From assembly GCF_000774145.1 (NCBI RefSeq), contig NZ_KN322983.1, forward strand, positions 186,001 to 250,000: 64,000 nucleotides of DNA, given 5' to 3'. This document shows, one piece after another, positions 1 through 64,000 of the stretch (position 1 is the first letter of the stretch; every line of letters begins with the position of its first letter). The position numbers were made by a program, and so were the translations under genes. This DNA comes from Pseudomonas mediterranea CFBP 5447 (GTDB taxonomy: Bacteria > Pseudomonadota > Gammaproteobacteria > Pseudomonadales > Pseudomonadaceae). The notes under the pieces are model-generated. The model ran no database searches. It saw nothing but the letters and a program-made list of their open reading frames with translations, and was not told the origin of the DNA.

Positions 1-701
1 ACGCGATCCAGCCCCATCTGTCGATAATGTTCGGCTTCGATTTCGCCTGCGGTCAGTGTCACGATCCACGCGTCTTCGGCCCGGCTGTACAACCCATAAG
101 CCGCCAGTTCCGCATCGTCGGCATGGGGGGCGATGACCATCACGCGCTGTTGTTGTACCTCTGGCGAGCTGAAGGACCAGAGCATCGGCTCGCCCAGCAA
201 ACGGCAAAAGCGCCCGCGCAGCCGCAGCTCGCCCCGGGACAGCGTCGCCCCATGCTCGCTGAGGTTCAGGTAGCGCAGGCCGTTGACGCCGCGTTCGAAG
301 GTTTGTCGATCCGGGCAGTCTCCGCCCAACAGCTCGACGACCGGGTCGATGAAACGCCCCAACCACCGACTCTTGACCTGCAACGCGAGAATCAGCGTCG
401 CGCCATCGTCCAGGATTACCCCTTCATCCAGCCGCAGCCGACCGGCATCCAGATGCACCTTCGGTTGCTGGGTGAAAGGCGGGAAGCTGTACTGGTAGTC
501 GTCCTTGGGCGAATAGAACAGATGATCGGCGAACCAGGCTTCATGTGCTACCCAGCCCAATACCGCCAACACCAAGGGCAACCACCAGGCGACCAGCAGG
601 CCCAGCAAGACCAGCGCCACCAGTGCCAGCAACAGGCCCACGCGCTTGTTGCGCCGATGGCGCTTGAGCAACTGCTGTTTGCGATTCATCGGCGGGCTCA
701 T
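1..701 (-). CDS. dnpA: PIG-L family de-N-acetylase, DnpA-like (3' end outside window)
   Basis: About 233 codons are visible; the C-terminus lies left of the window. The protein starts MSPPMNRK, followed by a basic stretch and one hydrophobic segment (about residues 17-40), so it is probably anchored in the inner membrane. Near residues 190-210 it reads VMVIAPHADDAELAAYG, the zinc-binding (A/P)HxDDxE motif of the PIG-L/LmbE N-acetylglucosaminyl deacetylase family. The ATG overlaps the stop of the upstream mig-14-like gene (ATGA). In PAO1 the same position holds PA5002 (DnpA), a predicted LPS-modifying deacetylase linked to fluoroquinolone tolerance. The family is certain; the exact LPS substrate is inferred. 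Confidence 0.85.
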   Translation of the reverse strand, partial: MSPPMNRKQQLLKRHRRNKRVGLLLALVALVLLGLLVAWWLPLVLAVLGWVAHEAWFADHLFYSPKDDYQYSFPPFTQQPKVHLDAGRLRLDEGVILDDGATLILALQVKSRWLGRFIDPVVELLGGDCPDRQTFERGVNGLRYLNLSEHGATLSRGELRLRGRFCRLLGEPMLWSFSSPEVQQQRVMVIAPHADDAELAAYGLYSRAEDAWIVTLTAGEIEAEHYRQMGLDR

Positions 702-1594
702 ACGGTAAACACCGGTACAGGGTTGCACCAGCGGTCCTTGTACTCCCGGTCCGCACGGCCGAACGAAAACCGCAACGGCTTGCCGGCGGCACGGGCGTGC
801 TCCCAGGCGCTTTGGGTATTGAGGAAGCTCAGCACGCTGCCGGGACTGAATTCGCGGGTTTGCGGGTCCACGCCGCCGTTGATGTACTCGACGCTGATCC
901 ACTCCGGCGCTTCGACCCGATACACCAGTTGAATGGCGATCGGGGCATCGTTGAGAAAGATCACCGAACCGATCAGCAGTTCGCGCAGCAGCTCGATCAC
1001 CTCGCCCATGCGCTCGGCGCCTGTCGCCGCAAATCCCCAACGGCGCTGGAACAGGTCGCAGTAGATCGACGCCAGCTCTGCGCTGGAAAACTCATCGACC
1101 GACCGCACCTGCCCACCGGCTTCCTCCAGCAAACGCAGCTCGCGGCGCTGGTTATAGCGAAACTTCTTGGACAGCTCTTCCGGCGTACGCGCCATGGCCA
1201 GCTGTTCCTGCTGCACCTTCAGACCGCTGAAACGCCCTTCGTTGAGGGCCGAGAGATAACGTCCGCGATGGCGCAACGGCGCCTGTGCCTCGGGCGCCGC
1301 CGGCAGGATCAGCTCGGCATTGCCCAGGTCGAACAGGCCTTTCTTGCCGCTGCGCTTGAGCACGTCCTTGGACAGCGCCAGATCTCGGCCCCAGGTCGCA
1401 ATTGCCGCCGTCAACTCACCCTGATGTTCGTATGCCAGGTAACGCACGGGAATATCGGCCAGGGCCGCCAGGCGTTCGACCACCAGGGGATGGGTCGCCA
1501 CACTGCCACCAAAACGCTGCCAGGCCTGGGCATAAACCGGGGCCTCTACGGCCGTCCAGCCGCGCTCGCGCCAGCCTTGGAATCGATTGAGCAT
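698..1594 (-). CDS. Mig-14-like antimicrobial-peptide resistance protein
   Basis: This 298-residue protein has no signal peptide or membrane segment. It matches the Mig-14 family in length and in its C-terminal region (for example SVEYINGGVDP and SFGRADREYKDRW), which resembles acyltransferase folds of the GNAT/FemAB type. In Salmonella and P. aeruginosa (PA5003) Mig-14 contributes to resistance to cationic peptides; the biochemical activity is not established. Translation is coupled on both sides: its ATG shares one base with the wapH stop (TGATG), and its TGA overlaps the dnpA start. The position at the end of an LPS core operon fits an envelope role. Confidence 0.8.
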   Translation of the reverse strand: MLNRFQGWRERGWTAVEAPVYAQAWQRFGGSVATHPLVVERLAALADIPVRYLAYEHQGELTAAIATWGRDLALSKDVLKRSGKKGLFDLGNAELILPAAPEAQAPLRHRGRYLSALNEGRFSGLKVQQEQLAMARTPEELSKKFRYNQRRELRLLEEAGGQVRSVDEFSSAELASIYCDLFQRRWGFAATGAERMGEVIELLRELLIGSVIFLNDAPIAIQLVYRVEAPEWISVEYINGGVDPQTREFSPGSVLSFLNTQSAWEHARAAGKPLRFSFGRADREYKDRWCNPVPVFTV

Positions 1595-2724
1595 CAGGCC
1601 CTCGGCGCCAGTTCGGTGACTTGGGGCAAACGCCAGAATGCCTCGCGCACCGCGCGATCCGAGAAGCGTTCACGCAAGCGGTCAAGCATCAGCTCGGCGC
1701 ACTGACGACGTTGCAGATCGTCCATGGCCGCCAGGTGTTGCAGCCCCTGGGCCAGGTGTTCGGCGTCGCCCAGGGGAAACAGGATGCCTACGCCTTCGAC
1801 CACTTCCTTCGCCCCGCCACAGGCCGTGGCCAGCAATGGCACGCCGGCGACCATGGCTTCGAGCAACACCATGCCGAACGGCTCGTGATCGGAACTCAGG
1901 GCAAACACGTCGAAAGCCCGGAAGTAACGGCGCGCCTCAGGCACCTGACCGAGGAACAGCACGCGGTCGGCGATACCCAGTTCCAGCGCCAGCTCCCGCA
2001 GGTCCTGTTCCAGGCGTCCCTTGCCGAGAATTGCCAGCTGACTGTGGCCGGGTAGATACGCCAGAGCCGCGGCAAAACCTCGCAACAATGTGGCCTGGTC
2101 CTTGTCCGGATGCAGACGGCCGACGTTACCGACGATCCAGGCGTTCGCTTCCAGCCCCATGGCATGCCGCGCCTCGTCCCGGGACACCAGGCCAGCCTCA
2201 GCGGCCTCCAGGTCGATGCGGTTGTAGAGAGTCTGGATCCGGCTCGCGGGCCATTTCGGCAGGCAGCGGCGCATGTCGTCACGCACCGCATCGGAGACCC
2301 CTAGCAAGCTCAGGCGCTTGCGGAAAACATGCGCGAACAGGCGGCGAGTAGGCCGCTGGTAGTCGCCAAAGGCATGGTGCACGCCAATCACCGGCAGCCC
2401 GGTACCGAGCAAGGCGATATAGATAGGTTTGAAACGGTGGGCAATGCAGAAACTGAAATTGCGCGAAGCGGCGATCTTGCGCAGATCACCAATGGCGCCC
2501 AGCTTCAGGCCTCTCACGGCACTGGAGCTGTACTCCATGAACAGCACCTCGTCCGAGGCACAACCAGCAGCGACCTCGGCATCGGCGACTCCGGTGAGAA
2601 ACACCGTGGTCACGCGATAGCCGGTGCCCGCGAACAGGTTGGCGTATTGACGGGCACAGTCGAGGAACGGCCCGTCATAACCGTGGCAGAACTGCAGCAC
2701 ATGTCGCTCAGCCGAGCGAGTCAT
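1594..2724 (-). CDS. wapH: LPS core glycosyltransferase (GT4 family), WapH-like
   Basis: This 376-residue cytoplasmic glycosyltransferase has a GT-B fold. The C-terminal half carries GNVGRLHPDKD (start of the nucleotide-sugar domain) and the retaining-GT4 EX7E motif in HEPFGMVLLEAMVAG. It should transfer a sugar from a nucleotide donor to the lipid A-core on the inner face of the inner membrane. The start overlaps the end of wapO by 17 bases, so the two are translationally coupled. Synteny with PA5004 supports the WapH name; the donor sugar and linkage cannot be read from the sequence. Confidence 0.85.
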   Translation of the reverse strand: MTRSAERHVLQFCHGYDGPFLDCARQYANLFAGTGYRVTTVFLTGVADAEVAAGCASDEVLFMEYSSSAVRGLKLGAIGDLRKIAASRNFSFCIAHRFKPIYIALLGTGLPVIGVHHAFGDYQRPTRRLFAHVFRKRLSLLGVSDAVRDDMRRCLPKWPASRIQTLYNRIDLEAAEAGLVSRDEARHAMGLEANAWIVGNVGRLHPDKDQATLLRGFAAALAYLPGHSQLAILGKGRLEQDLRELALELGIADRVLFLGQVPEARRYFRAFDVFALSSDHEPFGMVLLEAMVAGVPLLATACGGAKEVVEGVGILFPLGDAEHLAQGLQHLAAMDDLQRRQCAELMLDRLRERFSDRAVREAFWRLPQVTELAPRA

Positions 2725-4465
2725 AAGCGTCCACGCCGTCTTTGACCACCAGAATGTCTTCCATGATCAGGTATTGCAGATCGGAGCCATAGAACATGTT
2801 CAGCGCGTCGGTCGGCGAGCAGATCATTGGTTCGCCGCGGCGGTTGAGCGAGGTATTCAGGGATACGCCATTGCCCGTCAGGACTTCCAGGGCCTTCATC
2901 ATGTCGTAGTAGCGCGGATTGTATTCGCGCTTGAGCACCTGGGCCCGGGAAGTACCGTCCTCATGGACGACTTCCGGTACGCGGGTTTTCCACTCTTCGG
3001 CCACTTCGAACGTGAAGGTCATGAAAGGAGCGGGATGATCGACCTTGATCATCTGCGGCGCGACGGTGTCGAGCATCGACGGGCAGAAAGGCCTCCAGCG
3101 CTCGCGAAACTTGATCTGTTCGTTGATGCGATCCGCCACGCCGCTGGCGCTCGGGCAACCGATGATCGAGCGACCGCCCAAGGCACGCGGGCCAAACTCC
3201 ATGCGCCCCTGGAACCAGGCCACCGGGTTGCCGTCGACCATGATTTTGGCAATGCGCTCGGGGGTGTTGTCGATCTTGCGCCACGCCGGTTTGCTCGGAT
3301 GACGGGCGCAGGCGGCGATCACGTCTTCGTTGCTGTAGGCCGGGCCGAGGTAGACATGCTCCATCTTCTCTACAGGCACGCCACGGGCATGGGACACATA
3401 GGCGGCCGCGCCCACCGCGGTACCGGCGTCGCCGGAAGCCGGCTGCACGAACAGCTCCTTGACGTCGTTACGGGCGATGATCTTCTGGTTCAGCTTGACG
3501 TTCAACGCGCAACCGCCGGCGAAAGCCAGCTTGCCGGTTTCCTTGAGCACGTCGCCCAGGTAGTGGTCGATCATCTGCAGCGCGAGTTTCTCGAACAGCG
3601 CCTGCATGCTGGCCGCGTAATGGATGTACGGCTCGTCGGCGATGTCGCCTTCGCGCTTGGGGCCGAGCCATTCGATCAGCTTCGGCGAGAAGTAGAAGCC
3701 TTTGCCCTTCTCTTTATAGCGGCGCAGGCCGATCACGTTGGCGTATTCGGTGTTGATCACCAACTGGCCGTTCTCGAACGAGGCCAGGCGGGAGAAATCG
3801 TACTTGCTGGCATCGCCGTAAGGCGCCATGCCCATGACCTTGAATTCGCCGTCGAGCATTTCGAAGCCGAGGAACTCGGTGATCGCACCGTACAGGCCAC
3901 CCAGGGAGTCCGGGTCGTAGAATTCCTTGATCTTGTGGATCTTGCCGTTTTCGCCATAGCCGAAGAAGGTCGTGGCGTACTCGCCTTTGCCGTCGATGCC
4001 CAGGATTGCGGTTTTTTCCTGGAAACCCGAGCAGTGATAGGCGCTGGAGGCGTGGGCCAGGTGGTGCTCGACCGGCTCGATCTTGATCTTTTTCGGATCG
4101 AAGCCCAGTTGCTCCAGGCACCAGACGATCTTGCGGCGATAGCGCTTGTAGCGACGGTTACCCATCAGGATCGCGTCGAGGGCGCGGTCCGGGGCGTACC
4201 AGTAGCGCTTGGCGTAGTGCCAGCGCGCCTCGCCGAACAGGCTGATCGGCGCGAACGGGATCGCCACCACATCGACGTCGGATGGCTTGATACCGGCTTG
4301 TTCCAGGCAGAACTTCGCCGACTCGTAGGGCATGCGGTTCTTTGCATGTTTATCGCGTACGAAGCGCTCTTCCTCGGCCGCCGCGATCAGCTTGCCGTCT
4401 ATGTACAGCGCTGCGGAAGGATCATGGCTAAGGGCGCCGGACAGGCCAAGAATCGTCAATGCCAC
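2708..4465 (-). CDS. wapO: LPS core heptose carbamoyltransferase (NodU/CmcH family)
   Basis: Carbamoyltransferase expected to put a carbamoyl group on inner-core heptose II, using carbamoyl phosphate and ATP. The N-terminal domain starts with ILGLSGALSHDPSAAL and has the metal-binding HHLAHASSA motif. The C-terminal Carbam_trans_C domain carries FQGRMEFGPRALGGRSI. I chose the GTG start at 4465, giving 585 residues, because family similarity begins there and AAGAGG lies about 8 bases upstream; a TTG 36 bases further out is open but adds a non-family tail. It heads a unit followed by wapH, mig-14-like and dnpA. PA5005 is the syntenic gene. Confidence 0.9.
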   Translation of the reverse strand: MALTILGLSGALSHDPSAALYIDGKLIAAAEEERFVRDKHAKNRMPYESAKFCLEQAGIKPSDVDVVAIPFAPISLFGEARWHYAKRYWYAPDRALDAILMGNRRYKRYRRKIVWCLEQLGFDPKKIKIEPVEHHLAHASSAYHCSGFQEKTAILGIDGKGEYATTFFGYGENGKIHKIKEFYDPDSLGGLYGAITEFLGFEMLDGEFKVMGMAPYGDASKYDFSRLASFENGQLVINTEYANVIGLRRYKEKGKGFYFSPKLIEWLGPKREGDIADEPYIHYAASMQALFEKLALQMIDHYLGDVLKETGKLAFAGGCALNVKLNQKIIARNDVKELFVQPASGDAGTAVGAAAYVSHARGVPVEKMEHVYLGPAYSNEDVIAACARHPSKPAWRKIDNTPERIAKIMVDGNPVAWFQGRMEFGPRALGGRSIIGCPSASGVADRINEQIKFRERWRPFCPSMLDTVAPQMIKVDHPAPFMTFTFEVAEEWKTRVPEVVHEDGTSRAQVLKREYNPRYYDMMKALEVLTGNGVSLNTSLNRRGEPMICSPTDALNMFYGSDLQYLIMEDILVVKDGVDAYDSLG

Positions 4466-4557
4466 AGGGTCTAGCCTCTTATGTCTGCATACGGGCGACA
4501 AGCGCCGCGAAAAATGAATGTGCCGCTCGCCGGGGCGTTGGGCAGCTAAAGGGCGGG

Positions 4558-4563
4558 ATTATA
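4558..4563 (-). promoter_or_regulatory. Candidate -10 box (TATAAT) for wapO-wapH-mig14-dnpA
   Basis: On the minus strand the sequence reads TATAAT, about 90 bases before the GTG start of wapO. No good -35 hexamer lies at 16-18 bases spacing, so the call rests on the perfect -10 and its placement after the REP pair. If real, it separates this unit from the upstream waaF-to-kinase unit. Confidence 0.35.
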
Positions 4564-4662
4564 GCGTAAAAGCGGCGGTAAGCCTCTAGCGGTGAGTGGC
4601 GAGCCTTGGCGCCTGTAAAACCTGGGCAGGCCCTGAATGCTCAGGTGCCTGGCACTCCGTCC

Positions 4663-4727
4663 TTCGCGAGCAGGCTCGCTCCCACAGTACGCTGCAGACT
4701 AATGTGGGAGCGAGCCTGCTCGCGATA
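4663..4727. repeat. REP pair, head-to-head (GTGGGAGCGAGCCTGCTCGCG core)
   Basis: Two REP cores in inverted orientation (CGCGAGCAGGCTCGCTCCCAC, then GTGGGAGCGAGCCTGCTCGC) lie about 17 bases apart in the 278-base gap between the kinase gene and wapO. The order is outward compared with most REPINs in the window. Confidence 0.85.
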
Positions 4728-4743
4728 GGGCCGCAGGCCCGAT

Positions 4744-6195
4744 TCAGGACCCGCCGGAAATATCCTTGGGCACGCTTTGATCGATCACCCGATACAACGC
4801 ACTACTTTCAGGCCAGTTACGCATGAACCGCGCCCGGTCCCGGGCATAGGCCGGGGCGAAGCTGGCGTCGGTGCGGTGCTGGCACATGGAATCCAGGTCG
4901 ATCAGGGCCCAGCGGTCGTGCTGCCAGAACAGGTTGTGGCCCTTGAGGTCGCCGTGGCTGATGCGTTCGCGGATCAGGTCGGCGAACAGTCGCTCCAGGG
5001 CGAGCAACTCGGACTCGGGCGCCTCGCCATTTTCCACGTAAGGAGCAAAACGCTCGATGATGTCGGGGCCCGACAGATGCTCGGTCACCAAGTAGGCACC
5101 ACGACGCAGCCACAGGAAGCGCTTTTCCAGCAACGCCAGGGGTTTGGGGGTCGCGATGCCGAGAAACGCCAGGCGATGGCCTTCGCGCCAGGAATGCCAG
5201 GCACGACTTGGACGCCAGAAACGCTTGAGCCAATGGGCGAAATTCTTGATGTTGTAGCGTTTGATGACCAGGGTGCGGCCGTCCACCTCGACTTTGCCGA
5301 CACTTGCCGCGCCACCGGTCTTGTACAAGTGGCCCTGGTCCAGCAAGGCATCCGCCCGCGCCAGCACCGGTATCATGGCCGCTTCCTCTTCACGCCGGAT
5401 CGCCCGCAGGCCGAATGCCCCACGCTGCACGCTGAACAGACTGCATTCGCGCCCGACCTTTTCCATGAAGTCGTTCAGCCGCCAGGCCTGCACCTTGACG
5501 ATCTGTTTCTGCAGGGCCTCCATGGGCAGCGCGTGTTCGGCGTTGCCCAGCAGATAATGCACCAGCAATTCTTCGGTGAACGGCTCGATGGACTTGGGTA
5601 ACTGGGCGAAAAACACCCCAAGATTTTCCAGCACCTTCTGTCGCGACAAGGGCTGCCCCGGCGTTTCGGCCTGGATGCCGGCACCGTCGATCAAATAAAG
5701 CTTACCGTCGTGGCGCAGCAGGTTGTCCAAGTGCAGGTCTTCCTGCCACAAACCTCTGCCATGCAGTTGTGCAATGGCCCCCAGGGCCTCGGCCAGCACC
5801 ATCGTTTGCTCGTCGGCCAGCAGAGGCAACTGTTCGACCTGTTTCCAGGCATCCCCGAGGCTTTCGGCGCCTTCGAGTAACTCGAACAGCAACCAACCGC
5901 CCTCGCCGTCCTTCAGGCCGTCGGCCAACAGCAACGGCGTGGTCAAACCCTGTTCCGCCAGCAGGCGCACACCTTGCAGTTCGCGCTGGAAGTGCCGGGC
6001 TGCCTTGCTGCCGACCAGCAACTTCGCCAGCACCGGCCGGCCGCGCCAGACGCCGGCGCCGACATAACGCTGTCCCGGCAACACCCGCAACAGCGACAAC
6101 AACTGCAGTTGCGCGGGGCCGGCGGCATCGGCCAGCTCCAGGCTCAGAGGCAGGCCGGGACTGCGACCGGCGCTTTTCAATTCGGACAAATGCAT
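4744..6195 (-). CDS. Tandem LPS-core kinase-like protein (PA5006-like)
   Basis: This 483-residue protein contains two kinase-like modules. The first has LWQEDLHLDNLL followed by LYLIDGAGI. The second has ISHGDLKGHNLFW followed by WALIDLDSM. Both look like the catalytic loop and metal-binding Asp of the WaaP/Kdo-kinase-like small-molecule kinase clan. The ATG at 6195 overlaps the wapQ stop (TGATG) and has AAGGAAG upstream; an in-frame TTG one codon earlier is less likely. It is the last gene of the waaF-waaC-waaG-waaP-wapP-wapQ unit. Its substrate is probably a core heptose, but this is inference from context. Confidence 0.8.
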   Translation of the reverse strand: MHLSELKSAGRSPGLPLSLELADAAGPAQLQLLSLLRVLPGQRYVGAGVWRGRPVLAKLLVGSKAARHFQRELQGVRLLAEQGLTTPLLLADGLKDGEGGWLLFELLEGAESLGDAWKQVEQLPLLADEQTMVLAEALGAIAQLHGRGLWQEDLHLDNLLRHDGKLYLIDGAGIQAETPGQPLSRQKVLENLGVFFAQLPKSIEPFTEELLVHYLLGNAEHALPMEALQKQIVKVQAWRLNDFMEKVGRECSLFSVQRGAFGLRAIRREEEAAMIPVLARADALLDQGHLYKTGGAASVGKVEVDGRTLVIKRYNIKNFAHWLKRFWRPSRAWHSWREGHRLAFLGIATPKPLALLEKRFLWLRRGAYLVTEHLSGPDIIERFAPYVENGEAPESELLALERLFADLIRERISHGDLKGHNLFWQHDRWALIDLDSMCQHRTDASFAPAYARDRARFMRNWPESSALYRVIDQSVPKDISGGS

Positions 6196-6947
6196 CAACG
6201 GGCTTCCTTGTGGCTGCGCCGAGCGGTCAGGCGGCTCAACCAGCGGTCCACCAGGGCGGCGTCCAGCGGCTGGTCCAGGTAGGCAGCCAGCAACTGGCGA
6301 ACCTCGCCTTCATTCCAGATCGAGGCGCGACGTAGCAAAGGCTCAAGATCCTTGACTCTGTCACGCTGACCGAACAGTAGCGGGCGGGTCTTCTCCAGAT
6401 CGATCAACTGCGCCTGATAGCCATCGGAAGTCGCTTGCAAAAAAATGTGCTTGGGATAAAAGCAACCATGGACCTGATGCATGCCATGCAGCCGCCGCGC
6501 CAAGCGACCGCAGGCTTTCAAAATGGTCGAACGTTGCGCCACCGTCAGCGCCGGCCACTCCTGCACCAGCGAATCCAGGTCATCCCAGCCGTCCAGGGCC
6601 CGGGTCAGCAGGATTGCCCGCACCTCGCCGTCGATCTTGCGCTGGCCGTAGAACACCGCTTGCAGGGCCGGGATCCCCAACTGGCGATAACGGCTGATGT
6701 TGCGAAACTCCCGGGAAAAACTTGGCTCACCGAAGGGGTGGGACAAGGTTCGGGTCAGGTAATTGCTCTGGCGCTTGAGGTAGTAGCCCCGCCCCTCCAG
6801 CTCCAGCCGGAACACGCTGCTCCAGCCGTCTCCCGAGGTATTGGGTTCGTCCACCGCGTCCAGTTGCCGCGCCCACAAGGCATCGAAACTGTCCAGCCCG
6901 TGGCGCTCCAGCAATGGCCGGTCTTCGGCGGCCAGGAAATCAGTCAT
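6195..6947 (-). CDS. wapQ: LPS core heptose kinase-like protein WapQ
   Basis: This 250-residue protein of the WaaP/InaA-like kinase family has a weak catalytic loop, VHGCFYPKHIFLQ, where HxxxxPKH replaces the usual HRD/HND. This is followed by AQLIDLEKTR with the metal-binding Asp. It is thought to phosphorylate heptose II of the inner core. The ATG overlaps the wapP stop as ATGA, so expression is coupled. The assignment to WapQ (PA5007) follows gene order; the phosphorylation site is not shown by the sequence. Confidence 0.8.
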   Translation of the reverse strand: MTDFLAAEDRPLLERHGLDSFDALWARQLDAVDEPNTSGDGWSSVFRLELEGRGYYLKRQSNYLTRTLSHPFGEPSFSREFRNISRYRQLGIPALQAVFYGQRKIDGEVRAILLTRALDGWDDLDSLVQEWPALTVAQRSTILKACGRLARRLHGMHQVHGCFYPKHIFLQATSDGYQAQLIDLEKTRPLLFGQRDRVKDLEPLLRRASIWNEGEVRQLLAAYLDQPLDAALVDRWLSRLTARRSHKEAR

Positions 6948-7678
6948 TCACGCCCCTCGAAAAATCTCACCACGTGACGGATGCGTTTCTTGTCGCACGT
7001 ATCGAGTCGGTCGCGTTGGCGGTATTGCAGGTAGAAACGCAGGCGCTGGGTGGCCGACAAGTGATACTTGGCAACTTTGTCCAGGCACGCCAGGTCCTTG
7101 GTGATGCGGTACTTGAGCCAGAAGCCACGCCAGAAATCACCGTTCGGGCAGTCGATCAGGAACAGCTGCGACCGGTCGTCGATCAGTAGATTGCGCCACT
7201 TCAGATCGTTATGAGTGAAGCGATGCTCGTGCATGGTCCGGGTGTAGCCAGCCAGTTGCCGGCTCACTCCATCGACCCAGGCGCGATCGGTCAATCGAGG
7301 GTCATGACGGTCGGCCAGGGCCGATAGGTCTTCGGTATGGGGCAGTTCGCGGGTGATCAACGCTCCCCGGGCATAGGCCGCGCCGTGACGCTCCAGGCCC
7401 CATGCCACGACCTCGGCCGTGGGGATGCCCCACTTGGCGAAACGCTTGAGGTTCTGCCATTCGGACTTGACCCGCGGCTTGCCCAGGTAACGGCGCAAGC
7501 CCTTGCCGGCCCCGATGTAGCGCTTGACGTAATAGTTCACGCCATTGCGCTGTACGCGGATCACCTCCGACAGCGGGTCACGGGTCAGGCGCTCCCCTTG
7601 CAGGGCAAACACCGCGTCGAGACTGCCGAAATCCTGCGCCAGCTCGGCGTAGGCCGGCTCCAGTGTCCAGCCCGACAT
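6944..7678 (-). CDS. wapP: LPS core heptose kinase WapP
   Basis: This 244-residue kinase has the catalytic loop FTHNDLKWRNLLID and the metal-binding FLIDCPNGDFW, both intact. The N-terminal lobe has YYVKRYIGAGKGLRRYLG, where VKR probably holds the ATP-contacting Lys. In P. aeruginosa the orthologue (PA5008) is assigned to phosphorylation of core heptose II. The start shares one base with the waaP stop (TGATG), and the end overlaps wapQ by four bases. Confidence 0.85.
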   Translation of the reverse strand: MSGWTLEPAYAELAQDFGSLDAVFALQGERLTRDPLSEVIRVQRNGVNYYVKRYIGAGKGLRRYLGKPRVKSEWQNLKRFAKWGIPTAEVVAWGLERHGAAYARGALITRELPHTEDLSALADRHDPRLTDRAWVDGVSRQLAGYTRTMHEHRFTHNDLKWRNLLIDDRSQLFLIDCPNGDFWRGFWLKYRITKDLACLDKVAKYHLSATQRLRFYLQYRQRDRLDTCDKKRIRHVVRFFEGRE

Positions 7679-8484
7679 CAGAGCGCATCCCCGTATCGCT
7701 GTTTGCGGGCATAGAGCTTGTTGGCCTTGGCTTCGAGCCAGCTCAACAAGGTGGCCTCCTGCGCCAGGATCCGGCGCAGCGGCTGTTGAAAATAGCCCTT
7801 CAAGAAGCGCAGCTTGTCGCGACGGGTCAGACCGATATCCAGTGCCGAGAAATACAGCGCAGCCAGGTCTTTGTTGCGCCAGCGGGTGGTGATGGCCGGA
7901 CGGGTCTGGGCGCGGTGCAGGTCGATCACCGAGAGCTTGAAATCCTCCGGGGTCACCGGTTTGTCGGTGTGCAGCAGAAAATGGCAGATGTAGCAGTCGC
8001 GATGGTTGACCCCGGCACGGTGCATCATGCCGGTCATGCGCGCCACTTCGGCGATCAGGGCCCGCTTGAGTGCCGGTTGCGGCGGATGCTTGACCCAGTC
8101 GATGCTGAAATCTTCAAGGCTGATGGTCGGTGCCAGCTCTTCGGTGACGATGAAGGAATGCTGGTCCGCCGGGTTCTGGCCCTTTTCGCCATACGCAACG
8201 GCGGTCATGGTCGGCACGCCGACTTCCTGCAGGCGCTGGATGGCTGTCCACTCCTGCCCCGCACCGAGGACCGGCAGCTTGGCGGTGACCAGGTTCTTGA
8301 CGATCTCGCCCCAACCGATGCCCCGGTGGATCTTCACGAAAAAGCCGCGCCCGTCCACCTCCGTGCGCAAGGTGCGCCGGGCTTCCAGTTCACGGTAGAC
8401 CTCGCCCTTGAGCGCCTCGACTTCGGCGAACGCATCGCGCCCGGCCCAAAGGCTCTTGAACGGTTCGGCCAGCATCAATTTCAT
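7678..8484 (-). CDS. waaP: Lipopolysaccharide core heptose(I) kinase
   Basis: This 268-residue protein phosphorylates heptose I of the inner core with ATP on the cytoplasmic face. Features are an N-lobe FFVKIHRGIGWGEIVKN, the catalytic HRD loop NHRDCYICHFLLH, and the metal Asp in SVIDLHRAQ. WaaP is needed for viability and outer membrane integrity in P. aeruginosa (PA5009). The ATG overlaps the waaG stop (TAATG), typical of the coupled genes in this operon. Confidence 0.93.
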   Translation of the reverse strand: MKLMLAEPFKSLWAGRDAFAEVEALKGEVYRELEARRTLRTEVDGRGFFVKIHRGIGWGEIVKNLVTAKLPVLGAGQEWTAIQRLQEVGVPTMTAVAYGEKGQNPADQHSFIVTEELAPTISLEDFSIDWVKHPPQPALKRALIAEVARMTGMMHRAGVNHRDCYICHFLLHTDKPVTPEDFKLSVIDLHRAQTRPAITTRWRNKDLAALYFSALDIGLTRRDKLRFLKGYFQQPLRRILAQEATLLSWLEAKANKLYARKQRYGDAL

Positions 8485-9605
8485 TACGGGTGCTCCGCCA
8501 ATATCACATCGGCCGCGTGCTGCGGCATGCTGTAGAGGTCGGCCGTTTCAGCGAAGGCCAGACCATTGCGGCTCCAGGCCGCCCGCGCATCGGCATCTCC
8601 CAGCATCCGTTCCAGGTACTCGGTGAGCTGCGCCTGTTCGAACGGCTCGTCCAGCACCAGCCCACTGTCGGCCTCGGCGATGTAATGGGCGTACCCGCAC
8701 ACCGCGCTGACCAGTACCGGCAGCCCGGCCACCAGCGCTTCGAGCAGCACGGTGCCGGTATTCTCGTTGTACGCCGGATGGATCAGCAGGTCGGCGCCCA
8801 GGAGGAAACGCGGGATGTCGCTACGCCCCTTGAGGAACCGCACATTGTCACCGAGCCCCAACGCGGCGCTCTGCAATTGAAATACTTTGGGGTCGTCCTG
8901 GCCGATTACAAACAGCCGGGTACGTTTTTTCAGTTCGCCAGGCAGTGCGGCGAGCGCCTTCAGGCTGCGATCCACGCCTTTGGTCTTGAACCCGGAGCCG
9001 ATCTGCACCAATAACAGATCGTCATCAGCCAGCTCGAACTCGGCACGGAACGCGGCACGGATCGCGTCGGCATCGGCGGGTCGGCGACGGTCCTGGGCGA
9101 TGCCCGGCGGCAACAGATGAAAGCGCTCCAGCGGGGTGCCGTAATGCTTGATGAACAGCGGCTGCTGGACTTCGGAAATCATCAGCACGTCGGTCCTGGC
9201 GTCCCTGGCGAACACCGCTCGCTCGTACTCGGCAAAATGCCGGTAGCGCCCCCAGCGCCGATACAAGGAATTACGCAGGGTCTGCGCCTTGTCTTCGAAA
9301 CAACCGTCGGCGGCGTAATACACGTCCAGGCCGGGCATCTTGTTGAAGCCGATCAGACGGTCCACCGGGCGCTTGGCCAGGTCGGCTTCCATCCACGCAC
9401 TGAGTTTCTCGTTGCGACGATGGTTGAACAGCGCCTTGACCGGCGCCACCAGCACTTCGAAACCCGGCGGGACGTCACCTTCCCAGATCAGCGTGTAGAC
9501 ACGGATCTGATGGCCACGCCGCTGGCACTCCAGGGCGATGCGCATGAAGTCACGTTGCAGGCCGCCGAAGGGAAAGTATTTATAAAGGACAAAAGCCAAT
9601 TGCAT
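8484..9605 (-). CDS. waaG: LPS core glycosyltransferase WaaG
   Basis: This 373-residue GT4 enzyme adds the first hexose or hexosamine to heptose II of the core. The start MQLAFVLYKYFPFGGLQRDF is characteristic of WaaG (glycine-rich acceptor loop). The C-terminal EX7E motif lies in NENTGTVLLEALVAGLP. Start and stop overlap waaC and waaP by single bases (TGATG and TAATG). Family and position (PA5010) agree. Confidence 0.93.
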   Translation of the reverse strand: MQLAFVLYKYFPFGGLQRDFMRIALECQRRGHQIRVYTLIWEGDVPPGFEVLVAPVKALFNHRRNEKLSAWMEADLAKRPVDRLIGFNKMPGLDVYYAADGCFEDKAQTLRNSLYRRWGRYRHFAEYERAVFARDARTDVLMISEVQQPLFIKHYGTPLERFHLLPPGIAQDRRRPADADAIRAAFRAEFELADDDLLLVQIGSGFKTKGVDRSLKALAALPGELKKRTRLFVIGQDDPKVFQLQSAALGLGDNVRFLKGRSDIPRFLLGADLLIHPAYNENTGTVLLEALVAGLPVLVSAVCGYAHYIAEADSGLVLDEPFEQAQLTEYLERMLGDADARAAWSRNGLAFAETADLYSMPQHAADVILAEHP

Positions 9606-10663
9606 CAGCGCGGCTCCTCAGCCAATAACGTGCTCAGGTGGCTGGCAACACGCTCGGGGTTCAGTCGCGTAAAGCACAAGGGCTGCTCGCGCTTCAGGTC
9701 AAACCGACGGGCATCTTCGGCGGTCGGCGGATAAGTGCATTGTTTCTGCATGCAAGGCGCACAGGGGAAATCGCTGGCGAGATGGATCTGGCCCTTGCCA
9801 TAGGCGCCGGTCAGCACCGGGTTGGTGGGGCCGAGCAGCGAGATGGTCGGCACGTCCAGGGCGGCAGCCAGGTGGCCGAGGCCAGTATCGACCGCCACAC
9901 AGGCCTGGGCACCGGCCAGGACCTTGCCCATACCGCCCAGATTCAGTTTCGGCAGCACCAAGGCGTTGCGCAGCCCTTTGGCGATACGTTCGGCCCGGGC
10001 TTTTTCCTGTGGGGTGCCCCACGGCAATTTCACTACCACACCGAACTGGCCCATGCGCTCGGTGAGCTCACGCCAATACAACTCGGGCCAGTGCTTGGAT
10101 TCCCAGGTCGTGCCATGCAGGAATACCACATAAGGATACGCGCGCGGCAGTTCCACCAGACGATCGACGTTCAGGCCGTAGTTGCCCAGGCTCTGGGGCA
10201 AGTCATAGCCCAGCGCCACGGCGAACAATTGGCGCACGCGCTCTACCGCATGCTGACCGCGCGCCACCGCCAGGCGACGGGAATAGAAGCGCGCCGCCAG
10301 GGGTTCACGGGCCGAATTTTTATCCAGGCCAGCCACCGGCGCCTTGACGTAGCGGGTCAGCCAGGCGCTTTTCAGCAAGCCTTGGGCATCGATCACCAGG
10401 TCATACTTTTCGGCGCGCATACTTTGCTTGAAGCGGCGCCACTCGCCGCTCTTGATGGTCTGCCAGAGGTTCTTGCGCCAGCGACGGATCGCCACCGGGA
10501 TGACCTTGCCGACGGCCGGGTGCCAGGTCGGAATCTCGGCGAAACCCTCTTCCACCACCCAATCGAAGCGGATGCCGGAAATCGCCCGCGCCGCGTCGGT
10601 CAGCGCCGGCAGCGTGTGGACCACATCGCCCAGCGACGAAGTCTTGATCAGCAATACCCGCAA
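9605..10663 (-). CDS. waaC: LPS heptosyltransferase I
   Basis: This GT9 enzyme transfers the first L-glycero-D-manno-heptose to Kdo. It opens MRVLLIKTSSLGDVVHTLPA, the signature glycine/serine acceptor loop of WaaC. The C-terminal part has DTGLGHLAAALDVPTISLLGPTNP, the ADP-heptose site. The start is a TTG at 10663: GGAGG lies 9 bases upstream, inside the last codons of waaF, and the waaF TAA ends one base before it. No ATG fits the family start. The product is 352 residues. Confidence 0.93.
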   Translation of the reverse strand: MRVLLIKTSSLGDVVHTLPALTDAARAISGIRFDWVVEEGFAEIPTWHPAVGKVIPVAIRRWRKNLWQTIKSGEWRRFKQSMRAEKYDLVIDAQGLLKSAWLTRYVKAPVAGLDKNSAREPLAARFYSRRLAVARGQHAVERVRQLFAVALGYDLPQSLGNYGLNVDRLVELPRAYPYVVFLHGTTWESKHWPELYWRELTERMGQFGVVVKLPWGTPQEKARAERIAKGLRNALVLPKLNLGGMGKVLAGAQACVAVDTGLGHLAAALDVPTISLLGPTNPVLTGAYGKGQIHLASDFPCAPCMQKQCTYPPTAEDARRFDLKREQPLCFTRLNPERVASHLSTLLAEEPR

Positions 10664-10664
10664 C

Positions 10665-11699
10665 TTACCGGACCTCCACGGGGGTGCCCTGCAAACGTGC
10701 CAGGGCATCGTTCACCGACGGCGGCATGAGCTGGCGCAAGCAATTGTAATGACCGAAGCGGCAGGTACGATCGAAGCACGGGCTGCATTCGATGCCCAGG
10801 CGCACGACTTCGACCTTGTCGGCCAACGGTGGCGTAAAGCCCGGCGAGGTGGAGCCGTAGACGGCCACCAACGGACGGTTCAGCGCGGCGGCCACGTGCA
10901 TCAGCCCGGAATCGTTGGACACCACCGAATCGGCACAGGACAACAGGTCGATGGCCTCCGCCAGGGACGTGTCGCCACTGAGGTTCACCGACTCTTCCCG
11001 CAGGCCCGGAATCAGCCGCGAGCGAATGTCTTCGCCCACTGAATGATCGTTTTTCGAACCGAACAGCCAGACTTGCCAGCCTTCGCGGATCTTCGCCTCG
11101 GCCACTTGGGCGTAATGCTCCGCAGGCCAGCGCTTGGACTCGCCGAACTCGGCGCCTGGGCATAGCGCCAACACCGGGCGGTCCAGGCTCAGGCCGAACT
11201 TGGCCAGCGCCGCTTCGCGGGTCACCGGGTCGATCTGCAGATCAGGGCGTGGGTAGGGCTTGGGCAACTCGGCACCCGGCGCATAGGCCAGGGCCATGAA
11301 ACGCTCGATCATCAGCGGATAGCGGTCTTTGTCCAGCGTGCGCACGTCATTGAGCAGGCCATAGCGAAACTCGCCGCGCCAGCCGGTACGCTTGGGGATG
11401 CCGGCAAAGAACGGCACCAATGCGGACTTCAACGAGTTGGGCAACAGGATCGCCTGGTCGTATTGACCGGCCAGGGACTTGCCGATGCGTCGACGGGTCG
11501 CCAGCTCCAGCACACCGTGACCGAGCGGAAAGCTCAAGGCCTTGCGTACTTGCGGCATGCGCTCCAGGATCGGCCGGCTCCACTCGGGGGCCAGGACATC
11601 GATTTCGCATTGCGGGTGGAGCTGCTTCAGGCACTGGAACAGTGTCTGCGCCATCACCATGTCACCGACCCAACTGGGCCCAACGATCAGAATATTCAT
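10665..11699 (-). CDS. waaF: LPS heptosyltransferase II
   Basis: This GT9 enzyme adds heptose II to heptose I. It starts MNILIVGPSWVGDMVMAQ (344 residues) and has LCPGAEFGESKRWP and SNDSGLMHVAAALNRPLVA in the C-terminal Rossmann domain. I chose the ATG at 11699, preceded by GGAAAG, over a longer in-frame start because family similarity begins there. It is the first gene of the core operon. A strong hairpin sits about 20 bases upstream of the start. Confidence 0.94.
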   Translation of the reverse strand: MNILIVGPSWVGDMVMAQTLFQCLKQLHPQCEIDVLAPEWSRPILERMPQVRKALSFPLGHGVLELATRRRIGKSLAGQYDQAILLPNSLKSALVPFFAGIPKRTGWRGEFRYGLLNDVRTLDKDRYPLMIERFMALAYAPGAELPKPYPRPDLQIDPVTREAALAKFGLSLDRPVLALCPGAEFGESKRWPAEHYAQVAEAKIREGWQVWLFGSKNDHSVGEDIRSRLIPGLREESVNLSGDTSLAEAIDLLSCADSVVSNDSGLMHVAAALNRPLVAVYGSTSPGFTPPLADKVEVVRLGIECSPCFDRTCRFGHYNCLRQLMPPSVNDALARLQGTPVEVR

Positions 11700-11708
11700 G
11701 TGCTTTCC

Positions 11709-11739
11709 AAAAACGATACGGGGAGGCCTACGCCTCCCC
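11709..11739 (-). terminator. Hairpin with T-run in the waaF leader (terminator or attenuator-like)
   Basis: A perfect 8-bp stem, GGGGAGGC / GCCTCCCC with a 4-base loop (11720-11739), is followed on the minus strand by six bases and then TTTTT. The T-run ends about 10 bases before the waaF ATG. The gap between stem and T-run makes it an imperfect intrinsic terminator. It could stop transcription arriving from glnE or act as a leader structure. Confidence 0.4.
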
Positions 11740-11806
11740 GCCTCGAGAATCACTGTGGCCTAGGTCGTTGCCTGCTGCCTTCAATCTACAACACATCACC
11801 AATGCA

Positions 11807-12029
11807 CTGTGGAAGCGAGCCTGCTCGCGAAGAGGCCGGCACAGCCAACATCAATGTCGCCTGGCACTCCGCTTTCGCGAGCAGGCTCGCTCCCACAGGG
11901 GTCCTCATCTACCCCAATACATCAAACACCACAAATCCATCGTGGGAGCGAGCCCGCTCGCGATGAGGCCGGCACATCCAACATCAAAGTTGCCTGACAC
12001 TCCGCCATCGCGAGCAAGCCCGCTCCCAC
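11807..12029. repeat. Two tandem REPINs between waaF and glnE
   Basis: The 339-base gap holds two complete REPINs. The first is 11807-11897 (a GTGGAAGCGAGCCTGCTCGCG arm and its inverse), the second 11941-12029 (a GTGGGAGCGAGCCCGCTCGCG arm and its inverse). Both share a similar spacer (GGCCGGCACA.CCAACATCAA). No gene is present in the gap. Confidence 0.85.
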
Positions 12030-12038
12030 ATCCAATAC

Positions 12039-14978
12039 TCAACTCAATCCCAGCTCACGCCAGATCCGCAGCACCTGTCGACGCTCATCCACGAACTGGT
12101 CGCCGGTGATCACCCCAGCCTCTTTCTGCAAGGCCTGGCGGTGGGCGGCGGAGCGGTAGGCCTTATAGGCCTCGCGCAGCAGGGTGGCATCTTCGGGCGG
12201 CATCAGGCCAACCTCTTGCAACCCCTCCAGAATGCGGATGTTATCGGTGTAGCGCGCCAGCGATGGGTGCTCCTCGGACCACGCCAGGGCCGCGTATTGC
12301 ACCATAAATTCAATATCGACGATACCTCCGGCGTCCTGCTTGAGATCGAAGGGCGCCGTGGCCTCGAAAGCGTTTGGCGCGGTCCCGGCGGCCGTGGCCT
12401 TGCTGCCAAGGTTGTCACGCATCTTGGCCCGCATCTCGCTGACCTCCTGGCGCAGCGTCGGCAGGTCGCGTTTGCGTCCCAGCACCTGCGCCCGGACCTT
12501 CTCGAAAGCCTGGCCCACATCCTGGCTGCCCACCAACACCCGGGCCCGCACCAGCGCCTGGTGCTCCCAGGTCCAGGCTTCATTTTCCTGGTAACGGGCA
12601 AATGCCCCAAGGGAACTGACCAGCAACCCCGACGCCCCGGACGGCCGCAGGCGCATATCCACTTCATATAGCTGCCCGGAGTTGGTCTGGGCCGTCAGCA
12701 AATGGATGATCCGTTGGCCAAGCCGGGTAAAGAACTGCGCGCCGTCGATGGGTTTGGGCCCGTCAGTTTCCGCCTGGGGGTCGCCGTCGTGGATGAACAC
12801 CAGGTCCAGGTCGGAACCATGCCCCAATTCCAGGCCGCCGACTTTCCCGTAACCGACAATAATGAAGCCCGGATCGCACAGGCTGCCGTCCGTGCGCAAC
12901 GGTACGCCATGCTTGGCCGCCGTCTGGCGCCAGGCCAGGGCCAGGACTTGTTCGAGGATCGCCTCGGCGAGCCAGGTCAGGTAATCGCTGACCTTCATCA
13001 GCGGCAGGCTGCCGGCGATTTCCGACGCAGCCACCCGCAGCCGGTGCGCCAGTTTGAAATGCCGCAAGGCTTCCATCTGCTGCTCCAGGTCATCCTCGGG
13101 AATCCGCGTCAGGCGTTCGCGCAACTCCGCCGCCAGCTCCGGCGCCAAGGGCGGCTTGAACAGACGGCCTTCATTGAGCAATTCATCCAGCAACAGTGGG
13201 AAACGAGTGATCTGCTCGGCAATCCACGGGCTCGCCGCGCATAGCGTCAGCAGGCGCCGCAGGGCGCCGGGGTTTTCCGTCAGCAGCACCAGATAGGCCG
13301 AGCGACGGGCCACCGCCTCCACCAGGGGCAATACCCGCTCGAGCACCAGATCCGGGTCGGCATGCTCCACCGCCTGGGCCAGCAGGCGCGGAATGAATGC
13401 ATCCAGCCGTTCACGCCCCAGACGCTGCATGGCGCGCAGTTGCGGGCTGGTGCGCAGCACGGCCAGCGCCTTCAGCGCCTTGGGCGCATCGACGAAACCA
13501 CCTTCCTCCAACTGGCGGCACGCGGCTTCTTCGTCCTGGCTGTCTTCCCACAACGGCAGCCATTCGCCGCCCACCACCACTTCGCTTTCGCCGCCCTCTT
13601 CTTCATCCGGATCGGCGATGACCTGGCCAAAATGCCAGGCCACGCGTCCACGCCAATACATCAATTGCTCGTGGAACACCGCCCAGTCGGCAAAGCCCAG
13701 CATGAATGCAATACGCGCCTGGTCCTGGGGGCTGTCCGGCAGCATCTGGGTCTGGCGGTCGGCAATGGCCTGGATCGCATGTTCGGTATAGCGCAGGAAT
13801 TCATAGCCCTGGCGCAGCTCGTCGATCACCTTGGCAGGCAGATAACCCTGGCCTTCCAGGGTGCCCAGCACTTTCAGCAACGGACGCTGTTGCAGGCTCA
13901 GGTCACGCCCGCCGTGGATCAATTGGAATGCCTGGGCGATGAACTCCACTTCACGGATACCCCCCGACCCCAGCTTGATATTGTCGGCCATGCCTTTGCG
14001 CCGCACTTCCTGCTGGATCAGCTGCTTCATGGTGCGCAGCGCTTCGATCGCGGAAAAGTCCAGGTAACGGCGATAAACGAACGGACGCAGCATGTCGAGC
14101 AACTGCGCACCCGCCACCTGGTCGCCCGCCACCACCCGCGCCTTGATCATCGCGTAGCGCTCCCAGTCGCGACCCTGGTCCTGGTAATACTGCTCCAGGG
14201 CGTTGAAGCTCAGCACCAACGCACCGGCCGAGCCATAAGGACGCAGGCGCATGTCGACGCGGAACACGAAACCGTCGACGGTCATGGGATCCAGGGCCTT
14301 GATCAGGCGCTGGCCAACGCGGATGAAGAACTCCTGGTTATCCAGAGGTCGCTTCACGCCAACGGTTTCACCGCCCTCGGGATAGGCGAAGATCAGGTCG
14401 ATGTCCGACGACAGGTTCAACTCCACCGCACCCAGCTTGCCCATGCCCAGGATGACCATGTGCTGCGCGGCGCCGCTGCGCCGGCCGGTGGGCGTGCCGA
14501 ATTGCTGGCTAAGGCGCAGGTACAGCCATTGGTAGGCCTGGTCGATGCAGGTATCGGCCATGTCCGAAAGATCGCGACAGGTCTGGACGAGGTCGGCCTT
14601 GCGGTTCAGGTCGCGCCAGATGATCCGCACCTGCTGGCGGGTCCGCTGGCGGCGCAGGACGCGTCCCAATTCATCCTCGCTCTCGGCGGCCTGCACCGCC
14701 GCGCCGATCTGCGCGCACATTTCGCCGGCGGCCAGGCTGCGGTCCAGTTCGCCACTGCGCACCAGTTCCAGTAGCATCGAAGGTTCGCGCAGGCTCTGCT
14801 CTATGACAAAGTCACTGGCGGCCGCGACGCGCTGGAACTCCTTCCAGCGCTCAGGCGTCCAGGTGGACAGGCCGAGGTCGTCGTCCAGCAAGGCAACCGC
14901 CGCACGGAACGACTGCTCGGCACGGCTGACCAATGACTGGAGAATGGCCGGTATTTCGGCAAGCAGGGGCAGGCTCAT
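12039..14978 (-). CDS. glnE: Bifunctional glutamine synthetase adenylyltransferase/adenylyl-removing enzyme
   Basis: This 979-residue cytoplasmic enzyme adds AMP to glutamine synthetase and removes it in response to PII (GlnB/GlnK) and glutamine. Two nucleotidyltransferase domains are visible, each with the paired-Asp motif: SSDIDLIFAYPEG near residues 190-205 (adenylyl removal) and GHGSDLDLVFIHDGD near residue 720 (adenylylation). Length matches the family. It begins MSLPLLAEIPAIL and is transcribed away from aceE across a 383-base gap. Confidence 0.96.
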   Translation of the reverse strand: MSLPLLAEIPAILQSLVSRAEQSFRAAVALLDDDLGLSTWTPERWKEFQRVAAASDFVIEQSLREPSMLLELVRSGELDRSLAAGEMCAQIGAAVQAAESEDELGRVLRRQRTRQQVRIIWRDLNRKADLVQTCRDLSDMADTCIDQAYQWLYLRLSQQFGTPTGRRSGAAQHMVILGMGKLGAVELNLSSDIDLIFAYPEGGETVGVKRPLDNQEFFIRVGQRLIKALDPMTVDGFVFRVDMRLRPYGSAGALVLSFNALEQYYQDQGRDWERYAMIKARVVAGDQVAGAQLLDMLRPFVYRRYLDFSAIEALRTMKQLIQQEVRRKGMADNIKLGSGGIREVEFIAQAFQLIHGGRDLSLQQRPLLKVLGTLEGQGYLPAKVIDELRQGYEFLRYTEHAIQAIADRQTQMLPDSPQDQARIAFMLGFADWAVFHEQLMYWRGRVAWHFGQVIADPDEEEGGESEVVVGGEWLPLWEDSQDEEAACRQLEEGGFVDAPKALKALAVLRTSPQLRAMQRLGRERLDAFIPRLLAQAVEHADPDLVLERVLPLVEAVARRSAYLVLLTENPGALRRLLTLCAASPWIAEQITRFPLLLDELLNEGRLFKPPLAPELAAELRERLTRIPEDDLEQQMEALRHFKLAHRLRVAASEIAGSLPLMKVSDYLTWLAEAILEQVLALAWRQTAAKHGVPLRTDGSLCDPGFIIVGYGKVGGLELGHGSDLDLVFIHDGDPQAETDGPKPIDGAQFFTRLGQRIIHLLTAQTNSGQLYEVDMRLRPSGASGLLVSSLGAFARYQENEAWTWEHQALVRARVLVGSQDVGQAFEKVRAQVLGRKRDLPTLRQEVSEMRAKMRDNLGSKATAAGTAPNAFEATAPFDLKQDAGGIVDIEFMVQYAALAWSEEHPSLARYTDNIRILEGLQEVGLMPPEDATLLREAYKAYRSAAHRQALQKEAGVITGDQFVDERRQVLRIWRELGLS

Positions 14979-15184
14979 GGTCTATCCTTGATCGGCGCGG
15001 GAAAGGCTGGATGTAGTGTTTTTTCAAAAGCCACTACCTGATTGACTGTCGAACAAAGATGATAAATAGCTGAAAATCTGATTTTATTGGCAGCCGGCAT
15101 CAAGTTTTTACCTGTTCGAGTTAGCAAAAGACCAACAGTAACGATTATTCTCACAACGGAACGAGGGGCCAAAAGCCTTTCATG

Positions 15185-15199
15185 TGTAGTTTTACTACT
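15185..15199. promoter_or_regulatory. Operator 1 upstream of aceE (GTAGT-TTT-ACTAC)
   Basis: A perfect palindrome GTAGTTTTACTAC at 15186-15198. The core TAGTTTTACTA fits the FadR-subfamily GntR operator rule TnGTnnnACnA, the group that includes PdhR and LldR. It lies about 170 bases upstream of aceE. Confidence 0.6.
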
Positions 15200-15236
15200 C
15201 GTCTATACATTCGAGAGGCTGAAACAGCCGACGATT

Positions 15237-15251
15237 TGTAGTAAAACTACA
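15237..15251. promoter_or_regulatory. Operator 2 upstream of aceE (GTAGT-AAA-ACTAC)
   Basis: The palindrome TGTAGTAAAACTACA is the exact inverse of operator 1 over the 13-base core. Centres are 52 bases apart, close to five helical turns, so two bound dimers would lie on the same DNA face. The likely regulator is a PdhR-type GntR protein sensing pyruvate or lactate, by inference. Confidence 0.6.
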
Positions 15252-15361
15252 CGCCGCCGAAACAACCTTCGGCAATCCAAGAATTTTATACCGTCTGCCC
15301 ACAAGGCCAGTCGCAAACTCAGGCAACCGATTCTGGTAGCCTTTCCGCCCTGGAGCAAGCC

Positions 15362-18007
15362 ATGCAAGACCTCGATCCCGTCGAAACCCAGGAATGGCTG
15401 GACGCCCTGGAATCGGTTCTCGACAAAGAAGGCGAAGACCGTGCTCATTACCTGATGACCCGTATGGGCGAACTCGCAACCCGCAGCGGTTCGCAACTGC
15501 CCTACGCCATCACCACGCCGTACCGCAACACGATCCCCGTTACCCACGAAGCACGCATGCCTGGCGACCTGTTCATGGAACGCCGCATTCGCTCGCTGGT
15601 ACGTTGGAACGCGTTGGCCATGGTCATGCGCACCAACCTGAAAGATTCTGACCTGGGCGGTCACATCTCCAGCTTCGCTTCCAGCGCGACGCTGTATGAC
15701 ATCGGCTTCAACTACTTCTTCCAGGCCCCGACCGACGAACACGGCGGCGACCTGATCTACTTCCAGGGTCACGCATCGCCAGGCGTCTACGCCCGTGCGT
15801 TCATGGAAGGTCGTATCTCCGAAGACCAGATGAACAACTTCCGCCAGGAAGTGGACGGCAACGGCCTGTCTTCGTACCCGCACCCTTGGCTGATGCCTGA
15901 CTTCTGGCAGTTCCCGACCGTTTCGATGGGTCTGGGCCCGATCCAGGCGATCTACCAGGCACGCTTCATGAAGTACCTGGAAGCCCGTGGCTTCATCCAG
16001 CCGGGCAAGCAGAAAGTCTGGTGCTTCATGGGCGACGGCGAGTGCGACGAGCCGGAATCCCTGGGCGCGATCTCCCTGGCCGGCCGCGAGAAGCTGGACA
16101 ACCTGATCTTCGTCATCAACTGCAACCTGCAGCGCCTCGACGGCCCGGTTCGCGGCAACGGCAAGATCATCCAGGAACTCGAAGGCGTGTTCCGTGGCGC
16201 CCAGTGGAACGTCAACAAGGTCATCTGGGGCCGTTTCTGGGATCCACTGCTGGCCAAGGACGTCGACGGTATCCTGCAACGTCGCATGGACGAAGTCATC
16301 GACGGCGAATACCAGAACTACAAGGCCAAGGACGGCGCGTTCGTCCGCGAGCACTTCTTCAACACGCCTGAACTCAAGGCCATGGTTGCCGATCTGTCCG
16401 ACGACGAGATCTGGAAACTCAACCGTGGCGGCCACGACCCGTACAAGGTCTACGCGGCGTACCACCAGGCGGTCAACCACAAGGAACAACCGACCGTCAT
16501 CCTGGCCAAGACCATCAAGGGTTATGGCACTGGTGCCGGCGAAGCGAAGAACACCGCGCACAACACCAAGAAAGTCGATGTCGACAGCCTGAAGCTGTTC
16601 CGCGATCGCTTCGACATTCCGGTGAAAGACAGCGAGCTGGAAAACCTGCCGTTCTTCAAGCCTGAAGAAGGCAGCGCCGAGGCCCGTTACCTGGCCGAGC
16701 GCCGTGCCGCACTGGGCGGTTTCGTACCGCAGCGTCGCGCCAAGAGCTTCAGCGTTCCGACCCCGCCACTGGACACCCTCAAGGCGATCCTGGACGGCTC
16801 GGGCGACCGTGAAATCTCCACCACCATGGCTTTCGTGCGGATCCTCGCGCAACTGGTCAAGGACAAGGAAATCGGCTCGCGCATCGTTCCGATCATCCCG
16901 GACGAAGCCCGTACCTTCGGTATGGAAGGCATGTTCCGTCAGTTGGGCATCTACTCGTCCGTCGGCCAGCTCTACGAGCCAGTCGATAAAGACCAGGTGA
17001 TGTTCTACCGCGAAGACAAAAAAGGCCAGATCCTCGAGGAAGGCATCAACGAAGCGGGCGCCATGAGTTCCTTCATTGCCGCCGGTACTTCGTACTCCAG
17101 CCACAACCAGCCGATGCTGCCGTTCTACATCTTCTACTCGATGTTCGGCTTCCAGCGTATCGGCGACCTGGCCTGGGCCGCTGGCGACAGCCGTACCCGT
17201 GGCTTCCTGATCGGCGGCACCGCCGGCCGGACCACGCTGAACGGCGAAGGCCTGCAGCACGAAGACGGTCACAGCCACATGCTGGCCGGCACCATCCCGA
17301 ACTGCCGCACCTACGATCCAACCTACGGCTACGAGCTGGCGGTGATCATCCAGGACGGCATGAAGAAGATGACCGAAGAGCAACAGGACGTCTTCTACTA
17401 CATCACCGTGATGAACGAGTCCTACCAGCAGCCAGCCATGCCGGCCGGCGTGGAGGCGGGCATCGTCAAGGGCATGTACCTGCTCGAGGAAGACACCCGC
17501 GAAGCCGCTCACCACGTCCAGCTGATGGGCTCCGGCACCATCCTGCGCGAAGTGCGTGAAGCAGCGAAGATCCTGCGCGAAGAGTTCAACATCGGCGCCG
17601 ACGTCTGGAGCGTGACCAGCTTCAACGAACTGCGTCGCGACGGCCTGGCCGTGGAGCGCAGCAACCGCCTGCACCCTGGCCAGAAGCCGAAACTGAGCTA
17701 TGTCGAAGAGTGCCTGAACGGCCGTAAAGGTCCGGTCATCGCCTCCACCGACTACATGAAGCTGTTCGCCGAGCAGATCCGCCAATGGGTTCCTTCCAAG
17801 GAATTCAAGGTGCTGGGCACCGACGGTTTCGGCCGTAGCGACAGCCGCAAGAAGCTGCGTCACTTCTTCGAAGTCGACCGTAAGTTCGTTGTGTTGGCAG
17901 CCCTGGAAGCCCTGGCTGACCGTGGCGATATCGAACCCAAAGTGGTGGCCGAAGCCATCGCCAAGTTCGGCATCGATCCGGAAAAACGCAACCCACTGGA
18001 CTGCTGA
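15362..18007 (+). CDS. aceE: Pyruvate dehydrogenase E1 component (homodimeric)
   Basis: This 881-residue thiamine diphosphate enzyme decarboxylates pyruvate and acetylates the lipoyl group of AceF. The ThDP/Mg site is GDGECDEPESLGAI followed about 30 residues later by FVINCNLQ (the GDG-N motif). The N-terminal DPVETQEWLDALESVL is the E2-binding region typical of gammaproteobacterial E1. The start is preceded by GGAG. aceF follows after 11 bases, so the two are one operon. Confidence 0.97.
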   Translation: MQDLDPVETQEWLDALESVLDKEGEDRAHYLMTRMGELATRSGSQLPYAITTPYRNTIPVTHEARMPGDLFMERRIRSLVRWNALAMVMRTNLKDSDLGGHISSFASSATLYDIGFNYFFQAPTDEHGGDLIYFQGHASPGVYARAFMEGRISEDQMNNFRQEVDGNGLSSYPHPWLMPDFWQFPTVSMGLGPIQAIYQARFMKYLEARGFIQPGKQKVWCFMGDGECDEPESLGAISLAGREKLDNLIFVINCNLQRLDGPVRGNGKIIQELEGVFRGAQWNVNKVIWGRFWDPLLAKDVDGILQRRMDEVIDGEYQNYKAKDGAFVREHFFNTPELKAMVADLSDDEIWKLNRGGHDPYKVYAAYHQAVNHKEQPTVILAKTIKGYGTGAGEAKNTAHNTKKVDVDSLKLFRDRFDIPVKDSELENLPFFKPEEGSAEARYLAERRAALGGFVPQRRAKSFSVPTPPLDTLKAILDGSGDREISTTMAFVRILAQLVKDKEIGSRIVPIIPDEARTFGMEGMFRQLGIYSSVGQLYEPVDKDQVMFYREDKKGQILEEGINEAGAMSSFIAAGTSYSSHNQPMLPFYIFYSMFGFQRIGDLAWAAGDSRTRGFLIGGTAGRTTLNGEGLQHEDGHSHMLAGTIPNCRTYDPTYGYELAVIIQDGMKKMTEEQQDVFYYITVMNESYQQPAMPAGVEAGIVKGMYLLEEDTREAAHHVQLMGSGTILREVREAAKILREEFNIGADVWSVTSFNELRRDGLAVERSNRLHPGQKPKLSYVEECLNGRKGPVIASTDYMKLFAEQIRQWVPSKEFKVLGTDGFGRSDSRKKLRHFFEVDRKFVVLAALEALADRGDIEPKVVAEAIAKFGIDPEKRNPLDC

Positions 18008-18018
18008 GGAGAATTTCC

Positions 18019-19661
18019 GTGAGCGAACTCATTCGCGTACCTGACATCGGCAGCGGTGAAGGTGAAGTAATTGAACTGTTTGTGAAGGTCGGCGACCGTA
18101 TCGAAGCCGACCAGAGCATCCTGACACTTGAGTCGGACAAGGCCAGCATGGAAGTGCCTGCGCCGAAGGCCGGCGTCATCAAGAGCCTGAAAGTGAAGCT
18201 GGGCGACCGCCTGAAAGAAGGCGACGAATTGCTGGAGCTGGAAGTCGAAGGCGCCGCTGCGGCACCTGAAGCGGCGGCTCCTGCGGCTGCCCCGGCGCCG
18301 GCTGAAAAGCCTGCTGCCGCTCCGGCTGCCGAAGCCGCTCCGGCTCCGGCCGCTGCGCCTGCCGCCGCCACTGTCCAGGACATCCATGTCCCGGACATCG
18401 GTTCGTCGGGCAAGGCCAAGATCATCGAAGTGCTGGTCAAGGCCGGCGACACCGTCGAAGCCGACCAGTCGCTGATCACCCTGGAGTCCGACAAGGCCAG
18501 CATGGAAATCCCGTCGCCGGCCGCCGGCGTGGTGGAAAGCGTCGAGATCAAGCTGGAAGACGAAGTCGGCACCGGTGACCTGATCCTGAAGCTGAAAGTG
18601 GCTGGCGCCGCCGCGCCGGCCGCTCCAGCGCCAGCCCCTGCTGCTGCACCGGCCAAGGCTGAAGCCGCGCCGGCTCCGGCTGCCGCGGACCTGCCGCCAA
18701 GGCCGAGGCCGCTCCAGCCCCTGCCGCCGCACCGGCACCAAGCGGTGCCAAGGTCCACGCCGGCCCTGCGGTACGTCAGCTGGCCCGCGAGTTCGGCGTC
18801 GAGCTGTCCGCCGTCGGCCCGAGCGGTCCACACGGTCGCGTGCTGAAGGAAGACGTGCAGGCCTACGTCAAGGCCATGATGCAGAAGGCCAAGAACGCAC
18901 CGGCCGAAGGCGCCACCGGCGGCGCGGGCATCCCGCCGATCCCGGCAGTGGACTTCAGCCGCTTCGGCGAAACCGAAGAAGTGGCCATGACTCGCCTGAT
19001 GCAGATCGGCGCGTCGAGCCTGCACCGCAGCTGGCTGAACATTCCGCACGTGACGCAGTTCGACCAGGCCGACATCACCGAGCTGGAAGCCTTCCGCGTT
19101 GCGCAGAAAGCCGTGGCGGAAAAGGCCGGCGTGAAGCTGACCGTACTGCCGTTGCTGCTCAAGGCCTGTGCGCACCTGCTCAAGGAGCTGCCGGACTTCA
19201 ACAGCTCCCTGGCCCCGAGCGGCAAGGCGGTGATCCGCAAGAAATACGTGCACATCGGCTTTGCCGTCGACACCCCGGAAGGCCTGCTGGTACCGGTCAT
19301 CCGCAACGTCGACCAGAAGAGCCTGCTGCAACTGGCCGGCGAAGCCGCTGCCCTGGCCGAAAAAGCCCGGAACAAGAAGCTCACCGCCGACGACATGCAG
19401 GGCGCCTGCTTCACGATCTCCAGCCTCGGCCACATTGGCGGCACCGGCTTCACGCCGATCGTCAACGCGCCGGAAGTGGCGATCCTGGGTGTTTCCAAGG
19501 CCACCATCCAGCCGGTCTGGGACGGTAAAGCCTTCCAGCCCAAGCTGATGCTGCCGCTGTCGCTGTCCTACGATCACCGCGTGATCAACGGTGCCGCCGC
19601 AGCACGCTTCACCAAGCGTCTGAGCGACCTGCTGGGCGACATCCGCACCATCCTGCTGTAA
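18019..19661 (+). CDS. aceF: Pyruvate dehydrogenase E2 (dihydrolipoamide acetyltransferase), frameshifted in linker
   Basis: The gene reads in two frames. From 18019 it encodes two lipoyl domains, each with ESDKASME around the lipoylated Lys (about residues 41 and 158), and Ala/Pro linkers. At about 18688-18690 the frame changes. The downstream frame continues the linker, then the E1/E3-binding domain (AVRQLAREFGVEL) and the catalytic domain ending with SYDHRVINGAAAARF. Adding one base (GCGG[C]ACC) restores a 547-residue protein, the usual AceF length in Pseudomonas. As written, the first frame stops at 18846. A sequencing or assembly error in a GC-rich repeat is the likely cause; a true mutation would remove pyruvate dehydrogenase. 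Confidence 0.9.
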
Positions 19662-19729
19662 ACCGGACGGCCCTCCTCACGGAGGGCCAGCCGAACCGCT
19701 GTTTTCCGAGCGCCACGCTCGTACCTCAA

Positions 19730-19754
19730 CCCCGCCGATGGCGGGGCTTTTTTT
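19730..19754 (+). terminator. Intrinsic terminator after aceEF
   Basis: A CCCCGCC-gat-GGCGGGG stem is followed by C and seven T. A second perfect hairpin, GGCCCTCC-tcac-GGAGGGCC at 19669-19688, lies just after the aceF stop but lacks a T-run. Confidence 0.85.
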
Positions 19755-19779
19755 GCCCGCTATAAACGCACCAGAACCT

Positions 19780-19870
19780 GTGGGAGCAAAGCTTGCTCGC
19801 GATATCGGTGGATCAGCCAATATCGTTATCGACTGAACTCGCCCAGATCGCGAGCAAGCTTTGCTCCCAC
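19780..19870. repeat. REPIN (GTGGGAGCAAAGCTTGCTCGCG variant)
   Basis: Two inverted arms, GTGGGAGCAAAGCTTGCTCGCG and its exact inverse, are separated by about 45 bases. The AAAGCTT centre differs from the GAGCCTG core of other copies here. Confidence 0.85.
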
Positions 19871-20055
19871 GGGTCATCGCCTTGACTGACAAGCATCAGG
19901 CCGTTTGCAGGCGACCTTTCCTACGTCATCTATCAGTCATTACCCACAACTTGTGTCCCCTTTCCTATCAGTATTTATTCAGCGTCGAGCTTTAGCATCG
20001 GCACGCAGCGACAACTTTTTGCTCGCACAAGTACTTTTAGAATGCTGCATTTCGA

Positions 20056-21447
20056 ATGGACTCGAACATGTTCAAACCTACCGTCGGCCCGATTGTCGGC
20101 CACACCACGACCGATCACGCACGAATTTTCCTGCGCGGCGACAAAGACCCCAGGCTTCCGGTATTCGCCGGACTTCGCTACAGGCGCCAGGGTGATGCGC
20201 GATGGACGAATGAGCACTTCATCCAGTTGCATGCCCATCGCGACATGACCGATGTGATCATTTTGAGGAACCTGCAGGCCGGCACCGTCTATGAATACCA
20301 GGCCGGCTGGTTCACCGCGCCTCACTCAGCCGCCCCGGAACTGTCACAGCGATGGCCCGCGGACATCCATCGGTTGCGCACCCCGTCGGCGAAAACCGGC
20401 ACTCAGTACGCTTATATCGTGGGTTCTTGCCGGTATCTGCGAATCACCGCCGGCGTCCCCGCAGCCCCCGAACTCGGCGACCGCACGTTCGCCGGCATCC
20501 AGCGCGTCGTCGACCAGGCCAATCCACCGATCAGCGGCGTATTGATGATGGGAGACCAGGTTTATCTCGACGACTTGAACATTGTGGCCCCGGACCGGAC
20601 CTACAAGGACATCCTGTTCAAGTACCGCACTGTCTTTTCCCAGCCCCACATCAGCAGGTTGATGTCCGCCGTACCGACCTACATGATCCTCGACGACCAT
20701 GAAATCGAAGACAACTGGCCGGCCAACAGACAAGTCGATGACGACATTCTCTACGCCAACGCCATGAGCGCTTACGAACTCTATCAAGCCAGTCATGGTC
20801 CGGCCCGCGAACTCTCAAGCGACGGCATATTGAGCAGGTCGCTGCCGCACTACTGGTATCAGTTCGCTCACGGCGACATCGAATGGTTCGTCACTGACAG
20901 CCGGACACGACGTAACGTATCGATGGTCGACCGGCGCATCCTGGATGTCGAGCAGGAGCGGTCGCTGCTCGAATGGCTGGTGAGCAGCACTGCCCGGGTC
21001 AAATTCATCGTCACCAGTGTCATGTTCTACCCCGACCGCGCACTCGATGATGGCGACGCCTGGCAGGCCTTCCCGCAACAGCGCCTGCGGCTGCTGGAGT
21101 GGATTCGTCGCCATGGGATAAAGAATGTGATCTTCGTATCCGGTGATGTCCATGGCTCCCTGACCAGCCGACTGTGTCATAGCCAGGATTGCGACTTCGA
21201 GGTGCATACCATCGTTGCCTCGCCGTTTTGCAACAGCGGACTGCTGCCTTACGCCACTGCGGCGAATTTTATTTTCAAGCCGCCCATGGCCCGGACCGAA
21301 AACGGTGACTATCACTATGAGCTGACCAGCACAGTGATCAGCCAGGACAACTTCGCACACCTGCATGTCGCGGGCCAGAGCCTTCACGTGACCTTTCACG
21401 ACCGTGACGGGCATCCTCTGCAGGTGGTCGATATCCCGTTGCGCTGA
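20056..21447 (+). CDS. PhoD-like (alkaline phosphatase D family) metallophosphoesterase
   Basis: This 463-residue protein has metal-site motifs of the PhoD family in order: YIVGSCRY, LMMGDQVYLDD, ILDDHEIEDNW and FVSGDVHGSL. It is expected to hydrolyse phosphate mono- or diesters with bound metal ions. Unlike classical PhoD there is no Tat signal peptide; the protein starts MDSNMFKPTVGPIVGH, so a cytoplasmic location is likely. The ATG at 20056 and another at 20068 are both possible, neither with a clear Shine-Dalgarno. The preceding 185 bases (19871-20055) hold nothing recognised. Confidence 0.8.
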   Translation: MDSNMFKPTVGPIVGHTTTDHARIFLRGDKDPRLPVFAGLRYRRQGDARWTNEHFIQLHAHRDMTDVIILRNLQAGTVYEYQAGWFTAPHSAAPELSQRWPADIHRLRTPSAKTGTQYAYIVGSCRYLRITAGVPAAPELGDRTFAGIQRVVDQANPPISGVLMMGDQVYLDDLNIVAPDRTYKDILFKYRTVFSQPHISRLMSAVPTYMILDDHEIEDNWPANRQVDDDILYANAMSAYELYQASHGPARELSSDGILSRSLPHYWYQFAHGDIEWFVTDSRTRRNVSMVDRRILDVEQERSLLEWLVSSTARVKFIVTSVMFYPDRALDDGDAWQAFPQQRLRLLEWIRRHGIKNVIFVSGDVHGSLTSRLCHSQDCDFEVHTIVASPFCNSGLLPYATAANFIFKPPMARTENGDYHYELTSTVISQDNFAHLHVAGQSLHVTFHDRDGHPLQVVDIPLR

Positions 21448-21640
21448 CGAACGGTAGCCCCCGCCAAGCCCTCTGATCGGCTGGCGACTGGAGAAATCCG
21501 CTTGTCGGCCGATAAGGTTTATAGCACTTAGCCTTCATCTCTCTTGTCAGCCAGTGTCGCAATGATGCAACCTTGCGGCAATCCTTGATAACGAGGGGCG
21601 TCAGCCCGGCGCGATCAGCATTCTCGAAGCGAGTTTCCCC

Positions 21641-24334
21641 ATGAAAAGCCAACCCGATGCCGCCAGCCGTATGGCGGCCGAGGTAGTGACGCAGTTACCG
21701 GTGCCCTCGCGGCTCGGTATGCTGCGTTTCGAGCGGCTGAATGAAGCGAGCTGGGCACTGCTGTTCCTCGACCCCAATTGCGAACGTTACTTCGGTCTGC
21801 CAGCGGTTGAGCTTTGCTCGCTGGTCAGCTCGCCCTACGCCAGCCTGATGGAGCCTGAGGCGCGCTACCAACTGCATGACGCCATCCAAGAGCAACTGGC
21901 CCAGGCCCCGCATTACCTGATCCGCTATACGCTTCACACCGCCAAGGGCCCCATGAACCTGCTGGAAATGGGTGAAGCGTACAAACAGCACAACCGCCAC
22001 CTGCTGCGCGGCTACCTGCTGGCGGTGGACAACCTGCTGCAAAACGAGCCATCGATGCCGGCCCTGGATCTGGAAACCCAGAACTCGCGCCTGCAAATCG
22101 CCCTGGAGCTGAACCAGCGCGCCCAGCAGGAGCAGCTGCAGCATCTGGACCGCGTGCGCGCCCAACAAGACCTCATCCTGCTGCTCACCCGCCAGCGCTA
22201 CAGCGCCAATAATTCCTTGCTGGAAGCTGCCGAACTGATCACCCGCAGCGCCTGCGACATCTACCAGATCGATTGCGCCAGCATCTGGACCCTGGAGGAC
22301 GACAAGCTGGTGCCGATCTCCGCCTATAACCGCGCTTCCCAGGAATACTTCCGGCCGGACGTGATCGACGCCAATGAGTATCCCGACTACATGGAAGCGC
22401 TGCAGACCTGCCGCGCCATCGACGCCCATAACGCGATACGCGACCCACGCACCCGGGAAATGGCTGAAAGCCTGCGCGCCCGCAACGTCAACGCCATGCT
22501 CGATGCCAGCGTGCGGATCGACGGCCAGGTCGTGGGCGTGTTGTGCCTGGAGCAGGTAGGCGCTACCCGTGCCTGGCAGTCGGACGAGATCGCCTTTGCC
22601 GGTGAACTGGCGGACCAGTTCGCTCAGGTCATCAACAACCACAACCGCCGCATCGCCACCAGCGCCCTGCACTTGTTCCAGCGTGCCGTGGAGCAGAGCG
22701 CCAACGCATTCCTGCTGGTCAACTGCGACGGTGTGGTGGAGTACGTCAACCCGAGCTTCACCGCCATCACGCAATACACCACCGAGGAAGTCCACGGCCA
22801 GCGCCTCTCCGAATTGCCGGCCCTGGAAAACCTCAGTGAGTTGCTGTTCGACGCGCCCTCGGCCCTGGCCCAGAGCAATAGCTGGCAAGGCGAGTTCAAG
22901 AGTCGGCGCAAGAACCTGGAACCCTACTGGGGCCAACTGTCGATCTCCAAGGTCTACGGTGACAACCGCGAGCTGACCCACTACATCGGCATCTACGAAG
23001 ACGTTACCCAGACCAAGCTGGCCCAGCAGCGCATCGAACGCCTGGCCTACACCGACAACCTGACCAACCTGGGCAACCGTCCGGCGTTCATTCGCAACCT
23101 TGATGAACGCTTCGCCCGGGACAGCGACTCGCCCATCAGCCTGCTGCTGGTGGACATCGACAACTTCAAACGCATCAACGACAGCCTCGGCCACCAGACC
23201 GGTGACAAACTGCTGATCAGCCTGGCCCGGCGCTTGCGCAACAGCCTGAGCCCCAGCGGCAGCCTGGCGCGTTTCGCCAGTAACGAATTCGCCGTGCTGT
23301 TGGATGACACCGACCTGGAGGCCGGGCAACAGGTCGCCAGCCAGTTGCTGATGACGCTCGACAAGCCGATGTTCGTCGATAACCAACTGATCAGCGTGAC
23401 CGGCTCCGTGGGCCTGGCTTGCGCCCCGCTGCATGGCCGCGATCCCCAGACTCTGATGCGCAACGCCGGGCTTGCCCTGCATAAGGCCAAGGCCAACGGC
23501 AAGCATCAGGTCCAGGTCTTCACCGAAGCACTGAACGCCGAGGCCAGCTACAAGCTGTTCGTGGAGAACAACCTGCGCCGCGCCTTGACCCAGAACGAAC
23601 TCGACGTGTTCTACCAGCCCAAGCTGTGCCTGCGCAGCGGTCGCCTGCTGGGCATGGAAGCGCTGCTGCGCTGGAACCATCCGGAAAAAGGCATGATCCG
23701 GCCGGACCAGTTCATCAGCGTGGCCGAGGAAACCGGCCTGATCATCCCCATCGGCAAGTGGATCGCCCGCCAGGCCTGCCGCATGAGCAAGCAGTTGACC
23801 GCCGCCGGTCTGGGCAACCTGCAGGTGGCGATCAACCTGTCGCCTAAGCAGTTCTCCGACCCGGACCTGGTGGCCTCGATCGCCAGCATCCTCAAGGAAG
23901 AACAACTGCCCTCACGGCTGCTGGAACTGGAGCTGACCGAAGGCCTGCTGCTGGAAGCCACCGAAGACACCCACTTGCAGCTCGACCAGCTCAAGCGCCT
24001 GGGCCTGACCCTGGCCATGGACGACTTCGGCACCGGCTATTCATCCCTGAGCTACCTGAAGAAATTCCCGATCGACATCATCAAGATCGATCGCAGCTTC
24101 ATCCATGAGATCCCGGACAACCAGGACGACATGGAAATCACCTCCGCGGTGATCGCCATGGCCCACAACCTGAAACTCAAGGTAGTGGCCGAGGGGGTCG
24201 AGACCGCCCAGCAACTGGCGTTCCTGCGTCGCCATCGCTGCGATGTCGGCCAGGGCTACCTGTTCGACCGGCCCATCCCCGGCTCGGAGCTGATCGAGAA
24301 GCTCAAGCGCTACCCGCGCGGTCCAATAGACTGA
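21641..24334 (+). CDS. dipA: Cyclic-di-GMP phosphodiesterase DipA-like (GAF-PAS-GGDEF-EAL)
   Basis: This 897-residue protein has an N-terminal PAS-like region, a GAF domain (about 185-340), PAS (about 345-465), GGDEF (about 470-640) and EAL (about 645-895). The diguanylate cyclase signature is degenerate: ASNEF at about residue 545 replaces GGDEF, so synthesis is unlikely. The EAL domain keeps MEALLRW and AMDDFGTGYSSL, so hydrolysis of c-di-GMP to pGpG is expected. Length, domain order and the ASNEF substitution agree with P. aeruginosa DipA (PA5017), needed for biofilm dispersion. msrA follows as in PAO1. Confidence 0.9.
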   Translation: MKSQPDAASRMAAEVVTQLPVPSRLGMLRFERLNEASWALLFLDPNCERYFGLPAVELCSLVSSPYASLMEPEARYQLHDAIQEQLAQAPHYLIRYTLHTAKGPMNLLEMGEAYKQHNRHLLRGYLLAVDNLLQNEPSMPALDLETQNSRLQIALELNQRAQQEQLQHLDRVRAQQDLILLLTRQRYSANNSLLEAAELITRSACDIYQIDCASIWTLEDDKLVPISAYNRASQEYFRPDVIDANEYPDYMEALQTCRAIDAHNAIRDPRTREMAESLRARNVNAMLDASVRIDGQVVGVLCLEQVGATRAWQSDEIAFAGELADQFAQVINNHNRRIATSALHLFQRAVEQSANAFLLVNCDGVVEYVNPSFTAITQYTTEEVHGQRLSELPALENLSELLFDAPSALAQSNSWQGEFKSRRKNLEPYWGQLSISKVYGDNRELTHYIGIYEDVTQTKLAQQRIERLAYTDNLTNLGNRPAFIRNLDERFARDSDSPISLLLVDIDNFKRINDSLGHQTGDKLLISLARRLRNSLSPSGSLARFASNEFAVLLDDTDLEAGQQVASQLLMTLDKPMFVDNQLISVTGSVGLACAPLHGRDPQTLMRNAGLALHKAKANGKHQVQVFTEALNAEASYKLFVENNLRRALTQNELDVFYQPKLCLRSGRLLGMEALLRWNHPEKGMIRPDQFISVAEETGLIIPIGKWIARQACRMSKQLTAAGLGNLQVAINLSPKQFSDPDLVASIASILKEEQLPSRLLELELTEGLLLEATEDTHLQLDQLKRLGLTLAMDDFGTGYSSLSYLKKFPIDIIKIDRSFIHEIPDNQDDMEITSAVIAMAHNLKLKVVAEGVETAQQLAFLRRHRCDVGQGYLFDRPIPGSELIEKLKRYPRGPID

Positions 24335-24335
24335 C

Positions 24336-24379
24336 TGTGGCGAGGGGATTTATCCCCGCTGGGCTGCGCCGCAGCCCCA
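24336..24379. repeat. Single REP (GTGGCGAGGGGATTTATCCCCGCT class)
   Basis: GTGGCGAGGGGATTTATCCCCGC followed by TGGGCTGCGCCGCAGCCCC. It is one arm of the second REP class in this window, with its own internal hairpins, and sits right after the dipA stop. Confidence 0.75.
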
Positions 24380-24469
24380 ATGCACCACAGTTCAGTCTTT
24401 CTTAACCCATCGGCATTGGGCACACTGGGGTCTATTTCGCTCAACTCAATCTGACTGAGAGGACTGATA

Positions 24470-25117
24470 ATGGTCTTGCGCTCGGAAATTCTGGTGAACA
24501 AAAACGTGCTCCCTACTCAAGAACAAGCTTTGCCTGGCCGTGAAACCCCGATCAAGGTTCCGGATCAACACTTCGTCAACGGCAACCCGCTGCTCGGCCC
24601 ATTTCCCGGCAATGTAGAGTTCGCGATTTTCGGCCTGGGCTGTTTCTGGGGCGCGGAACGTCGCTTCTGGCAACGTGAAGGGGTCTACAGCACCTCGGTG
24701 GGCTACGCCGGCGGCTTCACCCCCAACCCGACCTACGAAGAGGTCTGCTCGGGCCTGACCGGCCACAGCGAAGTGGTGCTGGTGGTCTACGAACCGGAAA
24801 AGGTCAGCTACGAAGAACTGCTGGCAATGTTCTGGGAACTGCACAACCCGACCCAGGGCATGCGCCAGGGCAACGACATCGGCACCCAGTATCGCTCGGT
24901 GATCTATTGCACCAAACCCGAACAACTGGAAGCGGCGAAGAAGAGCAAGGCGGTGTTCCAGGCTGAACTGACCAAGGCCGGCCTCGGGGAAATCACCACC
25001 GAAATCGACGAAGCACCGACCTTCTACTACGCCGAGGCTTACCACCAGCAGTACTTGGCGAAGAACCCCGAGGGCTATTGCGGGATTGGCGGGACGGGTG
25101 TGACCTGCCCGATCTGA
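24470..25117 (+). CDS. msrA: Peptide-methionine (S)-S-oxide reductase
   Basis: This 215-residue enzyme repairs methionine-S-sulfoxide in proteins with thioredoxin as reductant. The catalytic GCFWGAER motif is near residue 58, and the family motifs [15 protein letters not shown] and [12 protein letters not shown] follow. The C-terminal [12 protein letters not shown] supplies resolving cysteines. Length and position match PA5018. AGAGGACTGATA precedes the ATG. trxC, a possible reductant source, lies 25 kb away in the same window. Confidence 0.95.
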
Positions 25118-25135
25118 CTTTCCAGCCTCGAAAAG

Positions 25136-25363
25136 CTTCGCGAGCAAGCCCGCCCCCCAAGTGATTTGCGTCCAGACGCTGATACCCGACTCACCCGGAT
25201 CAATGTGGGAGCGAGCCTGCTCGCGATGGCGGCGGCACAGTCAACATCAATGCAAGCTGACCCACCGCTATCGCGAGCAGGCTCGCTCCCACAGGGGATT
25301 TGTGTTCAGACGCAGATACCGGATTCACCCGGACCAGTGTGGGAGCGAGCCTGCTCGCGATAG
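25136..25363. repeat. REP/REPIN cluster with tandemly repeated flanks
   Basis: A partial REP (about 25136-25155), a full REPIN (25204-25292) and a further single REP (25337-25363) fill the gap between msrA and rlmJ. The sequence before each plus-oriented arm is also repeated: GCGTCCAGACGCTGATACC and GTGTTCAGACGCAGATACC, then a CACCCGGA box, with a period of about 137 bases. This is a diverged tandem duplication of REPIN plus flank. Confidence 0.8.
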
Positions 25364-25394
25364 GGCCCTGCCAGACAACATCGAACTCGCCAGG

Positions 25395-26234
25395 TCAACG
25401 CTCGGCAATCAACCAGTCCATCTGCCATCCACCCTGGGTCTGACCGAGTTTTTTCGACAGCCACGGCAACAGCTCACGCAATTCCTCCTCCAGCCCCCAC
25501 GGCGGGTTGGCAATCGCCAGGCCGGAGCCATTCAGGCTGTCGGGGGTGGCGAGCGGATGCACCAGCAATTCCACTCGCAACAGTTTTGGCGCGCCCGTGC
25601 CGGCCAGGTCCTGGTAGAAGCGCCGCAGCATCCGCTGATCCTTCACCGGGTACCAGATCGCGGCCACCGTCTGGCGCATCCGGCCAATGGCCTCCTTGAG
25701 GGAGGCGGCGCAGCGTTGCATTTCGTCGAGTTTTTCGAAGGGCGGATCGATCAGCATCAAGCCGCGTTTTTCCGCCACCGGGAGCAAGGCACGGGGCACA
25801 TGCCAACCTTCGCCCAGATGCACCGCCACACGGCGATCGCCCTTCATGTTGTCCTTGAGCAACACCCCATCCTCGGGGTGCTTTTCATTGAGCAAGACCC
25901 GATCCTGTGGGCGCGTCAGACGCCGCGCCAGCTCTGGTGAACCCGGGTAATAGCGCAACTGTCCGTCCGGGTTCATCTCGTGCAGTACTTTCATGTAGTC
26001 GGCGGTGAGCGGCGGCAGATCGTCCTGCCTCCATAAGCGCGCGATGCCTTCCAGGTATTCACCGGTACGATTGGCCTGGTCGCCCTGCAAGTCATACAAC
26101 CCGATGCCCGCATGGGTATCGAGGTAGGCGAAGGGCTGTTCCTTGCGCGCCATCAGCGCGATAAGGCGGGTCAAGGTCAGGTGTTTGAACACATCGGCGT
26201 GGTTGCCGGCGTGGAAGGCGTGGCGATAGTTCAT
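25395..26234 (-). CDS. rlmJ: 23S rRNA (adenine(2030)-N6)-methyltransferase RlmJ
   Basis: This 279-residue SAM-dependent methyltransferase is expected to modify A2030 of 23S rRNA. It begins MNYRHAFHAGNHADVFKH, the signature N-terminus of RlmJ. It then has YLDTHAGIGLYDL in the SAM-binding domain and the catalytic LIDPPFEKLDE (DPPF motif). The ATG at 26234 has GGAG upstream; an in-frame start 24 bases earlier is less likely. Confidence 0.93.
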   Translation of the reverse strand: MNYRHAFHAGNHADVFKHLTLTRLIALMARKEQPFAYLDTHAGIGLYDLQGDQANRTGEYLEGIARLWRQDDLPPLTADYMKVLHEMNPDGQLRYYPGSPELARRLTRPQDRVLLNEKHPEDGVLLKDNMKGDRRVAVHLGEGWHVPRALLPVAEKRGLMLIDPPFEKLDEMQRCAASLKEAIGRMRQTVAAIWYPVKDQRMLRRFYQDLAGTGAPKLLRVELLVHPLATPDSLNGSGLAIANPPWGLEEELRELLPWLSKKLGQTQGGWQMDWLIAER

Positions 26235-26318
26235 GGCGGCTCCTGCGAAGGGCGACAAGTTTACCTCGAAGCACGTCGAACGTCAGGGTTTCGCAGCCGA
26301 GCGGGCACAGGTATCCGC

Positions 26319-27050
26319 TCAGCCGAGCTCTTGCAACAGGTACCCATGCAGTTGCCCTTTTACCCCCTGAACCGCCCCATGTACTTCAAGAAAATGTGCA
26401 ACCTTGCGCCGCAGGATGCGCTCATCGACGCGCTCGGACAGCTGCGGATGCTCTTCGTCCAGCCACCTGAGCAGGTTATCCAGAAGGCAGTCCATCGTGC
26501 TGCCCGCCAATGCTTTCACCAATGCGGGCGGCACCTCCCACCAGGGGAAAGTTCGTGGCGGCTGCTGGGCATTTCCCAGGATCTCCAGGGCCCGACCGTT
26601 GACCAGGCAACGACTGATGACCGGCAGTAACTGCCCGGCATCGACGTCATCGGACTGCAGGATGGACTGCACGAAACGCCCATCCCAAAAACGGAAAAAA
26701 GCCGATTGGCCGCCCGGCAACAGCACCTGAGTGAGCCCACGCAGATGCTCGACGAGGACCTCCTGACCGACCGAAGACACCGCCAGCCAACCCCAATCGA
26801 GCGAGTCGGTCGTCGCAACCCATTGAAGAAACTCACTGTCGACAGAGACTGCGCCCACATAGGGCATGACGGGCTCCCAGTCAGCGTAAGGCGTGTCCGC
26901 CCAGATCGGACCGGGCACCAACGCCATCGAGCGCCTCCAGGCCGCCAGCGGCTTGGCGCTGCTGGCATTGCTGAAGATAGCGAAAAGCTGCTCGGATGCT
27001 TGCAACGGGTGCTGCCCAAGCCAGGCCTGAGGCGACTGACTCGTATTCAT
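26319..27050 (-). CDS. DUF4123 T6SS effector adaptor (Tap/TEC-like)
   Basis: This 243-residue protein fits DUF4123, the chaperone/adaptor that loads cargo effectors onto VgrG. Family-like segments are LFAIFSNASSAKPLAAW near the N-terminus, a central region around WGWLAVSSVGQEVLVEHLRG, and FFRFWDGRFVQSIL (the FR(F/Y)WD box). The ATG at 27050 has GGAG upstream and overlaps the vgrG stop (ATGA), so it is co-translated with vgrG. Normally an effector gene follows the adaptor; here the next gene is the unrelated rlmJ, after only 84 bases. Confidence 0.85.
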   Translation of the reverse strand: MNTSQSPQAWLGQHPLQASEQLFAIFSNASSAKPLAAWRRSMALVPGPIWADTPYADWEPVMPYVGAVSVDSEFLQWVATTDSLDWGWLAVSSVGQEVLVEHLRGLTQVLLPGGQSAFFRFWDGRFVQSILQSDDVDAGQLLPVISRCLVNGRALEILGNAQQPPRTFPWWEVPPALVKALAGSTMDCLLDNLLRWLDEEHPQLSERVDERILRRKVAHFLEVHGAVQGVKGQLHGYLLQELG

Positions 27051-29152
27051 GGGCGCTCCTGGATAACAGTGGGTTTGGAAAACCTGGACAACGGTGCACA
27101 GATGCCGTCCTTGCACCGCTCACATTCTTCGCAGAACGGCGCCGGGCCTTGCAGGCTGAGGATTTGCGCCAACGACAGTGGAGCGGCCACGGCAGCCACA
27201 AGCTTCTCGGGATGATCCGGCGAGCCCGGCGTCGCGCGGATCACCGCCATCGGCCCGCCGCCGACCTCGATGGGCACGCTACTGAAAATCCCGCCCGCGC
27301 CGATGCTGATCCAGTGCCCACCGGCCTGGACGGTCGCACTGGCGCCGCCATCCAGCACGATCTGCTGACCAGCGCCGACATGGAAATGCTGGCTGGCACT
27401 GAGCGCCTGGCTGGTCACGCGGATGTGCCGCTCGCCAGTCACCATCAAGTGATCGTCCTGCCGCACTTCGACCTGGCGCCGCCCATGGGTGATACGCAAC
27501 TCTTCGGCCTTGAGCTCATGCCGTGCCGTGCCGGAGACGACAACGCTGCGCTCGTGATCGACCTGCACGCGCTGGTCATGAAGCACATGCTGGGTCCAGT
27601 TTCGCTGGGCCCGCAGGTAGATCTCCTCGGCCCCCTTGCGATCCTCGATGCGCAGCTCGTTATAACCGCCCCCGCCAGGGCTGCTCTGGCTGCGCAATAT
27701 GCTGCGGGTCTTATCCGCCGGCAGATCCAGCGGCAACGGGTTGGCACCGTTGGGCAAGCAACCTACCACCAGTGGTTTGTCCACATCGCCATCCATGAAG
27801 CCCACCAGGACTTCCATGCCGACCCGGGGAATCATCACACTGCCATATCGATCATGGGCCCAGCCGGTGGCTACCCGCAGCCAACAACTGGAATGCTCGT
27901 CACCCTCACCGTCGCGATCCCAGATCATCTGCACCTTGACCCGTCCGAACTCGTCGCAATGAATTTCGCTGTCGACAGGTCCGCTCACCACCGCAGGCTG
28001 ATAACCGTGGGCGGCAGGTTTCTCATGAAGCAGCGGCGGCCGGAAGAAAACGTCCCACGGCGTCGCCAGAAAGGTATTGCTGTAGCCCTGGAACTCATCC
28101 TCGCCCTCTGTGACCATGTCCTCCAGCACTTGCGGTTGGCGTCCGCGGTGGGTGATCTGCGTCAGGAGCCACAGGTCGTTCCACTGCTCCCGCGGGTGCC
28201 CATCGATTCGCATGAAATGTCCACTGACCAGGGCGCATTGGTCGCTGCGCCCTTCGGCCAGGCGGAAATCAGCCCCATGACGCTCCAGGGCGCGCCGGGT
28301 CAGGTGCCGACCATGATCGCGGTCGGAAAACAGGCCGGGGTAGCGATAGTCCTCCAGCACGGGTTGCTGCTGGCTGTCCAGGCTGGTTTGCAAAGGCAGG
28401 CTGGGGTTACGGAAATCGTAGTCGCACAGTGTCACAGCGCTGGTCCGGGTCTGGAGGCGAACAGCCAGCCGCTTGATCGCCGGCTCTCCGGCGACCATGC
28501 CACTGCCTGGCAAATACCGCGTCGACTCGGGCAAACGGGGAAACACCGTCTGATCGTCACCGAAGACCAGCAGGTGGCCGTCAGGACTGTGACGGAAGTG
28601 GTAATGAATACCGACCTCGGCACAGATGCGCTCGATGAATGCCAGATCGCTTTCACCGTATTGCACACAGTATTCCCGCTCGGGATATTGTCCGCCGAGG
28701 TTGAACTCAAACGCATCGCCCTGGATGCCATGGTCCTTCAAGACCCGCGCTATGATCGACGGCACGCTCAAGTGTTGGAAAATCCGTCGGTTGATACGGT
28801 GACGCAAGTACGCCAGGCGCGGCACCAAGCTGATCTGGTAACGGGTCAGGCGCTTGCCCGAATCGCCCTGGGCTACGCTGTAGACTTGGCCGTGGATGCC
28901 ACGCCCCTGCTGATCGAAGGCCAGGTAGGCCTGGCGATGCAGCAGCGCTTCCAATGCCAGGTCCGCTCGCTCACTCACCAGTTCCAGGTCAAAGCGATAG
29001 GGTTGGCTGATGGTTTCCTGGCCCGTGAACTCAAGCACCTTGAGTTCATTCGGCCCGCTGTCGAGCGTCAGGGTGAAGCGCGGTTGGTTGGCAGGCGAGA
29101 ACATCCGATGTATCTCAGCAGAATGAAAGGCGGGGGATTCTGCATGAGTCAT
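27047..29152 (-). CDS. vgrG: Type VI secretion system tip protein VgrG
   Basis: This 701-residue spike protein has a gp27-like N-terminal region (for example ISQPYRFDLELVSE), the gp44/gp5-OB core with EIHCDEFGRVKVQMIWDRDG and SSCWLRVATGWA, MIPRVGMEVLVGFMDGDVD, and a C-terminal beta-helix of repeating valine-rich strands. After the helix only a short tail of about 50 residues remains; it carries a Cys cluster, FCEECERCKDGIC. There is no toxin-sized extension. The start at 29152 lacks a clear Shine-Dalgarno; ATG at 29104 (MFSPANQPRF) is an alternative. No other T6SS core gene is in the window. Confidence 0.93.
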   Translation of the reverse strand: MTHAESPAFHSAEIHRMFSPANQPRFTLTLDSGPNELKVLEFTGQETISQPYRFDLELVSERADLALEALLHRQAYLAFDQQGRGIHGQVYSVAQGDSGKRLTRYQISLVPRLAYLRHRINRRIFQHLSVPSIIARVLKDHGIQGDAFEFNLGGQYPEREYCVQYGESDLAFIERICAEVGIHYHFRHSPDGHLLVFGDDQTVFPRLPESTRYLPGSGMVAGEPAIKRLAVRLQTRTSAVTLCDYDFRNPSLPLQTSLDSQQQPVLEDYRYPGLFSDRDHGRHLTRRALERHGADFRLAEGRSDQCALVSGHFMRIDGHPREQWNDLWLLTQITHRGRQPQVLEDMVTEGEDEFQGYSNTFLATPWDVFFRPPLLHEKPAAHGYQPAVVSGPVDSEIHCDEFGRVKVQMIWDRDGEGDEHSSCWLRVATGWAHDRYGSVMIPRVGMEVLVGFMDGDVDKPLVVGCLPNGANPLPLDLPADKTRSILRSQSSPGGGGYNELRIEDRKGAEEIYLRAQRNWTQHVLHDQRVQVDHERSVVVSGTARHELKAEELRITHGRRQVEVRQDDHLMVTGERHIRVTSQALSASQHFHVGAGQQIVLDGGASATVQAGGHWISIGAGGIFSSVPIEVGGGPMAVIRATPGSPDHPEKLVAAVAAPLSLAQILSLQGPAPFCEECERCKDGICAPLSRFSKPTVIQERP

Positions 29153-29368
29153 ACGGAGAGTTGATGGGATGTCATGAAAAACAGATTTGCCTTACAGGCA
29201 GAGGGATAACAGCCGCCAAAGTACGGTGTTTTTTCCGATAGGCACGTTCCGCGTCGTGGCCGGTCGTCGTACGAATGAATCAGCGGTTTCTGACAGCACG
29301 ACGCCCCTCGGTACTGCATGCGGGCGTGCTAACGTGCCTTTTGTCGCAAAAATGCAAAGGACGCACCC
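29153..29368. other. vgrG / DUF2165 divergent intergenic region
   Basis: This 216-base gap separates the divergent vgrG and DUF2165 genes. A sigma-54 -24/-12 element, which drives some vgrG genes, was looked for on the minus strand and not seen. No REP is present. Confidence 0.4.
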
Positions 29369-29863
29369 ATGACGGCTCGTTACGCAAAAATCGCAATGAC
29401 CCTGGCACTCGCCGCATTCGCCTTCCTGACGGTGTTCAATAACGTCACGGACTACCGATCCAACTTCAACTTCGTCCAGCACGTGCTGAGCATGGACACC
29501 ACCTTCCCGGACAACGCCGCTCGCTACCGCGCTATCACTCAGCCATGGATGTGGCATGGCGCCTACTGGCTGATCATCCTCGGCGAAGCGATCACGGCCG
29601 GGTTGCTGGGCTACGGCGCGCTGGAGCTATGGTTGGCACGCAAGGCTGACAGCAGGGTTTTCGCGCAGGCCAAGCGCTGGGTCATCGCCGGCCTGACGGC
29701 GGGGTTCTTCGTCTGGTTCTTTGGTTTCATGGTCGTCGGTGGCGAATGGTTCCTGATGTGGCAATCGGACGTCTGGAATGGCCAGGATGCGGCGTTCAGG
29801 TTCTACATGGCGTTGCTGGGTGTGCTGATCTTTCTCAATCAGCCTGATGCAGATCGGAGCTGA
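29369..29863 (+). CDS. DUF2165 small integral membrane protein
   Basis: This 164-residue protein has four hydrophobic segments at about residues 8-26, 66-88, 108-130 and 142-158. It has the family-typical text FNNVTDYRSNFNFVQHVLSMDT after the first segment and GGEWFLMWQS before the last, which places it in DUF2165, an inner-membrane family of unknown function. AAAGGA precedes the ATG. It ends about 150 bases before the convergent putP gene. Confidence 0.85.
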   Translation: MTARYAKIAMTLALAAFAFLTVFNNVTDYRSNFNFVQHVLSMDTTFPDNAARYRAITQPWMWHGAYWLIILGEAITAGLLGYGALELWLARKADSRVFAQAKRWVIAGLTAGFFVWFFGFMVVGGEWFLMWQSDVWNGQDAAFRFYMALLGVLIFLNQPDADRS

Positions 29864-29870
29864 CCCATTG

Positions 29871-29900
29871 CTATCGCGAGCAGGCTCGCTCCCACAGGGG
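29871..29900. repeat. Single REP after DUF2165 gene
   Basis: One REP arm, CTATCGCGAGCAGGCTCGCTC followed by CCACAGGGG, with no partner arm nearby. Confidence 0.75.
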
Positions 29901-29928
29901 CCAGAGGTGTTCTCGGGCAGTCGAGCAT

Positions 29929-29964
29929 AAAAAACGGCCCGTCTCCATTGGCGACGGGCCGTTT
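29929..29964 (-). terminator. Intrinsic terminator of putP
   Basis: On the minus strand a 12-bp stem AAACGGCCCGTC / GACGGGCCGTTT with a 9-base loop runs into TTTTTTATGC. It lies between the convergent DUF2165 and putP genes and may act in both directions. Confidence 0.85.
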
Positions 29965-30009
29965 CTCGATACAACCTTCAGCGGGCCATCAAGGCCCCGC
30001 CGAACAGGC

Positions 30010-31494
30010 TTACTGGTTCAGGCGGAAATCTTTTTCGGCCGCTTCGAAGCGCTGCACCATACCGGTGGTAGGCGTGCCCATCTTGCTGACGACGTAGATG
30101 GCCAGGCTGGCGAAGATGAAGCCCGGGATGATTTCGTACAGGCCCAGCAGCTCGAAGTGCTTCCAGACGATTACGGTAATCGCACCCACCAGGATGCCGG
30201 CCAAGGCGCCGTTACGGGTCATGTTTTTCCAGATCACGGAGATCAGGACCACAGGACCGAACGCGGCACCGAAACCGGCCCAGGCGTAGCTCACCAGACC
30301 CAGTACACGGTTGTTCGGGTTGGCAGCCAGGGCAATGGCGACCAACGCCACCAGCAGCACCATGGCGCGGCCGACCCAGACCAGTTCCACCTGGGAAGCG
30401 CTCTTGCGCAGGAAGGTTTTGTAGAAGTCTTCGGTGAGGGCACTGGAGCACACCAGCAACTGGCAGCTCAAGGTACTCATCACGGCTGCCAGGATGGCCG
30501 ACAGCAGTACACCGGCAATCCATGGGTTGAAGAGGATCTTCGCCAACTCGATGAATACGCGCTCCGGATTCTCGGTCACAGGGCCGGCCACATCCGGATG
30601 TGCCGAGAAGTAGGCGATGCCGAAGAAGCCGACAGCCACGGTGCCGCCCAGGCACAGGATCATCCAGGTCATGGAGATGCGACGGGCATTGGCAATGGAC
30701 TTGACCGAATCAGCGGCCATGAAGCGCGCCAGGATGTGCGGCTGGCCGAAGTACCCCAGGCCCCAGCCCATCAGCGAGATGATGCCGATGAAGGTGGTGT
30801 TCTTCAGCATGTCGAACGACGTCGGGTCTTTCGCCTCGATGGCCAGGAACGTGGTGTCCACGCCGCCGGTGGCCAGCAGCACGATGATCGGTGTCAGGAT
30901 CAGCGCGAAGATCATCAAGGTGGCTTGTACCGTGTCGGTCCAGCTCACGGCCAGGAAACCACCCACGAAGGTATAGGCGATGGTCGCCGCGGCACCGGCC
31001 CACAGCGCGGTCTCGTAGGACATGCCGAAGGTGCTTTCGAACAGGCGGGCACCGGCCACGATGCCGGAGGCACAGTAGATGGTGAAGAACACCAGGATCA
31101 CCACCGCAGAGATGATGCGCAGCAGGCCGCTCTTGTCTTCGAAGCGGCTGGCGAAGTAATCCGGCAGCGTCAACGCGTCGCCGTTATGCTCGGTCTGCAC
31201 CCGCAGGCGACCGGCGACGAACAGCCAGTTCAGATAGGCACCGACGACCAGGCCGATGGCGATCCAGCTTTCCGACAGGCCGGACATATAGATGGCACCG
31301 GGCAAGCCCATCAACAACCAGCCACTCATGTCCGAGGCACCGGCGGACAATGCGGTCACGACGCTGCCCAGGCTGCGGCCGCCCAGGATGTAATCGGAAA
31401 GGTTGTTGGTGGAGCGATAAGCCATCAGGCCGATCAGGACCATGGCTGCGATGTAGATCACGAAGGTGATCAGGGTTGGATTACTAACACTCAT
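30010..31494 (-). CDS. putP: Sodium/proline symporter
   Basis: This 494-residue inner-membrane transporter of the SSS (sodium:solute symporter) family takes up proline with Na+. It is hydrophobic throughout, with about 13 predicted segments. Near the N-terminus it has SDYILGGRSLGSVVTALSAG followed by ASDMSGWLLMGLPGA, the conserved PutP region with sodium-binding residues. It is divergent from putA across a 457-base control region, as in other gammaproteobacteria, so uptake and breakdown of proline are controlled together. Confidence 0.96.
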   Translation of the reverse strand: MSVSNPTLITFVIYIAAMVLIGLMAYRSTNNLSDYILGGRSLGSVVTALSAGASDMSGWLLMGLPGAIYMSGLSESWIAIGLVVGAYLNWLFVAGRLRVQTEHNGDALTLPDYFASRFEDKSGLLRIISAVVILVFFTIYCASGIVAGARLFESTFGMSYETALWAGAAATIAYTFVGGFLAVSWTDTVQATLMIFALILTPIIVLLATGGVDTTFLAIEAKDPTSFDMLKNTTFIGIISLMGWGLGYFGQPHILARFMAADSVKSIANARRISMTWMILCLGGTVAVGFFGIAYFSAHPDVAGPVTENPERVFIELAKILFNPWIAGVLLSAILAAVMSTLSCQLLVCSSALTEDFYKTFLRKSASQVELVWVGRAMVLLVALVAIALAANPNNRVLGLVSYAWAGFGAAFGPVVLISVIWKNMTRNGALAGILVGAITVIVWKHFELLGLYEIIPGFIFASLAIYVVSKMGTPTTGMVQRFEAAEKDFRLNQ

Positions 31495-31639
31495 GAGTTA
31501 CGCCCTGGCTTTGTTTTTATGTAGCGGTGGCAGAGAAAGCGTCGACAACGAAGACGTATGGTGACGATTTGCAGGCCCGCGAATGTATGACTGATGTTTC
31601 CCCAGGAAAGCCATCAGCCGATGCCCTCGGCTTGAACCG

Positions 31640-31711
31640 GTTGCACCTTGACCGCGAATGCTATTCAACAAACGAAATAAGGTGCAACCAGTTTCGCTCA
31701 AATCAGTTGCA
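31640..31711. promoter_or_regulatory. PutA operator boxes 1-3 (GTTGCA)
   Basis: GTTGCA at 31640-31645 (plus), TGCAAC at 31683-31688 (minus) and GTTGCA at 31706-31711 (plus). Each is embedded in the longer GGTTGCACCT or AGTTGCACCT form. They are 145-220 bases upstream of putP and probably control its promoter. Confidence 0.75.
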
Positions 31712-31863
31712 CCTGATCGGTTTTCTCAAAAAAACCGGTGTTTTTGCTCCCTTTTAGTGCAGTCAACCAGGTCCGGCTAGAAGCCAAAGCACTAAGGCAG
31801 TGCGAGATAGACATGTCGAGGTTTTATTCCTGACGAGCTGTTTGATATTTCGTCAAAAAAAGG

Positions 31864-31879
31864 GTTGCACCCGGTTGCA
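31864..31879. promoter_or_regulatory. PutA operator boxes 4-5 (GTTGCA), spaced one helical turn
   Basis: GTTGCA at 31864-31869 and again at 31874-31879, exactly 10 bases apart in the same orientation, about 73-83 bases before the putA ATG. The spacing would put two RHH dimers on the same face and would block the putA promoter. Confidence 0.75.
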
Positions 31880-31951
31880 CCTCAATCAGCTCACAGCTAA
31901 TCTTGCGCCAGCTGATGCCACGCCGTACGTGGTAAACATGAGGATAAAAAT

Positions 31952-34900
31952 ATGGCTACCACCACCCTTGGGGTCAAACTCGATGACCCGACCCGCGAAC
32001 GCCTGAAAGCGGCCGCAACCTCGATTGATCGCACGCCTCATTGGCTGATCAAGCAGGCAATTTTCAATTACCTGGAAAAACTCGAGGGTGGTGCAACCCT
32101 GACCGAGCTGAACGGCTCGATCCGTGCAGAGGGCGACGATGCTGGCGATGTCCAGGTCGACCACGCCCACCAGTGCTTCCTGGAATTTGCCGAGAGCATC
32201 CTGCCGCAATCGGTGCTGCGCGCCTCCATTACCGCCGCTTATCGCCGCCCCGAGCCGGAAGTGGTGCCGATGCTGATCGAACAGGCTCGCCTGCCGGCCG
32301 AAATGGCCGAAGCCACCAACAAGCTGGCGGCGTCGATCGCAGAGAAACTGCGCAATCAGAAGAGTGCCGGTGGTCGTGCCGGTATTGTCCAGGGTCTGTT
32401 GCAGGAGTTCTCCCTGTCTTCCCAGGAAGGCGTGGCACTGATGTGCCTGGCAGAAGCACTGTTGCGTATCCCGGACAAAGGCACACGTGACGCTCTGATC
32501 CGCGACAAGATCAGCACCGGCAACTGGCAGCCGCACCTGGGCAACAGCCCGTCGCTGTTCGTCAATGCCGCTACCTGGGGCCTGCTGCTGACGGGCAAAC
32601 TGGTCGCCACCCACAACGAAGCCGGCCTGACTTCGTCCCTGAGCCGTATCATCGGCAAAAGCGGCGAGCCGATGATCCGCAAGGGCGTCGACATGGCCAT
32701 GCGCCTGATGGGCGAGCAGTTCGTCACCGGCGAAACCATCGCTGAAGCCCTGGCCAACGCCAGCAAATTCGAATCCAAGGGTTTCCGCTATTCCTACGAC
32801 ATGCTGGGTGAAGCCGCACTCACCGAACATGACGCCCAAAAATACCTGGCCTCGTACGAACAAGCCATTCATTCCATCGGCAAGGCTTCTCATGGCCGTG
32901 GGATCTATGAAGGCCCTGGCATTTCCATCAAGCTTTCGGCCCTGCACCCGCGTTACAGCCGCGCCCAGTACGAACGCGTCATGGACGAGTTGTACCCGCG
33001 CCTGCTGTCGCTGACCCTGCTGGCCAAGCAATACGACATCGGCCTGAACATCGACGCCGAAGAAGCCGACCGTCTCGAACTGTCCCTGGATCTGCTGGAG
33101 CGCCTGTGCTTCGAACCGAAGCTGACCGGCTGGAACGGCATTGGCTTTGTGATCCAGGCCTACCAGAAGCGCTGCCCGTATGTGATCGACTACGTCATCG
33201 ACCTGGCCCGCCGCAGCCGTCATCGCCTGATGATCCGCCTGGTAAAAGGTGCCTACTGGGACAGCGAGATCAAGCGCGCCCAGGTCGAGGGCCTGGAAGG
33301 CTATCCGGTGTATACCCGCAAGGTGTACACCGACGTTTCCTACATCGCTTGCGCGCGCAAGCTGCTGTCGGTACCGGAAGTCATCTACCCGCAGTTCGCC
33401 ACACACAACGCCCATACGCTGTCGGCCATCTATCACATCGCCGGTCAGAACTATTACCCAGGGCAGTACGAATTCCAGTGCCTGCACGGCATGGGTGAAC
33501 CTCTGTACGAACAGGTTGTAGGCAAGGTTTCCGAAGGTAAGCTGAACCGTCCGTGCCGCGTGTACGCCCCGGTCGGTACCCACGAAACACTGCTGGCCTA
33601 CCTGGTCCGTCGCTTGCTGGAAAACGGCGCCAACACCTCGTTCGTCAACCGCATCGCCGACCAATCGATTTCCATTCAGGAACTGGTAGCCGACCCGGTG
33701 GCCAGCATCGAGCAGATGGCGACCCTGGAAGGCGGCTTCGGCCTGCCGCACCCACGCATTCCGCTACCGCGCGACCTGTACGGCAGCGAACGCGCCAACT
33801 CCAGCGGCATCGACATGGCCAACGAACATCGCCTGGCCTCGCTGTCCTGCGCCCTGCTGGCGACAGCCCACAATGACTGGAAAGCCGCGCCGATTCTCGG
33901 TTGCGCCGCCAGTGAAGAAACCCCGGCGCAGGTTTTGAACCCCTCCGACCACCGCGATGTGGTCGGCCAGGTGCAGGAAGCCACGGTTGAAGACGTCGAC
34001 AACGCCATCCAGTGCGCCCTCAACGCCGCACCGATCTGGCAAGCCACGCCGCCGGCCGAACGCGCTGCGATCCTCGAGCGCGCCGCGGACCTGATGGAAG
34101 GCGAGATCCAGCCACTGATGGGCCTGCTGGCCCGGGAAGCCGGCAAGACCTTCGCCAACGCCATCGCCGAGGTCCGCGAAGCGGTGGATTTCCTGCGCTA
34201 CTACGCAGTGCAGGCGCGCAACGACTTCAGCAACGATGCCCACCGCCCATTGGGCCCTGTGGTTTGCATCAGCCCGTGGAACTTCCCCCTGGCGATCTTC
34301 AGTGGCCAGGTCGCTGCCGCGTTGGCCGCCGGTAACCCGGTACTGGCCAAACCGGCTGAGCAAACGCCACTGGTTGCCGCCCAAGCCGTGCGCCTGATGC
34401 TCGAAGCCGGCATCCCGGAAGGCGTGCTGCAGCTGTTACCGGGCCGTGGCGAAACCGTCGGTGCACGACTGGTGGGCGACGAGCGGGTCAAGGGTGTGAT
34501 GTTCACCGGTTCCACCGAAGTCGCCCGTTTGCTGCAACGCAACATCGCCGGCCGCCTGGACAACCAGGGTCGCCCGATCCCGCTGATCGCCGAAACCGGC
34601 GGCCAGAACGCCATGATCGTCGACTCCTCGGCCCTGACCGAACAAGTCGTGATCGACGTGGTGTCGTCGGCCTTCGACAGCGCCGGCCAACGTTGCTCGG
34701 CCCTGCGGGTCCTGTGCTTGCAGGAAGATTCCGCAGACCGTGTCATCGAAATGCTCAAGGGCGCCATGGCCGAATCGCGCCTCGGCAATCCTGAACGCTT
34801 GTCCGTCGACATCGGTCCGGTGATCGATGCCGAAGCCAAGGCCGGCATTGAAAAGCACATCCAGGCCATGCGCGACAAAGGTCGCACTGTTTACCAGATG

Positions 34901-35905
34901 GCAATCGCCGACAGCGACGAGTGCAAGCGCGGTACCTTCGTGATGCCAACGCTTATCGAGCTGGAAAGCTTCGATGAGCTGCAACGCGAGATCTTTGGTC
35001 CGGTGCTGCACGTGGTGCGCTACAAGCGCAAGGAACTGGACCAGTTGATCAACCAGATCAATGCCTCCGGCTATGGCCTGACCCTGGGCGTGCATACCCG
35101 TATCGACGAAACCATCGCCAAGGTGATCGACAACGTCCATGCCGGCAACGTCTACGTGAACCGCAACATCGTCGGTGCCGTGGTCGGTGTACAGCCGTTC
35201 GGTGGCGAAGGCCTGTCGGGCACCGGTCCGAAAGCCGGTGGTCCGCTTTACCTGTACCGTTTGCTGTCGACACGTCCTACCGATGCGATCCAGCAGTCCT
35301 TCGTCCGTAGCGATGCTGTCAACGCTCCGGACATGCGCTTGCGTGAAGCCATGAGCAAACCGCTGACCGCCCTGCAAGCCTGGGCCGACAGCCAGAAGCT
35401 CGCCGAACTGAGCGCCCTGTGCGTGCAATTCGCGGCCCAGTCGCAAAGCGGTATCACCCGCCAGTTGACCGGTCCGACCGGCGAACGCAACAGCTATGCC
35501 ATCCTGCCGCGCGAGCACGTGCTGTGCCTGGCCGACGTGGAAGGCGATCTGCTGACGCAACTAGCCGCCGTACTGGCCGTGGGTGGCTCGGCCGTGTGGC
35601 CGGAAACCGACACGAGCAAGGCCTTGTTCGCACGTTTGCCGAAGGACATCCAGGCGCGCATTCAGCGTGTATCCGACTGGACCAAGGACGATGTGGTGTA
35701 CGACGCGGTCCTGCATCACGGCGACTCGGATCAACTGCGCAGTGTTTGCCAGCAAGTGGCCAAGCGCGCCGGCGCCATCGTCGGGGTCCATGGCCTGTCC
35801 CAGGGCGAAACCGGCATCGCGCTGGAACGCCTGGTGATCGAGCGGGCGCTGAGCGTCAACACCGCTGCGGCGGGCGGTAACGCCAGCCTGATGACCATCG
35901 GTTAA
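31952..35905 (+). CDS. putA: Trifunctional proline dehydrogenase / P5C dehydrogenase / put repressor
   Basis: This 1317-residue protein oxidises proline to glutamate. The N-terminus MATTTLGVKLDDPTRERLK is a ribbon-helix-helix DNA-binding domain, so it also represses put genes when not reduced at the membrane. The FAD-binding proline dehydrogenase barrel spans about residues 260-570 (for example GPGISIKLSALHPRYSRAQ and RLVKGAYWDSEIK). The NAD-dependent aldehyde dehydrogenase spans about 650-1130, with the Glu loop IAETGGQNAMI and the catalytic Cys in SAGQRCSALRVL. A short C-terminal domain closes it. GAGGATAAAAAT precedes the ATG. Confidence 0.97.
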   Translation: MATTTLGVKLDDPTRERLKAAATSIDRTPHWLIKQAIFNYLEKLEGGATLTELNGSIRAEGDDAGDVQVDHAHQCFLEFAESILPQSVLRASITAAYRRPEPEVVPMLIEQARLPAEMAEATNKLAASIAEKLRNQKSAGGRAGIVQGLLQEFSLSSQEGVALMCLAEALLRIPDKGTRDALIRDKISTGNWQPHLGNSPSLFVNAATWGLLLTGKLVATHNEAGLTSSLSRIIGKSGEPMIRKGVDMAMRLMGEQFVTGETIAEALANASKFESKGFRYSYDMLGEAALTEHDAQKYLASYEQAIHSIGKASHGRGIYEGPGISIKLSALHPRYSRAQYERVMDELYPRLLSLTLLAKQYDIGLNIDAEEADRLELSLDLLERLCFEPKLTGWNGIGFVIQAYQKRCPYVIDYVIDLARRSRHRLMIRLVKGAYWDSEIKRAQVEGLEGYPVYTRKVYTDVSYIACARKLLSVPEVIYPQFATHNAHTLSAIYHIAGQNYYPGQYEFQCLHGMGEPLYEQVVGKVSEGKLNRPCRVYAPVGTHETLLAYLVRRLLENGANTSFVNRIADQSISIQELVADPVASIEQMATLEGGFGLPHPRIPLPRDLYGSERANSSGIDMANEHRLASLSCALLATAHNDWKAAPILGCAASEETPAQVLNPSDHRDVVGQVQEATVEDVDNAIQCALNAAPIWQATPPAERAAILERAADLMEGEIQPLMGLLAREAGKTFANAIAEVREAVDFLRYYAVQARNDFSNDAHRPLGPVVCISPWNFPLAIFSGQVAAALAAGNPVLAKPAEQTPLVAAQAVRLMLEAGIPEGVLQLLPGRGETVGARLVGDERVKGVMFTGSTEVARLLQRNIAGRLDNQGRPIPLIAETGGQNAMIVDSSALTEQVVIDVVSSAFDSAGQRCSALRVLCLQEDSADRVIEMLKGAMAESRLGNPERLSVDIGPVIDAEAKAGIEKHIQAMRDKGRTVYQMAIADSDECKRGTFVMPTLIELESFDELQREIFGPVLHVVRYKRKELDQLINQINASGYGLTLGVHTRIDETIAKVIDNVHAGNVYVNRNIVGAVVGVQPFGGEGLSGTGPKAGGPLYLYRLLSTRPTDAIQQSFVRSDAVNAPDMRLREAMSKPLTALQAWADSQKLAELSALCVQFAAQSQSGITRQLTGPTGERNSYAILPREHVLCLADVEGDLLTQLAAVLAVGGSAVWPETDTSKALFARLPKDIQARIQRVSDWTKDDVVYDAVLHHGDSDQLRSVCQQVAKRAGAIVGVHGLSQGETGIALERLVIERALSVNTAAAGGNASLMTIG

Positions 35906-35952
35906 CGCAATAGGCTGGGTGGCCGCAATAGCTACTCAGCCTGTACAGCCCC

Positions 35953-36041
35953 TGTGGGAGCGAGCCTGCTCGCGATAGCGGAGTCACATCCGAAGCAGAT
36001 GTGACTGACAGGCCGCCATCGCGAGCAGGCTCGCTCCCACA
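35953..36041. repeat. REPIN after putA with extra inner hairpin
   Basis: Inverted arms TGTGGGAGCGAGCCTGCTCG and its inverse enclose a perfect 9-bp inner inverted repeat, AGTCACATC / GATGTGACT, so the spacer itself folds. Confidence 0.85.
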
Positions 36042-36147
36042 TGGGATTAGTGTCGCCCTCACCTCTCCATCACTGCCATCAATCATCCTGTTCAGCCTCT
36101 ATTTCCGGTTCTAGACTCGGCCCCATTCCAAAGAAAGGTAGGCCGCC

Positions 36148-37950
36148 ATGTCCGAGACGTTGCTCAGTTCCCGCAATCTGGCTTTCGAGCTGTATGAAGT
36201 CCTCGATGCCGAGGGCCTGACCCAGCGCGAGCGGTTCGCCGAGCACAATCGCGAAACCTTCGATGCGGCCATCGGTACGGCCCGCAGCATCGCCGAGAAG
36301 TATTTCGCGCCCCACAACCGCAAGAACGATGAAAACGAACCGCGCTACGAAAACGGCCAGGCCGTCCTCATTCCAGAGGTGAAACCGGCTGTGGATGCCT
36401 TCCTGGAGGCCGGCTTCCTCAACGCCGCGCGCAGTTTCGAGGCTGGAGGCATGCAACTGCCCACGTTGCTGTCCCAGGCCTGCTTTGCCCATTTTCAATC
36501 CGCCAATGCCGCATCGACTTCCTATCCGTTCCTGACCATGGGCGCGGCGAACCTGATCGAGAGCTTTGGCGACGAGGAGCAGAAACGCCGCTTTCTGCAG
36601 CCGATGATCGAGGGTCGCTTCTTCGGCACCATGGCCCTGACCGAACCCCACGCGGGCTCTTCGCTAGCGGATATTCGTACACGTGCAGAGCCGGCGTCCG
36701 ACGGCACCTATCGACTCAAGGGCAACAAGATCTTCATTTCCGGAGGCGATCATCCGCTGTCGGAAAACATCGTGCACATGGTCCTGGCAAAACTGCCGGA
36801 CGCACCGCCAGGTGTTAAGGGCATCTCACTGTTTATCGTGCCCAAATTCCTGGTCAACGACGACGGCAGCCTCGGCCAGCGCAACGACGTGCTCCTGGCC
36901 GGGTTGTTCCACAAGATGGGCTGGCGCGGGACCACCTCCACGGCGCTGAACTTTGGCGACAACGGCGAATGTGTCGGCTACCTCGTGGGAAAACCGCACC
37001 ACGGCTTGAGCTACATGTTCCAGATGATGAACGAGGCCCGGATCGGTGTCGGGATGGGCGCGGTGATGCTGGGTTACGCCGGCTATCTGTATTCCCTCGA
37101 CTACGCCCGCGAACGCCCACAGGGCCGGGTACCAGACAGCAAGGACCCGAGCACCGCGCCCGTGGCGATCATCCAGCATGCCGACGTACGCCGCATGCTA
37201 CTGACCCAGAAGGCCTACGTTGAAGGTTCGTTTGATCTGGGCCTGTATGCGGCGCGGCTGTTCGACGACACCACCACCCTTGAAAGCGAGGCCGAGCGCA
37301 GGCGCGCCCATGAGCTACTGGACCTGCTGACCCCGATCGTCAAATCCTGGCCGTCGGAGTTCTGCCTGAAGGCCAACGAACTGGCGATCCAGATCCTCGG
37401 TGGGCATGGCTACACCCGCGAGTACCCGGTCGAGCAGTATTACCGCGACAACCGACTGAACCCGATCCACGAAGGTACTCACGGCATCCAGTCCCTGGAC
37501 CTGCTGGGACGCAAACTGGCGCAGAACGGCGGCGCCGGGCTCAAGCAACTGATCCGCCTGGTGGCCGACACCACCGAACGCGCCCAGGCGTACGAATCAT
37601 TGACGCCCCTGCGTCAGCCACTGGAAGCCCTGGTGGCACGTCTGCAATCAGTGACTCTTGGTCTACTGACCGACCTGGCCCGAGGCAAGGTCAACAGCAG
37701 CCTCGCCAATTCGGCGCTGTACCTCAAGGTGTTTGGCCACATGGTGATCGGCTGGCGCTGGCTGGAGCAGGCGATCCGTGCCGAGGAAGGCCTCGCCAGG
37801 GGCAACGCAGCCGATAGCGATTTCTATCAAGGCAAGCTGCAAGCGGCGCGGTACTTCCTGACGTGGGAAGTGCCCGGTTGCCATCATGAACTGGCGCTGC
37901 TCGAGACACGGGACGACACGTGCCTGGCGATGCGGGACGAGTGGTTCTGA
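36148..37950 (+). CDS. Acyl-CoA dehydrogenase (C-terminal domain family, PA5020-like)
   Basis: This 600-residue FAD enzyme introduces a trans double bond in an acyl-CoA. The family core has MALTEPHAGSSLADI (FAD-binding), LKGNKIFISGGDHPL, and LGGHGYTREYPVEQYYRDNR with the region that carries the catalytic base. At 600 residues it is longer than classical 380-residue members and has the extra C-terminal domain seen in FadE5-like enzymes. The N-terminal MSETLLSSRNLAFELYEVLD matches the Pseudomonas group. Substrate chain length is not predictable. AAAGGTAGGCCGCC precedes the ATG. Confidence 0.9.
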   Translation: MSETLLSSRNLAFELYEVLDAEGLTQRERFAEHNRETFDAAIGTARSIAEKYFAPHNRKNDENEPRYENGQAVLIPEVKPAVDAFLEAGFLNAARSFEAGGMQLPTLLSQACFAHFQSANAASTSYPFLTMGAANLIESFGDEEQKRRFLQPMIEGRFFGTMALTEPHAGSSLADIRTRAEPASDGTYRLKGNKIFISGGDHPLSENIVHMVLAKLPDAPPGVKGISLFIVPKFLVNDDGSLGQRNDVLLAGLFHKMGWRGTTSTALNFGDNGECVGYLVGKPHHGLSYMFQMMNEARIGVGMGAVMLGYAGYLYSLDYARERPQGRVPDSKDPSTAPVAIIQHADVRRMLLTQKAYVEGSFDLGLYAARLFDDTTTLESEAERRRAHELLDLLTPIVKSWPSEFCLKANELAIQILGGHGYTREYPVEQYYRDNRLNPIHEGTHGIQSLDLLGRKLAQNGGAGLKQLIRLVADTTERAQAYESLTPLRQPLEALVARLQSVTLGLLTDLARGKVNSSLANSALYLKVFGHMVIGWRWLEQAIRAEEGLARGNAADSDFYQGKLQAARYFLTWEVPGCHHELALLETRDDTCLAMRDEWF

Positions 37951-37990
37951 GCCGGGGCCGGACTATTTCTCCCCCGGCTACACCCAATCC

Positions 37991-38196
37991 ATTGTGGGGC
38001 TTGCCCGCGATGGCGGCCTGACACCCGACCTACATCTGTGGGAATGGTCGGAGCCCGGCACAATTGGGCCGGCGTACAGCCGAAAGAGAGACGTCGGCTG
38101 TCAGGACGCCATCGCGAGCAGGCTCGCTCCCACAGATGGACCGGCTACGGCCGGGAGAAATAGATCGGCCGCCTTCGCGAGCAAGCCCGCCACAAT
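37991..38196. repeat. Nested REP palindromes between acyl-CoA dehydrogenase and chemoreceptor genes
   Basis: Outer arms are ATTGTGGGGCTTGCCCGCG (from 37991) and CGCGAGCAAGCCCGCCACAAT (to 38196). Inner arms are CATCTGTGGGA (38033-38043) and TCCCACAGATG (38128-38138), the right one part of a standard REP core. Inside again is ACAGCCGA / TCGGCTGT (38076-38083, 38094-38101). A further GC-rich hairpin without T-run (AGCCGGGG / CCCCGGCT, about 37950-37979) follows the dehydrogenase stop. Confidence 0.75.
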
Positions 38197-38214
38197 AGGA
38201 ACCGGAGCCCCCTC

Positions 38215-40152
38215 TCAACTCAACTTGAAGCCTCCCATCTGCCGAGCCAGATCATCCGCCAGGCGCTGCAAGGTCCGACAATCCTCGCGACAAGCCCTGA
38301 CCTCTCCAGCCGTGGCCCGAGCCAGGTCAGAAATCCCCTGTACGTTGCGGTTGATCTCCTCAGTCACCGCCGACTGCTCTTCAGTAGCCGTCGCCACCTG
38401 ATGATTCATGTCGCTGATGCGCTCGACCTGCCCAGTAATGGCTGTCAGCGAAACACCGGTACGTTGGCTCGATTCGACCCCTGTCCCCGTAGCCGCTTGC
38501 CCGGTGTGCATCGACGACACCGCATTTTCCGCCCCTTGCTTGAGGCTGCCGATGATCTGCTGGATTTCATCGGTGGACGTCTGGGTCCGTCGCGCCAGGG
38601 TGCGGACTTCATCGGCCACGACGGCAAAGCCACGCCCCATGTCCCCGGCGCGGGCGGCTTCGATGGCCGCGTTCAGTGCCAGCAGGTTGGTCTGCTCCGA
38701 AATACCGCGAATCACCGCCAGCACCTGATCGATGGACGCTACCTGATCCGCCAGTTCCCCCACGGCCGCCGCCGCAACGCCGATCTCATCGGACATGCTT
38801 TCAATATGCCGGATCGAACCGCCCACCACCTCCCGGGCCTGCAACGCTTCATCCCGGGCGGTTTGAGACGCTACAGCAGCATTGCCTGCATTCTGGGCGA
38901 TTTCCTGCACCGTGAGGCCCATTTCGTGAACGGCAGTGGCAACCATGTCCGTCATCTCCTGCTGCCGACCGGAGCGCTGGGCCGTGTTGTCCACCACAAG
39001 CGCTACCTGGCCGACAGCCGTGCGCAGGCGCTCGCTGGTGGCGAGCACTTCACCGATCATGCCCCGCTGGCTTTCCAGGAAGCGATTGAAACCTCGCGCC
39101 AGGTCACCCAGCTCGTCGGCACGACTGGAATCTAACCGGTGGGTCAAATCTCCACCACCGCTACCGATCGCAACCAGCGCCGCTGTTACCTGGCGAATCG
39201 GACGGATCAATCCGCGAGCCAGCAGTACCACCAGAAGCAGGCATATGAATGCCACTCCGAGGCCGATAAAACAGCTCATCCACATGGCGCGACGGGCCTC
39301 GGCATAGATCTGCGACTGGGGCACTTCGGCCACCAGGGTCCAGCCCAGATCACGCAGCGGCAGGCTCAAGGCGAGGAAGTCTTCACCGTCGCGCACGAAT
39401 GTGCTGCTGGCAAGCCCCTTTTGTCCCATGACTGCCTGCGCGGCGGGGGCACCGATCTGTTCGGACAATTGACGCTTGCCACTGAACCGGGCTTCGGGAT
39501 GAACCTGGATCAGGCCGTCAGACCGCACGAGATAGACTTTGCCGCGCTCGCCAAAGCTGAAGTTCTCGATCAGTTGCGACAATGCCTTGAGCCGCAGGCC
39601 AAGCCCGGCAATGCCGACAACCTTGCCGGCCTGCTCGACCTTGAGGTCGATAAACAACGTCAACTCACCCGTGGCGCTGTCACTGTCGATATTGAGGGTG
39701 CGCGGCTGGTTGCCATCCAGGAAGGAGTAGAACCAACCATCGGAAGGGTTGCTCCGGGCAAGGGTCCGGTCCAGGCCTTTTTCCGTGTAGTAGCGACCGG
39801 AATTGGCGCCTACGATCAACACGGTAAAGGCGTTATGCCCAGCGCGGATACCTTCCAGATAACGCACGAAGCCGGCTGTAGCTGCGCTGTCCTCACCCCC
39901 GGCCAGCCACTCTTTGACCATGCTGTTGCTGGCGATGTCCTTGGCGGCCGTCAACGGCTGGACCAGAATTCGCTCGATGTCATTGCGTGTCGCTTCGATG
40001 CTCGACGGCAACGCCTGCTCCACGAGGTACTGCTGGGCCAGGCGATTGACCACGAGGGTATAAACGCCAACCACGATGAGAATACTCACCAGCAGGGCGG
40101 TGCCCATGCCAAGGATCAACTGCCACTGAATACTGCGTCGCCAGAACCACAT
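38215..40152 (-). CDS. Methyl-accepting chemotaxis protein, dCache-type sensor
   Basis: This 645-residue chemoreceptor has a first membrane segment at about residues 10-32, a periplasmic sensor of about 240 residues that looks like a double-Cache domain ([19 protein letters not shown] and [17 protein letters not shown]), a second segment near 285-308, HAMP, then a signalling domain with the hairpin tip [18 protein letters not shown] and [17 protein letters not shown]. The ligand is unknown; Cache receptors of this build often bind amino or organic acids. I chose the ATG at 40152 (GGGGGTG upstream); longer in-frame starts lack family support. About 70 bases upstream is GTCGATAA, one base from the sigma-28 -10 box. 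Confidence 0.9.
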
Positions 40153-40254
40153 GAAGCACCCCCAGGGAATAAGATGCTGGAAACGCTGCAACAGCCATGC
40201 CGATTGTATACAAACTTATCGACAATCTACTGCCTGGGTGTACTCATATTATTT

Positions 40255-40557
40255 TCAGGCTTGCTGGATGGTCTTGGAGATGACATCGACCGTGGCGCTG
40301 ACCTGCTCTTGGTAACGATCGAGCTCTGCCTGATGCCGCTTCTGCATTTCCATCTGCTGCGAGCACAGGTTCATTGCTGCCAATACCAACAGACGGTCAC
40401 CGATCAGCGTCGGGTATTTTCTCTTGGTGTCGGCCAGGGCAGCCTTGAGCATCGCAGCGGCGTCCAGCAGGGCCTGTTCCTGCCCGGCCGGTGCCTTGAT
40501 CGAATAGTCTTCTCCCAGGATCGAGATCACCGTCACCCCATCGGCGCCGTGCCTCAT
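40255..40557 (-). CDS. ZapA-like cell division protein
   Basis: This 100-residue protein has the ZapA layout: an N-terminal beta-strand head (VTVISILGEDYSIKAP), then a helix with GDRLLVLAAMNLCSQQMEMQ and a C-terminal coiled coil. ZapA crosslinks FtsZ filaments at the division ring. The ATG overlaps the stop of the upstream coiled-coil gene (ATGA). In Pseudomonas the standard zapA is followed by 6S RNA (ssrS) and a 5-formyl-THF cyclo-ligase gene; here only about 100 bases separate it from a chemoreceptor gene, so this may be a second copy. Confidence 0.75.
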   Translation of the reverse strand: MRHGADGVTVISILGEDYSIKAPAGQEQALLDAAAMLKAALADTKRKYPTLIGDRLLVLAAMNLCSQQMEMQKRHQAELDRYQEQVSATVDVISKTIQQA

Positions 40558-40784
40558 GCGCTGACAGGACCGGTGCTGGCCCGCTCGATCAATGCCTGGA
40601 TACGGGCGGCGGTAGTGCCGTGGAGTTCTTCCTGTTCCATCAGGCTCAGTTGCAGGCTTTCGTTTTCATCCTTGGCCCTGGCAAGTTCCGCGCTCAGGGT
40701 TTCGTTCAGGCCGGTGAGGTGACGATTCTGTTGCACCAGGTCATTGACCAGTTGCTCCAGCTGGCTGAGGGATGTTTCCAACAT
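40554..40784 (-). CDS. Small coiled-coil protein (ZapB/TIGR02449-like), paired with zapA-like gene
   Basis: This 76-residue, almost fully helical protein (MLETSLSQLEQLVNDLVQQN at the start) has heptad-spaced leucines throughout, so it should form a coiled coil. It resembles the short ZapB/TIGR02449 proteins encoded upstream of zapA in pseudomonads, but similarity is mainly in composition. The stop overlaps the zapA-like start by four bases, strong evidence that both are real and coupled. Confidence 0.7.
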   Translation of the reverse strand: MLETSLSQLEQLVNDLVQQNRHLTGLNETLSAELARAKDENESLQLSLMEQEELHGTTAARIQALIERASTGPVSA

Positions 40785-40961
40785 ATTGATTTCCAGGCTT
40801 TTTCAGGGGGCGCGTACGATAAAGAAAAGTCACCGCCGATGCCATGGCTTGCAGGACGACGGTGCTTCGCTGGCGAGTTGTAGAGACTGCGAATGGGGAA
40901 TCTGGTTCCTGCCCTTCGTCGCACCGACGATGCGACTGTGCGACAAAAGCACGCAGCGGCC

Positions 40962-40988
40962 TCAAGACTTCAACCCCATGACCGATAA
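40962..40988 (+). promoter_or_regulatory. Candidate sigma-28 (FliA) promoter for chemoreceptor gene
   Basis: TCAAGACT, an 11-base spacer, then ACCGATAA. The FliA consensus is TAAAGTTT-N11-GCCGATAA: the -10 matches 7 of 8, the -35 5 of 8, and the spacer is exact. It ends 53 bases before the ATG at 41042, and chemoreceptors are usual FliA targets. Confidence 0.55.
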
Positions 40989-41041
40989 GTCAGTGACACC
41001 AGCCACAGCCCGCACGGACGCGCTTCTTCCCGGTACCTTCC

Positions 41042-42700
41042 ATGTCCCTACGTAATATGAATATCGCGCCGCGGGCGTTCCTGGGGTTTGCCCTGATCGG
41101 CGCCCTGATGCTGGCGCTCGGGGTGTTCGCCCTGACCCAGATGAGCAAAATCCGCAGCTCCGGTGAAAACATCGTCGAGAACAGCGTGCCCAGCATCCAG
41201 GCCCTGGACGAATTCACCCAGCTCACCCTGCGTCTGCGCGTCTTGTCCTATCGCTTGCTGGTCAACCGCGAGCCGGATATCCAACAGAAAACCTTCGAGC
41301 TGTTCGAACAGCGCAACCAACAGATCCGCGCGGCCCAGACCGCCTATGAAAAACTCATCAGCGCCCCTGAAGAGCGGGCCGCTTATGACCAGTACGTGCA
41401 ACTGCTGGGTCAGTATCGTCAGCTCGAAGAACGGATGAAGACGCTGTCACGCAACAATCAGATTGATGAATTGCGCACCCTGCTCAACACTGAGCTGCTG
41501 AGCAATTCCGACGCCATCAATGTCGTCATCAACCGCTTGATGGAGATCAACAATCAGCAAGCCGAAGCGCTCAACCAAGGCGCTACGCAACAGTACTCGA
41601 CCGCTTTCAATTGGGTCGTCGTTCTGCTGGTCATCGCCACCGGCCTGACCTTGCTGTTCGCCTGGCTGCTGACCAACAGCATCACCCGCCCGATTGGCAG
41701 CGCCCTGGGTGCCGCCGAAGAAATCGCCAAGGGTAACCTGACCCGGCCGATCACCGTGGATGGCAATGACGAAGCCGGTCGCCTGTTGCGGGCAATGGCG
41801 ACCATGCAGGAAAAACTGCGCGATACCCTGCAGCGGATCTCCGGCTCGGCGACCCAACTCGCTTCCGCCGCCGAAGAGCTCAACAGCGTCACCGACGAAA
41901 GCGCCCGTGGCCTGACCCAGCAGAACAACGAAATCGAACAGGCCGCCACCGCGGTCAATGAAATGACCAGCGCCGTGGAAGAAGTGGCGCGCAATGCGGT
42001 CAGCACCTCCGAAGCCTCGAAGAACGCTACCTCCTCCGCTGGCGACGGTCGGGACCTGGTGCAGGAAACCGTCAGCGCCATCGAACGCATGAGCGCCGAC
42101 GTGCAAGGCACTGCCACGCTGATTGGCAACCTGGCGGATGAATCCCGCGACATCGGTAAGGTGCTGGATGTGATCCGCGGCTTGGCGGACCAGACCAACC
42201 TGCTGGCCCTGAACGCCGCCATCGAAGCCGCCCGTGCCGGTGAAGCCGGTCGCGGCTTTGCCGTGGTAGCGGACGAAGTGCGCGCCCTGGCCCATCGCAC
42301 CCAGCAGTCGACCAGCGAGATCGAACGCATGATCGGCAGCATCCAGAGCGGCACGGAACAGGCCGTGGACTCGATGCGCAACAGCACCGAACGCGCCGAG
42401 TCGACCTTGAACATCGCCCGCGGCGCCGGCCTATCCCTGGACACCATCAACACCGCCATCGTCGAAATCAACGAACGCAACCTGGTGATCGCCAGCGCCG
42501 CCGAAGAACAGGCCCAAGTGGCCCGTGAAGTGGACCGCAACCTGGTGAACATCCGCGACCTGTCGGTGCAATCGGCCACCGGCGCCAACCAGACCAGCGC
42601 CGCCAGTGCCGAACTGTCGCGCCTGGCGGTGGACTTGTCGCGCCTGGCCGCGGCCCGCTGGGCCGCGGCGCGGCCCCCAATCAAATCCCTACGTTTGTAG
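41042..42700 (+). CDS. Methyl-accepting chemotaxis protein, four-helix-bundle sensor
   Basis: This 552-residue chemoreceptor has a first membrane segment at about residues 12-32, a periplasmic all-helical ligand domain (about 35-190), a second segment near 192-214, HAMP (about 215-270) and a signalling domain with [18 protein letters not shown] and [17 protein letters not shown]. After [11 protein letters not shown] the usual short end (of the type xxxVARFRV) is replaced by [20 protein letters not shown], an unusual basic tail encoded by a GC-rich stretch with a partial repeat of GTCGCGCCTGGC. The ligand is unknown. A sigma-28-like promoter lies upstream. Confidence 0.9.
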
Positions 42701-42727
42701 CTGATGTACGCTCACCATTTAACGACT

Positions 42728-42771
42728 GCTTCGCAGCCGAGCGGGAGCAAGCTCCCTCGCCACAGGCCCCG
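42728..42771. repeat. Single REP (GGGAGCAAGCTCCCTCGCCAC class)
   Basis: One arm, GAGCGGGAGCAAGCTCCCTC followed by GCCACAGGC, in the gap between a chemoreceptor and the antiporter gene. No partner arm is present. Confidence 0.75.
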
Positions 42772-42901
42772 CTCAGGGCACAACGGCTTTGAAACCCAAA
42801 AGCTTTTTTGACAGCATCGCATTTCAACAGGTTAGAATCGCTGGCACGCAGACTGCATGGTCAGTTTGTGCCCGTCTTTCAGTTTTCCCGGAGTACTGCC
42901 T

Positions 42902-44644
42902 TTGACTGCGACGACCATCAACAGCCTGTTCTTGATCGGCGCGTTGCTGGTGGGTGCGAGCATCCTGGTCAGTTCTCTTTCTTCCCGACTGGGCATCCCG
43001 ATCCTGGTGATCATCCTGGCCGTGGGCATGGTCGCCGGCGTCGATGGGGCCGGTATTCTTTTCGACAACTACGCCACGGCCTATCTGGTCGGTAACCTCG
43101 CGCTGGCCGTCATTCTGTTGGACGGTGGATTGCGTACGCGGGTCTCGAGTTTCCGAGTGGCCTTGTGGCCGGCGCTGTCGCTGGCAACGGTCGGAGTGTT
43201 GATCACCACCGGATTGACCGGTCTGGCGGCGGCGTGGCTGTTCAATCTGAATTTGATCCAGGGCCTGCTGATCGGCGCCATTGTCGGCTCGACCGATGCC
43301 GCGGCGGTGTTCTCGCTGCTGGGCGGCAAAGGCCTGAACGAGCGGGTCAGCGCCAGCCTCGAGATCGAGTCCGGCAGCAACGACCCCATGGCGGTGTTCC
43401 TGACCGTGACCCTGATCGGCATGCTCGCCAGCGGCCAGACCGACCTGGAATGGAGCCTGGTGGGGCATCTGGTGCGTGAGTTCGGCATCGGTGCGGTGCT
43501 CGGCCTGGGCGGCGGCTGGCTGATGTTGCAACTGGTCAACCGGATCAACCTGGCCAACGGCCTTTACCCGATTCTCGTCATCAGCGGCGGCCTGGCCGTG
43601 TTCGCCCTGACCAACGCCCTGCACGGCAGTGGCTTCCTGGCGGTGTACCTGTGCGGCCTGGTCATCGGCAATCGCCCGGTGCGCAGCCGCCACGGCATCC
43701 TGCACATGCTCGACGGCATGGCCTGGCTGGCACAGATCGGCATGTTCCTGGTGCTGGGTCTGCTGGTGACGCCCCACGACCTGTTGCCGATCGCCCTGCC
43801 CGCCCTGGGCCTGGCGTTGTGGATGATCCTGTTCGCACGGCCGCTGTCGGTCATCGTCGGCCTGCTGCCCTTCAAGGCCTTCCATGGTCGCGAGAAAGCC
43901 TTCATCTCCTGGGTCGGCCTGCGTGGCGCGGTGCCGATCATCCTGGCGGTGTTCCCGCTGATGGCCGGCCTGCCCCATGCCCAGCTCTATTTCAACCTGG
44001 CGTTCTTTATCGTGCTGGTATCGCTGCTGGTCCAGGGCACGAGCCTGCCCTGGGTCGCCAAGTTGCTGCACGTCACGGTCCCGCCGGAACCCTTGCCGAT
44101 CTCACGGGCGGCGCTGGAGGTACATGTCACCAGCGAGTGGGAGCTGTTCATCTATCGCCTCGGGGCGGAAAAATGGTGCATCGGCTCGCCCCTGCGGGAC
44201 CTGAAAATGCCCGATGGCACCCGTATCGCGGCGCTGTTTCGTGGCCAGCAACTGCTCCATCCGTCGGGTAGTACGGTGCTGGAAACCGACGATCTGCTCT
44301 GCGTGATCGGTCATGAACATGACCTGCCGGCCCTTGGAAAACTCTTCAGCCAGGCGCCGCAACGGGGCCTGGATCTGCGCTTCTTCGGTGACTTCGTACT
44401 CGAAGGAGACGCCCAGCTGGCCGCGGTTGCCGCCCTGTACGGCCTGAAGCTGGACGGCATCGATCCGGACATGTCCCTGGGCCGCTTCATTGCCCAGAAA
44501 GTCGGTGGCGCGCCGGTGGTCGGCGACCAGGTGGACTGGAACAACACCTTGTGGACCGTCGCGGCCATGGACGGGAACAAGATCGGCAAAGTGGGCGTCA
44601 GATTCCCCGAAGGAAGTCGCCCGGGTCCCGGCTTGTTCCTCTAA
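42902..44644 (+). CDS. nhaP2: Potassium/proton antiporter (CPA1, CvrA/NhaP2-like)
   Basis: This 580-residue inner-membrane antiporter has about 12 hydrophobic segments in the first 390 residues, with [23 protein letters not shown] and [13 protein letters not shown] (the CPA1 acidic ion-binding region). These are followed by a TrkA_C domain (about 400-480) and a CorC_HlyC domain to the end (for example [14 protein letters not shown]). This three-part build is that of K+/H+ CvrA/NhaP2. I chose the TTG at 42902 (GGAG 9 bases upstream) because homologues begin [16 protein letters not shown] there; the earlier ATG at 42857 adds 15 non-family residues. The syntenic gene is PA5021. Confidence 0.9.
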
Positions 44645-44680
44645 ACTGCTCCCATTCTTCAATTTGCTCGTCCGGTCTCT

Positions 44681-47600
44681 ATGCCTACCCTGCGCTCTTT
44701 CTTCGCCATCGCCCTGCTGGGCCTGAGTCTTTCCGTCTCCACGCTGCACGCTGCCGAACCGCCCACCAGCGACTCGGTGCAGGCCAGCCTGGACAAGATT
44801 GCCGACCGCAAGCTGCCGGAAGCCGACCAGAAAGCCTTGCAAGCCGTATTGCAGGACACCCTGGCCCAGCTCGCCAGCAAGGCCGACTACGAACGCAAGC
44901 TGCTCGCCCTCAAGCAACAGTTGGCCAGCGCACCGAAACAGAACATCGAAAACCAGCGTGAACTGGCGCGGCTCAAGAACACCGCCGTGGTCCCCGTGGC
45001 GCAGCGCTATGCCAACCTGCCGATTCCCCAGCTCGAGCAAATGCTGACGGAGCGCTCCACCCAGCAGGGCGACCTGCAAAAAGCCCTCGCCGATGCCAAC
45101 AGCCTGATCATCACCGCCCAGACCCGCCCCGAGCGCGCCCAGGCCGAAATCGCCAGCAGCCAGACCCGCATCCAGCAGATCAACAACATCCTCAAGGCCG
45201 GCAGGGACGCCGGCAAGACCCTCAGCGCCGAACAACGCGACCAGTTCAACGCCGAACTGGCGGCCCTCAACGCGCTGATTCCGTTGCGTCGCCAGGAACT
45301 GGCCGGCAACAGCCAACTGCAGGACCTGGGCAATGGCCAGCACGACCTGTTGATGGAAAAGATCGCCCGCATGGAGCAGGAAATCCAGGACCTGCAGAAC
45401 CTGATCAACCAGAAGCGCCTGGCCCAATCCCAGGAGACGGTGACCCAGCAGTCCATCGAAGCCCAGAAGGCCGGCAGCAGCAGCCTGCTGGCAACCGAAA
45501 GCGCGACTAACCTGAAGCTCTCCGACTACCTGCTCAAGAGTACCGACCGCCTCAACGAGGTGACCCAGCAGAACCTGCAGACCAAACAGTTGCTGGACAG
45601 CGTCACCCAGACCGACGCGGCCCTGGACGAACAGATCAGTGTGCTCAAAGGCAGCCTGTTGCTCTCCAAGATCCTCTACAAGCAGCGCCAGACCCTGCCG
45701 CGCCTGAAACTGGACCAGAACCTCGCCGACCAGATCGCCGACATCCGCTTGTACCAGTTCGAAGTCAGCCAGCAACGGGAGCTGCTGAACAATCCGAGCG
45801 CCTACGTGGACAGCCTGTTGGCGTCCCAACCGTCGGAGCAAGTCACGCCGCAATTGCGCAAGACCCTGCTGGACCTGGCCCTGACCCGCATCGACCTGCT
45901 GGAACGCCTGAGCCGCGAATTGAGTGCGGTGCTCAACGAATCCATCACGCTGCAGCTCAACCAGAAGCAATTGCTCAGCACCGCACAAAACCTGCGGGCG
46001 ACGCTCGAAGAACAGATGTTCTGGATTCCCAGCAACAAGCCGCTGGATTTCGAATGGATGCGCGGCGTGCCGACGCGCCTGGAAAAGCAGGTCGACTCAT
46101 TACCCTGGACATCGAGCCTCAGCGAACTGGCCGACGGCCTGACACAGCGGCCGCTGCTGTTCCTGCCCTTGGCCTTGCTGATCGGGGCGCTGCTGTGGCG
46201 ACGCAAGCATCTCTATGCCCGCTTGAACAAGGTTCACCAGGACGTCGGCCACTTCAAGCGCGACAGCCAATGGCACACGCCCCAGGCGATCCTGATCAAC
46301 ATCCTGCTGGCGATGCCGGTCGCCCTGGGGCTGGCACTGTGCGGCCTTGCCTTGCAGATCGATGCCCGCGGCCAGAACGCCAACCTTGGCGCAGCCCTGT
46401 TGCAGATCGGCCAGGCCTGGCTGGTGTTCTATACCGCCTATCGCATCCTGGCACCCGGCGGCGTGGCCGAGTTGCACTTCCGCTGGGAGAAACCGCAGGT
46501 CGAATTCCTCCAGGGCTGGATCCGTCGACTCGGGCTGGTGGTACTGGCGCTGGTCGCCGTGGTGGCGGTAGCCGAGTTGCAGCCTTCGACACTGGCCGAT
46601 GACGTACTGGGCATGCCCGTGGTCCTGACCTGCTACGCCTTGATGGCCTGGTTGCTCAGCCGCCTGCTGCTCAGCAGCCCGACACACCGCAACGCCTCCC
46701 TGTTCCGCAGGGCCGTCGGGGTGATCTTCACCGCACTGCCCATCGCATTGTTCGTGGCGGTGTGCTTCGGCTACTACTACACCGCGCTGAAGCTCAGCGA
46801 CCGGCTGATCAATACCCTGTACCTGCTGATGTTCTGGCTGGTGATCGAGGCCACCTTCGTACGCGGCCTGTCGGTAGCGGCCCGACGGCTGGCCTACCAG
46901 CGCGCCCTGGCCAAGCGCCAGGCGGCCAAGGAAGCCGGCGATGGCGAAGCCGTGGTCGAGGAGCCGACCCTGGACATCGAGAAGGTCAACGAACAGTCCC
47001 TGCGCCTGATTCGCCTGGCCCTGCTGGGCGGCTTCATCGCCGCGCTGTACTGGGTCTGGTCGGACCTGATCAGCGTGTTCTCGTACCTGGACAACATCAC
47101 CCTCTACGAATACACCAGCGGCACCGGCGTCAACATGAGCATGGTGCCCATCAGCATCGGCGACTTGCTCGGCGCGCTGATCATCATCGGCATCACCTTC
47201 GCCCTGGCGCGCAACCTGCCCGGCTTGCTGGAAGTGTTCGTGCTGTCGAAGCTGAACCTGGCCCAGGGCAGCGCCTACGCCACCACCACGTTGCTGTCCT
47301 ACGTGATCGCCGGCGTCGGCTTCGTCACCACCTTGTCCACCCTGGGCGTGAGCTGGGACAAGTTGCAATGGTTGGTGGCTGCGCTATCGGTGGGCCTGGG
47401 CTTCGGCATGCAGGAGATCTTCGCCAACTTCATTTCCGGGATCATGATCCTGTTCGAGCGCCCGGTACGGATTGGCGACACCATCACCATCGGCAACCTG
47501 TCGGGCACGGTCAGCAAGATCCGCATCCGTGCGACCACCATCACCGACTTCGACCGCAAGGACATCATCGTCCCGAACAAGACCTTCATTACCGGGCAGT

Positions 47601-48043
47601 TGATCAATTGGTCGTTGACCGACACGGTCACCCGGGTAACCCTGAAACTGGGCGTGGACTACGGCTCGGACCTGGATCGGGTCCGGGAACTGCTGCTCAA
47701 GGCTGCCCGCGACAACCCGCGGGTACTGAAGGAACCGGAACCGATCGTGTACTTCCTGAACTTCGGCGAGAGTACCCTGGACCACGAGTTGCGCATGCAT
47801 GTGCGCGATCTCGGCGACCGTAACCCGGTGCTGGACGAGATCAACCGCTTCATCAACCGTGAGTTCAAGAAGGAGCACATCAACATCTCCTTCCGGCAGA
47901 TGGAAATCTACCTGAAGAACCTCAGCGGCCAGGAATACAAGCTGGTGCCCGCCGAGCCCGAGAAGAAAACCATCACGCCCGTGCCCTCGACCGTAGCCAG
48001 CATCAAGCCGGTGCCAGAGCCGCCGCAAGACACACTCGACTGA
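44681..48043 (+). CDS. mscK: Mechanosensitive channel MscK/KefA-type
   Basis: This 1120-residue inner-membrane channel has a signal peptide (cleavage near LHAAEPP), a periplasmic region of about 450 residues rich in coiled coil (many Gln/Leu heptads), about 11 membrane segments from residue 490, and the C-terminal MscS domain with the pore-lining helix and FGMQEIFANFISGIMILFE plus GTVSKIRIRATTI. It opens under hypo-osmotic stress and releases solutes; MscK is also affected by external K+. It follows the K+/H+ antiporter gene by 36 bases, a sensible pairing for ion and turgor control. Confidence 0.95.
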   Translation: MPTLRSFFAIALLGLSLSVSTLHAAEPPTSDSVQASLDKIADRKLPEADQKALQAVLQDTLAQLASKADYERKLLALKQQLASAPKQNIENQRELARLKNTAVVPVAQRYANLPIPQLEQMLTERSTQQGDLQKALADANSLIITAQTRPERAQAEIASSQTRIQQINNILKAGRDAGKTLSAEQRDQFNAELAALNALIPLRRQELAGNSQLQDLGNGQHDLLMEKIARMEQEIQDLQNLINQKRLAQSQETVTQQSIEAQKAGSSSLLATESATNLKLSDYLLKSTDRLNEVTQQNLQTKQLLDSVTQTDAALDEQISVLKGSLLLSKILYKQRQTLPRLKLDQNLADQIADIRLYQFEVSQQRELLNNPSAYVDSLLASQPSEQVTPQLRKTLLDLALTRIDLLERLSRELSAVLNESITLQLNQKQLLSTAQNLRATLEEQMFWIPSNKPLDFEWMRGVPTRLEKQVDSLPWTSSLSELADGLTQRPLLFLPLALLIGALLWRRKHLYARLNKVHQDVGHFKRDSQWHTPQAILINILLAMPVALGLALCGLALQIDARGQNANLGAALLQIGQAWLVFYTAYRILAPGGVAELHFRWEKPQVEFLQGWIRRLGLVVLALVAVVAVAELQPSTLADDVLGMPVVLTCYALMAWLLSRLLLSSPTHRNASLFRRAVGVIFTALPIALFVAVCFGYYYTALKLSDRLINTLYLLMFWLVIEATFVRGLSVAARRLAYQRALAKRQAAKEAGDGEAVVEEPTLDIEKVNEQSLRLIRLALLGGFIAALYWVWSDLISVFSYLDNITLYEYTSGTGVNMSMVPISIGDLLGALIIIGITFALARNLPGLLEVFVLSKLNLAQGSAYATTTLLSYVIAGVGFVTTLSTLGVSWDKLQWLVAALSVGLGFGMQEIFANFISGIMILFERPVRIGDTITIGNLSGTVSKIRIRATTITDFDRKDIIVPNKTFITGQLINWSLTDTVTRVTLKLGVDYGSDLDRVRELLLKAARDNPRVLKEPEPIVYFLNFGESTLDHELRMHVRDLGDRNPVLDEINRFINREFKKEHINISFRQMEIYLKNLSGQEYKLVPAEPEKKTITPVPSTVASIKPVPEPPQDTLD

Positions 48044-49543
<1,500 letters not shown>

Positions 49544-49565
49544 GACGCATTGGACGATGAATGCC

Positions 49566-49665
49566 CTGTGGCGAAGGAGCTTGCTCCCGCTCGAGTGCGT
49601 AGCGCTCGCGTCAAAAAGCTTGGGTCTGCTGCGCAGCCCAGCGGGAGCAAGCTCCCTCGCCACAA
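49566..49665. repeat. REPIN (GTGGCGAAGGAGCTTGCTCCCGCT class)
   Basis: The left arm GTGGCGAAGGAGCTTGCTCC and right arm GGGAGCAAGCTCCCTCGCCAC are separated by a spacer with inner repeats (GAGTGCGTAGCGCTC and CTGCTGCGCAGC). Confidence 0.85.
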
Positions 49666-49708
49666 AAGCTGTGCCCGGTTTTATTCTTGGCTGACCGGCA
49701 TTATCCAC

Positions 49709-49987
49709 TCACCCAACCTTGTCGTTCCCCTGCTCGGGCGTCTCGATTCCCGGCTCTGTCTCGGAGACATCCTTGTCAGCCGGTTTGGTCGGCGTTTTTT
49801 TCTCGGGGTAGCCGGGCAGGCCGCGGGCGTCTTCCGGGGTCAGTTCGTCTCGTTCGTGGCGGCGATCGGTTGCGTAGGCGGGAGCGGCATTCGGGTCTTC
49901 GTCGCGACCGGCGGTGCCGAGCACCCAGCCGTCGTCGTTGGGGTTGTCCTGCGGTGCGCGCGTGACAGGTTCTCGAGGATGGCTCAT
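49709..49987 (-). CDS. Small hydrophilic protein of unknown function
   Basis: This 92-residue protein is very polar, rich in Asp, Glu, Pro and Lys, with no membrane segment, and probably disordered. Segments include NPNDDGWVLGTAGRDEDP and LTPEDARGLPGYPEKK. A strong AGGAGG lies 5 bases before the ATG, the best argument that it is translated. Similar short acidic proteins are conserved in pseudomonads without an assigned role. It lies convergent with selO and divergent from trxC. Confidence 0.75.
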   Translation of the reverse strand: MSHPREPVTRAPQDNPNDDGWVLGTAGRDEDPNAAPAYATDRRHERDELTPEDARGLPGYPEKKTPTKPADKDVSETEPGIETPEQGNDKVG

Positions 49988-50133
49988 GGGACCTCCTGGG
50001 GTTGCGAACAGATGCGTTGTGGTTTTTTGAGGTCATCTGAGGGCGTCAGTGCGGCGCATCTGATGAATGGCAGCCTTGATAAACCGCCTCGCCGACACCA
50101 GATCAGCGTCATGACTGTCTTCTGGAGCCCACC

Positions 50134-50568
50134 ATGCCTGACCCGATGCTGATTCCCTGCCCCCATTGCAACGGGCTCAATCGCCTGGCTGCCGAACGTC
50201 TGGGCGACCAGCCCAAGTGCGGGCGCTGCAAGGCCCCGGTGCTATTGGACAAACCGTTCGAACTGAAACAGGGCGACTATGCCAGCCAGATCAAAGGCGA
50301 CCTGCCGTTGTTGGTGGATGTCTGGGCGGACTGGTGCGGGCCCTGCAAATCCTTTGCGCCGGTATTCGAACAGGCTGCCACGCAACTGACCGGCAAATGC
50401 CGCCTGGCTAAACTCGACAGCGAAGCCAATCAGCAGTTGTCGGCACAACTGGGGATTCGTTCGATTCCCAGCCTGATCCTGTTCAGGAACGGCAAGGAGG
50501 TCGCGCGCCAGAGCGGCGCGTTGCCCTTGCCGCAGTTGATGAGCTGGTTGCGCAGCCAGGGCATTTGA
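50134..50568 (+). CDS. trxC: Thioredoxin 2 (zinc-containing)
   Basis: This 144-residue protein has an N-terminal zinc-binding module, IPCPHCNGLNRL with PKCGRCKAPVL (two CxxC pairs), followed by a thioredoxin domain with the active site WADWCGPCKSF and the cis-Pro loop IRSIPSLILF. It reduces disulfides in the cytoplasm and is typically induced by oxidative stress. Two starts are possible (MPDP or MLIPCPHC, four codons later); the first has GGAG at good spacing. Confidence 0.94.
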   Translation: MPDPMLIPCPHCNGLNRLAAERLGDQPKCGRCKAPVLLDKPFELKQGDYASQIKGDLPLLVDVWADWCGPCKSFAPVFEQAATQLTGKCRLAKLDSEANQQLSAQLGIRSIPSLILFRNGKEVARQSGALPLPQLMSWLRSQGI

Positions 50569-50579
50569 ACCCCCTTCAC

Positions 50580-50668
50580 TGTGGGAGCGAGCCTGCTCGC
50601 GATGCGCAAGCACATTCAACATCGAGGTGCCTGTCAGTCCGCTATCGCGAGCAGGCTCGCTCCCACAT
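50580..50668. repeat. REPIN after trxC
   Basis: GTGGGAGCGAGCCTGCTCGCG and its exact inverse are separated by about 45 bases, between convergent trxC and the parA-like gene. Confidence 0.85.
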
Positions 50669-50688
50669 GGGCGGCAGAGGCCTGTTGA

Positions 50689-51459
50689 TCAGGCGTTTTC
50701 CAGCAACCCGTGCAATTCCACGAACTGCTGGGTCAGCTTGTGCCGTGCGTCCAGATGAATCAGCGGCAGGCTGGCCTGGTGGGACTCGCGCATGCGCACC
50801 GAACTGCTCAGGTACACCGGCAGTACCGGCAAGCCCTCGGCGATCAGTTCGTCGAGCATCTGTTGCGGCAGGCTGGCCCGGGCCTGGAACTGGTTGACCA
50901 CGATGCCTTCGATCTCCAGGCCGTCGTTATGGTCCTCCTTGAGCTCTTCGATTTCCGCCAACAGGCCATACAACGCCTGACGGGAAAAACTGTCGCAATC
51001 GAAAGGGATCAATACGCGATCTGCCGCAATCAACGCTGAAACCGCGTAAAAATTCAGGGCCGGCGGGGTATCCAGGTAAATCCGGTCGTAGTCCTCGTCC
51101 AACTCTTCGAGCAATTTGCGCAGCTTGTTGATCTTGTGCTTCGCCTCAAGCTTGGGCTGCAAATCCGTCAGTTCGGCGGTGGCGGTGATGACATGCAGGT
51201 TATCGAACGGCGTTTCGTAGATATCGACCTTGTTCTTCTTTGAAAAGGGTCCGGACGACAAGGTCTGCTTGAAGAAATCGGCAATGCCCATCGGGATATC
51301 GTCGCCGGTGAGGCCGGTCAGGTATTGGGTGGAATTGGCCTGTGCATCCAGGTCCACCAACAACGTGCGATACCCTTCGCTGGCGCTGACCGCCGCCAGA
51401 TTGCAGGCGATGCTGGACTTGCCCACGCCACCTTTCTGATTGAATACCACGCGCCGCAT
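50689..51459 (-). CDS. ParA-family ATPase (PA5028-like)
   Basis: This 256-residue protein begins MRRVVFNQKGGVGKSSIACN, a deviant Walker A of the ParA/MinD class, with TLLVDLDAQANSTQYL (A') and IYLDTPPALNFYAV (Walker B) following. No parB-like gene is adjacent, so it is an orphan. Such proteins position cellular cargo; the cargo here is unknown. The ATG at 51459 has GGAGG 8 bases upstream; a longer in-frame start is unlikely. It is divergent from the aryl polyene operon across 347 bases. Confidence 0.9.
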   Translation of the reverse strand: MRRVVFNQKGGVGKSSIACNLAAVSASEGYRTLLVDLDAQANSTQYLTGLTGDDIPMGIADFFKQTLSSGPFSKKNKVDIYETPFDNLHVITATAELTDLQPKLEAKHKINKLRKLLEELDEDYDRIYLDTPPALNFYAVSALIAADRVLIPFDCDSFSRQALYGLLAEIEELKEDHNDGLEIEGIVVNQFQARASLPQQMLDELIAEGLPVLPVYLSSSVRMRESHQASLPLIHLDARHKLTQQFVELHGLLENA

Positions 51460-51806
51460 GTCAAAACCTCCGTGTATCAAAGATTCCCGAGTGTAGTAGG
51501 CGATGACACCGCTTCGCTACCTTCAGCATGGGTGGACTACAGCGTTAGTGGCTTTTTCCGGTCACTAAGCGTCAATCCGCTCCAAGGATGACAGAAGCAT
51601 CTGACAGACAGGCTCGACATAATCGCGATAATGAGACGCCCGAGCCGTGACGAACCCATCATCAGGTTTTCCCGCTTATATGTAACCATTGTTTGCTACA
51701 AGCCAACGGCACCGGGATAATGCGCGCCATTTGGGTCGCAAGACCATGCTGGGTTGGACGCGGGTCAACCACTGAACCGTGACAATAAGAAGCCCGCAGG
51801 GGTGGG
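51460..51806. other. parA-like / aryl polyene operon intergenic region
   Basis: This 347-base gap lies between divergent genes. It contains a candidate sigma-70 promoter for the pigment operon (listed separately). No REP, no gene and no clear operator palindrome were seen. Confidence 0.5.
51693..51721 (+). promoter_or_regulatory. Candidate sigma-70 promoter of the aryl polyene operon
   Basis: TTGCTA, 17-base spacer, GATAAT. Matches to consensus are 4/6 and 5/6 with ideal spacing. It lies about 85 bases upstream of the first gene of the operon. Confidence 0.5.
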
Positions 51807-52535
51807 ATGAATCTTTTGATCAAATTCAATATCGCCCAATGGCGCGCATGGGCCCCTGGGCTCGAAAGCGTGGACGACTGGCAGGCGTGGAGCCGACAGC
51901 CGGTGATATTGCCCGTCAACGACGCCGCCCCTGATGTTTCGTTCCTGCCGGCCATGCAGCGCCGTCGTCTCAGCCGCCTGGCGCGGATGGCCTTCAGTGT
52001 CGGCTGGCCCCTGGCCGAAGGCCGGCCGGACCTGCCGTTGGTCTTTATTTCCCGCCACGGGGAAACCCCGCGCACCTTCGAGATTCTCAAGGACCTGGCA
52101 GCCGACCAACCGTTGTCGCCCACCCAGTTCAGCCTGTCGGTGCACAACGCAGTGATCGGCCTGTGGTCGATCATGCGCAACGAAACCAGCGAGATGACCG
52201 CCCTGGCCGCCACAGGCGATGGGCTGGAACATGGCGTTCTGGAAGCTGCCGCGCTGTTGAATGAGGGCGCGCCGGCGGTGCTGCTGGTCATCACCGAAGA
52301 ACAACCACCCCAGGTCTATGCACCTTGGGTCGACGACGTGCCGTTTCCCTATGCGATAGGGCTGCTGCTGACTCCGGGCGACGACTGGCAACTGGCCTTG
52401 TCCACCCCACAGGCTCAACCGTCGGGCAGCGACTGGCCCCATGCCCTGGACCTGCTGCGCACGCTGCTGAACAACGAAACCACCTGCCAACATGCCTGGA
52501 AGAATCGCGTATGGACCTGGCAACGCAACCGGTGA
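51807..52535 (+). CDS. Beta-ketoacyl synthase N-terminal-like protein of aryl polyene cluster (ApeC-like)
   Basis: This 242-residue protein fits the short ketoacyl-synthase-like family (Ketoacyl-synt_2): RRRLSRLARMAFSVGWPLAE and VFISRHGETPRTFEIL, then QPLSPTQFSLSVHNAVIGLW. It covers only the N-terminal half of a ketosynthase and has no catalytic Cys at the usual place, so it is probably a non-catalytic partner, like a chain-length factor, for a full ketosynthase encoded further right. It is the first gene of the aryl polyene operon. GGGGTGGG precedes the ATG. Its last 25 bases overlap the next gene. Confidence 0.8.
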   Translation: MNLLIKFNIAQWRAWAPGLESVDDWQAWSRQPVILPVNDAAPDVSFLPAMQRRRLSRLARMAFSVGWPLAEGRPDLPLVFISRHGETPRTFEILKDLAADQPLSPTQFSLSVHNAVIGLWSIMRNETSEMTALAATGDGLEHGVLEAAALLNEGAPAVLLVITEEQPPQVYAPWVDDVPFPYAIGLLLTPGDDWQLALSTPQAQPSGSDWPHALDLLRTLLNNETTCQHAWKNRVWTWQRNR

Positions 52536-53320
52536 CAAGCAAGCATCGCGACGCCTATTACTGGCGCCTGTTCGCGACCGCGGCAAGCTTCGCCCTGTTC
52601 GGGCTGGGCGGGCTGTGCCTGCGGTTGCTGGTGTTTCCGCTGCTGGCCTGGTGGCCCGGCGATCCCGAGGCCCATCGGCAACGGGCCCGGCGCACGGTTG
52701 GGCGGCTGTTCTGGTTCTTCATCCGGTTCATGGCCCGCACCGGCGTGCTCACCTATCAGATCGACGGCGCAGAAAAACTTGGCCGTCCCGGACAAATGAT
52801 CATCGCCAATCATCCGTCGCTGATCGACGTGGTCTTTCTGATCGGGTTGGTGCGCGATGCCAACTGCGTGGTCAAGCAAAGCCTCTGGGACAACCCCTTC
52901 ACCCGCGGCCCGTTGCGCTCGACCCAATACATCAGCAACGACGGCAGCATGGACATGCTCGACGCCGCCAGCGACGCCCTGAAAGATGGCCAGGCCCTGA
53001 TTGTGTTCCCCGAGGGTACGCGCACCCAGCCAGGCCAGGCGCCGGCCTTTCATCGGGGCGCCGCGGCCATTGCCCTGCGGGGTGCGAAAATCCTCACGCC
53101 CGTGACCATCAAGGTCAGCCCGACCACCCTGACCAAGGCCGAACCCTGGTACCGCATTCCCCAACGGCGCGTGCACTTCAGTTTCCATGTGGGGGCCGAT
53201 ATAGATCCAGGGGCGTTCGCCACGCTCGGCCCGCCGCCCCTTGCTTCGCGCAGGCTCAACGACTTTTTGCATCACTATTTCATCAAGGAGCTCGCCGAAG
53301 ATGAGCGATCTGCACCGTGA
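52511..53320 (+). CDS. 1-acyl-glycerol-3-phosphate acyltransferase-like protein (ApeD-like)
   Basis: This 269-residue membrane-associated acyltransferase has one or two hydrophobic segments near residues 20-48. The PlsC motifs are intact: ANHPSLIDVVF (HX4D) and IVFPEGTRTQPGQ (FPEGTR). In aryl polyene clusters this enzyme is thought to help join the aryl polyene acyl chain to a lipid; the acceptor is not known from sequence. The ATG at 52511 (GGAAG upstream) lies inside the previous gene, and the end overlaps the next gene by 20 bases. Confidence 0.88.
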   Translation: MDLATQPVTSKHRDAYYWRLFATAASFALFGLGGLCLRLLVFPLLAWWPGDPEAHRQRARRTVGRLFWFFIRFMARTGVLTYQIDGAEKLGRPGQMIIANHPSLIDVVFLIGLVRDANCVVKQSLWDNPFTRGPLRSTQYISNDGSMDMLDAASDALKDGQALIVFPEGTRTQPGQAPAFHRGAAAIALRGAKILTPVTIKVSPTTLTKAEPWYRIPQRRVHFSFHVGADIDPGAFATLGPPPLASRRLNDFLHHYFIKELAEDERSAP

Positions 53321-53558
53321 CATCAAACAGCTGATCATCGACGCCCTCGGCCTGGAGGATATCGAGGTCGACGACATCGGTGACCACCAGACCCTGTTCG
53401 GCGAAGGCCTGGGCCTGGATTCTGTGGATGCCCTGGAGCTTGGCCTGGCCATTCAGAAACAGTACGGCATCAAGATAGATGCCGACGCCAAGGACACCCG
53501 CAACCATTTCAGCAATGTGGCAAGCCTTGCGGCCTTCGTCACTGCAAAACGCGCTTGA
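53301..53558 (+). CDS. Acyl carrier protein 1 (ApeE-like)
   Basis: This 85-residue carrier protein has the phosphopantetheine attachment Ser in GLDSVDALELGLAI. It begins MSDLHRDIKQLIIDALGLED. Aryl polyene clusters encode two carrier proteins; one carries the starter and growing chain. The start overlaps the acyltransferase gene by 20 bases. It needs a phosphopantetheinyl transferase not seen in this window. Confidence 0.92.
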   Translation: MSDLHRDIKQLIIDALGLEDIEVDDIGDHQTLFGEGLGLDSVDALELGLAIQKQYGIKIDADAKDTRNHFSNVASLAAFVTAKRA

Positions 53559-53567
53559 GACCGGACC

Positions 53568-53822
53568 ATGCAAACTCGTGACGACATTTTCAACACCCTG
53601 CGCGATGCCCTGGTTGAGCTTTTCGAACTGGACCCTGAGCGCGTGACGCTGGAATCGAACTTGTATCAGGACCTGGAAATCGACAGCATCGACGCGGTCG
53701 ATCTGATCGACCACATCAAGCGCCAGACCGGCAAGAAAATCGCGGCTGAAGAATTCAAGTCCGTACGCACCGTCAACGACGTGGTCGAGGCGGTCTATCG
53801 ACTGGTCCAACCGGCCGCATGA
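53568..53822 (+). CDS. Acyl carrier protein 2 (ApeF-like)
   Basis: This 84-residue second carrier protein has the attachment Ser in LEIDSIDAVDLIDHI. The DSIDAVDL form differs from the DSVDALEL of the first, so the two probably have separate roles. The stop overlaps the next start (ATGA). It lies 9 bases after the first carrier gene. Confidence 0.92.
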   Translation: MQTRDDIFNTLRDALVELFELDPERVTLESNLYQDLEIDSIDAVDLIDHIKRQTGKKIAAEEFKSVRTVNDVVEAVYRLVQPAA

Positions 53823-54364
53823 GCCGGCTGATTGGCCTTGGCCTGCTATTGGCGGGCCTGCTGTACCCCTTTGCGGTGTATTTCGGCATGGAGCACTTCG
53901 CCCCCTGGCAGTTCGGCCTGCTGCTGGGTAGCCTGTGGCTGGCCCGGGCATTGCTGGTTGACCGCGGGCCCGGCAATCTCTGGATGGCGGTCGCGGCGAT
54001 CGTGTTCTGCGGGTTGCTCGCGCTGTTCGATAACCCGCTCCTGCTGCGTTGGTATCCGGTACTGATCAGTGCCTTCATGCTCGGGATGTTCGCCCTGAGC
54101 CTGAAATACGGTCCGCCGGTGATCGAGCGCATAGCCCGCCTGCGTGAACCGCAGCTGCCGGCAAAAGCGGTGGTGTATACCCGCCAGGTCACAGTGGCCT
54201 GGAGTGTGTTTTTCCTGTGTAACGGTTTGCTCGCCGCCGCCCTGACCCTCTGGGCGCCGCTGAGTTGGTGGATGTTGTACACCGGCCTGATTTCCTACGG
54301 ATTGATGGGGCTGCTGTTTGCCATTGAATGGCTCATACGACAAAAGGTAAGAGGCCGCCCATGA
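53819..54364 (+). CDS. Integral membrane protein of aryl polyene cluster (COG4648, ApeG-like)
   Basis: This 181-residue protein has five or six hydrophobic segments, starting MSRLIGLGLLLAGLLYPFAV. It belongs to a membrane family found almost only in aryl polyene/xanthomonadin-type clusters, with no known biochemical role. It is translationally coupled on both sides (ATGA overlaps with the carrier gene and with the ligase gene). Confidence 0.85.
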   Translation: MSRLIGLGLLLAGLLYPFAVYFGMEHFAPWQFGLLLGSLWLARALLVDRGPGNLWMAVAAIVFCGLLALFDNPLLLRWYPVLISAFMLGMFALSLKYGPPVIERIARLREPQLPAKAVVYTRQVTVAWSVFFLCNGLLAAALTLWAPLSWWMLYTGLISYGLMGLLFAIEWLIRQKVRGRP

Positions 54365-56040
54365 ATTGGATAAAACTTGAGCAGATATTGCTCAAGGCTC
54401 AGCCGGAGCGCGCAGTTGCAGTCGATCCGGCACTCAGCCATTCGCAGCTGCGGGACGAGGCGCTGTGCCTGGCCGCTGGCCTGCGCGCTCGCGGTGTACA
54501 GCGTATGGCCGTGCACCTGGAAGACGCCGCCGACCTGGCCATCGCCCTGCTCGGTGCCTGGCGTGCCGGGGTGCGCGTCCTGCTTCCGGCCGACCTGCAG
54601 GCCCAGACCCGCCAGCGCTGGTCGGCCGAGGTCGACCTGTGGTTGACCGAGCAGCCTGGCGATACCCATCCTGGCGACTTGCGACAAGCCCCCTTGGAGC
54701 CTGTCGAGCTGGACCTCGACCAATGCTGGCTGAGCCTGTGCACCTCCGGTTCCAGCGGCGAGCCCAAGCGCATCGAGAAAAACCTGCGTCAGCTGAGCAA
54801 TGAGGTCCAGGCCCTGGAGGAGTTGTGGGGCGCCGAGCTGGGCCCGGCCTGCATGATTGGCAGCGTCGCCGCCCAGCATATCTACGGCCTGCTGTTCCGG
54901 GTCCTGTGGCCGCTGTGCGCGGGACGGCCGTTCGTGCGTCGGCAATTGGCGTTTCCGGAAGACCTGCAACGTGCCAGCCGCGAGCACCCGGTCTTCGCCT
55001 GGGTCGCCAGCCCGGCGCTGCTCAAGCGCATGGGCGACAACCTCGACTGGACGGCCTTGAGCAGCGTGCGCCGGGTGTTTTCCTCCGGCGGCGCCTTGCC
55101 GGCCGAAGCCGCCCAAAGCCTGCGGCAACGCCTGGGCCAATGGCCGACGGAAATATTCGGCAGTTCGGAAACCGGCGGTATCGCCTGGCGTCAGGGCGAG
55201 GAACGGTGGCAGCCCTTTGCTGGCGTCGAACTGAGCCAGGACAGCGACGGCGCCTTGCTGATCGCCTCGCCCTATCTGCCGCCCGGTCATGTGGAACACA
55301 CCGCCGACGCGGCACGGATTGGCGCCGATGGGCGCTTCGAACTGCTCGGACGCCTGGACCGCATCGTCAAGCTCGAAGAAAAGCGCATCTCCCTGCCGAT
55401 GCTGGAACAGGCGCTGGTGGCCCACGACTGGGTGAGCGAAGCACGGCTGGGGGTGGTACGGGAAAATCGTGCCTCCCTCGGCGCGCTGTTGGTACTGAGT
55501 GAAGCCGGCCTGCGCGCCTTGCGTAACCAGGGCCGTCGCGCCGTGACCGAAGCCTTGCGCCGCCACCTGAGCGGACATTGCGAAACACTGGCCCTGCCAC
55601 GGCGCTGGCGCTGGCTGCGCCAGTTGCCCCTCAACGCCCAAGGCAAGCTGCCCCAGGCAGAGGTCGAAGCCCTGCTGACGGCACCGCGCGCAAAGACGCC
55701 TGACGTACTGGAGCAGGTCGAGACCGACGGCGAATGGAGCCTGCAATTGGTCGTGCCGCCGGACCTGGCGTACTTCAGCGGCCACTTTCCTACTGCCCCG
55801 GTGTTGCCCGGCGTGGTGCAGGTCGATTGGGCCCTGAACCTGGGCCGGCAACTGCTGGACCTGCCACCGCGCTTCATCGGGATGGAAGTGCTGAAGTTCC
55901 AGCAACTGGTCCGTCCCGGCGATGAAATCCAGCTGCACCTGCGCTTCGACCGCGAGCGCGGCAAGCTGTATTTCGCCTACCGCAATGATACGGCGGCGTG
56001 TTCCAGTGGGCGGATTGTGCTGGGGGCGGCTGATGCCTGA
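54361..56040 (+). CDS. Acyl-ACP ligase / 3-hydroxyacyl dehydratase fusion (ApeH-ApeI-like)
   Basis: This 559-residue protein has two parts. Residues 1 to about 445 are an AMP-forming ligase: [17 protein letters not shown] (P-loop-like), [14 protein letters not shown] (A5), then [19 protein letters not shown] (A7/A8). The C-terminal 110 residues form a hotdog dehydratase with [17 protein letters not shown]. The ligase should load an aryl acid on a carrier protein; the dehydratase half should act during chain extension. In the E. coli ape cluster these are described as separate ApeH and ApeI. The ATG at 54361 overlaps the preceding stop. Confidence 0.88.
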
Positions 56041-56062
56041 TTTTCCTGAACACATCGCCCCA

Positions 56063-56178
56063 TTGTGGCGAGGGGATTCATCCCCGCTCGAGTGCGAAGC
56101 ACTCGCCAACGAATTGTGGTGCTGCACAGGACTTGGGGTCGCTGCGCAACCCAGCGGGGATGAATCCCCTCGCCACAA
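56063..56178. repeat. REPIN inside the aryl polyene operon
   Basis: Arms TTGTGGCGAGGGGATTCATC and GATGAATCCCCTCGCCACAA enclose GAGTGCGAAGCACTC (inner hairpin). It occupies most of the 161-base gap between the ligase-dehydratase and glycosyltransferase genes, the only gap above 60 bases in the operon. Confidence 0.88.
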
Positions 56179-56201
56179 GGATTCGGTGGAAGGCAAAAGA
56201 C

Positions 56202-56936
56202 ATGCATAACCCCTGCGCCGTCATCCCCGTCTACAACCACGAAACCGCCATCGCCTCGGTAGTCCAGGCGTTGCTCGCCAACAACCTGCCCTGCGTGTTG
56301 GTCGATGACGCCAGCAGCCCGGCCTGCGCGGCGGTGCTGGAGCGGCTGGCGGTCGATGAGCGGGTTCACCTGGTCAGGCTGGCGGTCAACCAGGGCAAGG
56401 GTGGCGCCGTCATGACCGGCCTGCGGGAAGCTTCGCGCCTGGGCTTCAGCCATGCCTTGCAGGTGGACGCCGATGGACAGCACGACCTCGATGATGTGAG
56501 AACCTTCGTCGACCAGTCCCGCGCCCACCCGCAAGCATTGATCTGCGGTTACCCGCAATACGACGCCAGCGTGCCAAAAGGTCGCCTGTACGCTCGCTAC
56601 CTGACCCACGTCATGGTCTGGATCAACAGCCTGTCCCTGCAGATCCGCGATTCCATGTGCGGCTTCCGGGTCTACCCCCTGCCGGCGACCCTGGCGCTGA
56701 TCAACTCGGCGAACATTGGCAAGCGCATGGATTTCGATTCGGACATCCTCGTGCGACTGGCCTGGCGTAACCAGCCGATGCGCTGGCTGCGCACCCGGGT
56801 CCACTACCCCCAGGACGGGGTTTCGCACTTCCGCCTGTTCCACGACAACGTGCTGATTTCCAGCATGCACACCCGCCTGTTCTTCGGCATGCTGGTCCGT
56901 GCTCCCCTGATTCTCTGGCGACGGTGGCGGGCATGA
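56202..56936 (+). CDS. Family 2 glycosyltransferase of aryl polyene cluster
   Basis: This 244-residue GT2 enzyme has the GT-A motifs VIPVYNHETAIASVV, PCVLVDDASSP, NQGKGGAVMTGL and LQVDADGQHDLDD (the DxD). It starts MHNPCAVIPVYNHE after GGAAGG. It probably glycosylates the polyene head group or its lipid anchor. In the E. coli-type clusters a glycosyltransferase and an acyltransferase are fused in one protein (ApeJ); here they are two genes whose stop and start overlap (ATGA). Confidence 0.88.
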   Translation: MHNPCAVIPVYNHETAIASVVQALLANNLPCVLVDDASSPACAAVLERLAVDERVHLVRLAVNQGKGGAVMTGLREASRLGFSHALQVDADGQHDLDDVRTFVDQSRAHPQALICGYPQYDASVPKGRLYARYLTHVMVWINSLSLQIRDSMCGFRVYPLPATLALINSANIGKRMDFDSDILVRLAWRNQPMRWLRTRVHYPQDGVSHFRLFHDNVLISSMHTRLFFGMLVRAPLILWRRWRA

Positions 56937-57877
56937 GTCTTCAGGCAGACAAGCAGCATTGGGCCGATCGTCAGGAGCGCGGCAGTTTCTGGTTGATGAA
57001 ACTCACCGCGTTCGCCGCCAAAGTGCTCGGCCGTCGTCTGCTGAGCCCGTTGCTGTACGGCATCGTCCTGTACTTCTTCATTTTCGGTCGCAGCGCTCGC
57101 CAGGCAGCCTGGCAGTATCAGCAGCGCCTGGCCGACTGGAGCGGCCGTATCGAGCTGCGCCCCACCCACCGGAAAGTTTTCAGACAGTTCATGGCGTTCG
57201 CCGACTCGCTGCTGGACAAGCTCGACGTGTGGAACGGCAAGCTGAGCATCGACCAGATCGAAATCGTCGATACGGCACTGCTGCGCAATCACCTGCGTGG
57301 TGCCCGCGGGCAGATGCTGGTGGGCGCGCACCTGGGCAACCTGGAAATGTGCCGGGCCCTGGCCGAGTTGGGCGAAAAAGTCACCATGAACGTGCTGGTG
57401 CACACCAAGCATGCCGAACAATTCAATCGGCTGCTGGGTGAAGCCGGCGCCACGCACCTGCGGCTGATCCAGGTCAGCGAACTGGATCCGGCGGTGATGC
57501 TGCAACTGAGCGAGCGCCTGGAGCGTGGCGAGTGGCTGGCGATTGCCGGCGACCGCGTACCGCTGCACGGCGGGCGCAGCGTGACCGTGGATTTCATGGG
57601 GCACCCGGCCGCGTTCCCCCAAGGGCCGTGGCTGATGGCCGGCCTGCTGAAATGTCCGGTCAACCTGCTGATGTGCCTCAAGCACGAGGGGCGCTATCGC
57701 GTCACCCTCGAGCCCTTCGCCAATGCCGTGGTGTGGAAACGCACCGAACGCGAGCAAGTGATCGCCCACTGGGCCGGTCGCTACGCCGAGCGCCTGGCGC
57801 AGTATTGCCTCCAGGCCCCCCAACAGTGGTTCAACTTTTACCCATTCTGGAAGACCGATGACGATGCCCACTCTTGA
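56933..57877 (+). CDS. LpxL/HtrB-like acyltransferase of aryl polyene cluster
   Basis: This 314-residue protein resembles lipid A late acyltransferases (LPLAT superfamily): GQMLVGAHLGNLEMCRAL holds the HX4(D/E) motif (HLGNLE), and AIAGDRVPLHGGRS and GHPAAFPQGPWLMAGLLKCP follow. One hydrophobic segment lies near residues 30-48. It would transfer the polyene acyl chain to a glycolipid. It is coupled to the glycosyltransferase gene at the start and overlaps the ammonia-lyase gene by 20 bases. Confidence 0.88.
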   Translation: MSLQADKQHWADRQERGSFWLMKLTAFAAKVLGRRLLSPLLYGIVLYFFIFGRSARQAAWQYQQRLADWSGRIELRPTHRKVFRQFMAFADSLLDKLDVWNGKLSIDQIEIVDTALLRNHLRGARGQMLVGAHLGNLEMCRALAELGEKVTMNVLVHTKHAEQFNRLLGEAGATHLRLIQVSELDPAVMLQLSERLERGEWLAIAGDRVPLHGGRSVTVDFMGHPAAFPQGPWLMAGLLKCPVNLLMCLKHEGRYRVTLEPFANAVVWKRTEREQVIAHWAGRYAERLAQYCLQAPQQWFNFYPFWKTDDDAHS

Positions 57878-59402
57878 GCCGGTAACCTTCGGCGAACGCG
57901 CCCTGCGCATCGAAGACGTGCTGGCCCTGGCCAACCGCCAGGCGCCGACACAGTTGCAGGATGACCCGGCGTTCCGCCAGCGCATCGCCAAGGGTGCGCA
58001 ATTTCTCGACTCCCTGCTGGACAAGGAAGGGGTGATCTACGGCGTGACCACTGGCTACGGCGACTCCTGTGTGGTGGCTGTGCCGTTGCACCACGTCGAG
58101 GCCCTGCCACGCCACCTGTATACCTTCCACGGCTGCGGCCTGGGCAAGCTGCTGGATGCCCAGGCCACCCGTTCGGTGCTGGCCGCGCGCTTGCAGTCGC
58201 TGTGCCATGGCGTCTCCGGGGTACGGGTTGAACTGCTCGAACGTCTCCAGGCTTTTCTCGAACACGACATCCTGCCGCTGATTCCGGAAGAGGGCTCGGT
58301 GGGCGCCAGCGGCGACCTGACGCCGCTGTCCTATGTGGCCGCGACACTCTCCGGTGAACGTGAAGTCATGTACCGTGGCGAGCGCCGGCTGGCCGCCGAT
58401 GTACACCGCGAACTGGGCTGGACACCGCTGGTGCTGCGGCCCAAGGAAGCCCTGGCGCTGATGAACGGCACCGCCGTGATGACCGGCCTCGCCTGCCTGG
58501 CCTTCGCCCGGGCCGACTACCTGCTGCAACTGGCGACCCGCATCACCGCGCTGAACGTCGTCGCCTTGCAAGGCAACCCCGAACACTTCGACGAGCGCCT
58601 GTTCGCCGCCAAGCCACACCCGGGACAGATGCAGGTCGCCGCGTGGCTGCGCAAGGACCTGGCGATCGACGCGCCGACCGCGCCGCTGCATCGCCTGCAG
58701 GATCGCTACTCCCTGCGCTGCGCCCCCCATGTGCTCGGCGTGCTGGCCGACAGCCTGAGCTGGCTGCGCGCGTTCATCGAGACCGAACTCAACAGCGCCA
58801 ACGACAACCCGATCATCGACGCCGAAGCCGAGCGGGTGTTGCACGGCGGGCACTTCTACGGCGGTCACATCGCCTTCGCCATGGACAGCCTGAAGAACCT
58901 GGTGGCCAACGTCGCCGACCTGCTCGACCGCCAACTCGCCCTGCTGGTGGACGCGCGCTACAACCATGGCCTGCCAAGCAACCTGTCCGGCGCCAGCGCC
59001 GAGCGGGCGATGCTCAACCATGGCTTCAAGGCCGTGCAGATCGGCGCCAGCGCCTGGACCGCCGAAGCCCTGAAAAACACCCTGCCGGCCAGCGTGTTCT
59101 CGCGCTCCACCGAGTGCCACAACCAGGACAAGGTCAGCATGGGCACCATCGCCGCCCGGGATGCGATCCGCGTACTGGAGCTGACCGAACAGGTCGCCGC
59201 CGCGACACTGCTGGCGGCCAACCAGGGCGTGTGGCTGCGCAGCCGTGCCGAAGACGCGCGACCGCTGCCACCGGCCCTGGCCGCCATGCACGAACAACTG
59301 GCTACGGATTTCCCGCCGGTCATCGAAGACCGCGCCCTGGAAGGCGAACTGCGCCTGTGCCTGCGACGCATCGCCGAGCAACATTGGAGGCTGCATGCGT
59401 AG
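57858..59402 (+). CDS. Aromatic amino acid ammonia-lyase (HAL/PAL/TAL family) of aryl polyene cluster
   Basis: This 514-residue MIO enzyme has the Ala-Ser-Gly triad that forms the prosthetic group at residues 150-152 (GSVGASGDLTPLSYVA). The catalytic Tyr loop is GVTTGYGDSC. Also present are MNGTAVMTG and NSANDNPIID. The substrate-selectivity pair is Phe90-His91 (LYTFHGCGLG), where HAL has Ser-His, TAL His-Leu and PAL Phe-Leu, so the substrate cannot be named. In this cluster it should supply the aryl-acrylate starter. ATGs at 57858 and 57864 are both possible; GGAAG precedes them. It overlaps both neighbours. Confidence 0.9.
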   Translation: MTMPTLEPVTFGERALRIEDVLALANRQAPTQLQDDPAFRQRIAKGAQFLDSLLDKEGVIYGVTTGYGDSCVVAVPLHHVEALPRHLYTFHGCGLGKLLDAQATRSVLAARLQSLCHGVSGVRVELLERLQAFLEHDILPLIPEEGSVGASGDLTPLSYVAATLSGEREVMYRGERRLAADVHRELGWTPLVLRPKEALALMNGTAVMTGLACLAFARADYLLQLATRITALNVVALQGNPEHFDERLFAAKPHPGQMQVAAWLRKDLAIDAPTAPLHRLQDRYSLRCAPHVLGVLADSLSWLRAFIETELNSANDNPIIDAEAERVLHGGHFYGGHIAFAMDSLKNLVANVADLLDRQLALLVDARYNHGLPSNLSGASAERAMLNHGFKAVQIGASAWTAEALKNTLPASVFSRSTECHNQDKVSMGTIAARDAIRVLELTEQVAAATLLAANQGVWLRSRAEDARPLPPALAAMHEQLATDFPPVIEDRALEGELRLCLRRIAEQHWRLHA

Positions 59403-59820
59403 CCAGGGCGTGCTGCATGTCGAAACGCAGATTGTCGTACCGTTTTTCGATGTCGATTCGATGCACGTCGTCTGGCACGGCCACTACGTCAAATACCTGG
59501 AAGTGGCCCGCTGCGCCTTGCTCGATGAGATCGGCCACAACTACAACGACATGCTCGCCGCTGGATACGCGTGGCCCGTGATCGACCTGCAACTGCGTTA
59601 CGTGCGCAGCGCGGTGTTCGGCCAGGCCCTGACTGTGCGCGCCAGCCTGGTGGAGTGGGAGAACCGATTGAAGATCAACTACCTGATCAGCGACACGCTC
59701 ACCGGCGAACGCCTGACCCGTGCCAGCTCGGTGCAGGTGGCCGTGGACGTCACGACACGCGAGATGCTGCTGGCCTCGCCCAAGGTGTTTGTCGACGCCG
59801 TCGAAAGGAAACTGTCATGA
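59395..59820 (+). CDS. 4-hydroxybenzoyl-CoA-type thioesterase (ApeK-like)
   Basis: This 141-residue hotdog protein has the 4HBT signature VPFFDVDSMHVVWHGHYVKY (Asp and His of the active helix). It may release or edit acyl chains during polyene synthesis. GGAGG lies 5 bases before the ATG at 59395, which overlaps the end of the ammonia-lyase gene. The stop overlaps the lolA-like start (ATGA). Confidence 0.9.
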   Translation: MRSQGVLHVETQIVVPFFDVDSMHVVWHGHYVKYLEVARCALLDEIGHNYNDMLAAGYAWPVIDLQLRYVRSAVFGQALTVRASLVEWENRLKINYLISDTLTGERLTRASSVQVAVDVTTREMLLASPKVFVDAVERKLS

Positions 59821-60410
59821 AGCGCCTGTCCCTCTGGTTGCTACTGTTCTGCCTGTCGCCCCTGGCCCAGGCCTTCGACTTGCAGCAACTGAGCGAACAG
59901 CTGGCCCGCCCGGATGTCATCCACGGCCAGTTCATCCAGGAAAAGCACCTGCGCGCCCTGCCCCAACCGCTCGTCAGCAAGGGACATTTCGTGCTGGCAA
60001 AAAAACAAGGGCTGCTGTGGCTGCTGCAGACGCCGCTGCAACAGGATTACCGCATTACCGCCCAGGGCATCGCCCGACGGGACGGCAACGCCTGGCAAAT
60101 GTTGCCGAACAAGAGCGCCGGCGCCGAGCAGAACCGGCTGTTCCTGGCCGTGTTGCAGGGCGACAGCAGCGGCCTGCTGCGGGACTTCGAACTGAGCCTG
60201 TCGGGCGAGCCGCAACAGTGGAAACTGACCCTGACCCCGCGTTCGGTGCTGCTCAAACAGGTGTTCAACCAGATCAACATCGACGGCGGCGAGCTGGTGC
60301 AGCGCATCGAGCTGCTGGAAACCCAAGGCGACCGCACGGTGCTGCGCATGCAGGATAGCGTCGCCACGCAACCCTTGAGCGAAGCGGAGCAACATGACTT
60401 TGCCGAGTGA
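59817..60410 (+). CDS. LolA-like periplasmic carrier of aryl polyene cluster (ApeL-like)
   Basis: This 197-residue protein has a clear signal peptide, MKRLSLWLLLFCLSPLAQA, with cleavage before Phe. The mature part resembles LolA (FIQEKHLRALPQPLVSKGHF; KQGLLWLLQTP). It is expected to ferry a lipid-linked polyene across the periplasm. It overlaps the thioesterase gene at its start and the exporter gene by 17 bases at its end. Confidence 0.88.
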   Translation: MKRLSLWLLLFCLSPLAQAFDLQQLSEQLARPDVIHGQFIQEKHLRALPQPLVSKGHFVLAKKQGLLWLLQTPLQQDYRITAQGIARRDGNAWQMLPNKSAGAEQNRLFLAVLQGDSSGLLRDFELSLSGEPQQWKLTLTPRSVLLKQVFNQINIDGGELVQRIELLETQGDRTVLRMQDSVATQPLSEAEQHDFAE

Positions 60411-62733
60411 ACGCAGCCTGCCACGGCTGTTCCTGATCCTGCTGCTGGCGGTGCTGGCGCTCGCCGGCTGGCAATGGCGCAACGGTGCACCACTGTCGGT
60501 CAATCTCATGGAGCTGGTGCCGGGCACGTCCCCCGATGCCCTGGAGCTTGTCGCAGAGCAGCGCATGCAGGAACCGCTGAATCGCGAGGTGCTGGTGCTG
60601 GTCGGTCATGCCGACCGCCAGCAAGCCATCGCCCTGGCGCAAACCCTTGGCGAACAATGGCAGGCCAGCGGCCTGTTCGATAAGGTCCAGTGGACGCTGC
60701 AAGCCGATTTGCCGGCGCTGCGTACGCAATTGCTGAACGGGCGCCTGGCGATGCTCTCGGTTGCGGACCGTCAGCAACTGATCGAGCAGCCCCAGGCGTT
60801 CATCCAGCAGCGGGTGCAAGCCCTGTTCGACCCGCTCAGCGGCTTCAGCCTGGTACCGAGCCAGGATGACTGGCTGGGCCTGACCGGGCGCATCCAGAAC
60901 AGCCAGCCCCAGCGCGGCGCGATACAGCTGGATGTGGGCAGCGGTGCATTGATCGCCGATGCCGACGGCAAAAGCTGGGTGATGCTGCGGGCTCGCACCC
61001 AAGGCAACGCCTTCGACATGAACCTGCCGCTGCAAGTGGCCGATCTGCTGCAACGCAGCCGTGACCAGGCGAGCCAGGCCCAGGGCCAGCTGTTGGCGGC
61101 CAGCGGCCTGCTGTACGCCGCCAGCGGCCAGCAACAGGCCTCCAGGGAAATCACCTGGGTCGGCGGTGGCGCCACCGTCGGCATTCTGTTGCTGTTGTTG
61201 CTGGCCTTCCGACGCCTGCGGGTATGGCTGGCGTTCCTGCCGGTGCTGGTGGGCATGCTGTTCGGCGCGGTGGCCTGCGTGGCGCTGTTCGGGCGCATGC
61301 ATGTCATGACCCTGGTGCTGGGCTCGAGCCTGATCGGCGTGGCGGTGGACTATCCGCTGCACTACCTGTCCAAGAGCTGGAGCCTCAAGCCCTGGCGCAG
61401 CTGGCCGGCCCTGCGCCTGACCCTGCCGGGGCTGAGCCTGAGCCTGGCGACCACTTGCATCGGCTATCTGGCCCTGGCCTGGACGCCCTTTCCGGCCCTG
61501 ACCCAGATCGCGGTATTTTCCGCCGCCGGGCTGCTCGGCGCCTACCTGACGGCGGTCTGCCTGCTGCCAGCGCTGCTCAAGGGCACCGACCTGCGTCCCG
61601 CCCAATGGCCGCTACAGTTCTGCGAACAGTTGCTCAAGGTCCGCGAAGCACTGCTGGCCCGGGTTCCCACGCCGATCCTGCTGGCGTTGCTGCTGATTTT
61701 CTGCGCCGGTGGGCTTTGGCACCTGAACACGAAGAATGACATCCGCCAATGGATCGGCACGCCCCAGCACCTGACCGACGAGGCCCGCGACATCGCCCGT
61801 ATCACCGGTTTCCAGCCCACCAGCCAGTTCTTCCTGATCCGTGCCGATAATCAATCCCAACTGCTGGAGCGCCAGACCGCCCTCAACGAACGGCTGGACC
61901 AGTTGATCGGCCTGGAAAAACTCCAGGGCTACCTGTCGCTGAACCAACTGGTCAGCCCGCCGGCCGAGCAGCAAAAGGTACGTGAAGCCCTGGCGCGGCT
62001 CCCGGCGTTCTGGCAACCGCTGCTGGATCTCGGCGTGCCGGTCGCGGCCTTGCAGGCGGAGCTGGCCCAATTGCAGGCCTTGCCGGTGGAAGACATCGAT
62101 GCCGCCCTGTCCGGTCCGTTGGCCGAGCCGTACCGTCCCCTCTGGCTCGGCCCGACGGCGCAAGGCGTGGCCGCGATGGTCAGCCTGCAAGGCTTGAACG
62201 ATGCGGCGCTGCTGCGCTTGCAGGCGGTGGATCTGCCCGGTGTGCAATTGGTGGATCGCCTGGGCGATCTGAACCGGGTGTTCGCCGCCACACAGATCAG
62301 CGCCGCCGAGCTCAAGCTGGCTTCCTGCGTACTGATCGTGCTGGTATTGATCTGGCCGTTCGGCGCCAGGGCAGCGTTGCGCATCGTCGCCCTGCCGCTG
62401 CTGGCCGCGCTGTGCAGCCTGGCGAGCCTGGGCTGGCTGGGGCAACCGCTGACGCTGTTCAGCCTGTTCGGTCTGTTGCTGGTGACGGCCATCGGCGTCG
62501 ATTACGCGATCCTGATGCGCGAGCAGATCGGCGGCGCCGCCGTGAGCCTGCTGGGCACCCTGCTCGCGGCGGTCACCACGTGGCTGTCGTTCGGCCTGCT
62601 GGCGCTATCCAGTACGCCGGCGGTGAGCAACTTCGGCCTGGCGGTAAGCCTGGGGCTGGCATTCAGCTTCATGCTGGCGCCGTGGGCCGGACGCCAGGCG
62701 CATGCAACACCTGTGCTGGAACCCGCCCAATGA
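60394..62733 (+). CDS. MMPL/RND-type exporter of aryl polyene cluster (ApeM-like)
   Basis: This 779-residue inner-membrane protein has two repeats, each with a periplasmic loop followed by five or six membrane segments: the first set starts near residue 250, the second near 640. GVAVDYPLHYLSKSW and GVDYAILMREQ are the charged transmembrane-4 motifs (Asp) used for proton coupling in MMPL transporters. It probably moves the polyene lipid from the inner membrane to the LolA-like carrier. GGAG precedes the ATG. Confidence 0.9.
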   Translation: MTLPSERSLPRLFLILLLAVLALAGWQWRNGAPLSVNLMELVPGTSPDALELVAEQRMQEPLNREVLVLVGHADRQQAIALAQTLGEQWQASGLFDKVQWTLQADLPALRTQLLNGRLAMLSVADRQQLIEQPQAFIQQRVQALFDPLSGFSLVPSQDDWLGLTGRIQNSQPQRGAIQLDVGSGALIADADGKSWVMLRARTQGNAFDMNLPLQVADLLQRSRDQASQAQGQLLAASGLLYAASGQQQASREITWVGGGATVGILLLLLLAFRRLRVWLAFLPVLVGMLFGAVACVALFGRMHVMTLVLGSSLIGVAVDYPLHYLSKSWSLKPWRSWPALRLTLPGLSLSLATTCIGYLALAWTPFPALTQIAVFSAAGLLGAYLTAVCLLPALLKGTDLRPAQWPLQFCEQLLKVREALLARVPTPILLALLLIFCAGGLWHLNTKNDIRQWIGTPQHLTDEARDIARITGFQPTSQFFLIRADNQSQLLERQTALNERLDQLIGLEKLQGYLSLNQLVSPPAEQQKVREALARLPAFWQPLLDLGVPVAALQAELAQLQALPVEDIDAALSGPLAEPYRPLWLGPTAQGVAAMVSLQGLNDAALLRLQAVDLPGVQLVDRLGDLNRVFAATQISAAELKLASCVLIVLVLIWPFGARAALRIVALPLLAALCSLASLGWLGQPLTLFSLFGLLLVTAIGVDYAILMREQIGGAAVSLLGTLLAAVTTWLSFGLLALSSTPAVSNFGLAVSLGLAFSFMLAPWAGRQAHATPVLEPAQ

Positions 62734-62784
62734 TGATTACGCCCTCTTCACACTCGAACATCGCTGCCTCGGCAAGGAGTCCAA

Positions 62785-64000
62785 ATGCCTGCAACTGAAA
62801 TGGAACGTCGCCAGGTCGTCATCATCGGCGCGGGGCCGTCCGGCGCCATCGCGGCCGCACTGCTCAAGCGCAAGGGCCACGATGTGCTGGTCATCGAACG
62901 CCAGCATTTCCCCCGGTTCTCCATCGGCGAGAGCCTGTTGTCCCATTGCCTGGACTTCGTCGAAGAGGCCGGCATGCTCGACGCGGTGAATGCCGCCGGC
63001 TTCCAACGCAAGAACGGCGCGGCCTTCGCCTGGGGCGAGCGTTACAGCGCCTTCGATTTCGGCGACACCTTCAGCGAAGGCAAGCCCACCACCTTCCAGG
63101 TACAACGCGCCGATTTCGACAAGCTGCTGGCCGACCAGGCCGCATTGCATGGGGTGGAAATTCGCTACGGCGAAGCCATCGCCAGGGTCGATTTCAACCT
63201 CGCCAAGCCGCAACTGGGCGTGCAGCGCGAGGACGGCAGCGAATATCGGATCGAGGCCGATTTCGTCCTCGACGCCAGCGGCTATGGTCGAGTGCTGCCG
63301 CGCTTGCTGGACCTTGAGGCGCCGTCGAACTTCCCGGTGCGCCAGGCCGTCTTCACCCATGTCGAGGACCGCATCGATGCGCCGGCCTTCGACCGGGAGA
63401 AAATCCTCATCACCACCCACCCGACCCAGCGCGACATCTGGTTCTGGACCATTCCGTTCAGTGGCGGGCGCTGCTCGGTTGGCGTGGTCGCGGCGGCGGA
63501 ACATTTTGCCGGCCGCACCGACGACCTCGACGCCTGCCTGCGGAGTTTCATCGATGAGACTCCCAGCCTCGCCAAGGTGCTGGAGAACGCCGTGTGGGAC
63601 ACCCCGGCACGGACCATCGGCGGCTACTCGGCCAATGTCAAAACCCTGCATGGTCCAGGTTTCGCCCTGCTGGGCAACGCCGCGGAGTTCCTCGACCCGG
63701 TGTTTTCCTCCGGCGTGACCATCGCCATGCGCTCGGCAAGCATGGCGGCCGACGTGTTGCATCGTCAGTTGCAAGGCGAAAGCGTGGACTGGCAAAGCGA
63801 ATTCGCCGAACCACTCAAGCGCGGCGTCGATACCTTCCGCTGCTACGTCGAGGGCTGGTACGCCGGCACCTTCCAGGACGTGATCTTCTATACCGAAGGT
63901 TCTGCCGATATCCGCCGCATGATCAGCTCGATCCTGGCCGGTTATGCCTGGGACCAACGCAACCCGTTCGTCAGCGAACCCAAGCGTCGCCTGCGCATGC
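62785..64000 (+). CDS. FAD-dependent oxidoreductase with flavin-halogenase motifs (3' end outside window)
   Basis: 405 codons are visible and the gene runs off the right edge. AAGGAG lies 5 bases before the ATG. The N-terminus has the FAD site VVIIGAGPSGAIAAAL. Three hallmarks of flavin-dependent halogenases are present: Lys76 in QRKNGAAFAWG, WFWTIP at residues 219-224 (WxWxIP), and FLDPVFSSG at 302-310 (FxxPxxSxG). The protein could chlorinate or brominate an aryl head group; related flavoproteins in pigment clusters may instead act as monooxygenases or dehydrogenases. It is separated from the exporter gene by 51 bases. Confidence 0.85.
   Translation, partial: MPATEMERRQVVIIGAGPSGAIAAALLKRKGHDVLVIERQHFPRFSIGESLLSHCLDFVEEAGMLDAVNAAGFQRKNGAAFAWGERYSAFDFGDTFSEGKPTTFQVQRADFDKLLADQAALHGVEIRYGEAIARVDFNLAKPQLGVQREDGSEYRIEADFVLDASGYGRVLPRLLDLEAPSNFPVRQAVFTHVEDRIDAPAFDREKILITTHPTQRDIWFWTIPFSGGRCSVGVVAAAEHFAGRTDDLDACLRSFIDETPSLAKVLENAVWDTPARTIGGYSANVKTLHGPGFALLGNAAEFLDPVFSSGVTIAMRSASMAADVLHRQLQGESVDWQSEFAEPLKRGVDTFRCYVEGWYAGTFQDVIFYTEGSADIRRMISSILAGYAWDQRNPFVSEPKRRLRM

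Follow-up and report, generated by a model that had tools for sequence, protein, structure and literature searches.

A flavin-dependent halogenase family protein in the aryl polyene clusters of Pseudomonas as a candidate pigment-tailoring enzyme

By its sequence, its predicted fold, and its place in a phylogenetic tree, the flavoprotein encoded at the 3' end of the window (the whole stretch of 64,000 nucleotides from Pseudomonas mediterranea CFBP 5447 that was analyzed here) is a member of the flavin-dependent halogenase (FDH) family. We refer to the gene and its product as FLAV. With modest confidence, we favor the reading that FLAV acts as an FADH2-dependent halogenase, probably one of the carrier protein type, and tailors the aryl head of the yellow aryl polyene (APE) pigment specified by the surrounding gene cluster. 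The initial annotation had recognized halogenase hallmarks in the protein, located it in an APE cluster, and proposed that this Pseudomonas may make a halogenated APE. The family assignment is supported by motif, tree, and predicted fold, and the location by the APE genes that precede it in the window and follow it in the genome, while the halogenated pigment is plausible as a candidate product.

The open reading frame of FLAV is open at the window edge. The full protein, for which the initial annotation had asked, was obtained from the genome record (G000:C26) and has 415 amino acids (L002:10786-12033); 10 codons and the stop codon lie beyond the window, and the stop ends 32 bases past its edge (G000:C26:250032). 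The GAGPSG, Lys76, WFWTIP, and FLDPVFSSG motifs reported earlier are all present at the residues to which they had been assigned. In the list below, the 20 other FDH rows are 9 FDH references and 11 rows of a second FDH branch.

62785..64000, plus strand: FLAV, FDH-family flavoprotein; codons 1-405 of 415 inside the window
62827..62844, plus strand: GAGPSG dinucleotide-binding motif, FLAV residues 15-20
63010..63012, plus strand: Lys76 codon, within RKNGAAFAWG; aligned to the Lys of 20/20 other FDH rows
63439..63456, plus strand: WFWTIP (WxWxIP), FLAV residues 219-224
63676..63678, plus strand: Asn298 codon, in GNA; 20/20 other FDH rows have GDA
63688..63714, plus strand: FLDPVFSSG (FxxPxxSxG), FLAV residues 302-310

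The Pfam profile PF04820 (Trp_halogenase) matches FLAV with an E value of 9.6e-26, but 5 of the 14 control genomes also match it (those of Escherichia coli, Caulobacter, and three archaea), so that this match alone is unspecific and weak evidence. We consider the order of the matches among PDB sequences to be the stronger indication of family. In a phmmer search, FLAV matched 3nix at 2.9e-107, followed by 8zop (FasV by its title, 1.2e-43), CmlS (1.3e-41), and CndH (1.5e-41); FasV, CmlS, CndH, Mpy16, Bmp2, ChlB4, and PltA together span 1e-43 to 1e-30, RadH, CtcP, and PltM span 1e-24 to 1e-14, and hydroxylases appear from about 1e-8. Neither PrnA nor RebH is among the best 60 of 74 PDB matches or the 50 fold-match rows listed. 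FLAV scores below the cut-offs of the NCBIfam CmlS equivalog NF033113 (166 bits, cut-off 900), of the QhpG monooxygenase model NF049967 (129.1 bits, cut-off 240), and of the geranylgeranyl reductase model TIGR02032 (GG-red-SF; 125.5 bits, cut-off 158.8). The last of these scores, together with the PDB title of 3nix, would be the basis for regarding FLAV as a dehydrogenase or reductase related to the geranylgeranyl reductases. This reading, already disfavored, is in our estimation very improbable, given that the score stays under the cut-off, that WxWxIP is absent in 5/5 geranylgeranyl reductase rows, and that these reductases fall beyond the 99/97 branch of the tree.

The AlphaFold model of FLAV has a pLDDT of 92.6, and its best fold match (Z score, VIA) is 3nix at 53.5, followed by Mpy16 (43.6), ChlB4 (43.6), PltA (43.5), FasV (42.9), Bmp2 (42.5), RadH (39.1), and CndH (38.3). 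After 3nix, seven halogenases are found in eight rows, and about 3 Z units then separate them from the hydroxylases, led by PnpA (35.5) and PHBH (35.2); the halogenase CmlS falls among these at 35.3. The QhpG structure 7CTQ is not among the fold matches listed. Since the FDH fold is common to hydroxylases, the fold match of FLAV does not show its function.

The phylogenetic tree comprises 49 rows, namely 22 FLAV/3nix, 9 FDH references, 11 second-branch rows, 2 QhpG, and 5 geranylgeranyl reductases; tryptophan halogenases were left out, and the PDB rows are partial. Several of the references are taken by us to be experimentally established, and SgcC3 is the name we assume for the halogenase reference of the C-1027 plasmid, the row so labeled being the gene annotated there as "tryptophan 7-halogenase." FLAV and 3nix form a single clade (100/100) nested in the FDHs, all FDH rows are split from QhpG and the geranylgeranyl reductases at 96/88, and the geranylgeranyl reductases are on the opposite side of a 99/97 branch from FLAV. 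The initial annotation had named a position within the non-halogenating dehydrogenases or monooxygenases as an outcome that would refute the halogenase proposal; the protein is outside both non-halogenating families of the tree. The sister relation of the FLAV/3nix clade to PltA, Mpy16, ChlB4, and Bmp2 is weak (84/82), and several long end branches, together with the partial PDB rows, make the exact place of FLAV within the tree uncertain.

The alignment with PltA and CndH suggested earlier, here extended to all of these rows, shows that FLAV shares Lys76, WxWxIP, and FxxPxxSxG with the FDH references: the three are found in 22/22 FLAV/3nix rows, 9/9 FDH references, and 11/11 second-branch rows, while WxWxIP and FxxPxxSxG are found in 0/7 of the QhpG (2) and geranylgeranyl reductase (5) rows. 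One of these seven has an aligned Lys, the geranylgeranyl reductase of L261, in a poorly alignable stretch. Across 47 FLAV orthologs (47 to 100% identity) from a sample of 398 genomes of the phylum, Lys, WxWxIP, FxxPxxSxG, and GNA/GNS are each conserved in 47/47 and GxGxxG in 46/47, and these hallmark residues are likewise invariant in a second, partly overlapping alignment of 46 rows. The constancy of Lys76 across the 47 orthologs suggests that the residue is in use. As for the specificity of the motifs, WxWxIP occurs in none of 1415 other open reading frames (507,332 amino acids; 81 loci), and FxxPxxSxG occurs in 21 places. In the one ortholog lacking GxGxxG, L093 (G349), the FLAV frame starts just before the Lys76 position, which may reflect truncation or disruption of this copy or an error in the contig.

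Six residues, A16, R186, N298 (of GNA), W336, W358, and Y387, are private to the FLAV/3nix clade, each being found in 0/20 of the other FDH rows; D298 is kept in 2/2 QhpG and in 4/5 geranylgeranyl reductases. Such private substitutions speak against a plain FDH reading of the clade, and GNA with the five further residues would fit an enzyme that has the ancestry and the active site of an FDH but carries out a non-halogenating oxidation of the APE, either ring hydroxylation or chain oxidation, by means of the flavin hydroperoxide directly or with HOX formed transiently. We deem this unlikely, though deserving of serious attention. It would agree with the APEs of the FLAV cluster class not being described as halogenated in the literature available to us and with QhpG, a hydroxylating enzyme with an FDH-like fold (PMC7876137). 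It is at odds with the invariance in FLAV of Lys76 and WxWxIP, both absent in QhpG, the latter motif having been proposed to keep substrate and flavin apart and thereby to prevent hydroxylation (PMC10696468).

FLAV is one of the 19 ordered genes of an APE type II PKS cluster. Several of these genes are named by order only, and the cluster spans the window edge and combines KS/CLF, ACPs, KR, dehydratases, AMP-ligase, LolA, exporter, and acyl- and glycosyltransferases. The genes that precede FLAV in the window are as follows.

51807..52535, plus strand: ketosynthase/chain-length-factor-like (ApeC-like); a like-placed gene of L247 is annotated as beta-ketoacyl synthase chain length factor
52511..53320, plus strand: lysophospholipid acyltransferase (ApeD-like), from gene order; start codon chosen
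53301..53558, plus strand: acyl carrier protein 1, from sequence and order; start codon chosen
53568..53822, plus strand: acyl carrier protein 2, from sequence and order
53819..54364, plus strand: membrane protein (ApeG-like), from gene order
54328..56040, plus strand: AMP-ligase fused to a FabZ-like dehydratase domain (ApeH/ApeI-like)
56202..56936, plus strand: glycosyltransferase (ApeJ-like), from gene order; start codon chosen
56924..57877, plus strand: LpxL-like acyltransferase, with weak NCBIfam matches
57858..59402, plus strand: aromatic amino acid ammonia-lyase (PF00221, E 1.5e-159)
59419..59820, plus strand: thioesterase (ApeK-like), from gene order; start codon chosen
59817..60410, plus strand: LolA-like carrier (ApeL-like), from order against the APE_Ec gene table; start codon chosen
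60394..62733, plus strand: MMPL/RND-type exporter (ApeM-like), next gene upstream of FLAV

On the 3' side of FLAV, the genome continues with a methyltransferase, a lipoprotein (DUF3261 position), a KS, a dehydratase, a KR, and a KS. The PF11659 profile missed the lipoprotein of the source genome, the ApeC-like protein has no NCBIfam match, and none of the 19 cluster genes as named is a flavin reductase. The ammonia-lyase stays under the cut-off of all 8 NCBIfam models that it matches (FlxA TAL, 315.8 of 700 bits); it probably provides the step from tyrosine to p-coumarate.

In the proposed mechanism, the ammonia-lyase would convert tyrosine to p-coumarate and the AMP-ligase would load this onto an ACP, as their domains and the assayed C. 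pinensis FlxA and FlxY suggest, and the type II PKS genes, judged by homology, would build the polyene. With FADH2 supplied by a flavin reductase encoded elsewhere in the cell, O2 and chloride or bromide would give rise to HOX at the flavin. By analogy with the FDH mechanism, HOX would pass to Lys76, and this residue may steer it toward the carbon ortho to the phenol, in an APE that is either still bound to the ACP or finished. The product would be moved to the outer membrane by means of the LolA, exporter, and lipoprotein genes.

FLAV is present in 111 of 149 Pseudomonas genomes and the APE exporter in 117, and a comparison of the two lists places the exporter in each FLAV-bearing genome. In the six exporter-bearing genomes without FLAV, the remaining cluster genes are kept in order, the methyltransferase in five of the six; the sixth, L257, is without methyltransferase and has an antiporter-like gene there instead. 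The occurrence of FLAV on a six-protein tree of 22 clusters requires no fewer than three changes. Being usual in APE clusters but dispensable, and missing from clusters whose other genes remain in order, FLAV would be expected to tailor the product rather than to take part in chain assembly.

Some further observations concern the neighborhood of these genes. The antiporter-like gene of L257 (12994-14154, 386 amino acids) occupies the site of the missing FLAV and methyltransferase, and a membrane antiporter-like gene lies between exporter and FLAV at L260:10200-11360, the identity of both having been assigned by eye. In S. globisporus C-1027 (L252), a cation:proton antiporter adjoins the gene annotated as a halogenase, and the Azoarcus arc cluster is described as including a Na/H antiporter (PMC3949708). 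In one Pseudomonas genome, FLAV appears as two overlapping frames (G022:C11:94041-95290), which would be explained by a frameshift or by faulty assembly.

Of the 398 genomes sampled from the phylum, 62 have a match to FLAV at 1e-30, and the matches of the 47 counted as FLAV are all below 1e-100; the proteins of the other 15 (at most 36% identity) are different FDH-like proteins. DUF3261 is found in 54 of the 398. FLAV lies among APE genes in 46 of the 47 loci, and in the exception, L066 (G472), it is adjoined by KR as the sole APE-type gene; the cluster may be split there, or FLAV and KR may form a unit of their own. One locus, L112 (G537), is without FLAV and has the neighboring cluster genes in place; L072 and L073 (G241 and G446) of the same genus have it. 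Among named loci, for which the best 80 of 561 confirmed candidates were considered, 72 have 5 or more of the 14 core APE genes in the flank and 58 an ammonia-lyase; the 8 loci with fewer than 5 core genes include five with full 21-kb flanks. The closest named loci examined are from Pseudomonas, for example, P. fluorescens PS662 with 89% identity. No A. fischeri locus is among these best 80 of 561; in Aliivibrio sp. S4MY1 (L165), FLAV lies beside APE genes. Three Cupriavidus loci (L221, L227, and L233) resemble L066, with just one or two APE-type genes within about 10 kb to either side of FLAV, and the same two readings may apply to them. A homolog of 42% identity is carried by a Bacteroidota plasmid, pAUEa of Aureispira anguillae (L245), near genes for an AMP-binding protein, a C45 family peptidase, and a trifunctional MMPL/acyltransferase/methyltransferase protein.

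Two couplings of FLAV to cluster genes were considered and rejected. For the ammonia-lyase, 67 loci were kept from 71 (L066, L094, L099, and L117 were left out), with both genes in 36, FLAV only in 10, the lyase only in 5, and neither in 16; Fisher's test gives a p of 3.5e-5, but there are only 5 independent pairs, with a median p of 0.5, and a tight coupling is thus rejected. For the methyltransferase, each gene is found without the other: FLAV-less clusters keep it, P. fluorescens PS662 (L243) has FLAV but no methyltransferase match between FLAV and the lipoprotein gene, and Pseudoalteromonas sp. Bsw20308 (L247) has FLAV without methyltransferase. The same loci, with the methyltransferase kept in 5/6 FLAV-less clusters, argue against FLAV being the hydroxylase of an obligate hydroxylase/O-methyltransferase pair.

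To our knowledge, the structure of the V. fischeri APE is without halogen. That pigment is not named as halogenated in the available text of PMC8253772, and Pseudomonas clusters are compared to its cluster in several reports: they are defined by likeness to APE_Vf (PMC8719888), the P. donghuensis cluster, ammonia-lyase included, is likened to it (PMC5851621), and those of marine Pseudomonadaceae are placed in the flexirubin-like E. coli/V. fischeri class (PMC10165715). Among the titles and abstracts searched, we found neither a halogenase or halogenated APE of Pseudomonas nor a halogenated APE from the E. coli/V. fischeri-like cluster class. Flexirubins are described with ring methylation and/or chlorination (PMC3992019), that of C. 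pinensis being C43H54O4. Xanthomonas pigments are reported to carry 0 to 2 Br, with a halogenase gene in two Xanthomonas clusters and none in Lysobacter (PMC3691225), and the Azoarcus arcuflavin is given as C41H52O4, halogen-free in spite of the arcA gene annotated as a halogenase (PMC3949708). The variable bromination in Xanthomonas and the case of arcuflavin would fit a FLAV whose halogenation depends on halide supply or growth conditions, or reaches only a part of the pool, its pigments looking halogen-free in ordinary media. Since arcA is known by annotation and may be of another branch or inactive, this appears quite improbable to us. The ring chlorination of some flexirubins speaks for an aryl-head halogenase. 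Against it we count the halogen-free arcuflavin, the formula of the C. pinensis flexirubin, the V. fischeri APE taken together with the FLAV of Aliivibrio, the private residues, the lack of a flavin reductase among the cluster genes, the non-universal linkage, the fact that no halogenated APE was found in the search, the shortfall against the CmlS model, and the weak sister relation to the PltA group.

Halogenase-type genes are said or shown to occur in aryl polyene clusters both here and in Xanthomonas (PMC3691225), so FLAV could be thought of as the ortholog of the xanthomonadin brominating enzyme, making a brominated xanthomonadin-like pigment. We consider this reading very improbable on the FDH branches compared. 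The second FDH branch (95/83; 26 to 32% identity; GDA) is found in APE-like clusters that have no ammonia-lyase: in the 10 regions fetched from 9 of 15 genomes, 7 hold KS, KR, GT, or exporter relatives, and an ammonia-lyase is found in 0/10. It is this branch that is perhaps of the xanthomonadin type; L118, L119, L126, and the Variovorax plasmid L246 have no APE cluster relatives within 20 to 25 kb. Moreover, the Xanthomonas and Azoarcus pigments are reported to start from 3-hydroxybenzoate via XanB2 (PMC3949708), whereas the FLAV cluster has an ammonia-lyase.

Returning to FLAV as an aryl-head halogenase, the wider proposal that the FLAV/3nix clade is an uncharacterized FDH subfamily which, with pocket residues and a GNA motif of its own, halogenates carrier-bound or finished APE heads, missed so far, has in our judgment slightly less than an even chance of being right. 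If it is true, the APEs of most Pseudomonas, and those of many Vibrio, Shewanella, Photobacterium, Cupriavidus, and Acinetobacter, would carry chlorine or bromine, at least partly. A large class of outer membrane antioxidant pigments would then bear an unrecognized modification, and a halogenase subfamily for which one structure, 3nix, is already solved would be open for assay. If FLAV does not halogenate, every FDH hallmark would be combined with another chemistry, and the protein would test how far motifs predict chemistry.

Among the known systems, APE_Ec of E. coli CFT073 resembles the FLAV cluster in its core APE genes (PMC8253772, Table 1) and differs from it in having no flavoprotein or ammonia-lyase among the table entries listed; in line with this table, FLAV is found in 0/11 clusters of family f14, which we infer to be E. 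coli-like by gene content. QhpG is like FLAV in its FDH-like fold, with CmlS as its nearest structure, and illustrates that such a fold can hydroxylate (PMC7876137); unlike FLAV, it is without the Lys, WxWxIP, and FxxPxxSxG (2/2 rows) and falls outside the FDH branch. The second FDH branch (L118 to L127 and Variovorax L246) has the FDH hallmarks of FLAV in 11/11 rows and differs in its separate branch, its lower identity, and its GDA. PltA, Mpy16, and ChlB4, which we take to be FDHs acting on carrier-bound rings, share all three hallmarks with FLAV and match its fold with Z scores of 43.5 to 43.6 over 383 to 387 residues, and with Bmp2 they are a possible, not strong, sister group of the FLAV clade; they differ in their identity (25 to 28%), in having GDA, and in being without R186, W336, W358, and Y387. 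The closest solved relative of FLAV is 3nix, a structural genomics entry titled "flavoprotein/dehydrogenase"; we know of no assay behind the dehydrogenase name. It comes from a member of the Bacteroidota, Cytophaga hutchinsonii, is 42.5% identical to FLAV over 402 aligned residues, and has the same Lys, WxWxIP, FxxPxxSxG, and GNA.
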